From Bacteroidales bacterium (GTDB lineage Bacteria; Bacteroidota; Bacteroidia; Bacteroidales; UBA932), in NCBI GenBank assembly GCA_016281315.1, contig JAEEIJ010000058.1, positions 1 through 64,000 of the forward strand: a stretch of DNA of 64,000 bases, given 5' to 3'. A program made the position numbers and the translations under genes. Positions 1 through 64,000 of this stretch are shown here, in pieces. The notes beneath the pieces were generated by a model. It did no database searches and was not told the DNA's origin. It saw nothing but the letters and a program-made list of their open reading frames with translations. The stretch's first letter is position 1. Every line of letters starts with the position of its first letter.

Positions 1-269
1 GGCAGCAGCTCATAGTGGGCGGTTTCGCATTCGGTACCGTATTCATGGCCACCGATCCCGTCACCTCCGCACAGACCGAAACCGGCAAGTGGATCTACGG
101 CATACTCATCGGCGTGCTCTGCATCACCGTACGCCTCTTCAACCCGGGCTACGCCGAAGGCATGATGCTCGCCATCCTCATGGGCAACACCTGCGCCCCG
201 CTCATCGACCACATCGTCACGAGCTCCAGGATCAACCGCAGGGCCAAGAAACTCCTTAAAGCAGCCTAG
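1..269 (+). CDS. nqrB: Na+-translocating NADH:quinone reductase subunit B, C-terminal fragment (start lies outside window)
   Basis: ORF open at left edge; C-terminal sequence [20 protein letters not shown] typical of NqrB; followed directly by nqrC-F. Confidence 0.93.
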
Positions 270-271
270 CC

Positions 272-1021
272 ATGAATACAAACGGTAACATCTACACAAT
301 CGTCTATACCACGGTCATCGTGGTGATAGTGGCAGGCATACTCGCCGCGGCGGCTACCTTCCTCAAGCCTTCGCAGCAGGCCAACATCAAGGCCGAGACC
401 ATCTCCCAGATGCTCCAGGCCGCCCAATTCGAGACCGCAGGCATGAACAACGTGCAGAAACTCGACAAGTACGCAGCCGAAATCGACCGCGCATTCACCG
501 TCGACGCACAGGGTGCCAAGGTCAAGGACCTGGACGTAAGCCGCGGGAACATCGAGCTCGAAGACGGCCTCAAGGCACAGAACTACGCACTCGCCGGCAA
601 GGGCGGCTATACGGTCGGCCTGCCAGTGTACATACTCAAGGACGGAGTCACCGTCATTCCCTGCTACGGAGCAGGCCTCTGGGGACCGGTCTGGGGCTAT
701 CTCGCAATAGAACCCGACGGATGCACCATCAAGGGCGCTTATTTCGACCATGAGTCCGAAACTGCAGGCCTCGGCGCCCGCATCAAGGACGACCCTGCAT
801 TCCGCAGCCAGTTCGTGGGCAAGAAGATAGCCTGGGGCCAGGAACCCCGCTTCGACATCATCAAGGGTGGAGCCCCCGCAGGCCAGCAGAACGCCATCGA
901 CGCCATCACAGGCGCCACGATGACGTCCAACGGTCTTAACGGAGCCATCAACAATTGGCTGAAGGCCTATGAACCTTATTTCAACGGCATCATCGCCGCT
1001 AAAGCAGCAGAGGAGGAATAA
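272..1021 (+). CDS. nqrC: Na+-NQR subunit C
   Basis: FMN-attachment type motif ITGATMTS; operon position. Confidence 0.95.
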   Translation: MNTNGNIYTIVYTTVIVVIVAGILAAAATFLKPSQQANIKAETISQMLQAAQFETAGMNNVQKLDKYAAEIDRAFTVDAQGAKVKDLDVSRGNIELEDGLKAQNYALAGKGGYTVGLPVYILKDGVTVIPCYGAGLWGPVWGYLAIEPDGCTIKGAYFDHESETAGLGARIKDDPAFRSQFVGKKIAWGQEPRFDIIKGGAPAGQQNAIDAITGATMTSNGLNGAINNWLKAYEPYFNGIIAAKAAEEE

Positions 1022-1024
1022 GCT

Positions 1025-1633
1025 ATGACACTTAAAGAAACCTTCCTTAATCCTATACTCAAGGGCAATCCCATCACCGTCCTGGTGCTTGGTATCTGCT
1101 CCTCGCTGGCGGTAACCGTCACCCTCAAGGGCGCGCTCGTCATGGCGCTGTCCGTGACGGTGGTCTGCGGCCTCAGCAGCCTGGTGATGTCCCTTCTGCG
1201 CAAGGGAATACCGAACCGCGTCCGCATCATCGTGCAGCTGGTCGTGGTCGCCATGATGGTAATCCTGGTGGACCAGATCCTCAAGAGCTTTGAAGCCACC
1301 TATGCCATCGACAAGCAGCTGTCCGTGTACATCGGCCTCATCATCACGAACTGCATCGTGATGGGTCGCATCGAGGCGTTCGCCCTGGGCAACAAGCCCT
1401 GGCCCAGCTTCCTGGACGGCGTCGCCAACGGCACTGGCTACGGCCTCATCCTCATCATCGTGGCCTTCTTCCGCGAGCTCCTGGGCAGCGGAACCCTCTT
1501 CGGGATCGACATCCTGAACCGCCTGGGCTACGTTCCCAACAACCTGGTGATCCTGCCGCCCTTCGCGCTCATCCTCCTGGGATGCATCGTGTGGGTACAG
1601 CGAAGCATCCAGAAAGACCTTCAGGAAAAATAA
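1025..1633 (+). CDS. nqrD: Na+-NQR subunit D
   Basis: Polytopic membrane protein (NPITVLVLGICSSLAVT) in nqr order. Confidence 0.95.
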   Translation: MTLKETFLNPILKGNPITVLVLGICSSLAVTVTLKGALVMALSVTVVCGLSSLVMSLLRKGIPNRVRIIVQLVVVAMMVILVDQILKSFEATYAIDKQLSVYIGLIITNCIVMGRIEAFALGNKPWPSFLDGVANGTGYGLILIIVAFFRELLGSGTLFGIDILNRLGYVPNNLVILPPFALILLGCIVWVQRSIQKDLQEK

Positions 1634-1645
1634 AAGTACAGACCT

Positions 1646-2254
1646 ATGGAATACCTCAGCCTATTCGTCAAGTCCATCTTTGTGGACAATATGATATTCG
1701 CCTACTTCCTGGGAATGTGCTCGTTCCTGGCGGTATCGAAAAACGTCAAAACCGCAGCTGGCCTGGGCGTCGCCGTCATCGCCGTGCTGCTCATCACCCT
1801 GCCTGTCAACTATCTGCTGAACACCTACATCCTTCAGCCGGGCGCCCTCAAATGGGCCGGCCTGCCGGACGTGGACCTGAGCTTCCTGAGCTTCATCGTG
1901 TTCATCGCCGTCATCGCGGCCATCGTGCAGATCGTTGAGATGGTGGTGGAGAAATTCTCACCGGAGCTCTACTCGTCGCTGGGTATCTTCCTGCCGCTGA
2001 TCGCCGTGAACTGCGCCATCCTGGGCGGTTCCCTATTTATGCAGCAGAAGGATTTCGTGAACATCGGCGAGGCCTCGGTCTATGCCCTCGGCAGCGGCCT
2101 GGGCTGGTTCCTGGCCATCGTTTCCCTGGCGGCCATCCGCGAGAAGATGAGCTACTCGAACGTTCCCCCGGCGCTCAAGGGCCTGGGCATCACCTTCATC
2201 ACCGTGGGTCTGATGGGCATGGCCTTTATGACCTTTATGGGCATTTCACTGTAG
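1646..2254 (+). CDS. nqrE: Na+-NQR subunit E
   Basis: [34 protein letters not shown] typical of NqrE. Confidence 0.96.
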
Positions 2255-2266
2255 GAGGACTGAGAT

Positions 2267-3541
2267 ATGACGAATACTTTACTTGCTTCTATCGCAGTCA
2301 TCGTAGTGGTGACGCTCATCCTGGTGGCCCTGCTGCTGGTCATCAAAGCCGCCGTCACCCCTTCCGGCACCGTCAAGATCAACATCAACGACGGCAAGAA
2401 GGAACTGGACGTCACCCCCGGCGGCGACGTAATGCACACCCTGGCCGATCACGGGATCTTCCTTCCCTCGGCCTGCGGCGGCAAAGCCAACTGCGGCCAG
2501 TGCAAACTTCAGGTCCTCTCCGGCGGCGGCACCATCCTGCCCACGGAGACGGGCTTCTTCTCCCGCAAGCAGATCAAGGAAGGCTGGCGCCTGGGCTGCC
2601 AGGTGAAGGTGAAGGACAACATCGCCATCGCCGTGCCGGACAGCGCCCTCAGCGTGAAGAAACTCGAGTGCGAGGTCATCTCCAACGAGAACGTGGCCAC
2701 CTTCATCAAGGAATTCACCGTCCGTCTCCCCGAAGGCGAGCACATCGACTTCAAGAGCGGCGAGTACATCCAGATCGACATCCCCGAGTATGAGGCCGAT
2801 TTCGCCGATATGGGCGTGGCCGATATCTATATGGGCGACTGGGAGAAGTACGGCATCACTTCGCTGAAGTTCAAGAACACCGTGCCCACCATCCGCGCCT
2901 ATTCGATGGCCTCGTATCCGGCCGAAAAAGACCTCATCAAACTGAACGTGCGCATCGCGACGCCTCCGTTCGACCGGTCCCAGCCGAAGGGCGTCTTCAA
3001 GTTCGTTCCCGGCGTGCCTCCGGGCATCGCATCCACCTATGTGTTCTCCCGCAAACCCGGAGACAAAGTGTGGATCAGCGGCCCCTACGGCGAATTCCTC
3101 CTCCCGAAGGACGATCCGGGCGATATGGAATACATCTTCGTGGGCGGCGGCGCCGGTATGGCCCCGCTGAGGAGCCACATTATGCACCTCTTCAAGACGC
3201 TCAAGACCAAGCGGGAAGTACACTTCTTCTACGGCGCGCGCGCCCTGGTGGAAGCCTTCTACCTGGAGGACTTTGCGGAGATCGAGAAGGCATTCCCGAA
3301 TTTCCACTTCCACCTGGCCCTGGACCGTCCGGACCCGGCAGCCGATGCCGCCGGCGTGAAATACACCCCCGGCTTCGTTCACAACGTGATGAACGAAACC
3401 TACCTCAAGGACCACGAGGCCCCCGAGGACATCAAGTATTTTATGTGCGGTCCGCCTATGATGACCAAGTGCGTCTGTGACCTCCTGGACAGCCTGGGCG
3501 TCGCTCCGGAGAGCATCCTCTTCGACAACTTCGGCGGTTAA
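2267..3541 (+). CDS. nqrF: Na+-NQR subunit F
   Basis: N-terminal helix, 2Fe-2S motif CGGKANCGQC, FAD/NAD-binding domain, C-terminal NFGG. Confidence 0.96.
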   Translation: MTNTLLASIAVIVVVTLILVALLLVIKAAVTPSGTVKININDGKKELDVTPGGDVMHTLADHGIFLPSACGGKANCGQCKLQVLSGGGTILPTETGFFSRKQIKEGWRLGCQVKVKDNIAIAVPDSALSVKKLECEVISNENVATFIKEFTVRLPEGEHIDFKSGEYIQIDIPEYEADFADMGVADIYMGDWEKYGITSLKFKNTVPTIRAYSMASYPAEKDLIKLNVRIATPPFDRSQPKGVFKFVPGVPPGIASTYVFSRKPGDKVWISGPYGEFLLPKDDPGDMEYIFVGGGAGMAPLRSHIMHLFKTLKTKREVHFFYGARALVEAFYLEDFAEIEKAFPNFHFHLALDRPDPAADAAGVKYTPGFVHNVMNETYLKDHEAPEDIKYFMCGPPMMTKCVCDLLDSLGVAPESILFDNFGG

Positions 3542-3543
3542 TG

Positions 3544-3572
3544 AGAAAGGGGCCCGGCAGGGTCCCTTTTCT
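3544..3572. terminator. Intrinsic terminator hairpin between nqrF and the DUF47 gene
   Basis: AAAGGGGCCC-GGCA-GGGTCCCTTTTCTT hairpin after nqrF stop. Confidence 0.7.
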
Positions 3573-4210
3573 TATACGAAGCGCATAACAAGAATTCTTA
3601 CGCAGTCGGCCACGTGCTTTCCGGAGTCCGTGGCCTTTTCGTAGAGTTCCGCCAGGTTCTTGTACTTGGTCATTTCCCGCATATCGGGCTCTTCCGAGAA
3701 GATGTAGCCCACATAGGCTTCGTAGGCTTCATCCGCGTCGTGTTCCAGTTCCTTCACTCTGTCGGCCTGCAGGGTGATGTCCCGGGCGTTTTTCCGGATT
3801 TCCCCCAGGAGCGGCATCATCTGACGGATGGCCTTGGTCTCCCCCAGGATGAGGCGGGTGAGTTCCTTGAGCTGGTCGTCGATTTTAGCCGGCTTATAGA
3901 TATTGAGGGCGTTGGAGCAGTCCTTCAGCACGTCCAGAAGGTCGTCCATCGCCATTGAGATGGCAGTGAATTCCCGCCGGGGACCGGTGCGTATCGCTTT
4001 CTTGGCAATCTCTTCGCGGAATTCCGTGAGCAGGGCGTCTCCCTGATGCTCCAGAATGCGCATTTCCTGGAAGGTTTCCTTCCACTTGGCGGGATCCAGC
4101 GTATCCTGCATCCCGGAGAAGAGGGATGCGCTCTGGGTGAGCAGGCCAGCCTGACGTTCCAGGATGGGAATCAGGTCCTTCTGCGGATGAAACAGACGTG
4201 AAAATAGCAT
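3572..4210 (-). CDS. DUF47/PhoU-like family protein (putative phosphate transport regulator)
   Basis: ORF 3572..4345; internal Met (MLFSRLFHPQKDLIPILERQAGLL) is the better start; DUF47-like helical protein. Confidence 0.8.
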   Translation of the reverse strand: MLFSRLFHPQKDLIPILERQAGLLTQSASLFSGMQDTLDPAKWKETFQEMRILEHQGDALLTEFREEIAKKAIRTGPRREFTAISMAMDDLLDVLKDCSNALNIYKPAKIDDQLKELTRLILGETKAIRQMMPLLGEIRKNARDITLQADRVKELEHDADEAYEAYVGYIFSEEPDMREMTKYKNLAELYEKATDSGKHVADCVRILVMRFV

Positions 4211-4323
4211 ACAAAAAATATTTTTTTCAGCCGATTTATCGGTCAAAACAGAAAAATTTCGCGAAAAATCGGCTAAAACAACGCTTTTTTTCGACCGATT
4301 GTTGCGGCAATCTTTCCGCTTGT

Positions 4324-4331
4324 CTAGTTTT
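4324..4331 (+). promoter_or_regulatory. Bacteroidetes-type -7 box TAGTTTTG upstream of FimB-like ORF
   Basis: TAnnTTTG consensus with an upstream TTG at about 20 nt. Confidence 0.45.
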
Positions 4332-4360
4332 GCCTGCAGGATCAACTATGTTCGCCTACG

Positions 4361-5371
4361 ATGAAACGAAGAAAAAACACAGGCCGGAAACCAGTACGAA
4401 CAAAACTTCTATTATTGCGCCTTATCGGCCGCCACGCTTCTGTGGCCATCACTGCCTTCTGGCAGTTTCCGGCCTTTTTTTCTTCGTGCTCGCCCCTGTC
4501 CGTGGACCTGCCGGCGCAACAACGGACGCAAATATATATACAAAACCGCAATAAAACAAGCCCTGAGGCCGTTGATTTGTTCTTTTTCGACACCAGCGGG
4601 GTGCAGGTACTGGACGCCTGGCAGCGGGTGGCCCTGCAGGACGGCGTGCCAGTTTACGGGCTGTCCAGGGCCGGCGGAAAAAGGCTGGCCGTCCTCTCGG
4701 CCTCCCTGAAGGATACCACGCGCTGGCTGGATATCCGCAGCTATGCGGACCTCTGCAAACGGACGGTCACCTTACAGGCGGAGCAGCCGTCGGCCCCCTT
4801 CCTCGCCGGAGAAGCACTGCTGGAGGACGGCAGGACACGGGTGGCAAATGTTGCGCTTCGTCCCCTTCTGACGAAGATTGCCCTTCGCAGCGTTGCGGCC
4901 GATTTCAGCGGCCGTCCCTACGCCGGCGTCCCCTTCCGCTGCCGCACCCTCTATCTTTCATACGCGGGCGCGGAATGCCATCCGCTGGGATCCGATGCTG
5001 GGAAACCGCTCTCCTGGATCAGCGCAGGCTGGGCCGACAGCGCCGCAGTGAAACGCCTCCCCCACCCGGAAATCCTGCTGCAGGAGGGCTGCGGGGACAT
5101 CGGCCCCGGGAGAATGGCTCTCGGGCGCGCGTTTTACTGCTACACCGGTCCCCAGACGCGGCTCGTGCTGGGCGGAACGATGGGAGCAGACGAGGTTTAC
5201 TACCCCATTCCCCTGGCGCAGCTGGAACCTGGAAGCGAGTACCTGATAGACGTCACCCTGCGGCGGAAGGGCTCGCCCGACCCCGACATCCCCACGGAGA
5301 CAGGCACCGTACAGTTGGACTTTGTCACCCTCCCCTGGGCGCGGGGAGACAGCTACACCGTGCGCTTCTGA
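4361..5371 (+). CDS. FimB/Mfa2-like fimbrial anchor/assembly lipoprotein (N-terminus uncertain)
   Basis: Lipobox-like FFSSC, then IYIQNRN...VDLFFFDTSG typical of the family; 5' end overlaps a long hairpin. Confidence 0.5.
   Translation: MKRRKNTGRKPVRTKLLLLRLIGRHASVAITAFWQFPAFFSSCSPLSVDLPAQQRTQIYIQNRNKTSPEAVDLFFFDTSGVQVLDAWQRVALQDGVPVYGLSRAGGKRLAVLSASLKDTTRWLDIRSYADLCKRTVTLQAEQPSAPFLAGEALLEDGRTRVANVALRPLLTKIALRSVAADFSGRPYAGVPFRCRTLYLSYAGAECHPLGSDAGKPLSWISAGWADSAAVKRLPHPEILLQEGCGDIGPGRMALGRAFYCYTGPQTRLVLGGTMGADEVYYPIPLAQLEPGSEYLIDVTLRRKGSPDPDIPTETGTVQLDFVTLPWARGDSYTVRF
4366..4487. repeat. Long imperfect inverted repeat at 5' end of FimB-like ORF
   Basis: ACGAAGAAAAAA-cac-AGGCCGGAAAC (4366-4391) pairs with GTTTCCGGCC-TTTTTTT-CTTCGT (4465-4487); internal GCCAC-GCTTCT-GTGGC and ACTGCC-TTCT-GGCAGT hairpins. 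Confidence 0.8.
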
Positions 5372-6288
5372 TGCGAAAAATACCTTTCATATTGTTGTTC
5401 CTGGCCGCCTGCACGCGTACGGAGCCGGATTCTTCTCATTATTGCCTAAATAGTACGTTCATCCTGCTTTCTTCCTATGGGCCCGAAACGCGTGCGGCGG
5501 TCCCGGACGAAACAGCAATCAAAGATTTTAATCTCCTGGTATTCAATGCTTACGGGGAGCTGGAGGAGCACGTCTTCGTCCCGGAGCGGGAACTCCACGG
5601 GGGCGTTCCCCGCTGCACCTTGCTATTAATGAAAGACGTCCCATACACCTTCATCGCCACGGCCAATACAGGCTACAAACTGCCCGTCACGAGCCTGGAG
5701 GAGGCGCGCTCTTTCCGCTACCACCTGGCCTACCCGGACGAATACGGCCCCGGCATCCCGATGGCCGTCGTCCGGGAAGACGCCAGGGCCGGCACGCAGG
5801 TGGAACTGCGCCTGGAGCGCCTGATGACCCGGCTGGACCTCCAGACCGACCGCCGGGCGCTCTCGGAGGGCGTTTTCATCAAAGTGACGGAGGTGGAAGT
5901 GGAAGCCTGCCCCAGCTGGGTGTCGCTCTTTCCCTCCAGCCGGCCCCTGAGCCGGGCCGATGTCTTCCCGCGCGGCCTCGTCTTACGCGGCAGCGACGTG
6001 GACCCGCTGAACCGGGAGGAAGAAGGGACGGGCATGAGCGGCCTCGTGAGTCTCTACGTGCTGGAAAACTGCCAGGGTGACGAGCCTTTTGCCGGCGTCA
6101 CCACCCGCATCACGGTAAAGGCGGAATACCATTCACCGGACTTCGACACCGAAGCCGGCGAAACGCTCTCCTACCGCTTCTATCCACGGGAAGAGCGCTA
6201 CGACCTGGAACGGAATACCGTGTACCCGGTAGTGTTGAAATGGGAAGGAGAAGGACTCCCTACAGAAGCGTCTTCAGGCACTTTTTGA
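5371..6288 (+). CDS. FimB/Mfa2 family (DUF1812-like) lipoprotein
   Basis: Signal MRKIPFILLFLAAC; INDFNLLVFNAYGELEEHVF-type pattern; TGATG overlap with preceding gene. Confidence 0.6.
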   Translation: MRKIPFILLFLAACTRTEPDSSHYCLNSTFILLSSYGPETRAAVPDETAIKDFNLLVFNAYGELEEHVFVPERELHGGVPRCTLLLMKDVPYTFIATANTGYKLPVTSLEEARSFRYHLAYPDEYGPGIPMAVVREDARAGTQVELRLERLMTRLDLQTDRRALSEGVFIKVTEVEVEACPSWVSLFPSSRPLSRADVFPRGLVLRGSDVDPLNREEEGTGMSGLVSLYVLENCQGDEPFAGVTTRITVKAEYHSPDFDTEAGETLSYRFYPREERYDLERNTVYPVVLKWEGEGLPTEASSGTF

Positions 6289-7246
6289 GGGAATCCGTCC
6301 AGTAAGGGATGGAAATCCCCAGCGCCGCCTTGATCTTGGTCTTGTCGAGGACGGAATAGGCAGGCCGATGCACCTTCGACGGAAACTCGTCGCTGTGGCA
6401 AGGCACAATCTCGCAGGAAGTATGCCCCGCATACTGGGCGATGATCCGAGCAAAATCGTACCAAGAACAAACTCCTTCATTGCTGAAATGGAAGATAGCG
6501 CCGGAGACGGAGGGCGAGGCCCCCGAGGGAACATCGGCCTTCTTTTCAGTGACCGAGGGGGCATCCCCTTCGGATCCGGCGATTTCCAAAAACCGAACTA
6601 TCACCTCCGCCAAATCGCCGGCATAGGTAGGCGTTCCCACCTGGTCGAAAACGACCTTGAGGGACGGCTTTGAGGCCGTGAGAGAGAGCATCGTCTTGAC
6701 GAAATTCTTGCCGTATTCGCTGTAGAGCCAGGACGTCCGGATGATGATGTGCCGGCAGCCCACGCGCTGAATGGCCTCTTCCCCGTGCAGTTTGGTGCGG
6801 CCATACGCCCCGATGGGCGTTCCCTTCATCTCCTCCCGGCAGGGCGTGTTGTACGCCTCCCCGCCGAAGACATAGTCCGTGGAAATGTGCACCAGCAGAC
6901 CGCCAACCTCCTTCATCGCCACCGCAAGGTTCTCCACCGCCTTGGCATTCAGCAATTCCGCCAGCTCCTCATTGTCCTCCGCCGCCTCCACATTCGTATA
7001 CGCCGCACAGTTCACGATGGCCTCAATCCCCTCCTTCCGGACCATCTCCCGAATGGCGGCCATATCCGTGATATCCAGATATTCAGCCCCAGGAGTCACA
7101 TCCGTGAAGACAGCGGAGGAGGGCGACGCCCCTGAGGGAGCATCGGCCTTCTTTTCAGTGACCGAGGGGGTCGTCCCCTCTGCCGACAGAAGTGCCTTTA
7201 AAGAAAGGCCAAGTTGGCCGTTGGCACCGGTAACCAAGACTTTCAT
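6260..7246 (-). CDS. rfbD: dTDP-4-dehydrorhamnose reductase, with two in-frame repeat insertions
   Basis: GANGQLG, NCAAYTNVEAAE, STDYVF motifs; next to rfbC and rfbA. Confidence 0.92.
   Translation of the reverse strand: MKVLVTGANGQLGLSLKALLSAEGTTPSVTEKKADAPSGASPSSAVFTDVTPGAEYLDITDMAAIREMVRKEGIEAIVNCAAYTNVEAAEDNEELAELLNAKAVENLAVAMKEVGGLLVHISTDYVFGGEAYNTPCREEMKGTPIGAYGRTKLHGEEAIQRVGCRHIIIRTSWLYSEYGKNFVKTMLSLTASKPSLKVVFDQVGTPTYAGDLAEVIVRFLEIAGSEGDAPSVTEKKADVPSGASPSVSGAIFHFSNEGVCSWYDFARIIAQYAGHTSCEIVPCHSDEFPSKVHRPAYSVLDKTKIKAALGISIPYWTDSLKKCLKTLL
6497..6562. repeat. Copy 2 of about 63-bp palindromic element inside rfbD
   Basis: Coding strand GGGGATGCCCCCTCGGTCACTGAAAAGAAGGCCGATGTTCCCTCGGGGGCCTCGCCCTCC; encodes GDAPSVTEKKADVPSGASPS. 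Confidence 0.85.
7117..7182. repeat. Copy 1 of about 63-bp palindromic element inside rfbD
   Basis: Coding strand GGGGACGACCCCCTCGGTCACTGAAAAGAAGGCCGATGCTCCCTCAGGGGCGTCGCCCTCC; encodes GTTPSVTEKKADAPSGASPS. Confidence 0.85.
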
Positions 7247-7821
7247 TCGGCGTAAAGATTGGCGGAATAATCAAACAAATCGGAGGACTGGGAGAGCGGC
7301 AGATGATGCTTGTCCTTTTCAGAGAGGATGATATCGGCCTCCGGAAGGCCCCAATCGATGCCGAGGGCGGGATCGTTCCAGGCGATGGCACCTTCTGCCT
7401 CGGGGGCGTACAGACGGTCGCACTTGTACTGGAAGACCGTTTCCTCCGAGAGGACCGAGAATCCGTGCGCAAAGCCGCGCGGGATGAAGAACTGTCGGTG
7501 ATTCTCGCCGCTGAGTTCGCAGCAGACGTGCCGGCCGAACCAGGGCGAACCCTTGCGGATGTCCACCGCCACATCGAGCACCCGGCCGCTTACCACGCGC
7601 ACCAGCTTGCTCTGGGAATGGCTGCCCGTCTGGAAATGCAGGCCGCGCAGGACCCCGTAGCGGCTCTTGCTCTCGTTGTCCTGCACGAAGCGGATCTCCC
7701 GGCCGATGGCGGCCTCGAAATCCCGCTTGTTCCAGCTTTCCAGAAAGTATCCCCGTTCATCCCCGAAGACCTTGGGCTCCAGGATGAGTACGCCGGGGAT
7801 GGCTGTCTCAATTACTTTCAT
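7243..7821 (-). CDS. rfbC: dTDP-4-dehydrorhamnose 3,5-epimerase
   Basis: [23 protein letters not shown] motifs. Confidence 0.95.
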
Positions 7822-8689
7822 CGGCCAGACGCATTAAGTATTGTCCGTATTGGTTCTTGAGCATCGGACGGGCGATTTCCCGCAGGCGCTCGGGCGAAAT
7901 CCAGCCGTTGTGCAGCGCGATGCCCTCCAGGCAGGCCACCTTGAGGCCCTGCCGCTTCTCGATGGTCTCGATGTAGGCCGTCGCCTCCGCCAGGGAGTCG
8001 TGCGTGCCCGTGTCCAGCCAGGCGAAGCCGTGGCCCAGCGTCTGGACCTTCAGTTCCCCGGCCTGGAGAAACTCCTGGTTCACCGTGGTGATTTCCAGTT
8101 CCCCGCGGGCCGACGGCTTGATATGCGCCGCCACATCCACCACCTTGTTCGGGTAGAAATAGAGGCCCACCACCGCGTAATTGCTCTTGGGATGTTCCGG
8201 CTTCTCTTCGATGGAGAGGCAGTTCCCGTCCTTGTCGAATTCGGCCACCCCGTAGCGCTCCGGGTCGCTCACCCAGTAACCGAAGACGGTGGCTTTCCCG
8301 TCCTCTTCGGCGCTGCGCACGGCCTCCTTCAGCATCGGCACGAAACCGCTGCCGTGGAAGATGTTGTCTCCCAGCACCAGGCAGCCGCAGTCGTCGCCCA
8401 GGAATTCCCGGCCGATGATGAAGGCCTGCGCCAGACCGTCCGGCGAGGGCTGCTCCGCGTACTGCAGGTTGATCCCGAAGTCCGAGCCGTCGCCCAGCAG
8501 ACGCTTGAAGCCCGGCAGATCCTGCGGCGTGGAAATGAGGAGGATGTCCCGGATTCCCGCCAGCATCAGCACGCTGATGGGGTAATAGACCATCGGCTTG
8601 TCGTAGATGGGCAGGAGCTGCTTCGAGACGCCCTTGGTGATGGGATAGAGCCGGGTGCCGGACCCGCCGGCGAGTACGATTCCTTTCAT
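7808..8689 (-). CDS. rfbA: Glucose-1-phosphate thymidylyltransferase
   Basis: [37 protein letters not shown]. Confidence 0.96.
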
Positions 8690-8695
8690 ATGATG

Positions 8696-9319
8696 CTACA
8701 GATAGGAGACAGCGGCGTAGCAGGGCCTCAGGGCCAGGTGCCGGTGCACGCTGAATCCGTTTTTGTTAATTCCGTCTATGTCGTGGTACTTCCCCACGTA
8801 AATGCGGTCCCCGTTGTGGTCCGTGTCTTCGCACCAGATGAAGTCGTGCCACCAGAGGTATTCCCCGCGGGCGAAAAACCAGGCAAAGAAAGTCCAGGCG
8901 CACACCACGGCGGGCGGGAAAACGCAGCCCTCCGAGAGCAGCTCGCCGGGCTGAACGGCCCGGGACGCCTCCAGGACCTCCTTTTTCACCAGGTGCCAGC
9001 CCCCGTCCAACGGCCGGTCGAAGAACGGCTCGCTCAGGTACCAGTCCTGGTTGTAGAAGCAGGGCTCGGAGACCTCCGGATCCAGGCCGAAGACCTCCCG
9101 CAGGCGGCGGAGCGTCACGGGCGCACCGGCGAGCGAGGCGGGACAGTAGACCAGGATGAATCCTTCGGCCGCCGCCTTGCGGAGCACCTCCCCGGAGAAG
9201 GGAATCTCCGGCTCGGACACCACGGCGTCCGGGCAGCCCAGGGCTTTCAGGAGCGGTTGGAACTCCGCGGCGCCCAGGATCCTCAGTCCAAAGATTTTCC
9301 CAGCAGACTCTCTTTCCAT
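8696..9319 (-). CDS. Hypothetical protein in glycan locus
   Basis: Complete ORF collinear with neighbours; no family recognised. Confidence 0.6.
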   Translation of the reverse strand: MERESAGKIFGLRILGAAEFQPLLKALGCPDAVVSEPEIPFSGEVLRKAAAEGFILVYCPASLAGAPVTLRRLREVFGLDPEVSEPCFYNQDWYLSEPFFDRPLDGGWHLVKKEVLEASRAVQPGELLSEGCVFPPAVVCAWTFFAWFFARGEYLWWHDFIWCEDTDHNGDRIYVGKYHDIDGINKNGFSVHRHLALRPCYAAVSYL

Positions 9320-9885
9320 CGCTGATAGTCAATTACTTCCTGCGCCGTGGCCAGGTGGCCCAGCGCGGCATATTTTTCAATCCGTTCGAATTCGGCCTTC
9401 AGGCGGTCCAGGCGGATGCCCCAGCCGCTGTCTACGAACCAGTTCAGGTTACGCACCGGCGCATTGTACAGGATGATGCCGCTCCCGGTATCCAGCACCT
9501 GCCGGAGGAACGTTAGGTAGGCGCGGTACTGATGCTCGTGCGAGGCCACCAGGGCCAGGCGCTTCCAGCCGTTCTCCATCGCCATCCGGACTACCTCCAC
9601 GGCCTGTTCCCGGGTGTGCTGGGAGACGGCCTCGTGGATGAGGTCCTTCTCTGGAACGCCCTGCTTGAGGATGAACGGCGCCACCTCTTCATAGGGGAAG
9701 GAGCCGTAGTCCTTGTCGATGATGTTGCCGCTGAAGATGATGCGGTCCACCTGGCCGCGCTTGTAGAGGTCCACCGCCTTCTGGAAACGGAAGAAGCCGT
9801 CGCCCTCCAGGAGGATGGCGGCGTCTGAGTGTTCCAGGCAATCGTTGTCTACGATGGCGAGGATGAGTTCCCTGTCCGTAATCAT
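9283..9885 (-). CDS. YdcF/ElyC-like (DUF218) protein
   Basis: DAAILLEGDGFFRFQKAVDLYKRGQVDRIIFSG pattern. Confidence 0.75.
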   Translation of the reverse strand: MITDRELILAIVDNDCLEHSDAAILLEGDGFFRFQKAVDLYKRGQVDRIIFSGNIIDKDYGSFPYEEVAPFILKQGVPEKDLIHEAVSQHTREQAVEVVRMAMENGWKRLALVASHEHQYRAYLTFLRQVLDTGSGIILYNAPVRNLNWFVDSGWGIRLDRLKAEFERIEKYAALGHLATAQEVIDYQRWKESLLGKSLD

Positions 9886-9888
9886 TCG

Positions 9889-10950
9889 CTAAAGGTCTTC
9901 CCAGAAAATCGGATCCCGTGCAGGGATGTCCTTGTTGACGGTTTTGCCGATGATGGTTTTGCGGAACTTGGGCGGAATGCCGAGGGCGGGACGCAGCACG
10001 TCTACATCGGCCTCGGTTATCACCTGCCCCTTCCTGAGGTCCCGCTTGGCATACAGACAGCGGCGCTGGACGAAGACGGTCTCCCCTTCCTCGGCCACCA
10101 CTTCCTTGCGGGTGCTGCCCATTGCGCGCTCCACCTCCCGGATGCTGTCCACCATAAACTTGAACTCATCCGGCTCCATCGAATGCGGATGGTCCGGGCC
10201 TTTGTCGTGCTTGTTCAGGGTGAAATGCTTCTCGATTACGCGGCCGCCCAGCACCACGGAAGCCAGGGCCACCACGTGGCCCGGCGAGTGATCCGAATAG
10301 CCGGTGAGGCAACCGAAAGCGCTCTGGTAGGTCTTGAGGACGTTCACGTTGGCGCTGTCGATCTTGGACGGATAGTTGGTGATGCACTGCATCAGGACCA
10401 GGTCCTTGTTGCCGGTCTTTTCGATGGCGCGCACGGCCTCGTCGATTTCCGACATCGTGGCGTCGCCGGTGGCCAGCATCACGGGAAGGCCCTTGGCGGC
10501 GGTGTACTCCAGCATTTCCAGCCAGGTGATTTCACCGGAGCCGATCTTGATGAAGGGCACGTTCATATCGGCGCACAGGTCCACGGCCTCCTTGAAATAG
10601 GGTGAGGTGGAGAAGTGAATGCCCACCTGCTTGCAGTAATCGGCCACCTCCTGGTGCCATTCCACGGGGAATTCCACGTCCTTGAAGACCTCCGTCACGG
10701 TGCGGCCCCAGGAGCCGTGCACCCCGTGCAGGGTCATCTTGGAGAATCCGCCCTCGGAGACGATGCTCTCCGCCTTGAAGGTCTGGAACTTGGCGCAGTC
10801 CGCGCCGGCTTCCTTGGCCGCGTCGATGAGGCGCTTGGCCTTGTCCAGGCTGCCGTCGAAGTTGCCGCCGATTTCCGCGATGAAATAGGTGGGATAGTCC
10901 GGGCCGATCATCCGGTCCCCGATCTTGATGTTTTGGTTGAATGCTAACAT
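9889..10950 (-). CDS. NeuB/SpsE-family sialic-acid-type synthase with C-terminal SAF domain
   Basis: FIAEIGGNFDGSLDKAKRLIDAAKEAGADCAKFQTF; YSDHSPGHVVALASVVLGGRVIEKHFTL. Confidence 0.9.
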   Translation of the reverse strand: MLAFNQNIKIGDRMIGPDYPTYFIAEIGGNFDGSLDKAKRLIDAAKEAGADCAKFQTFKAESIVSEGGFSKMTLHGVHGSWGRTVTEVFKDVEFPVEWHQEVADYCKQVGIHFSTSPYFKEAVDLCADMNVPFIKIGSGEITWLEMLEYTAAKGLPVMLATGDATMSEIDEAVRAIEKTGNKDLVLMQCITNYPSKIDSANVNVLKTYQSAFGCLTGYSDHSPGHVVALASVVLGGRVIEKHFTLNKHDKGPDHPHSMEPDEFKFMVDSIREVERAMGSTRKEVVAEEGETVFVQRRCLYAKRDLRKGQVITEADVDVLRPALGIPPKFRKTIIGKTVNKDIPARDPIFWEDL

Positions 10951-10959
10951 ATGTGGCTG

Positions 10960-12138
10960 TTATCTTTGAAATTCGTCGATGGTCTTGTGCAGAATCTCGG
11001 CCTGCGCCTTGCACTCGTCCAGATTCCAGTAATTGGTCTTGAGCTGGATCATCCGCAGCTGGAGATACTCGGAATTGGGGCAGAGGCCCGGCTCATAGGA
11101 CTGCCAGATGCCCGGCTGGGCGTGCACGATATTCTGGAAAGCGGGCTCCTGGTAGGAGAGCTTCCAGGCCGCATAATAGGGATCGCCGCCGTTCTTCTGG
11201 AAGAGGTCGCGGAACGCGTACCAGTCCTTCTGAGGGTTGTCCGTATTGAGCACGCAGCAATAGGTCCAGTAGGAAGGATCGCAGCCTTCGGGGGCCTTTT
11301 CAGGAATGAGGAGGTTCTGCCCCTGGACGGCTTCGTCGAAGATTTTCGCGCAGGCCTTGAAGTTCGCCACCAGTTCGTCCGAGCGCTCGAGCTGACCCAG
11401 CGCGCAGGCGGCCTGGAGTTCCGACATCCTGTAGTTGAAGCCCACGCTCACGTGGCGGAAATACGCCGGATCCTGAATGTCATTGCGGGTAATCTTCTGC
11501 TTGGTGGCGCCTACGCTGCCGTAGCCCAGGCAGCCGAAGCGGCGGGCTTCGTCGGCCAGTTCCAGGTTGTCCGTAAGGAGCATACCGCCCTCACCCGTGG
11601 TGAGGTGCTTGGAGGCCTGGAAGCTGAAACTGGAGATATCCCCGAAGGTGCCCACCAGCCGGCCTTTATACCTGGCGCCGAAGGCCTCTGCGTTGTCCTC
11701 AATCAGGTAGAGACCGTGCTTTTTGCAAATCTCCAGAATCTTATCGTAGTCCGGGCAGAAGCCGTAGAGGGCCACCGTCATCACGGCCCTGGTCTTGGGC
11801 GTAATGCATTTTTCGATGCTTTCGGCCGATATCTGGAAGGTCTCGCGGTCGCTGTCCGCAAAAACGGGATTCACGCCGGCCATCACGATGCCGAAGGAAG
11901 AACTGGCCATCGTGAGAGCGGGGGCGATCACCTCCTCACCCGGCTTGATGCCCAGGGCGGCGACGGCCGTATGCAGGGTGGCCGTACCATTGCTGCTGCC
12001 GATGGCATACTTCATCCCGAACTTTTGGGCGAACTCCTTTTCCAGCCGGGTATTGAAAACCGAATTCTTGGACGTTGCAAAGGCATTGTCCAGGGCCTCG
12101 TTCACATATTTTCTCTCTAAATCGGAAATACGATCCAT
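10960..12138 (-). CDS. DegT/DnrJ/EryC1/StrS family aminotransferase
   Basis: GSSNGTATLHTAVAALGIKPGEEVIAPALT; SSFSFQASKHLTTGEGG PLP-Lys motif. Confidence 0.9.
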   Translation of the reverse strand: MDRISDLERKYVNEALDNAFATSKNSVFNTRLEKEFAQKFGMKYAIGSSNGTATLHTAVAALGIKPGEEVIAPALTMASSSFGIVMAGVNPVFADSDRETFQISAESIEKCITPKTRAVMTVALYGFCPDYDKILEICKKHGLYLIEDNAEAFGARYKGRLVGTFGDISSFSFQASKHLTTGEGGMLLTDNLELADEARRFGCLGYGSVGATKQKITRNDIQDPAYFRHVSVGFNYRMSELQAACALGQLERSDELVANFKACAKIFDEAVQGQNLLIPEKAPEGCDPSYWTYCCVLNTDNPQKDWYAFRDLFQKNGGDPYYAAWKLSYQEPAFQNIVHAQPGIWQSYEPGLCPNSEYLQLRMIQLKTNYWNLDECKAQAEILHKTIDEFQR

Positions 12139-12146
12139 ATCTTGGG

Positions 12147-12881
12147 TTATTTATACATTGCACTTCTTTCCACCTCGCTGTTGATGCGGGCGATTTCCGG
12201 ATGGGCTTTCAGGATGTCCAGGATTTCCCCCATCAGGAGGATGCCCTTCCTGGAAGGGTCGCGGTGGGCGTAAACGGCCTTCACCATCTCGTAATCCGCC
12301 TCCTTGTCGATGGTCCAGCGGAGGGCCGAGAGGTTCTCCGCGCACTGGACGTTCCCGATTTTGAACAGTTCCGGGTGATGGTAAATGTACTGCGTCACGT
12401 GCTCGCGCTCAAAGGCGGTTTCGGCCTCCTTTTCGCTCCTTTCAAGGGCCGATGCGAGGAAAGCCTCGCAGTCCAGCCCCTCCGGGAAGGAGGGCGGGAG
12501 GTTGTTCGTCACGTGGTCGTAGCCTTCGCCCGTGAGTTTGCCGATGACGGCGTCAATCACCGCCGGCTCCTTGAAGGGATCATCGGCCGTAATGCGCACG
12601 ACCACATCCGAGGGGAAGGCCTTGGAGGCGCTGTAATAGCGGTTGAGCACGTCTTCCTCGCTGCCGCGGAAGCAGGCCACGCCGCTCTCCCGGCACCAGT
12701 TTTCGATGGCGTCATCCTTGGGGGAAACCGTGGTGGCGACGATAATCTTGTCGATGCGCCTGGCGTAGAGGAGACGGTCCACCACGTGCCACAGCAGCGG
12801 CTTGCCGTCGATGAGGGCGAAAACCTTGCCCGGGAAGCGCGTGGAACCGCAGCGCGCCTGGATGATTGCATTTACTTTCAT
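12147..12881 (-). CDS. SpsF-like / acylneuraminate cytidylyltransferase family protein
   Basis: MKVNAIIQARCGSTRFPGKVF; start trimmed to internal Met with promoter box immediately upstream. Confidence 0.85.
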   Translation of the reverse strand: MKVNAIIQARCGSTRFPGKVFALIDGKPLLWHVVDRLLYARRIDKIIVATTVSPKDDAIENWCRESGVACFRGSEEDVLNRYYSASKAFPSDVVVRITADDPFKEPAVIDAVIGKLTGEGYDHVTNNLPPSFPEGLDCEAFLASALERSEKEAETAFEREHVTQYIYHHPELFKIGNVQCAENLSALRWTIDKEADYEMVKAVYAHRDPSRKGILLMGEILDILKAHPEIARINSEVERSAMYK

Positions 12882-12941
12882 ACAAATCACAAATATACTA
12901 AAATCCACGGAAAATTCAAGAATATGGCGTATCTTTGCCGT
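12882..12941. promoter_or_regulatory. Divergent Bacteroidetes-type promoter pair (SpsF-like / waaA)
   Basis: TATCTTTG (+) 5-10 nt before waaA ATG; TATATTTG (-) about 10 nt before the SpsF-like ATG. Confidence 0.6.
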
Positions 12942-14129
12942 ATGAACACCGAGAAACTGAAACTGTTCTTCCAGGGCCGCAAGGGGCTCCTTTCAAAGAT
13001 CGAGGCGGCCGTCAAGGGCCACGACGACATCATCTGGTTCCACGTTCCCTCCTACGGGGAATTCGAAGAAGCCCGTCCGGTCATCGAGGCCACCCGGCGC
13101 CGCTACCCGGAGCGGAAGATCCTTCTCACCTTCTTCTCCCCCACCGGCTACATCCCCCTGCAGCACTACGACAAAGTGGACTGGGTGTTCTACATCCCGC
13201 TGGACACGCCCTGGGATATGAAACGCTTCCTGGACGCCGTCCGCCCCGCCCGCGCCATCTTTACCATAACGGACTTCTGGCCCGTGATGATGAATATGCT
13301 CCGGCGCCGGAAGATCCCCACCTACATTATGTCCGTGCACGTGGAGCCGGATTCCTACCACCTCAGCTGGTGGGACTTCAACTACCGGCAGATTATGCGG
13401 AATTGCTACGACTGCGTGCTGGTGCGGGACCAGATGAGCTACGACGTCCTCACCAAGCTGGGCGTCCCCCGGGTGAAAATCACCGGAGACCCGCGCATCG
13501 ACCGCGTGGCCGATATCCTCAAGGAACCCTGGAGCAACTCCGTAGTGGAGGCCTGGAGCGGCGGAAAAAAGGTCTTTATGGCCGGCAGCACCTTCCCGGC
13601 GGAAGACGGAATGATGCTGGAGATCGCCAACGCCCACCCGGAGGCGAAATTCCTCATCATCCCCCACGAGACGGATCCCAAAGAGGCCGATGACATCGTC
13701 GCCGGAGCCAGGCACGGCGCCGTCAAGTATACGGACTTCGTGGGCAAGGAGGCCGATGAAAAGCTTCTGAACGCGCAGATCCTCATCGTGAACACCGTGG
13801 GAATGCTCGCCCGCCTGTACCGCTACGGCTACGCCGCGCTCATCGGCGGCGGTTTCACCGACAATATGCCCCACAGCGTAGTGGAACCGGCCGTTTTCGG
13901 GATGCCCATCACCTTCGGCCCGGTCTACGGACGCGAGTCCCACTGCCGCAACCTTACGGCCCTGGGCGGCGCCTTCCCCGTGAATGACAAGGAAGAGCTG
14001 AAGGCGTTCTACGAGAAATGCGCGACGGATACGGCCTTCGTGGAAAAGGCCGCCGAAATCACGCGCGAATACTGCCGCCGCTCCACGGGCGCGACGGAGG
14101 TCATCGTAGATACCATTTTCGGGGATTAA
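12942..14129 (+). CDS. waaA: 3-deoxy-D-manno-octulosonic acid transferase
   Basis: LLTFFSPTGY, YSHMSVHVEP-like segment, GGGFTDNMPHSVVEPAVFGMPITFGP. Confidence 0.9.
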   Translation: MNTEKLKLFFQGRKGLLSKIEAAVKGHDDIIWFHVPSYGEFEEARPVIEATRRRYPERKILLTFFSPTGYIPLQHYDKVDWVFYIPLDTPWDMKRFLDAVRPARAIFTITDFWPVMMNMLRRRKIPTYIMSVHVEPDSYHLSWWDFNYRQIMRNCYDCVLVRDQMSYDVLTKLGVPRVKITGDPRIDRVADILKEPWSNSVVEAWSGGKKVFMAGSTFPAEDGMMLEIANAHPEAKFLIIPHETDPKEADDIVAGARHGAVKYTDFVGKEADEKLLNAQILIVNTVGMLARLYRYGYAALIGGGFTDNMPHSVVEPAVFGMPITFGPVYGRESHCRNLTALGGAFPVNDKEELKAFYEKCATDTAFVEKAAEITREYCRRSTGATEVIVDTIFGD

Positions 14130-15739
14130 AGCCCGTAGGCCCGGATTTCCCAGAAGGAATTCTCATTCGTGAAGGAGCCGCAGTCCTGCAGCCCCAGCGC
14201 TTCGGCGTTTTCGATGGGCAGGGCCGATAAGATATAGTCGCAGCCGAGGGCCTTCAAAGCCTCCGTGTCAATGCTGAGTTCGTGCACGCGCGCGCCCCAG
14301 TCCTTCCCCCAGAGGAAGTTGAGTCCGAGTTCGGAGCTGAAAAGATAGCAGCGGGAGCCCCAGTCGCAGAAATAGGCCTTGAGTTCCGGGGACTTATCCA
14401 GCTCTCCCTGAATCACCTGCTGGAAACGATGCTTATAGCTGAGCGGGTAGGACGCATAGTAGCCGTCCACCGTATAGATACCGTTGTATTCCGGAATGGC
14501 GGGCTGCATTCCCAGGCAGGCTACCTTCTTCCCTTCCAGGTCTAAATCGGCCTTCACCCGGTCCATCAGGGCCGTGTCGTAATACTGCGCGAAAGACGGG
14601 GTGTCCAGCAGCCCCAGGTGTTTCGCGAGGTTATTGCGCAGATGCACGTCGAAGGCCAAGGAGAAAACCAGCATCGAGAGCACAACGAGCCATTTCGCCC
14701 ATCTGGCGGAAAGCTCGCAGAGCACCACCCCCAGCAGCGTGTAGGCCAGCGCCGGATAGAGGAAATAGAAGCGGTCGCACTGGAAGCCGAAGCGGATGAG
14801 GAAAGCGTTCAGCAGCACCCCCAGGAGCATCAGCCCCAGGAAAAACAGCGTCACATTGCGCAGGGAGGCGTATTTCACCTCATAGCGGGACAGCACGAAG
14901 AAGAGCACCACCGGCAGGATGGCGAGGCACGCTCCCGCGTGGTACTGGCCGATGAGAAATGCGCTCAGCGAGGTTCCGAGCGATGCCCAGAAGGAGGTCT
15001 GGGCGAACTCCGCGCGGTGCGATATTTCGGCCGCGCCGGAAGGGCTCAGGAAGGTGGCGAAGAGCTGCCAGTTGAGCCCCACATAGAGGGCGGAAAGGAC
15101 AAACAGGCCGATGAAAGGCCACCAGGGGAACTTCTTGAAGTTCAGCCACTTGATCAGGATGAGCAGGGCCAGCGCCACACAGGCGAACACCCCGCTCAGA
15201 ACCAGCGAGGAGAAGAACGCGTAATAGGCGATCAGCAGCAGCGCCGGCAGCACGTGCCTCCCCTCCTGCAGCCAGGCGAAGCCCAGCAGAAGGAGCGGCA
15301 CCCCGGCCGACGAAATCCCGTAATCCGGATAGAACGGCACCAGGGCGAAAAGGATGGCGGCCGTGAAGGCGGCACCCAAAGAACCACGTCCCTTGATCAC
15401 GTAACCTGTCAGGAGGAAAAACAGGCCCAGGAAGGCCGTCAATTTGATGAGGACGAGGTTTGCGATGATGGCCCAGAAAGTGGGCAGGAAGGCATACAGC
15501 AGCACACGGAGGTTCCAGGGCGAGCCCGCCGAAGCCCGGTCGATGCCGCAGAGGATGGGAAGGTCTCCATCGGCCTCGAAAAGGCCTCCGCCGAGTTTCA
15601 TCGACTGGATGTGGGCCACGTTCGAGTCCAGGAAATCGTGCACCTGAATGAAGGACCCGTCCCCCCAGATGAGGTTGGGAAGGAAGTACAGGCCCAGGAT
15701 CAGAATGCCGGCCAGGATATATCCCAGGCGCGATTTCAT
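14126..15739 (-). CDS. Polytopic membrane protein (DUF6044-like)
   Basis: Many TM segments, WGDGSFIQVHDFLDSNVAH start. Confidence 0.7.
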   Translation of the reverse strand: MKSRLGYILAGILILGLYFLPNLIWGDGSFIQVHDFLDSNVAHIQSMKLGGGLFEADGDLPILCGIDRASAGSPWNLRVLLYAFLPTFWAIIANLVLIKLTAFLGLFFLLTGYVIKGRGSLGAAFTAAILFALVPFYPDYGISSAGVPLLLLGFAWLQEGRHVLPALLLIAYYAFFSSLVLSGVFACVALALLILIKWLNFKKFPWWPFIGLFVLSALYVGLNWQLFATFLSPSGAAEISHRAEFAQTSFWASLGTSLSAFLIGQYHAGACLAILPVVLFFVLSRYEVKYASLRNVTLFFLGLMLLGVLLNAFLIRFGFQCDRFYFLYPALAYTLLGVVLCELSARWAKWLVVLSMLVFSLAFDVHLRNNLAKHLGLLDTPSFAQYYDTALMDRVKADLDLEGKKVACLGMQPAIPEYNGIYTVDGYYASYPLSYKHRFQQVIQGELDKSPELKAYFCDWGSRCYLFSSELGLNFLWGKDWGARVHELSIDTEALKALGCDYILSALPIENAEALGLQDCGSFTNENSFWEIRAYGL

Positions 15740-16860
15740 CCTTTGATGACGCTACAGATTTCGTCCACCTGGCTCAGTTCCAGGTCATAGTAGAGCGGGA
15801 GGCGCACCAGGCAGTCGGCATAGCGGTCGCATTCGGGAAGTTCCCGGCCGTCGTGCCGGGGCGTATAGTACGGACTGCTGTGCAGGCTCAGGTAGTGGAA
15901 TACCGCCAGGATGCCGTTGTCCTTGAGGCGCTGGATAAGGGCGCTGCGCTCCTCCAGGCTGTGGCACACCAGATAGAACATATGCGCGTTGTTGGTGGCA
16001 TACTCCGGCAGGTCCGGAAGCGTGAAGCGGCCTTCATCGGCCAGGGGCTTCAGGAGTTCAAAATAGCGTTCCCAAAGGGCCTTGCGCTTGGCCTGGATCA
16101 CGTCCATCCGCTCGAGCTGGGCCCACAGGAAGGCGGCGATCACCTCGCTGGGCAGGAAACTGGAGCCGATGTCCACCCACCCGTACTTGTTCACCTCTCC
16201 GCGGAAGAATTCAGCCCGGTTGGTGCCCTTCTCCCAGAGTATTTCGGCCCGGCGGATAAAGCGCTCGTCGTTGATGCATAAGGCACCCCCTTCCCCGGAG
16301 ATGATGTTCTTGGTCTCGTGGAAGGAGAAGGCGGCGAGGTGGCCGATAGAGCCTAACGGCCGGCCCTTGTAATAGGAGTCGATGGCCTGGGCGGCGTCCT
16401 CCACCACCAGGAGCTTGTGTTTATCGGCAATCTCCATAATCCGGTCCATATCGCAGGCGACGCCGGCATAGTGCACCGGGACGATGACCTTCGTGCGGGG
16501 CGTGATGAGCGCCTCGATCTGTTCCGCGTCCAGATTCGGGTTCCGGCGCATCGAATCGGCAAAGACGATCTTCGCTCCCGCACGGACAAAGGCCAGCGCC
16601 GAAGAGACGAAGGTGTAGCTGGGCACGATGACCTCGTCGCCGGGCTGGATGTCGCACAGCAGGGCGCACATCTCCAGCGCATCCGTGCAGCTGGTGGTGA
16701 GGAGGCACTTCCTGAACCCGTAACGCTCCTCCAGGAAGGCCTGGCAGCGTTTGGTGAACTCCCCGTTGCCGGAGAGCTTGCCCTTGGAGACGGCCTCGTA
16801 CATATAATGGGCCTCCTTGCCGGTGAGGTGGGGCCTGTTGAAATCGATTCTGTAACTCAC
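15736..16860 (-). CDS. DegT/WecE-like sugar aminotransferase (GTG start likely)
   Basis: TSCTDALEMCALLCDIQPGDEVIVPSYTFVSSALAF; AAFSFHETKNIISGEGGAL; overlap with next gene supports the GTG start. Confidence 0.9.
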   Translation of the reverse strand: MSYRIDFNRPHLTGKEAHYMYEAVSKGKLSGNGEFTKRCQAFLEERYGFRKCLLTTSCTDALEMCALLCDIQPGDEVIVPSYTFVSSALAFVRAGAKIVFADSMRRNPNLDAEQIEALITPRTKVIVPVHYAGVACDMDRIMEIADKHKLLVVEDAAQAIDSYYKGRPLGSIGHLAAFSFHETKNIISGEGGALCINDERFIRRAEILWEKGTNRAEFFRGEVNKYGWVDIGSSFLPSEVIAAFLWAQLERMDVIQAKRKALWERYFELLKPLADEGRFTLPDLPEYATNNAHMFYLVCHSLEERSALIQRLKDNGILAVFHYLSLHSSPYYTPRHDGRELPECDRYADCLVRLPLYYDLELSQVDEICSVIKG

Positions 16861-17189
16861 GCGAAAAAGATTAGGATACCAACAAGTATGATCGCTATGG
16901 AAGCCGCCTTCTTCCAGTTCAGGCGTTCCTTGAAGCAAAGATACGACAAAACGGGGACAAACAGATAACTCAGGCTCTCCAGAATGCTCACTTCTTTTAC
17001 CTGGATGCCCTTGGAGAGGGCCCAGACGTTCACCACCAGCGAGAGCCCCAGCAGCGCATAACCGCCGATTACCCAGGGATTCAGATACTCCTTGAGGAAA
17101 CTCCCGTGCGGTTGCGACGCGCCTTTTTTCAGCAGCATCTGCGCCACCGAAGCCGTGAAAACGCTCAATATGACAACCAGATAGAACAT
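16857..17189 (-). CDS. Small EamA/DMT-type transporter subunit
   Basis: 110 aa from MFYLVVILSVF; four hydrophobic segments. Confidence 0.75.
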   Translation of the reverse strand: MFYLVVILSVFTASVAQMLLKKGASQPHGSFLKEYLNPWVIGGYALLGLSLVVNVWALSKGIQVKEVSILESLSYLFVPVLSYLCFKERLNWKKAASIAIILVGILIFFA

Positions 17190-17530
17190 CACGACTTGGC
17201 GTTTAGGGCGATGCCTCCGATAATGAGGGCGGCGCCGATGATATTGGTGACCGTAATCGCCTCCCCGAAGAAGATGAAGGACAGGATGAGGATGAAGATC
17301 AGGGAGGTCCCCTTGAACATATAGGCGTCGCTCACTGGCATCCTTTTCAGGATCTGCTGCCAGAGCACCGCATAGACGCCCAGTACCGCCACCGCCCCGG
17401 CCAGATAGAGCAGATAGGGCCAGGAGAGGAACGGATGGCCCGACGCCGTCTTGGTAAAGAGCGACGTACAGGCGTAAATCAGGTTTACGCCCACCAGGGC
17501 CAGCCATATGCGGTAAGGGGTCTTTCCCAT
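17189..17530 (-). CDS. Small EamA/DMT-type transporter subunit
   Basis: 113 aa; FIFFGEAITVTNIIGAALIIGGIALN; overlaps neighbour. Confidence 0.75.
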   Translation of the reverse strand: MGKTPYRIWLALVGVNLIYACTSLFTKTASGHPFLSWPYLLYLAGAVAVLGVYAVLWQQILKRMPVSDAYMFKGTSLIFILILSFIFFGEAITVTNIIGAALIIGGIALNAKS

Positions 17531-17531
17531 C

Positions 17532-18470
17532 TTACTCTACATTCAGCGTTTCCCGGACGATATAGGACGGAAATCCTTTCACCTGGTCGAAGATTTTGCC
17601 GATGTAAAGGCCCAGGACGCCCACGACCAGCAGGATGAGCCCGCCCACGAACCAGATGGAGAACACCGTGGTCGTGTAGCCGGACAGGGTGATGATGCCC
17701 GCCAGCTTGGCGATGAAGTTGTACAGGGCCAGCAGGAACGACACCACGGACATCGTAAAGCCCAGGGCGACAGCCATCCGCAGGGGTTTGTTCGTGCGGG
17801 AGATGATGACTTCATAGGCCGATTTGAAGAGTTTTCCCAGCGTGTAGCTGCTCTTCCCTTCGGCCCGCGGCGCCTGCTCGGTGTCGAAATAGGCCTTCTT
17901 GAAGCCGAAGGACTCGATTTCCGGCCGGAAGGAACGGGTGAACGACGGGATGCCGTTGTACACCTGGATGACCTTACGGGAGAAGATGCCGAAATTGGAC
18001 ACGGCGGGGTCCGACTTGGCGCCGCTCAACAGGTCGAACGCCAAGTGGAACGCTACGGAAGAGAAGCGCTTCCACCAGCCCACGTTCTTGACGATGCGGC
18101 GGGCGATGACGATGTCGTAGCCTTCCTGCGCCTTGGCATACAGGTCCGGGATGCGCTCCGGCACATCCTGCAGGTCGCAGTCCATCACCACCACCCAGTC
18201 GCCCTTGGCATAGGCCAGGCCGGCCGTGATGGCGTACTGCTGCCCGAAATTGCGGCTCAGGTTCACGCCCTTGACGTGCCCGTCGGCCTCACATTCCTTC
18301 ACGATGGCTTCCCAGGAAGCGTCCGGCGAACCGTCGCACACCAGGACGATCTCGTAATCCCCGGTGAGGGTCTTTACGCTCTCCCGGATGCGCGTCACCA
18401 GTTCGTGCACCATATTCTCCGCCCGGTAGACGGGGGATACGACGGAAATCTTCGCTTTGTCGTTTTTCAT
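17532..18470 (-). CDS. Family 2 glycosyltransferase (GtrB/DPM1-like) with C-terminal TM helices
   Basis: KISVVSPVYRAENMVHELVTRI; VVVMDCDLQDVPE. Confidence 0.9.
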   Translation of the reverse strand: MKNDKAKISVVSPVYRAENMVHELVTRIRESVKTLTGDYEIVLVCDGSPDASWEAIVKECEADGHVKGVNLSRNFGQQYAITAGLAYAKGDWVVVMDCDLQDVPERIPDLYAKAQEGYDIVIARRIVKNVGWWKRFSSVAFHLAFDLLSGAKSDPAVSNFGIFSRKVIQVYNGIPSFTRSFRPEIESFGFKKAYFDTEQAPRAEGKSSYTLGKLFKSAYEVIISRTNKPLRMAVALGFTMSVVSFLLALYNFIAKLAGIITLSGYTTTVFSIWFVGGLILLVVGVLGLYIGKIFDQVKGFPSYIVRETLNVE

Positions 18471-18473
18471 CGC

Positions 18474-19055
18474 TTAAAAATGTTTCGTCCAATCCATTGC
18501 GTCGATGATGGCCTTGCGCTCATCCGTGGGCTTCTGCCGCTCGCCCACCTTGCGGGCGGGGCTTCCCACGTAAATGCCCCAGGGCTCCAGGTCCTTGTTC
18601 ACGAAGGCGTTGGAACCCACCACGGCGCCTTCCCCGATGGTGACGCCCGGCATAATGACAGCATTTGCGCCGATGTAGGAATCGTTCTCCAGCACAATGT
18701 CACCGTAGTCCGTGCCGCGGGTTTCCTCCGGCAGGAATTCGTTGGTGTAATAGCCGTTGAACTTATAGGTGGAAGTGAGCAGTTTGGCGCCGGGTCCCAC
18801 GAAGCAGCGGTCCCCGATGGTGCACTTGGCGCCGCCCTCGATGATGACCTGCCAGGTGATGAAGCTGTACTTCCCGATCTTGATGGGGCCCAGGCCATCC
18901 ACATAGGCGAAGTCGAAGATGCGGCTGTTGTCGTCGATCTCGATGTTCTCCGCCCGCACGATCTTAGCCAGGGGATACAGTTTCACGTTCTCGCCGCAGT
19001 ATTTCAGGCGGGGGCGGGCGTTGTCGCCCATCATTTCCATCATACCGATTTCCAT
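18474..19055 (-). CDS. Left-handed beta-helix acyltransferase
   Basis: Hexapeptide repeats ...GANAVIMPGVTIGEGAVVGSNAFVNKDLEPWGIYVGSPARKV. Confidence 0.9.
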   Translation of the reverse strand: MEIGMMEMMGDNARPRLKYCGENVKLYPLAKIVRAENIEIDDNSRIFDFAYVDGLGPIKIGKYSFITWQVIIEGGAKCTIGDRCFVGPGAKLLTSTYKFNGYYTNEFLPEETRGTDYGDIVLENDSYIGANAVIMPGVTIGEGAVVGSNAFVNKDLEPWGIYVGSPARKVGERQKPTDERKAIIDAMDWTKHF

Positions 19056-19060
19056 ATCAG

Positions 19061-20170
19061 TCAGATTTTGAATTTACGCTGGGATTGATAAATGAGGTAG
19101 CCGCTCCTGTCCGCGCTGCACTCGATGCGCCGGAGCACCGGGTCGGTGACTTCCGCCGCCACAATTTCCTGGTAGTCCCGCCAGCGTTCGATGACGGGAA
19201 GAAGCCGCTTGGTCTCTTCGCAGAGGAAGTACACGCCGGAGCAGTTCCGATCCAGCAGGACCGGTTCCGTAAACTGCCCCAGGGCCACTTCTATCACGCC
19301 TTTCAGGAAGTCGTAGCCCGTGGAAAGCCGCACCAGGTCCGAGCCGATGAAGTCTCCGCCCATCCGGGCGCCCACCTCGATGACGCGGATGTCGCCGTCC
19401 GGGGAGATCTTCAGTTCGGCGTGCGAGGCGCCGTATCGGATATGAAGCGCATCCAGAGCCTTCAACACGATAACCTTCACCCTTTCCTGCGTTTCCGCCG
19501 GCAGGGTGGACGGCTGGTGGTGCTCCAGCTCCACGAAGAAAGGCGACTCGGTGGTCACCTTGTCCGTCAGCTGAAGGATGTGGTGCTTCCCTTCAAAGGA
19601 GATGGTTTCCACGCTAATTTCCCGGCCCTGGACGAACTCCTCCACAATGGCCTTTTTCTGGAAAGAGGCCTTGCAGGCGCGCAAGACGGCGCTTTCCAGT
19701 TCCTCCGGGCGTTCCACCTTCTCCACTCCCAGGCTGCCGGAGCGGTCCGTGGGCTTGACGATGAGCGGATAGCAGAAGGAGGGCACGTCGGCGCTTCCGT
19801 CCGTGAGAAAGAAGCCCGGGGAAGGCACGCCGGCCTCCCGGAAGCACTGCCGCATCAGGTATTTGTTCGTCACCGTCGGCGAATAGCAGTCCGGATTGCC
19901 GACAAGGCCCATCTTTTCGGCCACATAGTTCACTGTGAGGACGGCCACGTCCGAAGCGATAGTGGTGACCCCGTCCACCTGCAGTTCCCGGCAGATGCGG
20001 AGGATTTCTTCTTTATCGACGGTGGAAACGGGGAAGAAACGGTTGGCCACGCCTTTGCAGACGGCGCCCTCCTCCCAGGCGAAACAGATGCTCTCCACCC
20101 CCATCTCCCGGGCTTTCTTCACCAGGGGGAGCTGGAGGTAACTGGCACCTATGACCGCGAGTTTCTTCAC
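19061..20170 (-). CDS. ATP-grasp domain ligase
   Basis: [43 protein letters not shown]. Confidence 0.88.
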
Positions 20171-21414
20171 GCCTTTCCTACAATGAATACGTAATTGGTG
20201 GTGGCGCTGCCGCCGATATTGAGCATCATCCCGTTCCGCGCACCCTTAATCTGATAGCCGCCCGCCTGCCCCGTCACCTGCTTGTACAGGTCCAGGAACA
20301 TCCGGGCGCCGGAAGCGCCCACCGGGTGGCCGCAGCCGATGAGGCCGCCGGAAGGATTGACGGGTTTGGGCCCGTCGAAGGCGATGACCCCGTTCTCCAC
20401 GGCCTCGCATTCCCTCCCGGGTTCGCAGATGCCGAAGGCCGAGAGGGCCGCGAATTCCGAACTGGTAAAGCAGTCGTGCGTCTCGAAGACGTCAATGTCA
20501 TCCACAGTAAGGCCCGCGCGCCGGTAGGCGTCCAGGCAGGCCTGGCGGGTCCAGGGCAGCACGTAGTCGGAGTTCGCGTTCTCCGCCAGTTTCTTGTCGA
20601 AGAGAAGCGGCGCCGTCCGGTGGCCGTAACCTTTCACGACGGCCTGGCCACTAATGCCTTTCTCCTGCAGGTATTTCTCCGAACACAGCACCAGCACCAC
20701 GGCGCCGTCGGTCACCTGCGAGCAGTCGCTCTTGGCCAGGAGCCCGCCCACAATGGGATTGCTTTCCGTCCCGCGACGGGTGGCTTCCTCCACGCTCATA
20801 AACCACTTGCGGGTCTGAGCGAGCGGATTGCGCTTGGCGTTGCCGTAATTGATGCAGGCGATGCGGGAGAGCACATCCAGATAACGCTGTTTGTCCAGCC
20901 CGTATTTCTCGATGGTGGCATCGGCCAGACGGCCGAAGAGATTCGGGAAGGGGAAATCGGCCCCCTTTCCTTCCTCTTCATAATAGGCGGCGCGGCCCAG
21001 GATGTCCGCGCTCCGCTTGGAGTCCACGGACTTCATTATCTCCCAGCCCACGACGATGCACACGTCATAGGCGCCCGCCTCAATCTTCGTGATGGCGGCA
21101 TCCAGCGCCACGCTGCCGGAAGCGCAGGCGGCTTCATAGCGGGCCGAGGGAACGCCGTAGAAGGCGGGACTCACCTCCGTGAGGAAAGCGCCCAGATGCC
21201 CCTGGTCGATGTACTGCTCCGCGATGAAATTGCCCACGAAGGCAGCCACGCGGTTCTCCCGGTTCAGGGCCACCATCTCCTCCAGCGAGAAACCGGCATC
21301 CTTGAATCCGTCTTCCACGGCTTCCTTCAGGAGGGCGATCATATTCTTGCCTTCCTTGGTCCAGTTGCGCTCGAAATCCGTCTGGGCGCCGCCCAGTATG
21401 TATACCTTACTCAT
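20167..21414 (-). CDS. Thiolase / SCP2-type acetyl-CoA acetyltransferase-like protein
   Basis: [37 protein letters not shown]. Confidence 0.88.
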
Positions 21415-22715
21415 TTGGCCTTGAAATAGATGCGGTAGTCGTACTTGCTCTTGACCTGCTCGCCGATGATATGGTCGATGTTCACGGCCTCCACAATTTC
21501 GGGTTTCAGGCGCGCTTTCATCAGGGCGCCCAGGTCGCATACGCGGGTGAAAGCCTCCATCAGGGCGAACGGCGGGCACCAGGTGAAGCCCGTCGCCATC
21601 ACGTCGTCGGCCACCTTGAGGTCGTAGCCCACGTGCTCGGCCGTATACAGCGCATAGACGATATAGCGGAGCAGGAATCGCAGGCAGATATCGGCCTCCT
21701 GACTCTTGTTGTTGATGAGTTCCCGGATGGCGTCGTCGTAGTCGCCTTCGCGCAGGAACTTTTTCATCCGGATGGCGAAGGGGAAACTGTACTGAATCTG
21801 GTCGCGGTACACGCCCTGCTTGATATCATAGACCAGCAGGCGCTTCTCGCCGCCCTCATGCCGGATGAACTTGTACAGGCCTTCGCCCGTCTTCCGGCCC
21901 AGTTTCTTCTGGGCGATGAGCTTCTTCACGAACTCCGGCAGCACGAAACGCCCGTGGACGTAGTCGTCCGTATGCTCGTAGATATTGTCCACAATGGCCT
22001 TATGCACATCCAGGCCCACGAAATCGGAGGTGACCAGCGGGGGCATCGTCCGGCCCGTAAAAGGCCCCAGGATAGCGTCGATGTAATCAATACCGCCGTT
22101 GTCCTGGTATTTTTCCGCATACTGCAGGGCTTCGTTCATAAAGTAAAAGCCGATGCGGTTCCCCAGGAACGCGGGAAGGTCCTTGCTCTCCGCCACCGTG
22201 CGGAACAAGGTGTCCGTCAGGTAGGCTTTCAGGCGGGCGTAAAGGGCCATATCGCTATAAGGAGAGGCCGTGAGCTCGCAAAGGGTGAGCTGGTAGGGCG
22301 GGTTGAACATATGAACGCCGAAGAAGCGGCTTCTCACTGCCTCCGGGTAGCATTCCGCGAGGCGCGAGATCGACAGTCCCGACGAGCCCGTGCAGGCGAC
22401 GGCGTCCTTTCTCAGACAGCGGCCGATCTGCGCGTGCACCTCTATCTTGAGCTCCAGGTTCTCCGCGACGCTTTCGAACACGAGGTCTGACTCCTTCACG
22501 CAGTCCGGGAGCATCCCATAGTCTGCGGGAATTAGATGCGCTCCGATGCTGTCGGCCTTCACCGACTTGCAGGAACGGAGGGCCGCTTTCCGCGCTTTCT
22601 CTTTGTCGCGGCAGACCATATAGACCCGGGCGTGGCCAAAGGAGGCGAAGATGGCCGCGACGTTCGCGCCCATCGTGCCGTTGGCTCCCACCACTGTGAC
22701 GGTTTGAATATTCAT
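21411..22715 (-). CDS. 3-hydroxyacyl-CoA dehydrogenase
   Basis: [47 protein letters not shown]. Confidence 0.9.
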
Positions 22716-22716
22716 A

Positions 22717-23478
22717 TCACTTGAATTTGGGCGCGCGTTTCTCCAGGAATGCCGCCATCCCTTCCTTTTGGTCCTCGTGGCCGAAGCAGGAGGCAAAGAG
22801 CTCCGCGTGTTCTTCGATGAGCGTTTCGGTCCTCCCGCCGTTGAACTGATTCATCGCCTGTTTGGCCTTGAGGATGGCATTCAGCGACTTCGCGAGGATC
22901 TCCTGCGCCAGTTCGTTCGCGGCTTCCAGGAGTTTTTCCTGCGGCACCACGCTGTTTACGAGGCCGATGCGGCAGGCTTCATCGGAGAGAATCGTCTTGC
23001 CGGTAAAGACCAGTTCCTTCGCTTTCCCCTCCCCGACAAGTTCCATCAGGCGCCGGATGCCGGAGAAGCCGGGGAAGATGCCCAGTCCCACTTCCGGCAG
23101 GCCGAATTTCGCGTTTTCAGCGGCGAGACGCAGGTCGCAGGCCATCGCCAGCTCGCAGCCGCCGCCCAGGGCGTAGCCGTTCACGGCGGCGATGAACACC
23201 TTCCCGGCCGTTTCTATACGCCGGAAAACGCGGGAGCCCTGCAGGGCGAAGACTTTTGCATCGGCCGGGGACAGGTCCTTCATTTCGGCGATGTCCGCGC
23301 CGGCCACGAAGGCCTTTCCGGCCCCTGTAATCAGGACCACCTTCACCTCCTCGTCCGCAATCACTTCGTCCAGTTTCCGGTCCAATTCCGTGAGGACGAA
23401 GCCGCTAAGCGCATTCAGGTTGCGCTGATTGTCCAACGTAAGGGTGGCGATGCCGCTATGGATTTCAGAAATAATCAT
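22717..23478 (-). CDS. Enoyl-CoA hydratase/isomerase
   Basis: ITGAGKAFVAGADIAEM; VNGYALGGGCELAMACDLRLAAENAKFGLPEVGLGIFPGF. Confidence 0.93.
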   Translation of the reverse strand: MIISEIHSGIATLTLDNQRNLNALSGFVLTELDRKLDEVIADEEVKVVLITGAGKAFVAGADIAEMKDLSPADAKVFALQGSRVFRRIETAGKVFIAAVNGYALGGGCELAMACDLRLAAENAKFGLPEVGLGIFPGFSGIRRLMELVGEGKAKELVFTGKTILSDEACRIGLVNSVVPQEKLLEAANELAQEILAKSLNAILKAKQAMNQFNGGRTETLIEEHAELFASCFGHEDQKEGMAAFLEKRAPKFK

Positions 23479-23499
23479 CTTGTAAAGATAACACTTTTT

Positions 23500-26304
23500 T
23501 TAGAGATACTCCGCCGTGAAGGTTCCACCCCGCTTAGCGAGCTCTTCCGGCGTGCCCTTGAAGACCACTTCCCCGCCTTTGTCGCCGGCGTCGGGGCCCA
23601 GGTCGATGAGCCAGTCGGCGCTCCGGATCACGTCCAGGTTGTGCTCCACCACAATCACAGTGTGCCCCTTGGCAATAAGGGCGTCGAAGGCCTTCAGGAG
23701 TTTCTCAACGTCGTAGAAATGCAGGCCGGTGGTGGGCTCGTCGAAGATGAAAAGGATCTTCTCCTTGCCGTCGGCCAGCGAGAGGAAATAGGCCAGTTTG
23801 ATGCGCTGGCTCTCGCCGCCGGAAAGCGTGCTGGAGGGCTGTCCCAACTTGATATAGCCCAATCCCACGTCCATCAGCGGCTGGAGTTTCGCGGCAATGG
23901 CTTTTGCCAGATCCTCCTTCTGCTTCCCGAAGAATTCGATGGCCTGCTCCACGCTCATATTCAGGATGTCATCCACGTTCAGGCCCTGGTAACGGACTTC
24001 CAGGATTTCGGGTTTGAAGCGCTTGCCACCGCAGCTTTCGCAGAGCATCGTGACATCGGCCATGAACTGCATCCCGATCTTCACGAAGCCGTCGCCCTGG
24101 CATTCCGGGCATCGGCCGCCCTCCTGGTTGAAGGAGAAGTAACTGGGGGAGAAACCGTTGATACGCGCGAACTGCTGGTCGCTCAGGAGCTTCCGGATAT
24201 CGTCATAGACCTTCAGGTAAGTGACGGCGTTGCTGCGGGAACTCTTGCCGATGGGATTCTGGTCCACGTACTCCACCCGCGTGATGCGGCTGAGGTCTCC
24301 GGAGAGGCCCTTGAAGGTGCCGGGCAGGTCCCCGGTCTCATTGATGCGGCGGTGCAGCGCCGGGTAGAGAATGTCCCCCACCAGCGAACTCTTGCCGCTG
24401 CCGGAGACGCCGGAAACCACGGTGAGCGCATTCAGCGGGAACTGCACGTCGATGTCCTTGAGGTTGTTCTGCATCGCGCCTTCCACCGTGATGGAATAGT
24501 GCCAGGGGTTCTTCTCGCGCTTGTAAGGTTTGCGCTCCCCGCGGAGATACTGCAGCGTGAGGGAATCCTTCCCCGGCTGGTCCAGATTGCCTTCGAACAC
24601 CACCTCTCCCCCGTTCACGCCGGCTTTCGGCCCCAGGTCTATCACCCAGTCGGCCGCCTTGATAATCTCCGCGTCGTGCTCCACCACCACCACGGTATTG
24701 CCGATATCCCTCAGGCGCCGGAGCACCGCGATGAGCCGGTCCGTATCCCTGGGATGCAGGCCGATGGAAGGCTCGTCCAGGATGTAGAGCGATCCCACCA
24801 GGGAACTGCCGAGGGCCGTCACGAGGTTTACCCGCTGGCTCTCGCCGCCGGAGAGGGTGTTCATAGTCCGGCTGAGGGTGAGGTAGCCAAGACCCACGTC
24901 CTGGATGCACTGGAGACGGTATCGGATTTCCTCGATGGTTTTCCCGGCAATGGCCGCCTCGTGCTCCGTAAGGGTGCAGGCGGCGAACCATTTGACGAGT
25001 TCATCCACGGTCATCGACAGCAGTTCGTGGATGGTCTTCCCCCCCACTTTCACGTAGAGGGCCTCCTTCCGCAGGCGGCTTCCGCCGCAGGCGTGGCAGG
25101 TGGTGCGGCCGCTGTAGCGGCTGAGCATATATTTATACTGAATCTTATAGCGGTTGCTCTCTACCCACTCGAAGAACTGGTCGATCCCGCAGAATGCCTC
25201 CGGGTCCTCGTAGTCCCCGCGGTGCTTCCAGATGATGTCCTTCTGCTCCTGCGTGAGTTTGCAGTAGGGTTCGAAGATGGGGATGCCGTATTTCTCGGCG
25301 TTCAGCACCAGCTGGTCCTTGAACCAGCCCATCTTGTCTCCGCGCCAGCAGGCGATGGCTCCGTCGTAGATGCTCTTGGTCTTGTCCGGGACCACCAGGT
25401 CCTCGCTCACCCCCACGATCTTTCCCAGGCCGCCGCACACGGGGCACGCCCCCAGCGGGGAGTTGAAGCTGAACAGGTATTCGTCCGGCTTCCGGAACAC
25501 AATCCCGTCGCGTTCGAATCTGGCGCAGAAATGCCTTAACCCAAGTGCGGTGGAGGAATTAGGCTTTTCCCATAAATAAATATCCCCACCACCCATCTCA
25601 AAAGCATTTTGAATGGAGCTGTAAAGACGTGTGGAAAGATCACCATCAATGGGAGAGGAGACTTTCACCCGATCCACCAGAAGAAGCAGATCTTCCGGAT
25701 AATCGCCATCCATCCGAAAGACCTCCTCTATATCCAGTATACTTTCGGTCCTGGGGTTGAAGAATCTACTATATCCATTTTCTTTTAAGGAGAGCATATA
25801 TTCTACCTTGTCGGTTCGCTGAGACCAGCGGCTTTCCGCAAGGATATATACCGCATGCTCAGAACCATCGGAGAGGAATGCGAGGACATCGGCCACGCTG
25901 TCTTCCTTCACCTCTTCCCCGCTCACGGGCGAAAAGGTGCGGCCGATGCGGGCGAAGAGAATGCGCAGATAATCGAAGATTTCCGTAGTGGTGGCTACCG
26001 TCGAGCGCGGGTTCTTGATGTTCACTTTCTGCTCGATGGCGATGGCCGGCGGGATGCCCTCGATGAGGTCCACGTCCGGCTTGGACATCCGCCCCAGGAA
26101 CTGACGGGCATAGGAGGAAAGGCTCTCCGCAAAGCGGCGCTGGCCCTCTGCATACAGCGTATCGAACGCCAGCGAGGACTTGCCGCTGCCGGAGACGCCG
26201 GTAATCACTACCAGGCGGTTACGGGGTATCTCCACCGTAATCTCCTTGAGGTTGTTCACCCGCGCTTTCCGCACGATGATATTTCCTTCCCGGGGCATAA
26301 ACAT
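23500..26304 (-). CDS. uvrA: Excinuclease ABC subunit A
   Basis: Two ABC modules, zinc-finger Cys pairs CPVCGGLG / [16 protein letters not shown] x2. Confidence 0.97.
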
Positions 26305-26351
26305 ACAAAGTTAGCAAATTTTAGTAAATTTGCTTGCTAAAGATTTGAACG

Positions 26352-26858
26352 ATGACCCTTCGCACCCTCCTTTTGACCGCCCTCCTGTCCCTGTTCGGGA
26401 CGGGGCTTTTCGCCCAGACTACGGAAGAAGATCTGGATTTGCAATACGGCACGGAACTCCTGAAACCAGGCACTCCGGCGCCCGATTTCTGCCTCAAGGA
26501 CATCGACGGCAAGGAGGTCCGTCTGAGCGACTTCCGGGGCAGGCAGGCGGTGCTCGTCTTCTGGGCCTCCTGGTGCCCGGACTGCCGGGCCGAGGTCCCC
26601 GAGCTGAAGCGCCTTCAGGCAAGCTCCGACGCCGTTTTCGTATCCATTTCCTTCGACCGCACTTTCGACGCCTTCAAGGCCTATGTGACGGATCAGGAAC
26701 TGGGCGGCGTCCAGCTCTTCGACCCCGCTGGCAAAAAGGAATCGGCCGTGGCCGCCCTCTTCCACGTGAAATGGATCCCCTCGCTCTACCTCATCGGCCC
26801 CGACGGCAAGGTGGTCCTTGGCACCGTGGACATTCGCAAGATCGCCAAGCGGCTGTAA
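26352..26858 (+). CDS. TlpA-like thioredoxin-fold protein with signal peptide
   Basis: FWASWCPDCRAEVPELKRL. Confidence 0.88.
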   Translation: MTLRTLLLTALLSLFGTGLFAQTTEEDLDLQYGTELLKPGTPAPDFCLKDIDGKEVRLSDFRGRQAVLVFWASWCPDCRAEVPELKRLQASSDAVFVSISFDRTFDAFKAYVTDQELGGVQLFDPAGKKESAVAALFHVKWIPSLYLIGPDGKVVLGTVDIRKIAKRL

Positions 26859-26888
26859 AGCGGAAAAAATGTTAACTTTGCCGCTGCA

Positions 26889-28268
26889 ATGGACAAGAGC
26901 AAAATCAAAGTATGCGTAGGGCTCTCCGGCGGGGTGGACTCGTCGGTGGCGGCTTACCTCCTCAAACAGGAGGGCTACGACGTTTTTGCGATGTTCATGC
27001 AGAACTGGCACGACGCAGATTCCACCCTCCACGGGGACTGCGAGTGGGAAGAGGACCGTTTCGTGGCCGAGATGGTGGCCCGGAAGATCGGCATTCCCTT
27101 CTATTTCGTGGATCTCTCGAAGCAGTACCGCCAGCGCGTGGTGGACTATATGTTCGACGAATACGCCAAAGGCCGGACGCCCAATCCGGACGTGCTGTGC
27201 AACCGGGAGATCAAATTCGACGCCTTCCTGCAGGTCGCGCTGAGGTACGGGGCCGATTATGTGGCCACGGGGCACTACTGCCGGAAGGAAGGGAACCGCA
27301 TCCTGGAAGGCGCAGACCCGAACAAGGATCAGACCTATTTTCTGTGCCAGCTCACGCAGGAGCAGCTTTCCCGGGCGCTGTTTCCCATCGGCCACCTCAC
27401 CAAACCGGAGGTGCGGCGCATCGCCAAGGAGGCGGATCTGCCTTCGGCCGAAAAGAAGGACTCCCAGGGCATCTGCTTCGTGGGAAAGGTGGATCTGCCC
27501 ACGTTCCTGAAGCAGAAGCTCGCCTCGGTGGAAGGTGATATCGTCGAGGTCTTCGACGCCTATTACGGGGCCGATGCCCTCTATCGATGGCAGCAGGACG
27601 TACTCACCGGCCTGCTGAAGCCCGGACTGGAGCTGGACCGCACCGTCCACTATGCGCCCGAGGAGAAGGTGCTCACCAGCGACGGCAAGCCGCTGGGCGT
27701 GTGCCCCTTCCGCGAGGATGCGCTGCCGGCCCTCCCGGACGAGACGCTTGGGCGGTTGGCAACTCCCATCGCCTATCACATTGATTTCGAGACGGAAACC
27801 TACCGCAGCGGGAAGCATCACATCAAGAAGACCCGCTACAAGGAGAATCCATACGGCCGCATCATCGGCGCGCACGAGGGCGCTCAGTTCTATACCATCG
27901 GCCAACGGAAAGGCCTGGGCGTGGGCGGGCACGCGAACCCTGTCTTCGTCATTGCTACGGATATCGCCCAGAACCGCATTTACGTGGGTGAAGGGCACGA
28001 CCACAAGGGCCTGAGCCGCTTTGCCCTGCGCATCGCCCCCGACGAAATCCACTGGATTCGTCCGGAGTTGGCCTTACAGCCCGGTGAGCAGCGCCGTCTG
28101 CGCGTGCGCATCCGCTACCGCCAGCCGCTGCAGAGCGCGACGCTCCTGATGCGCTCCGAAGGCCTTTTCATTCTTTTCGACGCCCCACAAAGAGGCATCT
28201 CCCCCGGCCAGTTCGCAGTTTGGTACGATGGGGAGGAGATGCTCGGTAGCGGGGTAATCGGCGCTTAA
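26889..28268 (+). CDS. mnmA: tRNA-specific 2-thiouridylase
   Basis: VGLSGGVDSSVAAYLLKQEGYDV; DVLCNREIKFDAF; ATGHY. Confidence 0.96.
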   Translation: MDKSKIKVCVGLSGGVDSSVAAYLLKQEGYDVFAMFMQNWHDADSTLHGDCEWEEDRFVAEMVARKIGIPFYFVDLSKQYRQRVVDYMFDEYAKGRTPNPDVLCNREIKFDAFLQVALRYGADYVATGHYCRKEGNRILEGADPNKDQTYFLCQLTQEQLSRALFPIGHLTKPEVRRIAKEADLPSAEKKDSQGICFVGKVDLPTFLKQKLASVEGDIVEVFDAYYGADALYRWQQDVLTGLLKPGLELDRTVHYAPEEKVLTSDGKPLGVCPFREDALPALPDETLGRLATPIAYHIDFETETYRSGKHHIKKTRYKENPYGRIIGAHEGAQFYTIGQRKGLGVGGHANPVFVIATDIAQNRIYVGEGHDHKGLSRFALRIAPDEIHWIRPELALQPGEQRRLRVRIRYRQPLQSATLLMRSEGLFILFDAPQRGISPGQFAVWYDGEEMLGSGVIGA

Positions 28269-29617
28269 AATACTTCGCCGAGGGGTTTGTCCGGATCTGC
28301 CACGACGGCCTGGATCACCTGTACCCAGGTGTTCTGAAACTCCATCAGCTGGGCGGGACTGATCATCCGGGTCTGGATGTCGTAGACCACATTGATTTCG
28401 TCGCTCACTACGTCGTGCATCATAGCCACATAGGCGATGAGCGCACCCTTACCGTTGCTGTGGACCTGCATATGCACGCCTTTCGGGAAGCTCATCGGGA
28501 TGTAGGAGAAGGTGTAGTTGTACATCTGGGAGAGCATCGAGAAGTTGTAGACCTTCGTGTGCAGCGCCTGGACTTCCAGGTAGGAAAGGCGGGTGTGCCG
28601 ATAGAGGTCTTTCTGCTCTGCATCCAACAGGGCGATATTTTCGTTGAAGCTCTTGGCGTAATCGATTTCCAGGCAGACGGCCATACTCTGCACTTTAGTG
28701 CCTGCGGCCTTGCGCTCCGCCACGGTTCCGCGGCAGTTCAGCAGTTCCAGCGGGAGCATCCGGGGCGCTTTGTCGTTGCGCAGCGAACAGGCGATGCCGA
28801 AGGTGTAGAAGAAGAAGGTATTAAAGCCGATACCGCTCTGCTCACACCAGGGTTTGACGAGTTTGGTGACGGCGGCCGGCAGGATGAAGCGGAAACCTTC
28901 CGTATCGCACTTGACGAAGACATAGGGGACGGAAACCTTTCCCTTGCTCTTGAGGGCCACCCATTTATCGCAGGCATTTCCGTGAAGGCCGCAGTAGATG
29001 GGACGGATTGCGTGTTTGACAGTAAAGTAATCCTTGAAATACTCCCGGTCTTTCTCCACGGCTTCGGTATTACCGCGGAATTCATTGTCCTGACGGATGA
29101 GCGTCTCGAAGCTGCCGGGGACGGGCGGGAGTTCCTTTCCGTCCACGAGGGCCTGGTACACGCCCAGGAGGTCGTTCACCAGGACGCCGATGCCGTATGT
29201 ATCGGCCACATAATGGCTCACCTTGCACAGGATGATCTGTTTCCCGTCCGGATTGACGGCGTATACCACGCGGAGGGCGTCTCCTTTATACAGATTGGTG
29301 GGTTTGCGGCGGAAGCAGCGGATGAACTTGTCCATTTCGCCGGGGGTGCGGAACACCTTTTCCGGAATCTTGCCCACGTGACGCTCGTCTTCGAAATACT
29401 GCATCATCTGCTTGTCTTTCTTGACCATCGTGATGCGGAGGCAGTCGTTGCGCTCGTATAGCTTTTCGAAGGCTTCCGTCATGATCTTTTTATCGAAGCC
29501 GTTGTCGAATTCCAGGGAGAAAACAATGTTCAGGACCCGCTTGAACAGGGAAAACTGCGTCTGGCGGTGGACGATGTCCTGCGAGTTGTTGAAGTGATAG
29601 TAAGTTTTAGGTTCCAT
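28265..29617 (-). CDS. Stand-alone condensation-domain-like acyltransferase
   Basis: Weak resemblance to the NRPS condensation/WS-DGAT fold: KVSHYVADTYGIGVLVNDLL as the HHxxxDG region. Confidence 0.5.
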   Translation of the reverse strand: MEPKTYYHFNNSQDIVHRQTQFSLFKRVLNIVFSLEFDNGFDKKIMTEAFEKLYERNDCLRITMVKKDKQMMQYFEDERHVGKIPEKVFRTPGEMDKFIRCFRRKPTNLYKGDALRVVYAVNPDGKQIILCKVSHYVADTYGIGVLVNDLLGVYQALVDGKELPPVPGSFETLIRQDNEFRGNTEAVEKDREYFKDYFTVKHAIRPIYCGLHGNACDKWVALKSKGKVSVPYVFVKCDTEGFRFILPAAVTKLVKPWCEQSGIGFNTFFFYTFGIACSLRNDKAPRMLPLELLNCRGTVAERKAAGTKVQSMAVCLEIDYAKSFNENIALLDAEQKDLYRHTRLSYLEVQALHTKVYNFSMLSQMYNYTFSYIPMSFPKGVHMQVHSNGKGALIAYVAMMHDVVSDEINVVYDIQTRMISPAQLMEFQNTWVQVIQAVVADPDKPLGEVF

Positions 29618-29674
29618 TTAAGTGTTATGTTTGATTCGCGAAGATACTAAAAATTGCTATCTTTACCGAGAATT

Positions 29675-30514
29675 ATGAGCAAAAAAGACGTAAAAGTGAT
29701 CCTGGTTACCGGTGCCAGCAGCGGCATCGGCCGGGAGGCGGCCCTTCAGATGGCGGCCAAAGGACACAAGGTATACGGTGCGGCCCGGCGGGAGAATCAG
29801 ATCCCCGCTCCCGTTATTGCCCTGCATATGGACGTGACGGACGAAGCCTCGGTGGAGGCGGCCCTGCAGACCATTCTGGAAAAGGAAGGCCGGCTGGACG
29901 TGCTGGTGAACAATGCCGGCTACGGTTATTTCGGCCCGCTGGAGCACGTCTCCCTGGAGGAGGCCCGTAAGCAGCTGGACGTGAACCTGTTCGGAATGGC
30001 CTCGCTCACCCGTCGGGTGATTCCCGTTATGCGGGAACAGGGCGGCGGTCGCATCGTGAACATCTCCTCCGTCGCCGGCCGTATGTGCTTTTACTTCGGC
30101 GGCTGGTACAATATCTCAAAATACGCCGTGGAGGCCTTCAGCGACGTGCTCCGGATGGAGACGAAACCCTTCGGGATCGATGTCGCCATCGTCGAGCCGG
30201 GCTTCGCGAAGACCGAGTGGGGCACCATTGCGGCCGATCATCTCCGGGAATCGGCCCGGGATACCCTGTACGAGGAGATGGCCGAATCGGAGGCGCGTCT
30301 GCTGGGTTATGCCTTCGGCCGGATGAAATTCCCGGGGCCCCAAGCCGTCGCGAAGGCCGTCACCAAGGCGTCACTGAGCCGTCGGCCGCGGCTGCGCTAC
30401 CACCCCGGCGGCGGTGGGGTAGCTATGCTTATTCTGCGCAAGCTGATGCCCGCCAGGTGGTGGGACGCGATGCTGCGGGGTGCGCTGAAAATGAGTACCC
30501 GGATTACTTTTTAA
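29675..30514 (+). CDS. Short-chain dehydrogenase/reductase
   Basis: VTGASSGIGREAA; NNAGYGYFGPLE; YNISKYAVEAFSD. Confidence 0.9.
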   Translation: MSKKDVKVILVTGASSGIGREAALQMAAKGHKVYGAARRENQIPAPVIALHMDVTDEASVEAALQTILEKEGRLDVLVNNAGYGYFGPLEHVSLEEARKQLDVNLFGMASLTRRVIPVMREQGGGRIVNISSVAGRMCFYFGGWYNISKYAVEAFSDVLRMETKPFGIDVAIVEPGFAKTEWGTIAADHLRESARDTLYEEMAESEARLLGYAFGRMKFPGPQAVAKAVTKASLSRRPRLRYHPGGGGVAMLILRKLMPARWWDAMLRGALKMSTRITF

Positions 30515-30917
30515 AGAAGAAATAGAAAGCGGCCCACTTCAGGGGAATCCCTTTTGCATAGCCGATCGTATGGTAGTTGGAATCCTGGATGGTTCCGTCA
30601 CTCTTGACGTAGCCTATGGTGTGGTAATTGGAGTCCTGGATCCTTCCGTCGTCCTTCACATAACCCACAGTGCGGTAGTTGGCGTCCTGAACCCTTTCAT
30701 CGTCCCTTAGATAGCCGATGGTGTGGTAGTTGCCATCCTGTACGCGGCCGTCGCTCTTGATGTATCCGATGGTGTGGTAATTGGAATCCTGGATGGTTCC
30801 GTCGCTCTTGATATAACCCACGGTCCGGTAACCGGAATCGGTGATTTGCTGGGCGAAAATATCCTGTGCCATAGCGAGGCCGAACAAAAGGGTAAGGAGT
30901 GTAAAGAATCGTTTCAT
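30504..30917 (-). CDS. Secreted tandem-repeat protein (17-aa repeat, about 6 units)
   Basis: Signal peptide MKRFFTLLTLLFGLAMAQDIFA, then repeats of IQDSNYHTIGYIKSDGT. Confidence 0.75.
   Translation of the reverse strand: MKRFFTLLTLLFGLAMAQDIFAQQITDSGYRTVGYIKSDGTIQDSNYHTIGYIKSDGRVQDGNYHTIGYLRDDERVQDANYRTVGYVKDDGRIQDSNYHTIGYVKSDGTIQDSNYHTIGYAKGIPLKWAAFYFFFKK
30555..30845. repeat. 51-bp tandem DNA repeats encoding the 17-aa protein repeat
   Basis: Recurring tggtgtggtaattggaatcctggat...ccgtcgctcttgatgta. Confidence 0.85.
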
Positions 30918-30995
30918 ACTGGTGTCCACCTTCTCGATGATTCGCATAATTATCAGTTTTATCCAAAGGTAACACTTTTTTCGTAACTTCGCGCT

Positions 30996-31928
30996 ATGAA
31001 GTACCTCGTGAACGGCTGTACGGATGCGCAGTGGAATATGGCGCTGGACCAGTTCGTGCTGGAACAGGGGCCGGATGAGCCCGTTTTCTGGCTGTGGCAG
31101 AACGCCCCGGCGGTCATCATCGGCCGGAACCAGAGCGCGCGGGCGGAGGTGAATCTCCCCTACCTGGAGGCGAACGGCATCACCCTGGCGCGACGCGTCA
31201 CGGGCGGCGGGGCGGTGTACCACGACCTGGGGAACCTCAACTACAGCATCGCAGGCCCCACGGACGAACTTCCGGACGCGGCGCAGCTGATGGCGGAAAC
31301 CCTCCGGCAGCTGGGCGTGAAGGCCGATAAATCCGGCCGGAACGACATTCTGGTGGAGGGCCGCAAGTGCTCCGGCTACGCCAAAAGCATCGCCGGCGGC
31401 CGCACCCTCCTGCACGGAACCCTGATGTGGGACGTGGACCTGGTCCAGCTTACGGAATCCCTGAAAGCCCCGGGCAGCAAGCTGGAGGCGAAAGGCGTGG
31501 CGTCGGTACGGAGCCGGGTGGTGAACCTGAAGCCGTACCTGCCGTACAAGACCATAGAGGAATTCCGCGACGCCGTTGGGAAGATACTGGCCGGCCAGGA
31601 CGGCGAGATTAAACTTACCGAAGCACAGTTACAAGCCGTCGGCCGCCTGGCCGATGACCGTTTCCGCCGCCCCGGCTGGACGCTGGGAAAAGACCCCGCA
31701 ACCCGCTTCAACAGCTCCTTAAAACTCCCCTGCGGCACAGTGGAAGCCCATTATACGCTCAAAGGCGGCGTCTTCACGGAGATCCACTTCAGCGGGGATT
31801 TCATCGGCGAGAAACCGGCGGAAGAACTGGCGCAAAGGCTCATCGGCCAAAGGCCCGAAGACCTTGCAGACGTACAGGATTATTTCGAAGGAACCGGCAC
31901 GGAAGAACTCTTGCTCCTTTTTCAATAA
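30996..31928 (+). CDS. lplA: Lipoate--protein ligase
   Basis: VIIGRNQSARAEVN; RRVTGGGAVYHDLGNLNYS. Confidence 0.93.
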   Translation: MKYLVNGCTDAQWNMALDQFVLEQGPDEPVFWLWQNAPAVIIGRNQSARAEVNLPYLEANGITLARRVTGGGAVYHDLGNLNYSIAGPTDELPDAAQLMAETLRQLGVKADKSGRNDILVEGRKCSGYAKSIAGGRTLLHGTLMWDVDLVQLTESLKAPGSKLEAKGVASVRSRVVNLKPYLPYKTIEEFRDAVGKILAGQDGEIKLTEAQLQAVGRLADDRFRRPGWTLGKDPATRFNSSLKLPCGTVEAHYTLKGGVFTEIHFSGDFIGEKPAEELAQRLIGQRPEDLADVQDYFEGTGTEELLLLFQ

Positions 31929-31956
31929 AATACTACCTTTGTAAAAACGTTCAGAC

Positions 31957-32376
31957 ATGGCAAAGACTGGTAAAGTTGTCGGTGGGGTCATTATCCTCGT
32001 CATCCTGGCCGCCCTGGCCGGGTTCCTCTATTTCAAGTTCTGGTGGGTATTCTCGGACGGCACCAAGACCGGCGAGTTGAACTCGCTCACCTACACCGGC
32101 TATTTTTTCAAGACCTATGAGGGAGAAATCATCCTCACCGGCTACGGCAACAAAAACACCAGCGGGCAGGTCCAGTCCAAGAATTTCAAGTTCTCCGTCA
32201 AGGACCCGGAAGTAGCCGAGCAACTGAAGGAAATGACCGGAATGAAGGTCACCGTCCACTATAAGGAATACAAGGGCGCCCTCCCCTGGAGGGGCTATGA
32301 GCGCGCCATCGTGGACAAAGCGGAGGGAGAATCCATTCCGTCCTATCCGAACACGGAAGACCCGTTTTTCCTGTAG
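31957..32376 (+). CDS. Hypothetical membrane-anchored protein
   Basis: N-terminal TM helix, TACCTTTG promoter box upstream. Confidence 0.7.
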   Translation: MAKTGKVVGGVIILVILAALAGFLYFKFWWVFSDGTKTGELNSLTYTGYFFKTYEGEIILTGYGNKNTSGQVQSKNFKFSVKDPEVAEQLKEMTGMKVTVHYKEYKGALPWRGYERAIVDKAEGESIPSYPNTEDPFFL

Positions 32377-32382
32377 ACAATT

Positions 32383-34365
32383 ATGAAGCGACTCTTCATC
32401 CTCGCGACCAGCCTGCTGGTCTGCTGCGTCGTATGGGCGCAGAATACCGTCATCGACATCCGGGACAGCCATCCCGGCAAGGACCTCACGATGGAGGAGG
32501 CCATTTATAATGGCGTGGGTTATGCCCGTATGAGTGCACGGTGGCTGGACAACAAGACCTTCCTCCTCTTTGACGGGCAGGGCGGCTTCTTTAGCGGCAG
32601 CGTCGAGGATCCCGCGCACCTCACCCCTTATAAATGGGAGCCCCCAAAGGCCGATGAATGGGACCGGGGCCCGGCCGGATACGGCGTTCGCACCGAGGGT
32701 TCGTCCCTTTTGGCCGAAAAAGACGGAGAGACGTGGGCCATCGGCCTCTCGGAGGACCGGAACATCGTCTGGGGCGGCACGATGATGCGCAATGAGTTCG
32801 GCTTCGAAAAAGGCTGGGAATGGGCCCCGGACGGCCTCAAAGTGGCGTTTTACTGGAAGGACCAGTCCCGCGTGACAGACTTTCCCCTGCTCAATATCAA
32901 AACAAGAACCGGCGAACTGGAACAGCTCAAATACCCGATGAACGGGATGGCCTCGGAACTTCTGAAAGTGGGCGTTTACGACTTCCTCACCCGGAGCATC
33001 ACGTGGCTGGATGTGACGGATTTCAGCGAGGAGCGATACATCACCAACCTCGCCTGGAGCAAAGATAGCCGCTTCGTCTACGCACAGGTGCTCAACCGCG
33101 AGCAGGAGGAAATGCACCTGAACCAGTACAGCGCGGCGAACGGCTGCTTTGTCCAAACCCTCCTCACGGAGAAAAGCGACGCCTGGGTGGAACCCCTGAA
33201 CCCTGTCTGGCCCGTCAAGGACGGCCTCCTCTACCGCACGGATAGCCGCGACGGCTACCGGAACCTCTACCTGGTGGACGCCAAGGGCATCCGTCGCCTG
33301 ACGGATGTGGACGCGGACGTGGAATACGTCTGGAACGACGGCAAATACCTTTATTATACATCGGCCGAAGTCTCCCCCATCGAGAACCACCTCTTCCGCA
33401 GGCCGCTCCGAAAAGGGAAAGCCCAACAACTCACCCAGGGGCGCGGCTGGCACAGGGTTCAGCTGAGCGATGACGGGCGTTGGTTTCTGGACCGCGTAGC
33501 CAACCTCAACATGCCGGCAAAGGTCTTCCTCTGCTCTACGGACGGCAAAAAACGCATTGAAATCGGTTCCCAGCGCGATCCGCTGGACGGCTATTCGTCC
33601 TGCCAGGTGGAACTGGGCAGCGTTCCCAGCGCGGACGGCGCGTTCGAGAATTATTATCGGCTCATCTATCCCAAGGACTTCCGTCCCACGAAGAAATACC
33701 CTGTCATCGTCTATGTCTACGGCGGCCCGCACAGCCAGATGGTGCAGGACGCCTGGCTGGGGCAGACCCGGATGTGGGAGATGCTGATGGCCCAGAAAGG
33801 GTATCTCGTCTATGTCCAGGACAACCGCGGCACTTCCAACCGGGGCGCGGCCTTCGAGAAGGCCATCAACCGCCGCTGCGGACAGGCCGAGATGGCCGAC
33901 CAGATGGTGGGGATCCGCCGCCTGATGGAGCTCCCGTACGTGGATTCCCGGCGCATCGGCGTACACGGCTGGAGCTACGGCGGCTTTATGACCATCTCCC
34001 TGATGACCCATTATCCCGACGTCTTCAAGGTGGGCGTCGCTGGCGGTCCGGTCATCGACTGGAAATGGTATGAAATCATGTACGGAGAGCGCTACATGGA
34101 TACCCCGGAGCGGAATCCGGAGGGATTCGCCGAAACGAGCCTCATCGGCAAGGCCGATAACCTCAAAGGCAAACTCCTCATCTGCCAGGGCGCCATCGAC
34201 GACACCGTGGTGTGGGAGCACAGCCTCAGCTTCATCCAGCAGTGCATCGACCTGGAGATTCCGGTGGATTACTTCCCCTACCCCACGGCCCGGCACAATG
34301 TCTTCGGCCGCAACCGCATTCACCTGATGGACAAAGTCACCCAGTATTTCGAAGATTACCTGTAA
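32383..34365 (+). CDS. Dipeptidyl-peptidase IV (S9B)
   Basis: GWSYGGFM nucleophile motif; HSLSFIQQCIDLEIPVDYFPYPTARHNV. Confidence 0.92.
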   Translation: MKRLFILATSLLVCCVVWAQNTVIDIRDSHPGKDLTMEEAIYNGVGYARMSARWLDNKTFLLFDGQGGFFSGSVEDPAHLTPYKWEPPKADEWDRGPAGYGVRTEGSSLLAEKDGETWAIGLSEDRNIVWGGTMMRNEFGFEKGWEWAPDGLKVAFYWKDQSRVTDFPLLNIKTRTGELEQLKYPMNGMASELLKVGVYDFLTRSITWLDVTDFSEERYITNLAWSKDSRFVYAQVLNREQEEMHLNQYSAANGCFVQTLLTEKSDAWVEPLNPVWPVKDGLLYRTDSRDGYRNLYLVDAKGIRRLTDVDADVEYVWNDGKYLYYTSAEVSPIENHLFRRPLRKGKAQQLTQGRGWHRVQLSDDGRWFLDRVANLNMPAKVFLCSTDGKKRIEIGSQRDPLDGYSSCQVELGSVPSADGAFENYYRLIYPKDFRPTKKYPVIVYVYGGPHSQMVQDAWLGQTRMWEMLMAQKGYLVYVQDNRGTSNRGAAFEKAINRRCGQAEMADQMVGIRRLMELPYVDSRRIGVHGWSYGGFMTISLMTHYPDVFKVGVAGGPVIDWKWYEIMYGERYMDTPERNPEGFAETSLIGKADNLKGKLLICQGAIDDTVVWEHSLSFIQQCIDLEIPVDYFPYPTARHNVFGRNRIHLMDKVTQYFEDYL

Positions 34366-35033
34366 TGAAACGATTGTTCCTGTTCCTGTCCCTGCTGCCG
34401 GCCCTCTGTTTCGCGCAGCCTAAAAACCTTACCGTCAAGGAGTTCCTCAAGCTTTCCCAGGCCGATACCACCAGCTACCTGGTAAGCGGCGTGGTCCAGA
34501 AAGTGCGCAGCTCCACCAGCGGCAGCTTCTACCTGGAGGACGCCACCGGCACCCTTTTGGTGTACGGGCTCAAGGATCCCGCAAACCCCGGCCGCAGCTT
34601 CCAGCAGATGGACATCATCAAGGGCGACACCCTCTCCGTCCTGGGGCGTTTCACCGTCTACGGCGGCAGCACCCTGGAGATGAAGGACGGACGCCTGGTC
34701 CGCAAGGCCGATGGCCCTTCACACGGCCTGTCCCTCTACGACCGCCTGGAACGCAAGCCGTCGTTCAAAGGCAAGGTGGGCAATGAAGGCGTGGAAGCCT
34801 TCCGGGCCTGGGTGCAGAAGCACCTGAAGAAGGCCGATGGCGCCGGCACCGTAGCCGTCCGCTTTGTCGTGGGCAAGAAAGGCGGCGTCCAGGAAGTGGA
34901 AGTGCTCCGCGGCGGCTCGCCCGCCCAGCGCGAGGAGGCCCTCCGCGTCGTCCGCAGCGCCCCCAAGTGGAAACCCGCCGTCCTGGACGGCTCCTCCGTC
35001 CGCTGGCCCTACACCATCGAGGTGGTTTTTTAA
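34365..35033 (+). CDS. Secreted OB-fold plus TonB C-terminal-like domain protein
   Basis: Signal peptide; SFYLEDATGTLLVYGL; VRFVVGKKGGVQEVEVLRGGSPAQREEALRVVRSAPKWKPA. Confidence 0.65.
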   Translation: MKRLFLFLSLLPALCFAQPKNLTVKEFLKLSQADTTSYLVSGVVQKVRSSTSGSFYLEDATGTLLVYGLKDPANPGRSFQQMDIIKGDTLSVLGRFTVYGGSTLEMKDGRLVRKADGPSHGLSLYDRLERKPSFKGKVGNEGVEAFRAWVQKHLKKADGAGTVAVRFVVGKKGGVQEVEVLRGGSPAQREEALRVVRSAPKWKPAVLDGSSVRWPYTIEVVF

Positions 35034-35080
35034 ATTTATTTGGGGATTCGGTTTTTTTGACTTATCTTTGCAGTCCTTTT

Positions 35081-35155
35081 GAGGGCATAGCTCAGTTGGT
35101 TTAGAGCGCTTGCTTGACAGGCAAGAGGTCCGCAGTTCAAATCTGCGTGTCCTCA
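35081..35155 (+). tRNA. tRNA-Val (anticodon GAC)
   Basis: Cloverleaf: GAGGGCA/TGTCCTC acceptor, CTTGC-TTGACAG-GCAAG anticodon arm, CGCAG-TTCAAAT-CTGCG T arm. Confidence 0.95.
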
Positions 35156-35196
35156 CAAAAGAGAAGAGGCCGGATATCCGGCCTCTTCTCTTTTGT
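35155..35196. terminator. Bidirectional terminator, 42-bp perfect palindrome
   Basis: ACAAAAGAGAAGAGGCCGGAT/ATCCGGCCTCTTCTCTTTTGT between tRNA-Val and convergent clpX. Confidence 0.9.
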
Positions 35197-35200
35197 ATCC

Positions 35201-36244
35201 TTACAACCGCTTCCGGGCGTAGGCCGCCGTGAGGCGGAAGGTCTTTTTGCCGGAGGAGGGCGCCTCGAAGAGGGCGTCGGCCATAATCTTTTCGCAGATG
35301 CTGCGAAGGCCGCGCGCACCCAGCTTGTTCTTGATGGAGGTATCCACGATGATATCCAGCACTTCCGGGTCGATGACGAGTTTCATCCCGTCCAGTTCGA
35401 ACATCTTCTTGTACTGGCGCAGGAGGGCGTTTTTGGGCTCCGTGAGGATGCGCTTCAGGGAATCGCGGTCCAACTGGTCCAGGTAGGTAACAACCGGAAG
35501 ACGGCCCACGATTTCCGGAATGAGTCCGTAGGCGCGGAGATCCGAAGCCTCCACATATTCCAGGAGATTGTCCTTGGAGATTCGTTCCTTTTCCTCCGCG
35601 TTGAAGCCGATGATCTGGGTATTCTTCCTTAGGGCGATGTGCCGCTCGATGCCCTCGAAGGCACCGCCGCAGATGAACAGGATGTTCTGCGTATTCACGT
35701 GGATGAACTCCTGCTCCGGGTGCTTGCGGCCGCCCTGCGGGGGCACGTTCACCACACTCCCCTCCAGGAGTTTCAGCAGGCCCTGCTGCACGCCCTCGCC
35801 GGAAACGTCGCGCGTGATGGACGGATTGTCGCTCTTGCGGGCGATCTTGTCTATTTCGTCGATGAAGACGATGCCGCACTCCGCCAGGGGGACGTTGTAA
35901 TCGGCCTCCTGAAGCAGGCGCGTGAGGAGACTCTCCACGTCTTCGCCCACATAGCCCGCCTCCGTGAGCACCGTCGCGTCCACGATGGTGAAAGGCACGG
36001 CCAGCATCCGGGCGATGGTCCTCGCGAGGAGCGTCTTTCCCGTACCGGTGGGGCCGACGAGAAGGATATTGCTCTTCTCCAGCTCCACGTCATCCTCCGA
36101 GACGCGGTCGATCAGATTGTGCTGCAGGCGTTTGTAGTGGTTGTACACCGCCACCGAGAGCACTTTCTTCGCGCGGTCCTGGCCGATGACATACTGGTCC
36201 AGGTAGGCCTTTATCTCGGCCGGTTTGGGGGCGTTCTCGAACAT
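35201..36244 (-). CDS. clpX: ClpX ATPase lacking the N-terminal zinc-binding domain
   Basis: [47 protein letters not shown]; start overlaps clpP stop (ATGA). Confidence 0.93.
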
Positions 36245-36912
36245 CAGCGGTCCTTCTTGCGGAGGATTTCGTCCACCATCCCGTAATCCAGGGCTTCCTG
36301 GGCGGTCATCCAATAGTCCCGCTCTCCGTCCTTGGCCACCTTCTCATAGGGCTGGCCGCTGTGCTGGGCGATGATGTTGAAGAGTTCCGTGCGGGTTTTC
36401 TCAATCTCCTTGGCGGCGATGAGAATCTCCGTCGCCTGGCCCTGGGCACCGCCGAGGGGCTGGTGAATGAGCACGCGGGAGTGCGGCAGCGCGCTGCGCT
36501 TGCCCTTCTGCCCGGCGCACAGGAGCACCGAACCCATCGAGGCGGCCATTCCGGTGCAGACGGTGGCCACATCGGGCTGCACGAGCTGCATCGTGTCGTA
36601 AATGGCCAGGCCGCTGGTCACCTGACCGCCGGGGGTGTTCAGGTACAGGGTGATATCGGCCAGGGAATCCTGGGCCGCCAGGAACAGCAGCTGGGCCTGG
36701 ATGATGTTCGCCACGTCGTCGTCGATGGGCACGCCCAGGAAGATGATACGGTCCATCATCAGGCGGCTGAAGACGTCCATCTGGGCCACGTTCAGCTTAC
36801 GTTCCTCGGTAATGGTGGGGTTGATGTAGCCGTCCACCACGGAGGTGTAACGGGAAAGGGTGGTGGAGGAGATTCCCCGGCCTTTCACGGCGTATTTCTC
36901 GAAATCGTTCAT
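36244..36912 (-). CDS. clpP: ClpP protease subunit
   Basis: [43 protein letters not shown]. Confidence 0.96.
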
Positions 36913-36913
36913 C

Positions 36914-38230
36914 TTATTTCAGTTCACGGAATTTGTCCATAGAAATCTTCTTGGGCTGGAGGGTGACCTCCTCGCGCACCTTGGCGATGGCGATGTTGTC
37001 CTCGCACTGCTCCTCCAGGCGGCGGTACTGGTTCTGGTCCTGCAGCATATTCTCTGCGGAAGAATCGATGAGGTTCTGCGGCACACCGGCCATCCCGTAC
37101 ATCGCATACTGGTAGGCCACATAGGACTTGGCGGCATTCAGAATGTCCTCACGGGAGACCTTGAGGCCGAACTTCTGCATAATGGTGCCGCGGATGAGCT
37201 GCCACTTGAAGTCCTCGATGAAGGCGGGGAACTGCTTCTCCACGTCCTCCGCGCTGAACTTCCCTTCGTTGGCATAGACGAGCCAGCGTTTGAGGAAGGC
37301 TTCCGGAAGCTCGGGGTTCACTTTCTTCATATAGTAGGCGCGGACATCGGCCCCGAAACGGTAATTGGCTTCCTGCTCGTGGGAGGCCTTGATGCGCTCC
37401 TCGATCTTCGCTTCGAAGCCGGCGGCGTCTTTCACCTCGCCGGGGCCGAAGATTTTGTCGTAGGTCTCCTGGTTTTCCTCTGCGGCCACGAAGGTCTTCA
37501 CGTTCACCACGGTGAAGGTAAAGAGCGGGTTCAGGGAGGCCAGCCGGCCTTTGTCCACCTTGAGCATCGCGGCGCGGTCCGTCTCATTCGGGAAGGCGGC
37601 GTTCACGTCCAGCTGGAAGCTTTCGCCGGCCTTCTTGCCGATGAAAGCGCCGCGGGCTTCTTCCGCCACGTGGGAAATGCTCACGTACACGCCTTCGGCC
37701 TTGTGGCCTTCACCCTCGATATCGGCCACGATGTAGTCGTTCTCTCCGGCCTTCTCCCCTTCCTGAAGGGAACCGTACTGCTGGAGCAGCTGCTCCTTCT
37801 GGGCCTTCTTCTCTGCGGCGGTGATGTTGATGTCGTAGTAGACGATCTTGTCTTCCTTGTTCACCTCGAAGGCCATCTCCGGGGTCTGGGCGATGTCGAA
37901 CTTGAAGGTGAAATCCTCGCCCTTCTTCCAGGACAGCTGGGGCTGGTCCTCGCTGGGCATCGGTTCGCCCACGATGCGGATCTTTTCGTCCTTGATGAAC
38001 TTGTCCAGGGAATCTCCCACCAGACCGTTCACGCTTTCGTAGAGGCACTGGTCTCCGTACATCCGCTCGATGAGGCTTATCGGGGCCATTCCACGGCGGA
38101 AACCTTTGATGTCGGCCTTGCGGCGGTATTCGTTCAGGCGCTTGTGGAGCGCCTCCGCGTAGTCTGCGGCTGCAATCTCGATGGTTAACTGGTAGTTCAG
38201 GGCATCGGCCTGTTTCTTGGTAACTTTCAT
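36914..38230 (-). CDS. tig: Trigger factor
   Basis: Position next to clp[51 protein letters not shown]. Confidence 0.9.
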
Positions 38231-38242
38231 AATATCAATTTT

Positions 38243-42317
<4,075 letters not shown>

Positions 42318-42367
42318 CTAAATCGTACAAAAATACGAAAAAATATGATAAAAAACAAGGGGTTCTT

Positions 42368-43978
42368 CTACATATTCCAAGTGGCTCCCGCCGTGAAATA
42401 AATTCCCTTTTCCGCGTAGAAAGGATTGCGCTGAATCACCTGGCAGAGGATGTTCCCCACGCGCAGCCAGAGACCCAGACGACGGGACTGCATCAGTTCC
42501 GCGCTCAGGCCCAGGTCGAAATAGCCGGGAAGGATTGCATCGGGCGCGAAACGCGGCGAGGAGGCGTCCAGGGTGACGCCGGCCTTCAGGCGCTCGCCCC
42601 ATTTGTAGAAGGCACTGAAGTCTCCCGTGATGGCCGCCGGGCGGAACAGGGTGTCGTCGGCCAGTGCCGTCCCCATCCTGCTGTGCTTGAAAGTTACGCT
42701 GCCGTCGATATCGATGGGGGCCGATGTCCACCCGGCCTGCAGCGTGGCATAAATCTGCCGCAGGTCCTCCACGAAGCCGAAGTAAGGCTCTCCGGCCTTA
42801 TAGCCGGGGAGAAGGGCGTGCGTGGTGAGCAGATATCCGCCCTTCACGCTGTAGTGGAAGCGGGAAGCCAGCTGGCCGCCCAGCCCCACCGAGATGTTCA
42901 TCCGGTCCACGGTGTTGTCCATATAATCCTGGCTGTAGGCGAGGAAAGGATTGGTGTCGATGAGGTCCGAATAGATCATCGGCCTGTCGCCGCCCGTGAT
43001 GGCGGCTTTGAGGACCAGCTTGTCCGGAATCAGCGTCACGCGGGCCCGCACGTCCGGGAAGAACGTGCCGGAAGGCGTGGGATAGAAAGTCTTTTCCTGC
43101 CGGATGAGCAGCCCCAGTTTGACACCGATCTCCAGGTCCAGCTTATCCTGCGTGATGAGGAAGCGCGGAGCGGCCGAGAGAAGGACCATCGTGGTGCGGA
43201 AGGCGGTGAGCGTCTCCACGCCCGCGTTGATGCGCATATTGTACTCCTTCATCTTGGTGGCCACATAACCGTTCGTGACGGTGTGCACTTCCCGGTTGTC
43301 GCCCACCCAGAGCCAGGAGAAACGGGTGGAAACCTCATACGGGACCGCGGCCAGGTGGTCGCTGCCCAGACGGGCCTTCAGCTGAATCTTGTTATTGGAG
43401 AAATCACCCTGGGTGACGTGCCGGGCCAGGATGTTCTGGTAGCGGAGGTCTGCGCTGAAAACGCCGCCCTCCCAGGCCCAGAGAAGGTCCGTGCCGATGG
43501 TGGAACGCGCATCGAGGCCGTTCCAGGCGGTGCCGTCCTTCGTCAGGAAGTTCTCTGCATTCAGGGCGATGTTATGGTAGCGGCCGATGTAGGAGTGATG
43601 GTCTCCAAAGACACCCAGGCGGACGTTTTTCTTCTGGAGGGGCATCCAGACGGCCGAGAGCTCCGGCCGGAAAGTGAAGCCCAGGCCGGCGCGGGCGTAG
43701 AGCGTGGCCTCCCCCGTGGCGCGGGGAATGGGACGCGGCTGCACCAGGTAAGGCGTGAACTCATAGGCGCCCTGGTAGGGCGTCTCCTTCACGGAGTAAT
43801 CGAAATCCAGGTTGAACCGGTACACGGAATCCGGCACGGGAAGCAGCTGGGCGGGCTTTTCGATGCCGCCGGCCTCCCGGGTGTAGGAGTTCGTGACCTC
43901 CACTGTGGGATTCAGGTTCTGGGCAAAGGCGGCAGCGCTCACCAGCAGCGCGGCGGCCGATATGACGGTCTTTCTCAT
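42368..43978 (-). CDS. Outer-membrane beta-barrel protein (TonB-receptor-like)
   Basis: Signal peptide, alternating amphipathic strands, terminal aromatic. Confidence 0.6.
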   Translation of the reverse strand: MRKTVISAAALLVSAAAFAQNLNPTVEVTNSYTREAGGIEKPAQLLPVPDSVYRFNLDFDYSVKETPYQGAYEFTPYLVQPRPIPRATGEATLYARAGLGFTFRPELSAVWMPLQKKNVRLGVFGDHHSYIGRYHNIALNAENFLTKDGTAWNGLDARSTIGTDLLWAWEGGVFSADLRYQNILARHVTQGDFSNNKIQLKARLGSDHLAAVPYEVSTRFSWLWVGDNREVHTVTNGYVATKMKEYNMRINAGVETLTAFRTTMVLLSAAPRFLITQDKLDLEIGVKLGLLIRQEKTFYPTPSGTFFPDVRARVTLIPDKLVLKAAITGGDRPMIYSDLIDTNPFLAYSQDYMDNTVDRMNISVGLGGQLASRFHYSVKGGYLLTTHALLPGYKAGEPYFGFVEDLRQIYATLQAGWTSAPIDIDGSVTFKHSRMGTALADDTLFRPAAITGDFSAFYKWGERLKAGVTLDASSPRFAPDAILPGYFDLGLSAELMQSRRLGLWLRVGNILCQVIQRNPFYAEKGIYFTAGATWNM

Positions 43979-43983
43979 TTCCT

Positions 43984-46914
43984 CTACAGTTTACTCATTC
44001 TCAGCGCCACCTGGTCCAGGACGTCGTCCTGCGCGCCGGTGGGCGTGTAGCCGGAGCGGATGCTCTCGAAGGTAGCGCGGGCCTGGCTGTCCTGCCCCTG
44101 CTCCATAAAGGCGTCTCCCAGCACGATGAAGGCCTTGGCCAGCCAGTAGTTCTGGCCGCCGGCCTTCTCTGCGAAGGCGTACACCATATTCTGCACCGAG
44201 GCGAAATCGGCCCGGTCGAAACGGTCCTGGATGAGCAGATACGAAGCCTCCGCCCCTTCCGCGGTGGATGCCTTCTGCGCCAGCTCTTCCAGCAGCGGAA
44301 GGGCTTCGCTGCGGCGTCCGGCGGCCAGGAGCGACTTCGCGCTCACATACTGCGCCTCCCGCTTGACGGATTCCTCCAGCGGCTTCTGGGACAGCACCAC
44401 CCGGGCGGCGGCCAGGGCGTCCTCCCACTGGCTGGAACGGTAGGCCGTGTGCATCAGACCCAGACGCGCCAGGAGGCGGTTCTGGTCCAGCTTGGCGTCG
44501 GATTCCAGCTGCAGATAGGACCTGTAGGCCTTGCCGTAATTACCCAGCGCTTCCTGCAGAGTAGCGTACTGCAACAGGGCGCTTTCCGCCAGCGCGCCTT
44601 CCAGGCCCTTGTCCAGGGCTTCGCGGTAATAATCGGCCGCCAGTTCGCGGTTGCCGCTGTGGCGGTAGCATTCGGCCAGATAGAAATGCGCCTTGGCGGC
44701 GTTGGCCGGCTTGGCATACTTCTCCAGATAGGACTGCAGGGTGGCCTGCGCCTTGGCATAGTCACCGCTCATATAGAGTTGCTCCGCGCTGGCGAAGTAC
44801 ACGTCCTCCTTCTGGGTTTCGGTGCGGGCCACGTTGCCGCCCAGACCGTCCACATAGGAGATATAGGCCTCCGGATCCTCCCGGGTGCGGTAGATGGCCT
44901 CGATGGCGAGGAGGGCGTCCTCCGCGTATTCGCCGCCGCCGGCCACTACCTGCTTGTAGCACTCCAGGGCGTCGTCCGAACGGCCTTCGTTGCGGGCGAT
45001 CATTCCCAGTTCCAGCAGGGATTTCGCCGCCAGGGACGGATCCTTCGTGGTGCTCTGCAGCGTGCTGAAGGTCTTCACAGCCGCGGCGTCGTTTTTCAGG
45101 GCCACATAGGAGCGTCCCAGTTCATAGAGGGATTCGCCGTAATAGGGAGCGTCCGGGCTGGCGAGCAGCGCGGGCTCCAGAATGCGCATCTTCTCCCTTT
45201 CCTCGCCCAGCAGGCCGTTCGCAACGGCGGCGCGGAGGCGCGGATACAGGTTGTTGGCATCCGGGTAATCCTTCATCTGTTTCTCATAGGCCTTCACGGC
45301 CGAGCGGTAATCTCCGCTGAAGAAATGGCAGTCCGCCAGGCGCGTCTGGGCATCGGCCCCCTGAGAGGGATTCTGACCGCTCAGATAGGTCCCGAACCAC
45401 CTCACCGCCTGGGCGTAATTCGCTTCCTTGAAATAAGTATAGGCCAGCTGATAGGGAATCTCCCGGCCTTCCGCGTCGAAGGCCAGCGCCTGCTGGTTGT
45501 ACAGTTCCGTGAGGTTGCCGCGGGCTTCCTCGTACTTCCCGTCGCGGTAGAGGGCTTCCGACAGATAATAGCGGGCCAGCTGATTGAAGGGGTCCTTGCG
45601 ATCGCTGAAATAGGCCGCTGCCTTGAGGCGCACGGCGGCAGCGCGCCAGGAGCCCGCCTCCATCAGTTCGCGGGCCCGGAGGAAGTAGGCCTTCATATAG
45701 TTGGACTTCATCGACGGAAGCAGTTCGTCAATGTGGTCGTAGGCATCCACGGCCGCCTCGTAATTATGCTCCTGAAGGGCCGCCATGGCCATATAGGAGT
45801 AAATCTGATCGCCTTTCTGCTTGGTTCCGTACAGCTCCAGGTAATCCTTGAACGGGGCGGTGTTGCGGCCCAGGTCGAAGGCCAGTTTGGCGTAATTGAA
45901 ATAGGCGTCTTCAGTGATGGGGGCCGAATAAGTGAGGTCCGACGCCTGCTTGAAAGCATCCTGCGCCGCCACCTTGTTCTTGAGACGGATGTAGCTGTAG
46001 CCCAGCTGGTAGGCGGCTACCTGGCCCAGGGAGTCCGTCAGTTCGCCCATCTGGGTGAAGTGGTCCACGGCGCCCTGCCAGTCCTCTGCCTGATAGTTGA
46101 TCTGGCCGGCGAAGAAATGATCCCCCCGGCTGGGATTTTCCAGCGCGTGGCGGTTATAATACTCCCGCGCCAGTTCCGGATGGCCCGTCACCAGGAAACT
46201 CTCGCCCATAATGCGGCCGAGGTGCGGCTTGCGGTCTTCCGGAACGGTGGCATAAAGGGCCTCTCCGTTCTCCACCACATACTCGTAGTCTTTCTTATTG
46301 AAGCGGCATTCCAGCAGATAGTACTGCGAGAGCTGGCCGAAGCGGCTGTCCTTGGCCGCCAGGGAGAACCACTCCTCCGCCTTGTCGAAATCGGCCTTCG
46401 AATAGGCCATATAGCCCAGCTGATAAAAGGACGGGGCCGTATAGGCCGAATAGGGCAGCCCCAGCGCCCTCCCGAAGCATTCCCGGGCGCGTTCCTCGTT
46501 CCCCAGTTCGTAGGCGCAGTAACCGGTTTTGTAGGTGTACTCCGCCAGCTGCGAGCCGTACAGGGACTTGGGGTCGATGGCGTCCAGCTGCTCCAGGGCC
46601 TGGGGGTAATCCCCCTTGTCGAAGAAGTTCTGGGCCAGTTTATAACGCACCTGCGGCGCCACGGGGCTCTCCGGGTTCCCGAGGAGGAAAAAGCGGGCCT
46701 GGGCCTCCGCATTGTCCGTGCGCATCTGCAGGGTGCAGAGCGTTTTCCACGCCAGGGCTTCCTGGCTGTCCTGCCCGTCCAGCAGACGCAGCACTTCGCG
46801 GTACATTCCCGCCCGGTATAACGTATTGACCTGTTGCCAGTCCTGAGCCGTCGCCGCCGTCTGCACCAGGAGCAGAACCAATGCGGCCGATAGGAGTTTT
46901 CTCATCTTTTCCAT
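43984..46914 (-). CDS. Large TPR-repeat protein
   Basis: Signal peptide and many TPR-like units (LGYSYIRLKNKVAAQDAFKQA etc.). Confidence 0.85.
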   Translation of the reverse strand: MEKMRKLLSAALVLLLVQTAATAQDWQQVNTLYRAGMYREVLRLLDGQDSQEALAWKTLCTLQMRTDNAEAQARFFLLGNPESPVAPQVRYKLAQNFFDKGDYPQALEQLDAIDPKSLYGSQLAEYTYKTGYCAYELGNEERARECFGRALGLPYSAYTAPSFYQLGYMAYSKADFDKAEEWFSLAAKDSRFGQLSQYYLLECRFNKKDYEYVVENGEALYATVPEDRKPHLGRIMGESFLVTGHPELAREYYNRHALENPSRGDHFFAGQINYQAEDWQGAVDHFTQMGELTDSLGQVAAYQLGYSYIRLKNKVAAQDAFKQASDLTYSAPITEDAYFNYAKLAFDLGRNTAPFKDYLELYGTKQKGDQIYSYMAMAALQEHNYEAAVDAYDHIDELLPSMKSNYMKAYFLRARELMEAGSWRAAAVRLKAAAYFSDRKDPFNQLARYYLSEALYRDGKYEEARGNLTELYNQQALAFDAEGREIPYQLAYTYFKEANYAQAVRWFGTYLSGQNPSQGADAQTRLADCHFFSGDYRSAVKAYEKQMKDYPDANNLYPRLRAAVANGLLGEEREKMRILEPALLASPDAPYYGESLYELGRSYVALKNDAAAVKTFSTLQSTTKDPSLAAKSLLELGMIARNEGRSDDALECYKQVVAGGGEYAEDALLAIEAIYRTREDPEAYISYVDGLGGNVARTETQKEDVYFASAEQLYMSGDYAKAQATLQSYLEKYAKPANAAKAHFYLAECYRHSGNRELAADYYREALDKGLEGALAESALLQYATLQEALGNYGKAYRSYLQLESDAKLDQNRLLARLGLMHTAYRSSQWEDALAAARVVLSQKPLEESVKREAQYVSAKSLLAAGRRSEALPLLEELAQKASTAEGAEASYLLIQDRFDRADFASVQNMVYAFAEKAGGQNYWLAKAFIVLGDAFMEQGQDSQARATFESIRSGYTPTGAQDDVLDQVALRMSKL

Positions 46915-46973
46915 TATTTGACAAATTTACTAAAAAAATCTGATTATCTTTGTCTAAATTTGGATTTTACGCT

Positions 46974-47666
46974 ATGGAGCCCATCATTCATTTCAAGGAC
47001 GCAGATATCCTGAACGGAGAGAACGTAGTCATCTATTCGCTCAATATGGACATTATGCCCGGAGACTTCGTGTACATCGTGGGAAAAGTGGGTTCCGGAA
47101 AGACTTCCATCATCCGCACCGTCACGGCGGAAAACAAACTCCTCAAGGGGGAAGGATGCGCTTTCGGCTATAATCTCGTGGGCATCCCCAAACGGGAAAT
47201 CCCCTACCTCCGCCGCTGCCTGGGCGTGGTGTTCCAGGACTTCCAGCTCCTGACGGACCGCAGCGTGGAAGACAACCTGGAATTCGTCCTCCGGGCCACC
47301 GGCTGGAAGGACCGCCAGCTCATCGACCACCGCATCGGAGAGGTGCTGGAGGCCGTGGGAATGGGCACCAAGGCGCACAAGATGCCGCACCAGCTCTCCG
47401 GCGGCGAGCAGCAGCGCATCGCCATCGCGCGCGCCCTCCTGAACAAACCCTCGGTGATCCTGGCCGATGAACCCACCGGCAACCTGGACGGCGAAACCGC
47501 GGATGAAATCCTCCAGCTGCTGGTGGACCTGAACCACTCCGGCACCGCCATCGTGATGGTCACCCACAACCGGGCCATCTTCGAAAAGTACCCCGGCCGC
47601 GTATTCTCCTGCGTGAACGAGAGCTGCCACGAAGTGATTGACGAGGGCATCGACGTAACCCTATGA
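46974..47666 (+). CDS. ftsE: FtsE-like ABC transporter ATPase
   Basis: [46 protein letters not shown]. Confidence 0.85.
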
Positions 47667-48304
47667 CCTTAAAGGACCGCTATTCTTCCATCATCGGCTG
47701 GTTCGCCGCCAACAAGCCCGTGGCGGAGAGCGAACTGCACTTTGCCAATCCGTTCCAGCTGCTGGTAGCGGTGATTTTGTCGGCCCAGTGCACCGACCGC
47801 CGCGTGAATCTGGTGACGCCGGCGCTGTTTGAGCGCTTCCCATCGGCCCGGTCATTAGCCGCCGCCTCCTTTGAAGACGTTTATGCGCTGGTGAAAAGCG
47901 TCTCCTACCCCAATGCCAAGGCACGCCACCTCATCGCAATGGCGCAGATGCTTGTTTCGGATTTCGGCGGCGAGGTTCCCTCGGATATCGATTCGCTGAT
48001 GCGCCTTCCCGGCGTGGGCCGGAAAACCGCCAACGTCATCGCTTCCATCGTCTATGACCAGCCGGTTATCGCCGTGGACACGCACGTGTTCCGTGTAGCC
48101 CACCGCCTGGGCCTCTCCCGCGGCGCCACGCCCTATGCCGTGGAGCAGGATCTGGAGCGGCACATCGAGCCCCGGCTTCGGCCCGTCGCCCATCACTGGT
48201 TCATCCTCCACGGCCGCTACGTCTGCACAGCCCGCTCGCCCAAATGCGCCGAGTGCCCGCTCACGGCCTGGTGCGCATCATTCCCGTCACTGTTCCGCGG
48301 CTAA
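47663..48304 (+). CDS. nth: Endonuclease III
   Basis: [30 protein letters not shown]-x6-C-x2-C-x5-C FeS motif. Confidence 0.95.
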
Positions 48305-48341
48305 GCCAACACTATTCAAACCACCTTAAACACGCAGGAGT

Positions 48342-48444
48342 CAATCTTACCTCGGTTTCGAGGCCTAAATCAAGGTAAGATTGTCTTGCGAAACAATCTT
48401 ACCCCGGAAATAAGCCCATAATCAAGGAAAGATCGTCGCGGAAA
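48342..48444. repeat. Tandem pair of 52/51-bp hairpin units (family A)
   Basis: CAATCTTACC...ATCAAGGTAAGATTGTC then CAATCTTACC...ATCAAGGAAAGATCGTC. Confidence 0.85.
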
Positions 48445-48494
48445 GGAGATGAATCGCAGCATTTCCCGCATTTGTGGCCCTATGGTGGTGTTTT

Positions 48495-48523
48495 TTGCGG
48501 GCGTCAGCCCGCGGGCACCGCAA
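48495..48523. repeat. Nested GC-rich hairpin
   Basis: TTGCGG-[GCGTCAGCCCGCGGGCA]-CCGCAA; inner GCGGGC-GTCA-GCCCGC. Confidence 0.7.
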
Positions 48524-48625
48524 CCCTTGAATCAATTCGTGCCACCCTGTTCCGCTGGGGCAGGAGATAACGCTGGATTATTGCACTGCGGCGGATGTGT
48601 CCGTCAGCCTTTTACCGGCCCGATT

Positions 48626-48659
48626 GTTTTGGGTGCGCCCCGCGGGCGCAGTCCAAAAT
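48626..48659. repeat. Strong hairpin
   Basis: TTTTGG-G-TGCGCCC-CGC-GGGCGCA-GT-CCAAAA. Confidence 0.8.
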
Positions 48660-48756
48660 GATTGGGCAGCCAAGCCGTGAGGCGCGGCAGGGGGCGCAGC
48701 CCCGGGCACAACGCTCCCCTTTCCGCCACCCCTACTCCTCCACTCCTGAAAATCAT

Positions 48757-48862
48757 TAAAGCACACTTTCCGCCTTCTACCCCCGGTCACCGTGCTTTAG
48801 AGCCCTGTTTTCCTCCCACTAGAGCACACTTCTCGCACTCTGAGAACGATTTCGTGCTTTAA
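48757..48862. repeat. Tandem pair of hairpin units, period about 63 bp (family B)
   Basis: TAAAGCACACTT...CGTGCTTTA and TAGAGCACACTT...CGTGCTTTA. Confidence 0.8.
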
Positions 48863-48886
48863 CGGAGGCCAGGCACCCGCACCCGT

Positions 48887-50392
48887 TTATTGCGCTACTC
48901 TACAGATTATCAGAAAATTATCCGCCACGGCCTTGGTGCCGAAGATGTGGATGGGACCGCCGTCTTTTACGCCCAGCTTTTTGCGGAGTTCCTCGCTGGT
49001 GAGCGGGATGTTCCGGGCCGTGACGTCGGCCTGTGGATAACGCGCGGCGACGTCCTTGAGGCTGCGCTTGTTCAGCGGGACCGTTTCCAGAATCTCAAAG
49101 GTTTTTCCGAAGGGTTTCAACGCCTCCGGAACATCACCTATGTATAAATGCGTGTGCCTTTCCAATTTCTCAAGGCCATATTGACAGGGCAGTTCGAACG
49201 CCCCCGCTTTCAGCATCGCCTTCCCCGGTTCGAATAAAGACACCCCGTGGCCGATGTCCCCACCGTCCTCTGCGGAAAGGTCACTTCCACCGAATCGGCG
49301 TTGTGGGCTCCCCACGGACACCCTGGACCTGGTCCAGCCGGTTTTTGGACCAGGTTCAATTCCATCCCCTGGACCTGGTCCACGACCTATGCATCCCAGA
49401 GGGGTCTGTTCAACACTGCCTGGACCTGGTCCGGCACATTCTGTCGAACCTGGTCCAGATTCGCCCTGGACCTGGTCCAGCAGCAGGCTCGCTCCATCTT
49501 CAAAAATGGTAATGGCACAGTGCCCGGCATAGCCTTTCTCCAGGAGGAGGAGCAACTCCTTGCACTCCCCTTCCGCGGCGACCACGTGCACTTCGCGAAC
49601 GCATCCCAACTGTTTACAAACCAACGAGATATCCGCCATCGGGCTCAGTTTCAGCAGTAGCAGCGGGCAGGAATCCAGCAATTCCGGAAGCAGCTGCAGC
49701 ACGTCCGGGGAGCAGTCTTCCAGCCGGAAGACCTTGCGGCCGTCGGAGGCGCGCCGCGCCGGGTCCAGGAAAATGAAATCCGGCTTGAAGCCATCCAACA
49801 CCTCAGTGACATTCCCGGGATGCAGTTCGCGGCAGCGAACCGCCACATTCCGGCATCCCAGAGCGGAGAAATTATGCCGGGCCGCATCGGCCAGAGCAGG
49901 TTGCAGTTCGTTATACAGGACATCCGCAAACACCTGCGCAAACGCCCAGCTGTCCACCCCCAGCCCACCGGTTAAATCGGCCATACGGAGCTCGGGGCCC
50001 GGCGTTACGAATTTTCCGCCATTTTCTCGTAATGGGACGTCCTCGGGGACCTCGCAATACGACTCTGGGGCCGTTTTTTCGTAATGGGACGTCCCAAGGG
50101 CCGAAGCGGCCGCCAAGGCCACCGAGGCCTTGTACCGCGCAGTGGCTTCCGAAGAACACTGCTCCCCGGAAAGCCGCAGCGGGTACACCAGCGAAGGCAC
50201 AGCGTACCACGCAGGCACTTTTGTGCGCAGTTTCCGCCGCACCTCCAGCGTGCTCAGTGCCAGATCAAAAGGGGCTGTCCCCGCCGCAAAACCATCCGGC
50301 AAGACTACCACGGACGCATAGCGGGAACGCGCCAGCGCCAGCGCCGCCGGGTCGTCCAGCGAATGGGCCAATATGAATTCCGCAAAATCCAT
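48887..50392 (-). CDS. Class I SAM-dependent methyltransferase with THUMP-like C-terminus, carrying two repeat insertions
   Basis: MADLTGGLGVDSWAFAQVF; DFIFLDPARR; LSPMADISLVCKQL; IPLTSEELRKKLGVKDGG..HIFGTK. Confidence 0.85.
   Translation of the reverse strand: MDFAEFILAHSLDDPAALALARSRYASVVVLPDGFAAGTAPFDLALSTLEVRRKLRTKVPAWYAVPSLVYPLRLSGEQCSSEATARYKASVALAAASALGTSHYEKTAPESYCEVPEDVPLRENGGKFVTPGPELRMADLTGGLGVDSWAFAQVFADVLYNELQPALADAARHNFSALGCRNVAVRCRELHPGNVTEVLDGFKPDFIFLDPARRASDGRKVFRLEDCSPDVLQLLPELLDSCPLLLLKLSPMADISLVCKQLGCVREVHVVAAEGECKELLLLLEKGYAGHCAITIFEDGASLLLDQVQGESGPGSTECAGPGPGSVEQTPLGCIGRGPGPGDGIEPGPKTGWTRSRVSVGSPQRRFGGSDLSAEDGGDIGHGVSLFEPGKAMLKAGAFELPCQYGLEKLERHTHLYIGDVPEALKPFGKTFEILETVPLNKRSLKDVAARYPQADVTARNIPLTSEELRKKLGVKDGGPIHIFGTKAVADNFLIICRVAQ
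49323..49480. repeat. Cluster of six 15-nt odd palindromes (CTGGACCTGGTCCAG type) inside the methyltransferase gene
   Basis: Copies at 49323, 49345, 49369, 49420, 49444, 49466; spacers 7-9-36-9-7. Confidence 0.9.
49990..50095. repeat. Tandem pair of 52-bp hairpin units inside the methyltransferase gene (family C)
   Basis: TCGTAATGGGACGTCC at 50027 and 50079, read in two different frames. Confidence 0.85.
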
Positions 50393-50427
50393 ATTGCAAA
50401 AATACGGATAATTCTGTACATTTGTAG
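50392..50427. promoter_or_regulatory. Divergent promoter region methyltransferase / phosphoglucomutase
   Basis: TATTTTTG on minus strand and TACATTTG on plus strand. Confidence 0.5.
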
Positions 50428-50439
50428 ATGGAAGAAAGT

Positions 50440-50552
50440 TTGATTCCGAAAAACTCTGCCCACCCTCGGGCAGATAAGAGGGAGGGACCCAATGAGCCGT
50501 GCTGCACGGCGATTCTTGGGAGGGGTCGCGAAGCGACGATTTTCGGGATCAA
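50440..50552 (+). ncRNA. Candidate multi-hairpin structured leader upstream of phosphoglucomutase
   Basis: Closing stem TTGATTCCGAAAA / TTTTCGGGATCAA enclosing CTGCCC-ACCCTC-GGGCAG, CCGTGC-T-GCACGG and GTCGC-GAA-GCGAC. Confidence 0.45.
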
Positions 50553-50586
50553 CTTTCTGGAATCGATGATGAAAACACACTAAATT

Positions 50587-52254
50587 ATGAAAACCTACAA
50601 AGACGTGGCGAAGAGTTGGCTGGAAGGCAACTTCGACGCACAGACCAAGGCGGAAGTCAAACACCTGATGGAAACCGACGAAACCGCACTGGAAGACGCA
50701 TTCTACCGCACCCTGGAATTCGGCACCGGCGGCCTCCGGGGCACGATGGGCGTGGGCACCAACCGGATGAACAAATACACGGTGGGGATGGCCACCCAGG
50801 GCCTTGCCAACTACATCAAACAGCACGTCAAGGGCGAAGCCAGCGTGTGCATCAGCTACGACGCCCGCAACAATTCCGAGCTGTTCGCGAAGATATCGGC
50901 CGATGTCCTCAGCAACAACGGCATCAAGGTCTATCTCTTCGACGCCCTCCGGCCCACCCCGGAGCTGAGCTACAGCATCCGGATGAAGAAAGCCACGGCC
51001 GGCATCATGGTCACCGCCAGCCATAACCCCAAGGAATACAACGGCTACAAGGTCTTCTGGAGCGACGGCGGCCAGATCACCGCTCCCGTGGATAAGGATA
51101 TCGTGGCCGAAGTGAACAAGATCGGGGATCCGGCCGAAGTCCGTTTCGAGCCCAGACCAGGCGAGCCCGTGGCAAAGATTGAAATGATGGGCGCGGAGGT
51201 GGACGAATGCTACCTGAGGGACATCACTTCCCTGGCCCTGAGCCCGGAAGCCGTCAAGAAACATAATGACCTCAAAATCGTCTATACTCCCCTCCACGGC
51301 TGCGGCGTGAAACTGATGCCGGAAGCGCTCAGGCGCATCGGCTTCAACAACATCATCCACGTGCCCGAGCAGGACATCAACGACGGCAACTTCCCCACCG
51401 TGGTCTCCCCCAACCCGGAAGAGCCCGCCGCGATGAAGATGGCCCTCGAGAAGGCCGATGAAGTAAAGGCGGACCTCGTCCTCGCCACGGACCCGGACGC
51501 AGACCGGCTGGGCATCGCCGTCCGCGACAACGAAGGCAAGATGGTCCAGCTCACCGGCAACCAGACCTGGAGTTTCCTCACCTATTATGTCCTGAAGCGC
51601 TGGGAGGAACTGGGCAAACTCAAGGACGGAAAGGGCTACGTGGTGAAGACCATCGTCACCAGCGAGCTCATCGCCGCCATCTGCGAGAGCTTCGGCGTGA
51701 AGTGCTACAACGTCCTCACCGGATTCAAATACGTCGCGGAAGTGGTGAAGCGCAACGAAGGCAAGGGCGTCTTCATCTGCGGCGGCGAGGAAAGCTACGG
51801 CTTCAACCTGGGTGAGTTCGTCCGCGACAAGTGCGCGCAGGTGGCCGGCATCATGGTGGCCGAATGCGCCGCCTGGGCCGCCGAGCAGGGCCTCACGCTT
51901 TACCAGCTGCTGCAGGAAGTATACAAGAAGTACGGCCTGTACGTAGAGAAGATGGTGTACATCGTCCGCAAGGGAAAATCCGGCGCGGAGGAAATCCAGA
52001 AGATTATGGCCGATTACCGCGCAAATCCCCCCAAGGAAATCGCCGGCAGTCCCCTCGCCAAGGTCATCGACTACAACAAGCCGGAAGAAACCGGCCTGCC
52101 CAAATCCAACGTCCTGCAGTTCTTCAACGAGGCCGGCGACGTAGTCTCCGTACGTCCTTCCGGCACGGAGCCCAAGATCAAGTTCTACTTCGGGGCCAAA
52201 GGCAACGATGCGCCCCGGAAGATTGAACTTCTGAAGGCGCAGTTCGTCAGCTAA
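50587..52254 (+). CDS. Phospho-sugar mutase (phosphoglucomutase/phosphomannomutase)
   Basis: GTGGLRGTMGVGTNRMN; TASHNPKEYNGYKVFW; DPDADRLGIAV; VRPSGTEPKIKFY. Confidence 0.95.
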   Translation: MKTYKDVAKSWLEGNFDAQTKAEVKHLMETDETALEDAFYRTLEFGTGGLRGTMGVGTNRMNKYTVGMATQGLANYIKQHVKGEASVCISYDARNNSELFAKISADVLSNNGIKVYLFDALRPTPELSYSIRMKKATAGIMVTASHNPKEYNGYKVFWSDGGQITAPVDKDIVAEVNKIGDPAEVRFEPRPGEPVAKIEMMGAEVDECYLRDITSLALSPEAVKKHNDLKIVYTPLHGCGVKLMPEALRRIGFNNIIHVPEQDINDGNFPTVVSPNPEEPAAMKMALEKADEVKADLVLATDPDADRLGIAVRDNEGKMVQLTGNQTWSFLTYYVLKRWEELGKLKDGKGYVVKTIVTSELIAAICESFGVKCYNVLTGFKYVAEVVKRNEGKGVFICGGEESYGFNLGEFVRDKCAQVAGIMVAECAAWAAEQGLTLYQLLQEVYKKYGLYVEKMVYIVRKGKSGAEEIQKIMADYRANPPKEIAGSPLAKVIDYNKPEETGLPKSNVLQFFNEAGDVVSVRPSGTEPKIKFYFGAKGNDAPRKIELLKAQFVS

Positions 52255-52263
52255 TATCGGCCT

Positions 52264-53346
52264 TTAACGGCGGCGGAAACGCAGTCCCTCCAGGTTCACA
52301 CTGGCCTGGAGCATCTGCTGCGTACCCAGAAGACCCAGGTAGTCGAAGTGGAACACGGCGTGGAAGCCGATGTCCACCCAGTCGTTGAGGGACTTCATCC
52401 AGTAGGCGTCCAGGCGGTCATAGAGGCCGGGCTTTCCGTCGGTGCGGATCTGCCACCAGGAGGAACGGATGTAAAGGTCTGTGCCATATTCGGCCCCGGA
52501 GGCATCGGTGGCGTGGAAGAAGGGCGCCTGGCTCTCGCCGTAATAGAACTGGTTTCGCACGCCGAAGCCCCACTTGCGGATGTCCACGATGGCATCGGCC
52601 CCCTTGGGGATATAACGGATGCCCGCGTCGCGGTCGCACTGATAGCCGATCATCCCGCCCAGGGACAGCTCCAAGCGGTCCAGGGGCACGATAGGAGAGA
52701 ATTCAAACTGTACATAGGGGTGGAAGAAATGGTCGTCCACCACGCCCTTCACCGCGTCGGAGGAGGCGAAGTGATGGAACATTCCCTCCCAGTTCAGGCT
52801 GAGCCAGGGGGTCAACCCGCACTTTCCGTAACTCATCACCAGGAACTGCTCGCGGCGGTTGTCCCCGTATTTTCCGAACCAGTCGATGCAGATTTCATAG
52901 AGGGAACGCTCTCCCGTCCAACTGACCAGGAATCCGTCCACGTGCGCGTCGTAGAAACGGCTGGCATCCGACCAGATGGCCGTGGAATAGAAGCCGCCCA
53001 GCAGGGCGTAAGGGAAGATGCCGCCGGCGAAGCGGAAACCGCCGTCGCTGTCGTACTGATACCACAGGGCGGGCTCCCACAGCGGTTTGTCGTACTCCGT
53101 GCCGAAGTCCTTGATAAGGTCGAAACCTGCCTTAATACGGTGGTTATCAGCGAAAATAAGGCCGACGTAAGGGGAAATCCGGGCGGCGCCCAAGGTGCCG
53201 GACGGCGCCAGGATCTGGTTGGAGACGTCGAATTCGTCGTTGATGAAGGCGCCCTGGAAACGGAGATCCCACTCCGGACGGATGGACTGGGCGAAGACGG
53301 CCGCGCCGAAAGCGAGGGCCATTAGAGTCAGTACGAGTCTTTTCAT
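52264..53346 (-). CDS. Outer-membrane beta-barrel-like hypothetical protein
   Basis: Signal peptide MKRLVLTLMALAFGAAVFAQ; aromatic beta-strand pattern. Confidence 0.65.
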   Translation of the reverse strand: MKRLVLTLMALAFGAAVFAQSIRPEWDLRFQGAFINDEFDVSNQILAPSGTLGAARISPYVGLIFADNHRIKAGFDLIKDFGTEYDKPLWEPALWYQYDSDGGFRFAGGIFPYALLGGFYSTAIWSDASRFYDAHVDGFLVSWTGERSLYEICIDWFGKYGDNRREQFLVMSYGKCGLTPWLSLNWEGMFHHFASSDAVKGVVDDHFFHPYVQFEFSPIVPLDRLELSLGGMIGYQCDRDAGIRYIPKGADAIVDIRKWGFGVRNQFYYGESQAPFFHATDASGAEYGTDLYIRSSWWQIRTDGKPGLYDRLDAYWMKSLNDWVDIGFHAVFHFDYLGLLGTQQMLQASVNLEGLRFRRR

Positions 53347-53382
53347 AATGCAAATGTAAGTATTTTTCGTAAATTTGCGTCT

Positions 53383-54534
53383 ATGAAGTACTACATTGTG
53401 GCCGGTGAAGCTTCCGGGGATCTGCACGGAAGCAACTTGATGAAAGGACTTTACGCAGAGGACCCGCAGGCGCAGCTGCGCTTCTGGGGCGGGCCCCTGA
53501 TGGACGCCGTGTACCACGCACACGAAGCCGGCGACGGTCTGGTGGAGGACTACCGCGAAGGCGCCGTGATGGGGGTGGTTGAGGTGATCCGCAAGGGGCC
53601 GCAGCTTCTCAGGCGCTTCGACCGTTGCAAGGCCGATATCACCGCCTGGAAGCCGGACGTGGTCATCCTCATCGACTATCCGGGCTTCAACCTCAAAGTG
53701 GCTGAATTTGCCCACAAGGCCGGGATCAAGGTGTTCTACTACATCGCGCCCAAGGTCTGGGCCACCCGGGAAGGCCGCGTGAAGAAACTCCGCGCCTGGG
53801 TGGACAAGCTGTTCATCGTCTTCCCCTTCGAAAAGCCCTACTTCGATCGCCAGGGCCTCCCCTACGTCTATGCCGGGAATCCGCTCATCGACGCCATCGC
53901 CTCCCATCCTGCGCTGCAGGAGTCCCGCGAGGACTTTCTGGCGCGGACCGGCCTGCCCAACGAACGGCTCATCGCCCTCCTGGCCGGCAGCCGCAGTATG
54001 GAAATCGGCCAGATGATGCCCGTCTATATGTCCCTGGCCGATGCCTGGCACGCCGCCCATCCGGACGATGTATTCGTGGTGGCCGCTGCCCCTGCGCGCA
54101 CGATGAAAGATTATCAGAAGTACGTGGGCGCGCGCGAGTGGGTGAAGGTCGTCTTCGGGGAAACCTACGCCGTCCTGAAAAACGCCCGGGCCGCCGTCAT
54201 TAATTCCGGCACGGCCTCGCTGGAAGCGGCGCTCATCGGCACGCCCCAGGTAGTGGGCTACCGGATGAACCCCATCACGGGCTTTATCGCCCGCCGGCTC
54301 ATTAGGGTCAAATACATTTCTCTGGGAAATCTCATCCTGGACCGCCTGGCTTTCAAGGAATACTTCCAGGAGTATTTCACCGAAGCAAATCTGCGGGAAG
54401 AACTGGAAAGGCTGGCGGGCGACGATCAATACCGCAGCGCGATGCTCTCCTCCTACGGGGAAATCCGGGCCGCCCTGGGCGGCAGCGGCGCCTCTGCGGC
54501 CGTAGCCAGGGCGATGATCGAGGAACTGAAGTAA
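53383..54534 (+). CDS. lpxB: Lipid-A-disaccharide synthase
   Basis: YYIVAGEASGDLHGSNLMKGL; YYIAPKVWATREGRVKKLRAWVDKLFIVFPFE. Confidence 0.95.
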   Translation: MKYYIVAGEASGDLHGSNLMKGLYAEDPQAQLRFWGGPLMDAVYHAHEAGDGLVEDYREGAVMGVVEVIRKGPQLLRRFDRCKADITAWKPDVVILIDYPGFNLKVAEFAHKAGIKVFYYIAPKVWATREGRVKKLRAWVDKLFIVFPFEKPYFDRQGLPYVYAGNPLIDAIASHPALQESREDFLARTGLPNERLIALLAGSRSMEIGQMMPVYMSLADAWHAAHPDDVFVVAAAPARTMKDYQKYVGAREWVKVVFGETYAVLKNARAAVINSGTASLEAALIGTPQVVGYRMNPITGFIARRLIRVKYISLGNLILDRLAFKEYFQEYFTEANLREELERLAGDDQYRSAMLSSYGEIRAALGGSGASAAVARAMIEELK

Positions 54535-54593
54535 GATTTTTGCCCGCCCTCTTGCAACTTTGCGGGAAATCACGTATTTTTGCAGTCCTTTTC

Positions 54594-54667
54594 GGGGTAT
54601 TAGCTCAGTTGGCTAGAGCGATAGGTTCGCAATCTATAGGTCAGGGGTTCGACTCCCCTATACTCCA
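54594..54667 (+). tRNA. tRNA-Ala (anticodon CGC)
   Basis: Cloverleaf with G3:U70 in the acceptor stem (GGGGTAT/ATACTCC); anticodon loop TTCGCAA. Confidence 0.9.
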
Positions 54668-54671
54668 CAAA

Positions 54672-54695
54672 AAAAGAGCGCCGCGGCGCTCTTTT
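54672..54695. terminator. Bidirectional terminator, 24-bp perfect palindrome
   Basis: AAAAGAGCGCCG/CGGCGCTCTTTT after tRNA-Ala. Confidence 0.9.
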
Positions 54696-55218
54696 ATTTG
54701 TTTCTGTTCTCCAGTTCTTCCCTCAACTGTTTCCCCGCCAGCGTGATGTGCCGTTCAACAGTTTTCTCCGAGATACACAGCTGCTTGGCGATTTCTTTAT
54801 TGGACAGACCATAGAACCGACTCATAATAAAGACGTTGCGGCGCTGCTCCGGTAATTTATTCACCTGCAATCGCAAAAAGGAAGCATCGGAGATATGTTC
54901 GGCCTGCGCTGCCGTAGAAGGGACATCCAAAATCGCTTCCAGGGATTCGTAAACACGTTTACTGCGAAGATAGTTGAGTACTTCACGTTTCGTGAGGACA
55001 TACATGAAGTTCCGGAAGGACAGGGTTTCATCCAATCTATCACGATATCGCCAGATCTTAAGGAAGACATTCTGCACCAAATCCTTGGCGACCTGAAGGT
55101 CGCCGACAATATACTCCGCAAAATGCACATAAACGGGATAATAAGTATGGAACGCCTGTTCGTAGGCATTCATTTGTCCCTTTTTGAGGCCCGCTATGAG
55201 CTGGGGTTCGGTGAGCAT
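54694..55218 (-). CDS. ECF RNA polymerase sigma factor
   Basis: Region 2 DLVQNVFLKIWRYRD; region 4 LPEQRRNVFIMSRFYGLSNKEIAKQLCISEKTVERHI. Confidence 0.92.
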   Translation of the reverse strand: MLTEPQLIAGLKKGQMNAYEQAFHTYYPVYVHFAEYIVGDLQVAKDLVQNVFLKIWRYRDRLDETLSFRNFMYVLTKREVLNYLRSKRVYESLEAILDVPSTAAQAEHISDASFLRLQVNKLPEQRRNVFIMSRFYGLSNKEIAKQLCISEKTVERHITLAGKQLREELENRNK

Positions 55219-55224
55219 ACTTTC

Positions 55225-56205
55225 TTAACGAAGTCCTTTGTTCTTGAGATAGTTGTGTACGGTTTCGGCATAGTCCGTCTGGATAAAATCGCTTTCAGTG
55301 GCGATAAACTGATCCAATGCGTTGTAATTGCCGTTACGAAGCTGATTATCGTAGTTCAGGATATTGGAATAGCTGAGGTAGTGAAGCGCACGGATTTGCC
55401 GGCCGATTTCCGGATTCGTGGGAGATGAGCCGGCATACAGGGTATAGTCATACTGGAACAGCTTGGCCCCGGGGAGGTTGGCGAATGGTCCCGTCCCTGT
55501 AGCCGAACTGACAAAAGGATGCACGGCAATATTGACATTGGCATACTGATACTCGGTAGCCGTGGAGGCACTTCCACCAGTATAAATCATAACTTGGTCC
55601 TCCATCCCGCAATTCTTGACAATCCTGCAGAGTTTCGTGGGAGAAGCGTCCTTGACATCCAGATTAATGTAGATATTATCCTTACATGCCTGAAGAGCTT
55701 GCTCCAGTGTGGGCACCTTGATGGGATTACCCTCGGCATCCTTATACACCTTGCCAGCCTTCTTCATATCAAACTGCATCAGTTCCTCGTAGGTATAAGT
55801 ATTCAGTTTGCCCGTGCCGGTGGTGCTGGCATCGATCGTTTCATTGTGCATCAGCACCAGGATATTGTCCTTGGTGGGGCGCACGTCCAGCTCCACCATG
55901 TCGGCGCCGAAACGGATTGCCGCCTCAATGCCGGGGATGGAATTGTCCGGGATGGAATTGAGATAGCCATAATACGTATTAGCACGGTGAGCGACAATAA
56001 AAATGCGGTCGCGCGGCGTGCCGTCCCGTTGCTTCTCTATCTGCGTATTAAACAGTTCCATCAGTGTCGGACGCACCTCCGGCTTTACGACGGGGTCGAC
56101 TGGATCGACCGGGTCGACCGGGTCCGTACCGGTTCCCCCGCCGCCCTTGCACGAGGCAAGGACGGACAGGGTAATCAGTACAGGTAAAAAGCAACGCCTC
56201 ATCAT
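55225..56205 (-). CDS. Glycerophosphodiester phosphodiesterase lipoprotein
   Basis: VAHRANTYYGYL...NSIPGIEAAIRFGADMVELDVRPTKDNILVLMHNETIDASTTGTG; lipobox LASC. Confidence 0.9.
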   Translation of the reverse strand: MMRRCFLPVLITLSVLASCKGGGGTGTDPVDPVDPVDPVVKPEVRPTLMELFNTQIEKQRDGTPRDRIFIVAHRANTYYGYLNSIPDNSIPGIEAAIRFGADMVELDVRPTKDNILVLMHNETIDASTTGTGKLNTYTYEELMQFDMKKAGKVYKDAEGNPIKVPTLEQALQACKDNIYINLDVKDASPTKLCRIVKNCGMEDQVMIYTGGSASTATEYQYANVNIAVHPFVSSATGTGPFANLPGAKLFQYDYTLYAGSSPTNPEIGRQIRALHYLSYSNILNYDNQLRNGNYNALDQFIATESDFIQTDYAETVHNYLKNKGLR

Positions 56206-56208
56206 TCA

Positions 56209-57894
56209 CTAAATCTGATGATTGGTATGCTTGCGGTTCTGACCCATCATCGGCCAGGGAGAGGTAGTGGAAGGGCCGGTGGTGTAGTCCAGGGTGATGC
56301 ACATCAGACCGCCCAATACACGGTTGTCATTATCGGTGAACTGGATGTAAATCTTACCGTCATCGCCAATGACGATACCGCTCCAGATCTTTGCCACCTC
56401 CGTAGCAGCATAGGTCTCCTTATAGCGGTCATCCTGCTTCAGGACATCGGTAATAATATCCTTCCTCACCAGCGTCTCAAACTGACCGCCGCCCAGGTAT
56501 TTTACCACATAGTAATTGCCGGCCTCGGTGCCGAAATGAATGTTGTTGTCCTGGTCCACGGCGGGAGCGCTGGTAACGTTCTCGGCGATGCGGTAGTGCG
56601 CCACCATCTGGTTCTGGACAGGATCCACGAGGGCGATACCGCCGTCATCGGAGCCAAGACTGTACTTCAGAGGGACAATAATGAGACCGTCACCGGTAAC
56701 GGCGATACCGCCCTGGTCCTGCTGGGCGCAGGCGTCAATCTGACAGTTCACGATTTCCGCGCCGGTTGAGAATTCCACGCCATATACCTTGGTATAGATG
56801 TAGCTGCTGGTCGAATTGTCCTTGATGGCCTGCATACCCAGGAGGCAGTCTTTTCCGTCAATGGTCATAGCCGCGAGGGTGGCCTGGTTGTTGCCCATGG
56901 ACCAACCGCTGGCTGCACTGTGGCAGGCACGGGCTGTCCAGGGAGTGCCTTCACCGGCAGCGTCCATATCGGCAGTCGCCGCGGTGAAAACACCGTAGCT
57001 GCCGCCGCACCAGCCGATGTAGCCATTCTTGCTCACGACAATACCGCCGCGGGAGCCGCCAGCGGGGCCGTTTCCGTCGGAGCCCATCACATAATTGACG
57101 CGGGTGCCGTTAGCCTTTGAAATGGCAATGACCGTACCGGCGGATCCTACGTTGCCCACATAGATATTGTTGGTGCCGATACCGGCCACATTACCGCCCT
57201 GGATGGAAGCCGAATGGGCATTCCCCTTGTTCCAGAAATCCGTAAAGCGCCATTTCTCCACACCGGCATCCGTATAGGCTACCACAGTAGCATCGCCGTT
57301 CTTAGTGCCGCCGACCATGTAGATGGTACCGTCGGAATCGATGCTGGGCGTACCGTGAATCTGGGAACCGCTCTGAGGGTTGTTGAGCAGAGCCTTCGTC
57401 CACACGATTTCACCGGAAGGAGAAATCTTATAGAAGTGGTTGTAATCACGCGTAGCCGTATAGATATTGCCATCGTCGGCCAAAGCCGGGCTGGTAATGG
57501 AGGTATAGCCTTCCAACTGGCAGTTCCACAACAGCGCCACTTCACCGGTTGCCACTACGGGAGCCGGCTGCACGGCCAGGTTTTTCGGGCGGCTGGCAAC
57601 GGTCCCGTTGGCATCGGTCACCGTAAGCGTAACCGTAAAGTTGCCAATGTCAGTAGGCGTCCAGGAGGCGGGGTTACCAGAGATGGGCTCGGCCTCTCCG
57701 ACCTTCCAGGCATAGGTATAGGGGGCAACCCCGCCGGTAACCTCGGCGGTGAAGGAAACCGGCTCTCCGACGGTAGCCGGATTGACAGAGATGGTGAAGT
57801 TCACCGTCAGTGCAGGTGCGTCGCTGCCGCCCTTATTGCCACAGGAGGTAGCGGCGAGAGCAACGACCATTAAGAGATACATGAATCTTTTCAT
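56209..57894 (-). CDS. PKD-domain plus PQQ-like beta-propeller lipoprotein
   Basis: Lipobox ATSC; PKD-like VGEPVSFTAEVTGGVAPYTYAWKVG; repeated D.DG.IY blades. Confidence 0.8.
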   Translation of the reverse strand: MKRFMYLLMVVALAATSCGNKGGSDAPALTVNFTISVNPATVGEPVSFTAEVTGGVAPYTYAWKVGEAEPISGNPASWTPTDIGNFTVTLTVTDANGTVASRPKNLAVQPAPVVATGEVALLWNCQLEGYTSITSPALADDGNIYTATRDYNHFYKISPSGEIVWTKALLNNPQSGSQIHGTPSIDSDGTIYMVGGTKNGDATVVAYTDAGVEKWRFTDFWNKGNAHSASIQGGNVAGIGTNNIYVGNVGSAGTVIAISKANGTRVNYVMGSDGNGPAGGSRGGIVVSKNGYIGWCGGSYGVFTAATADMDAAGEGTPWTARACHSAASGWSMGNNQATLAAMTIDGKDCLLGMQAIKDNSTSSYIYTKVYGVEFSTGAEIVNCQIDACAQQDQGGIAVTGDGLIIVPLKYSLGSDDGGIALVDPVQNQMVAHYRIAENVTSAPAVDQDNNIHFGTEAGNYYVVKYLGGGQFETLVRKDIITDVLKQDDRYKETYAATEVAKIWSGIVIGDDGKIYIQFTDNDNRVLGGLMCITLDYTTGPSTTSPWPMMGQNRKHTNHQI

Positions 57895-57921
57895 AAACAA
57901 AAAAGGTTAGGTATTAATTGG

Positions 57922-59244
57922 TTAATCAGGATATCCGGGATTCTGGGGATAGGCGGTCTTGCCCGCAATGTCCCTTTCCTTCTGGGGAATGGGCCAATAG
58001 AGCAGGTAGTCTCGGCCTTTCCAGTCGTCGTAGAGGTCTGTACGTCCGGTGCGCTTGATGTCGAACCAGCGGCGGCCTTCGGCATAGAACTCGCGGTTGT
58101 TCTCGTCCAGCAGGAGACCCTCCCACTCGGCATCCGTGAAGCTTGCGGGCATATTGACCGTGGCATAGCGCTCTTCCATGAAAGTCTTCAGCACAGCGGC
58201 ACCGGCATTCTTGCCAAGAGCTTCGGCCCGGATGAGATAGGCATCCGCCAGACGGAAGAGAATAAGGGGCGAATTGGCGGCCTTGGGGTTTGTCACGAAC
58301 TGGTCGCCCTGACCGTTGGCGAGTTTGATGACTCGCGTGGTGTTATTGGGCGAGAACGTGGCAGCCTGACGAATGTCGCCCCTGTGAATGGCCGTATCCG
58401 AAAACAGGTTATTGTAGTACTTGGGCGCCGGGGAATAGTTCCAGGATGCATCCGTATCGTTCACCCGCTCATAGATGAGGTTGTAACCGGATGCGCGGAT
58501 GTTGGCCAGGGCGAATACGATCTCCCTGGAAGAGGTACCATACACAAACATCTTTCCCCAGTCGGAAGAATTGTCTTCCAGAACATATCCGGCATCGATC
58601 ACCTCACCGGCGAGGGAAGCAGCTTCCACGTTTTCCCCTCTCCAAAGCAGGGTACGGGCCAGCAGGAGCCGGGCCGCATTCTTGGTAGGATAATAAATGG
58701 TGGCGGCATCGGGCAGATTCTCGATAGCGGCACGGCAATCCGCAATCACCTGCGCCCAGATGGCGTCCTCCCCAGAAATAGGGACAACGTCGGACTGGGG
58801 TTCCGTGAGCAGCGGCACGCCGCCGTAGCGAGTGACCAGGTTGTAATATATCCAGGCACGGAAGAAATAGGCATTGCCTACAGCATCGGCATTCCCCTTT
58901 GCAGCCTTAAGCAATTCGTTCACGTCATTCAGGACACTGAAGCAGTCGCGCCAGGCCGATAGGGCCGTCGAAGAGGCGGGCGCACCTGTATCTTCATGGA
59001 AATCGGCATAGTCGAAACCGGGGCCGGAAGCGTAATTCTCCGCCAGGGCATCTCCCTGATGCCACAGGGAAGCCACAAGGTTTTCCATACGGTAGCGGAC
59101 ACCGTTGGTGAGTTTCCCGAGATCATTGTCTGTAAGAAGATCGGCTTTGATGGCGCTCTTGGGGGCAATCTCGTCAATCATCTTGCCGCAGCCCGTCACG
59201 AGGGCCACCAGAAGGACAGATGCAATGCAAATAATCTTTTTCAT
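57922..59244 (-). CDS. RagB/SusD-family lipoprotein
   Basis: Lipobox VTGC; FFRAWIYYNLVTRYGGVPLLTEP; RLADAYLIRAEAL. Confidence 0.95.
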   Translation of the reverse strand: MKKIICIASVLLVALVTGCGKMIDEIAPKSAIKADLLTDNDLGKLTNGVRYRMENLVASLWHQGDALAENYASGPGFDYADFHEDTGAPASSTALSAWRDCFSVLNDVNELLKAAKGNADAVGNAYFFRAWIYYNLVTRYGGVPLLTEPQSDVVPISGEDAIWAQVIADCRAAIENLPDAATIYYPTKNAARLLLARTLLWRGENVEAASLAGEVIDAGYVLEDNSSDWGKMFVYGTSSREIVFALANIRASGYNLIYERVNDTDASWNYSPAPKYYNNLFSDTAIHRGDIRQAATFSPNNTTRVIKLANGQGDQFVTNPKAANSPLILFRLADAYLIRAEALGKNAGAAVLKTFMEERYATVNMPASFTDAEWEGLLLDENNREFYAEGRRWFDIKRTGRTDLYDDWKGRDYLLYWPIPQKERDIAGKTAYPQNPGYPD

Positions 59245-59256
59245 AGTGACTCCTCC

Positions 59257-62200
59257 TTAGAATTTAATGTCCACACCGAAAATATAGGAACGCATCATAG
59301 GCTCATAGCCGAAGTCCGTGGCATATTTGGCCGCCGCAGGACCGCCCGACATAGAGGCTTCCGGGTCGTACCCCTCATACTTTGTGAAGGTGAAAGCGTT
59401 GTCTACAGTGGCATATACGCGCACCCCGCCAATCTTCAGCCGTTCAAGCCACTTGGACGGAAGGTGGTAGGCCAGGGTGATGTTCTTGATGCGGAAGTAG
59501 GAGGCATCCTCCAGATAGCGCGTGCTGGTGAGGATGTTGTAATCCCAGGCCCAACCGGTATGAAGGCCGGACAGGATGGGACGCGGCATGGTGTCCGATG
59601 TGCCCGGACCGTTCCAGAACTCGGTGGCAGCCTTCTTGCTCAGGTTGAAGAACTGCTTGCATTCCTTGCCGTTGTCGTCATACACAGTACCTGAAGAAAG
59701 GCCCAGATGCTCGGTGCCTTCCTGGCCGCAACCCTTCCAGGCACTAAATACTTTTGCCCCCACGGAATACTGGAAGAACATGCTCAGCTCAAGTCCTTTC
59801 CAGGACAGGTTGGATGTGATGCCACCGAAGAAATCCGGAGTAGCCTTCCCGCAGTACATACGGTCATTGTCTGAAATATCGCCATCGCCATCTCTGTCAT
59901 AATACTTGACATCACCCGCCCGGACGCCTTTTGCATACAGCTTGGCAGGCACTTCATCGTCGTACTGATAAATCCCGTCCATCCGGAGCATATACCAGGC
60001 GCTGACGGGCTTTCCGGTGATGAGCGCATGCTTGTTGCCGCCATACAACTGGGAATCTTCCACCACGATGATGTCGGTGTCGTCCAACAGACTCACAAGC
60101 CGGTTCTTGGACCAGGAGAGATTACCGGACAAGTCCCACTTCACGGGGCCGTCCAGGATACGTCCGCCCAGGGAAATTTCCACGCCCAGATTGTCCATCA
60201 CGCCGATGTTGCTGTTGCGCTTCGTATAACCGGTGGTGGCCACTACGGGACGGTCGTTATATAGCAAGCCATCCGTGACAGAGTAGAAAATGTCGGCACC
60301 CAGATTCATGCGGCCGCCGAAGAACTCGATATCCGTACCGAAGTCGTACTTGGTACTCTTTTCCCACTTCAGGTTTTTGGCCGTCTGGCCGATTTTCATC
60401 CCGGATGCCCCGTTATAAGTATAACCGCCGTTCACGAGCGACATCGCATCCCAGTTGCCAATCCCGGCCATGGAACCGGTCTGACCGGCGCTCACGCGCA
60501 GTTTCAGTTCGGTGACCACGGGATTCTTCGGGAAGAATTTCTCGTTGGAAGTCATCCAGGCCAGGGAGCCAGCCGGGAAGAAGCCGAAACGATTGTTCAC
60601 CGGGAAACGGGAGGACCCGTCGGTGCGGAACGAGAGGTTCAGGATATAACGGTCGGCCCAGTTGAGCGCCACCCGGGAGAAATAGGATTCCAGGGCGTAG
60701 GCGTTGTAGCCGATGCTGCCGGGATAGATGCTGGTGCCCGAGGTGATGAGATTGAAGCTGGAAGAAGGAAATGCTTCGTTCGCATAGTTGTCCGACTTGG
60801 CGCCGAAGGTCTCATACTCGTACTTTTCGAAAGAGTGGCCGACGAGAATGGAATAGGTAAGACGGTCCCAGGTGTTGTCGTAGGAGGCTATGTTGTCCCA
60901 TACGTAACGGAAACTGTTGTCTTTCTGTTCCGACAGGGCGGCCCAGCCTTCCTTGAAAGCGCGCTCCAGATTCTTCTCCGTGAGCTTCTTGATGGTCTTG
61001 TCGTAGATGGAGTATCCGCTGATGGAGGAGGTGAACTTGAAGCCCTTGAAGGGTTTGAACACCGCACTGAAGGTTCCTTGCAACTGATACTTATTAATGA
61101 AATAGTCTTCCTCGTTAATGATCATCAGCGGGTTGTGACGGGCCAGGGCATCATCACTCATCACGCGCCAGGACCCGTCCGGGTTGGTGGCGGTGTACCA
61201 GGGCTGTTCCTCACGGGCGGCACGCAGAATTTTCAATGAACCGTCGGTTTCCTCCACTTTGTCGAAGCGGGAATAGGCGATGGACGTATTCATATTAAGT
61301 TCCAGCCACTTCGCAACATCGTAGGAGAACTTGGTGCGTCCCGTGAACTTCTGGAAACCGGTGGTGAGCAGATACCCTTCCTCTCCTTCGTAACCGGCCG
61401 ATGCATAGAAGCGGATGTTCTCGCTGCCGCCGCTGAGGGAGGCATTCGCTCCCTTTCTGAAGGCAATCTTGCGCGACACCGCGGCCATCCAGTCGTAGTC
61501 CTCCAGGACGTCGGGCACGTAAAAATTCTCAATGGCCGGCTTCTGGATATTATAGTTGTCGATGGCCGTGCCGATGGCATTCATGTATTCGGCCGTATTC
61601 GCCATGGGAATGTCCTTGGCCACCGTTGCGCCGCCGAAATACGCGCCGGCGTTCACCATCGTCGCGCCCTTCTTACCGGACTTGGTGGTGATGAGGATGA
61701 CACCGGCGTTGGCACGGGAACCGTAGATGGCGGTAGCTGATGCATCCTTTAGCACCTCCATACTTTCAATATCATTGGCATTGAGCTGCGGATAGCTCTC
61801 TGCCGGAATACCATCCACCACATACAGCGGGGCGGAGTTTCCAGAGATGGAGCTGACGCCGCGCACAATCACGCGGGGCGACTCGCCGGGGATACCCGAG
61901 GAAGAGGAGATGCTGATACCCGTCACGCGGCCTTGCAGCGCTTTGACGGGATCAATATCGGCGCCCCTGTCTATCTCGTCCATCTTCACGGAAGCAATGG
62001 ATGAACTCACGAGGCGCTTGGAAGCCGTACCGTAACCAACGACCACCAGTTCTTCCAGTTTCTCGGCTTCTATGGCCAGCAAAACATCGATTTGGGTGCG
62101 ACCTGCCACACTCTCCCGAACGGACTGGAAACCGATAGACGAGAATTCCAGATAACTGTCCTTCGCGACACTGATAACATAGTGGCCATCCAAGTCCGTC

Positions 62201-62649
62201 ATCGTTGCCGATGCCGTAGCGCCGCCAGGGATCACGATGCAGCCAATCACCGGTTCCCCGTCTGTATCCTTTACGACGCCGCTCACGGTGATGCGGTTAC
62301 CTTTATACGGATTCTGTTGGGCCGGAGAAGGTTTTTCGGCCCTGGAGACCTGGATCTTCTTGTCATCCACCGTAAAAGAGACATCCTGGCCGACAAAAAT
62401 CTGCCCGAGGATATCCTGGATACTTCCGTTGTTTGCCTGAACAGACACAATTTTGTCCATGTCCAGCTGACTGGTCTTGATGACCACCGAGTAGCCGAAC
62501 TGACGCTGCAGGTAGTCGACAGCCGTCTTGACGGAAACGTCGGACAGACGGAGGGTATGTTGCCCCTGCGCAAACGCGACACCGGACGCGGCCGCCCAGA
62601 TCAGGAGAAATGCCACCCCCATCCACAGGGGTTTAAAGAGCTGACGCAT
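59257..62649 (-). CDS. SusC/RagA-family TonB-linked outer-membrane receptor with N-terminal STN domain
   Basis: STN domain, carboxypeptidase-like domain, VVVGYGTASKRLV, plug and barrel. Confidence 0.96.
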   Translation of the reverse strand: MRQLFKPLWMGVAFLLIWAAASGVAFAQGQHTLRLSDVSVKTAVDYLQRQFGYSVVIKTSQLDMDKIVSVQANNGSIQDILGQIFVGQDVSFTVDDKKIQVSRAEKPSPAQQNPYKGNRITVSGVVKDTDGEPVIGCIVIPGGATASATMTDLDGHYVISVAKDSYLEFSSIGFQSVRESVAGRTQIDVLLAIEAEKLEELVVVGYGTASKRLVSSSIASVKMDEIDRGADIDPVKALQGRVTGISISSSSGIPGESPRVIVRGVSSISGNSAPLYVVDGIPAESYPQLNANDIESMEVLKDASATAIYGSRANAGVILITTKSGKKGATMVNAGAYFGGATVAKDIPMANTAEYMNAIGTAIDNYNIQKPAIENFYVPDVLEDYDWMAAVSRKIAFRKGANASLSGGSENIRFYASAGYEGEEGYLLTTGFQKFTGRTKFSYDVAKWLELNMNTSIAYSRFDKVEETDGSLKILRAAREEQPWYTATNPDGSWRVMSDDALARHNPLMIINEEDYFINKYQLQGTFSAVFKPFKGFKFTSSISGYSIYDKTIKKLTEKNLERAFKEGWAALSEQKDNSFRYVWDNIASYDNTWDRLTYSILVGHSFEKYEYETFGAKSDNYANEAFPSSSFNLITSGTSIYPGSIGYNAYALESYFSRVALNWADRYILNLSFRTDGSSRFPVNNRFGFFPAGSLAWMTSNEKFFPKNPVVTELKLRVSAGQTGSMAGIGNWDAMSLVNGGYTYNGASGMKIGQTAKNLKWEKSTKYDFGTDIEFFGGRMNLGADIFYSVTDGLLYNDRPVVATTGYTKRNSNIGVMDNLGVEISLGGRILDGPVKWDLSGNLSWSKNRLVSLLDDTDIIVVEDSQLYGGNKHALITGKPVSAWYMLRMDGIYQYDDEVPAKLYAKGVRAGDVKYYDRDGDGDISDNDRMYCGKATPDFFGGITSNLSWKGLELSMFFQYSVGAKVFSAWKGCGQEGTEHLGLSSGTVYDDNGKECKQFFNLSKKAATEFWNGPGTSDTMPRPILSGLHTGWAWDYNILTSTRYLEDASYFRIKNITLAYHLPSKWLERLKIGGVRVYATVDNAFTFTKYEGYDPEASMSGGPAAAKYATDFGYEPMMRSYIFGVDIKF

Positions 62650-62660
62650 AGGTTTAAAAC

Positions 62661-63590
62661 TTAGTGTTTTAGCATAAGCGAAAGGGTATAGACATCACCC
62701 CTGCGTTGAATATACATGTGGTTTTGCGTATTAAGCGACTGTAAAATAGTCGGGAGGTCTTCTCCATTGATGAATGAAGCAAAAAAACGTTCCTCTGCAA
62801 TAGCCTCATCCTCAATGATAATCTTCGCTCCGAATTTACGTTCCAGGCAATGGGCAATGTCTTCCATTCTGCGATTGGAGAACTGCAGCCCGCCCTGAAG
62901 GTTGTTGGCTATGAAGGAGTCCGGCGAGAAGCGCTGTTTTTCTACGCTGCCCGTCGCCCGGTTGTAATGAACCAGGTCCCCTGTCTTTAGTTTAACATCG
63001 TGGTTGGAGTCTTTCCCCACGATGGTCATCTCTACGATTCCGTCCACGAGGGCCAGCTCACACTCCGCATCCGTCTGATAGGACGAGAAGTAGAATTCCG
63101 TACCCATGACCTTCACAGTGATATCCTCCGAATGGATTTCGAAGGGACATTCCTCCATGTGTACAATGTCGGCGTAGGCTTCTCCCTGCAGGAAAATCTG
63201 CCGGAGATTCCCCTTAAAGGCCGACGGATAGACAATGTGGCTTTCCGGGGCCAGCCGGATGGTGGAACCGTCCGGAAGAGCTAGGGTGCGTGTTTGACCG
63301 GAACGGGTATAGATCTCGCTCCAGCGCACCTGTTCCGGCTTTTTATCGAAGAGGATGAGAGCCGATGCCAATACTGCGGGGAGAAACAAGGCGGCCGCCA
63401 CATGCTCCACAACACGAAGCGCCTGCTTCCACCAAGGATTCTCCTTTCTGATTTGTTTGCGGAACGCACGGAATCCTTCCGATGAGATGGCATAGTCATC
63501 TCCGCTGAAGCCGGCAACCAGTTCTTCCAACGATTTATCGGCCGATCCGTCATCCTCATGTTCCAAAAACCATTTCTGCAAGTCGTCCAT
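62661..63590 (-). CDS. FecR-family anti-sigma factor
   Basis: TRSGQTRTLALPDGSTIRLAPESHIVYPSAFKGNLRQIFLQGEAYADI. Confidence 0.95.
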   Translation of the reverse strand: MDDLQKWFLEHEDDGSADKSLEELVAGFSGDDYAISSEGFRAFRKQIRKENPWWKQALRVVEHVAAALFLPAVLASALILFDKKPEQVRWSEIYTRSGQTRTLALPDGSTIRLAPESHIVYPSAFKGNLRQIFLQGEAYADIVHMEECPFEIHSEDITVKVMGTEFYFSSYQTDAECELALVDGIVEMTIVGKDSNHDVKLKTGDLVHYNRATGSVEKQRFSPDSFIANNLQGGLQFSNRRMEDIAHCLERKFGAKIIIEDEAIAEERFFASFINGEDLPTILQSLNTQNHMYIQRRGDVYTLSLMLKH

Positions 63591-63633
63591 AATCAACGTA
63601 TAAACAATACGTATAAAGAACACACGAAAAACC

Positions 63634-63657
63634 TTTTCCCCCCAACAAGGGGGAAAA
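63634..63657. terminator. Terminator hairpin downstream of right-edge gene
   Basis: TTTTCCCCCC-AACAA-GGGGGAAAA. Confidence 0.6.
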
Positions 63658-63693
63658 TAACGTGCGGACGACAAAAAGAATATAGAAGCCGGC

Positions 63694-64000
63694 TTAGAGA
63701 CTCTTCAGCCGTTCGAATTCCGGCATATCGGTCATCTGGGCATTGAAGGGGGTGATGGTCACCCAGCCCTGCTCCAGGAGCAGATGGTCGGCCGTATCCG
63801 CGTCCGGATCGTCGTTCACGAAGGTGCCCCGCATAAAGACCGCCTTTTCCCCGTCTTCCAGGTTCACGCGGTAATGCTGCCAGAGGAAACTGTCGTTCAG
63901 GGTGCCCAGGCTGCTTTCGTCCCAGGGCTCGAACTCCTTTACCCAATGGCCAGCGCCCTGACGGGCGATGCGAATGCCCTTGATCTCGTCCAGGGGCATG
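63694..64000 (-). CDS. Hypothetical protein, truncated at right edge
   Basis: ORF running to the window edge. Confidence 0.5.
   Translation of the reverse strand, partial: MPLDEIKGIRIARQGAGHWVKEFEPWDESSLGTLNDSFLWQHYRVNLEDGEKAVFMRGTFVNDDPDADTADHLLLEQGWVTITPFNAQMTDMPEFERLKSL

Follow-up and report, generated by a model that had tools for sequence, protein, structure and literature searches.

Two nearly identical stretches of coding sequence lie within one gene of a Bacteroidales genome, rmlD (rfbD), and they raise the question of what such blocks are and how they came to be part of the enzyme. An earlier note on this DNA had read them as in-frame elements like the Rickettsia palindromic elements (RPEs), duplicated inside the gene. 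To our knowledge, in-frame palindromic elements have so far been described mainly from Rickettsia. In the following, the window is the whole 64-kb stretch of DNA that was analyzed (64,000 nucleotides).

The rmlD Gene Hosts Two In-Frame Hairpin Inserts

The host gene (6260..7246, minus strand) encodes a dTDP-4-dehydrorhamnose reductase of 328 codons that matches the Pfam family RmlD_sub_bind (PF04321) with E=2.6e-89 and has 1vl0 and 3sc6 as relatives in the PDB. The two blocks (6509-6561 and 7118-7170) are 94% alike over 53 nt with a spacing of 609 bp, and within the open reading frame both translate as PSVTEKKAD(A/V)PSGASPS, just as the earlier note had described them. Each lies within a hairpin element on the minus strand. 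The C-terminal copy (6501..6580) carries the arms GCCGGATCCGAAGGGGATGCCCC and GGGGGCCTCGCCCTCCGTCTCCGGC and a conserved loop at 6525..6556. The N-terminal copy (7110..7189) has a degraded stem; its conserved loop, TCGGTCACTGAAAAGAAGGCCGATGCTCCCTC (7134..7165), is the core common to about 30 copies. Arm pairing scored 13.5 for the C-terminal and 8.0 for the N-terminal copy, which is among the more worn. A blind perfect-seed hairpin scan of the window returned one terminator-like palindrome that is unrelated to the inserts; the rmlD stems were missed because they are too degraded.

Comparison with orthologues revealed that both inserts are directly seen to be absent from relatives: the RmlD proteins of seven congeners lack them, and so do the solved RmlD structures. 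In the case of 1vl0, query residues 22-53 align with chain residues 34-43 and query residues 221-251 with chain residues 209-215. An AlphaFold model of the product (mean pLDDT 76) places the inserts at residues 23-41 and 228-245, both with pLDDT<50, between H11-21 and E44-47 and between H209-225 and E250-254. Both inserts are therefore modeled as low-confidence, disordered surface loops between core elements, in agreement with the earlier placement of the palindromic inserts in surface loops.

Two further repeats were noted in the window. A 51-bp tandem repeat with at least five copies (30558-30881) is coding on the minus strand and yields repeats of about 17 residues, YHTIGYIKSDGTIQDSN. At 49994-50094, two 49-nt direct copies that are 76% alike lie 52 bp apart and end in TTTTYTCGTAATGGGACGTCC.

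The Inserts Belong to a Genome-Wide Family

A genome-wide search for further copies had been proposed as a way to refute the first reading. It recovered about 33 places at E<=2e-4 in this 2.1 Mb genome of 97 contigs, here called family A. Together with the match of one rmlD copy to the other (E=3e-18), this shows that the blocks are not chance similarities. With open reading frames taken as genes, 28 of 31 inspected copies were located inside genes, all 28 in two complementary reading registers: 21 read PSV(A/T)EKKAD(A/V)PSG, and seven read EGASAFFSATEG, the opposite strand in the same codon phase. Three copies (L005, L025, L026) have no identified gene. Hosts named by Pfam include RmlD, FolC (twice), MetRS/MetG, an M16 peptidase, aspartokinase-homoserine dehydrogenase, LigA, DnaX, UvrD, PolA, Fmt, FtsK (twice, one copy degraded), BCCP, AtpB, LplA, alpha-2-macroglobulin, CysS, Lnt, CitG, DnaG and others. 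A repeat family placed in frame within the genes of unrelated proteins, as RPEs are, is thus directly established. By simple listing, replication and repair genes are frequent among the hosts. Empty orthologues were also found for FolC, MurE, TyrA, FolP, a transporter, IleS and CitG.

Since the copies are part of a genome-wide family, the proposal of a local duplication within rmlD had to be abandoned. An assembly artefact was ruled out as well, because separately named assemblies share these loops (L067, RUG12971; L070, RGIG7856; L072, a red deer MAG). Among 84,980 GTDB genomes the A pattern gave four Bacteroidales hits. Three are true copies with arms, located in genes (L067 in MurE, L070 and L072 in Fmt), and the fourth is chance-like. 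No Rickettsia genome in this set matched the A core as an exact pattern, a comparison made with the core alone, and the suggestion of a family independent of Rickettsia holds in this respect. Rfam 15 returned nothing above the gathering score for the elements, only sub-threshold chance hits. The family A loop had no match among phage, plasmid and viral-contig records and the family B loop (see below) none among phage and viral-contig records, hence there is no sign of a phage vehicle. We found no description of such elements in Bacteroidales in the open-licence literature.

In several species (L002, L072, L106, L119) of the genus, an LptF/LptG permease and methionyl-tRNA formyltransferase are encoded by a single open frame of about 850 codons, which may represent a conserved gene fusion.

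The Loop Is Conserved and the Stem Is Specific to Each Copy

The conserved part of the elements is the loop, which comprises about 32 nt in family A (TCGGTCRCTGAAAAGAAGGCCGATGYTCCCTC) and 38 nt in a second family, B (TCCGCGTCGCTTCGCGACCCTGTCCGGGCAAATGCTCC), found at orthologous sites in relatives. Except for a few worn ones, all family A copies fold as long hairpins. Stems of 15-25 bp differ between copies and are paired within each copy, and their length clusters at 21-24 bp (31/50). When the arms of the 31 family A copies of this genome were compared by gapped alignment with the reverse complement of other arms, the mean score was 13.8 within a copy vs 6.5 between copies, and none of 2000 permutations reached the observed mean. 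When only the outer 30 nt were scored, which lie more than 11 bp away from the loop, the values were still 8.5 within vs 5.2 between copies.

Family B allowed a finer view of the stem. Pairing amounts to 84-100% over 21 bp, apart from one position at 82%, drops to 44% at bp 22 and is near background by bp 25. In 38 B hairpins, 96.6% of stem cells were paired, compared to 39-52% in slid-partner controls. All 21 stem pairs had changed on both sides, with 261 double-change cells, and one-sided (G-U) changes were found in 4 of about 800 stem cells. Two-sided changes, nearly free of G-T intermediates, indicate that one arm was copied from the other as DNA, and the near absence of G-U intermediates disfavors simple RNA-level selection on the stem. 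Nine B copies of one genome (G295) have identical 38-nt loops and left arms that are 54% alike (27% expected), and are 96% paired within each copy; as these were drawn from zero-mismatch hits, the loop identity is partly ascertained, while the arm contrast is unaffected. Copy-specific Watson-Crick stems are therefore a direct observation.

In a screen of 400 genomes of the genus with an A 25-mer and a B 33-mer (each with <=3 mismatches), family A was present in 14 and family B in 43 genomes; reversed-pattern controls were all zero. Loops cluster by genome, and species-specific loop families are directly documented. Two observations concern the B loop itself. On its minus strand (alignment columns 30-42) an inner mini-hairpin contains GCGAAGC, an unusually stable DNA hairpin, which is kept in several genomes while the neighboring pair shifts from C-G to T-A. 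In addition, this genome has a family-B-like loop (L292, G000:C54, about 19565-19641) with an extra stretch nested within.

Stems Contain Host Codons and Loops Occur in Both Orientations

We compared filled and empty sites across related genomes. All genomes compared seem to be metagenome assemblies, and the nearest empty sites share about 90% protein identity with the filled ones, so that the comparisons are not between near-identical strains. In RsmH, the invariant GPAVFDG directly follows the insert. Its GPAV codons are GGC CCC GCC in G019 and GGA CCT GCC in G295, and the 5' arms, GGCGGGGCC and GCAGGTCC, respectively, are complementary to them. In FolP, the filled site (GGGAGGCCTTT, insert, CCGGAG) can be set against the empty site (CGGGAGGCTTTC CCGGAG): the empty allele reads CGG GAG GCT TTC CCG GAG, whereas the filled allele reads AGG GAG GCC TTT, followed by 60 nt (last third GGAAAAGGCCTCCCCTCTG) and CCG GAG. 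At its end, the insert reads as the host flank in reverse complement. Host codons are thus observed directly in the stems, and the RsmH and FolP comparisons together imply that the host arm varies by site and that the other arm is its inverted copy. Net insert lengths were about 51-75 nt, and no consistent direct target-site duplication was seen at the empty sites compared. The cleanest filled/empty pair is ileS in G204 vs G313/G208 (57 bp), although the state in G313 and G208 may be a deletion remnant and not the pre-insertion state. What appear to be remnants consisting of the stem alone were seen in IleS (G313 and G208) and in TruA (G019).

Loop flips were likewise observed directly. At the tyrA site, the same stem encloses the loop in one orientation in G208, G204 and G313 and in the other in G406 (L235 vs L216/L227/L242). 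The same site and stem with an inverted loop were also found in M16 (L218 vs L224) and in one more gene (L221 vs L232/L241). The frame is kept in both orientations.

Depending on the species, identical sites in Fmt, M16, DnaX, PolA, AtpB, CitG, CysS and IleS hold either an A or a B loop. Other repeats were encountered at such sites. A different species of the genus (G149; L279, L284, L285, L286) has tandem arrays of CGTC-REP-like repeats, GATGCCCGGTCAAGCCGGGCATGACGG, at the same gene sites. This genome also contains a third in-frame repeat family with the core CCCTATACTTGTCCGGGGGTGGACAAGCCC, family F, in about 12 copies (L366-L379, e.g., G000:C57:11296-11347 and G000:C70:239441) at sites in TyrA, TruA, TruB, MurE and FolP; the copy in TyrA forms a perfect hairpin, and other copies have a longer shared arm. 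The presence of such unrelated in-frame repeats at the same sites points to permissive loops.

Discussion

The two inserts in rmlD are best read as small in-frame palindromic mobile elements that act like RPEs or intragenic REPs without being members of either group. We consider it probable that they are small, non-coding and non-autonomous hairpin insertion elements with a mobile loop and arms copied from the target flank. The conserved loop would insert at a new site, and at or after insertion the new strand would fold back and copy its own flank by template switching, giving a stem of ~21 bp. One arm would then be a reverse-complement copy of the DNA adjacent to the loop, host codons included, and the stem would not be a fixed terminal repeat. 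The same process could later invert the loop between the arms, and selection would then remove all copies but those that preserve the frame, carry no stop and lie in flexible surface loops. Fold-back or template-switch synthesis on the flanking target DNA appears to be the source of the arms, and the copying itself is strongly supported. Furthermore, we infer that the loop is the mobile unit and that insertion is the step at which the arms arise, with either a trans-acting enzyme or a replication error as the driver.

Template switching between inverted-repeat arms is known to homogenize arms and to invert spacers (PMC8604942, PMC8794818), and would explain both the flips and the lasting complementarity. 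The elements display the corresponding marks, namely arm homogenization, multi-base Watson-Crick compensatory changes and spacer inversion, and share with template-switch palindromes the maintenance of identical arms and the flipped spacer in coding DNA. In contrast to those, a conserved spacer of 32-38 nt recurs here at dozens of sites in one genome. Identical loops with different stems are not explained by template switching alone, which favors insertion of the loop together with copying, by fold-back, of about 21 nt of the flank. Against this, the resemblance of the G295 left arms implies that the stem sequences are not fully random. The loop may carry part of its stem along, or the similarity may reflect a target or codon preference.

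This consensus, weak as it is, fits a course that we regard as rather unlikely, in which the element brings its own conserved stem, as an RPE or a MITE would, and later template switching keeps the arms complementary and extends the palindrome into the host, so that stems only look target-derived. Such arm homogenization and spacer flipping are documented (PMC8604942, PMC8794818), and the M16 stems of G208/G313 and G406 are alike in their inner bases and unlike in their outer bases, each being self-complementary. However, the G295 stems are only 54% alike despite loops whose identity is partly ascertained, many changes fall in the stem and none in the loop, and stem lengths cluster narrowly. 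Terminal inverted repeats common to copies, as in MITEs, were not found, since the arms differ.

That A and B loops share sites in different species and cluster by genome could also mean that ancestral hairpins at fixed sites had their loops overwritten in each genome by gene conversion, with no fresh insertion. We judge this improbable, because empty orthologues are common and because CGTC-REP-like and family F repeats at the same sites speak for permissive sites.

Mobilization of REP-like elements by a Y1/RAYT-type transposase appears more doubtful still. Y1_Tnp proteins of 300-350 aa exist in the genus, in G149 the shared host sites hold true CGTC-tagged REP-like repeats, and intragenic REPs are known in replication and repair genes (PMC3733652). 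Yet families A and B have neither a terminal GTAG or CGTC tag nor a conserved stem, Y1_Tnp is found in carriers (13/14) and non-carriers (10/14) alike, and the 1.5-kb surroundings of the two Y1_Tnp genes inspected in carriers (L383, L384) contain no A, B or F loop; our search revealed no mobilizing enzyme. A functional peptide linker or RNA structure maintained by selection is very improbable: strong loop conservation, hydrophilic peptides and two inner mini-hairpins in B, one with a compensatory change, would suit it, but either orientation occurs in unrelated proteins and gives unrelated peptides (EKKAD vs SAFFSATE), as happens between sister species even at a single site, the stems change by Watson-Crick pairs with hardly any G-U steps, and most of the genus lacks the element.

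With insertion of a mobile loop and copying of its flank as the preferred reading, the elements can be set beside known systems. RPE families are defined by conserved palindromes, and their inserts are longer than the inserts of about 60 nt found here. Both are small palindromic repeats located in frame in surface regions of many housekeeping proteins. The earlier comparison stands for the in-frame palindromic inserts; it is not supported where it would make them simply another RPE family, as here the loop is conserved and the stem is site-specific and covarying, and the family A core was matched by exact pattern in this genus only. REP families, too, are defined by conserved palindromes, most with conserved stems of 6-13 bp and loops of 2-5 nt, and CGTC-type REPs are reported in Bacteroidetes (PMC3733652). 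Intragenic GTAG/CGTC REPs resemble our elements as short stem-loops inside open reading frames, often of replication or repair genes (PMC3733652), whereas copy alignment and listing gave no terminal tag beside a conserved 6-13 bp stem here, the stems being about 21 bp long and not conserved. Coding palindromes in Nematomorpha mitochondria are likewise inverted repeats in functional genes that are long, perfect and unique to their site, with both arms coding, although neither a shared mobile loop nor insertion is described there (PMC6649704). Intragenic invertons share loop inversion between inverted repeats within genes; unlike them, our elements gave no evidence of a recombinase site or phase variation, and the frame-keeping inversion looks incidental.

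The copy number, the copy-specific stems, the loop inversion and the sister families in related genomes go beyond the earlier note. We tentatively raise the possibility that this is mobile DNA of a separate kind, a loop of 32-38 nt alone, lacking its own terminal repeats, that makes a new and perfectly matched stem of ~21 bp at each site by inverted copying of the flank, so that each copy has a target-derived inverted repeat. If the arms are made from the target, inverted repeats would be products and not parts of the inserted element. Several loop families share gene sites in many related genomes, and with filled, empty, flipped and stem-only alleles available across them, the insertion mechanism can be read by comparison. 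For the bacteria that carry them, these elements steadily supply essential enzymes with new loops of 20 residues.
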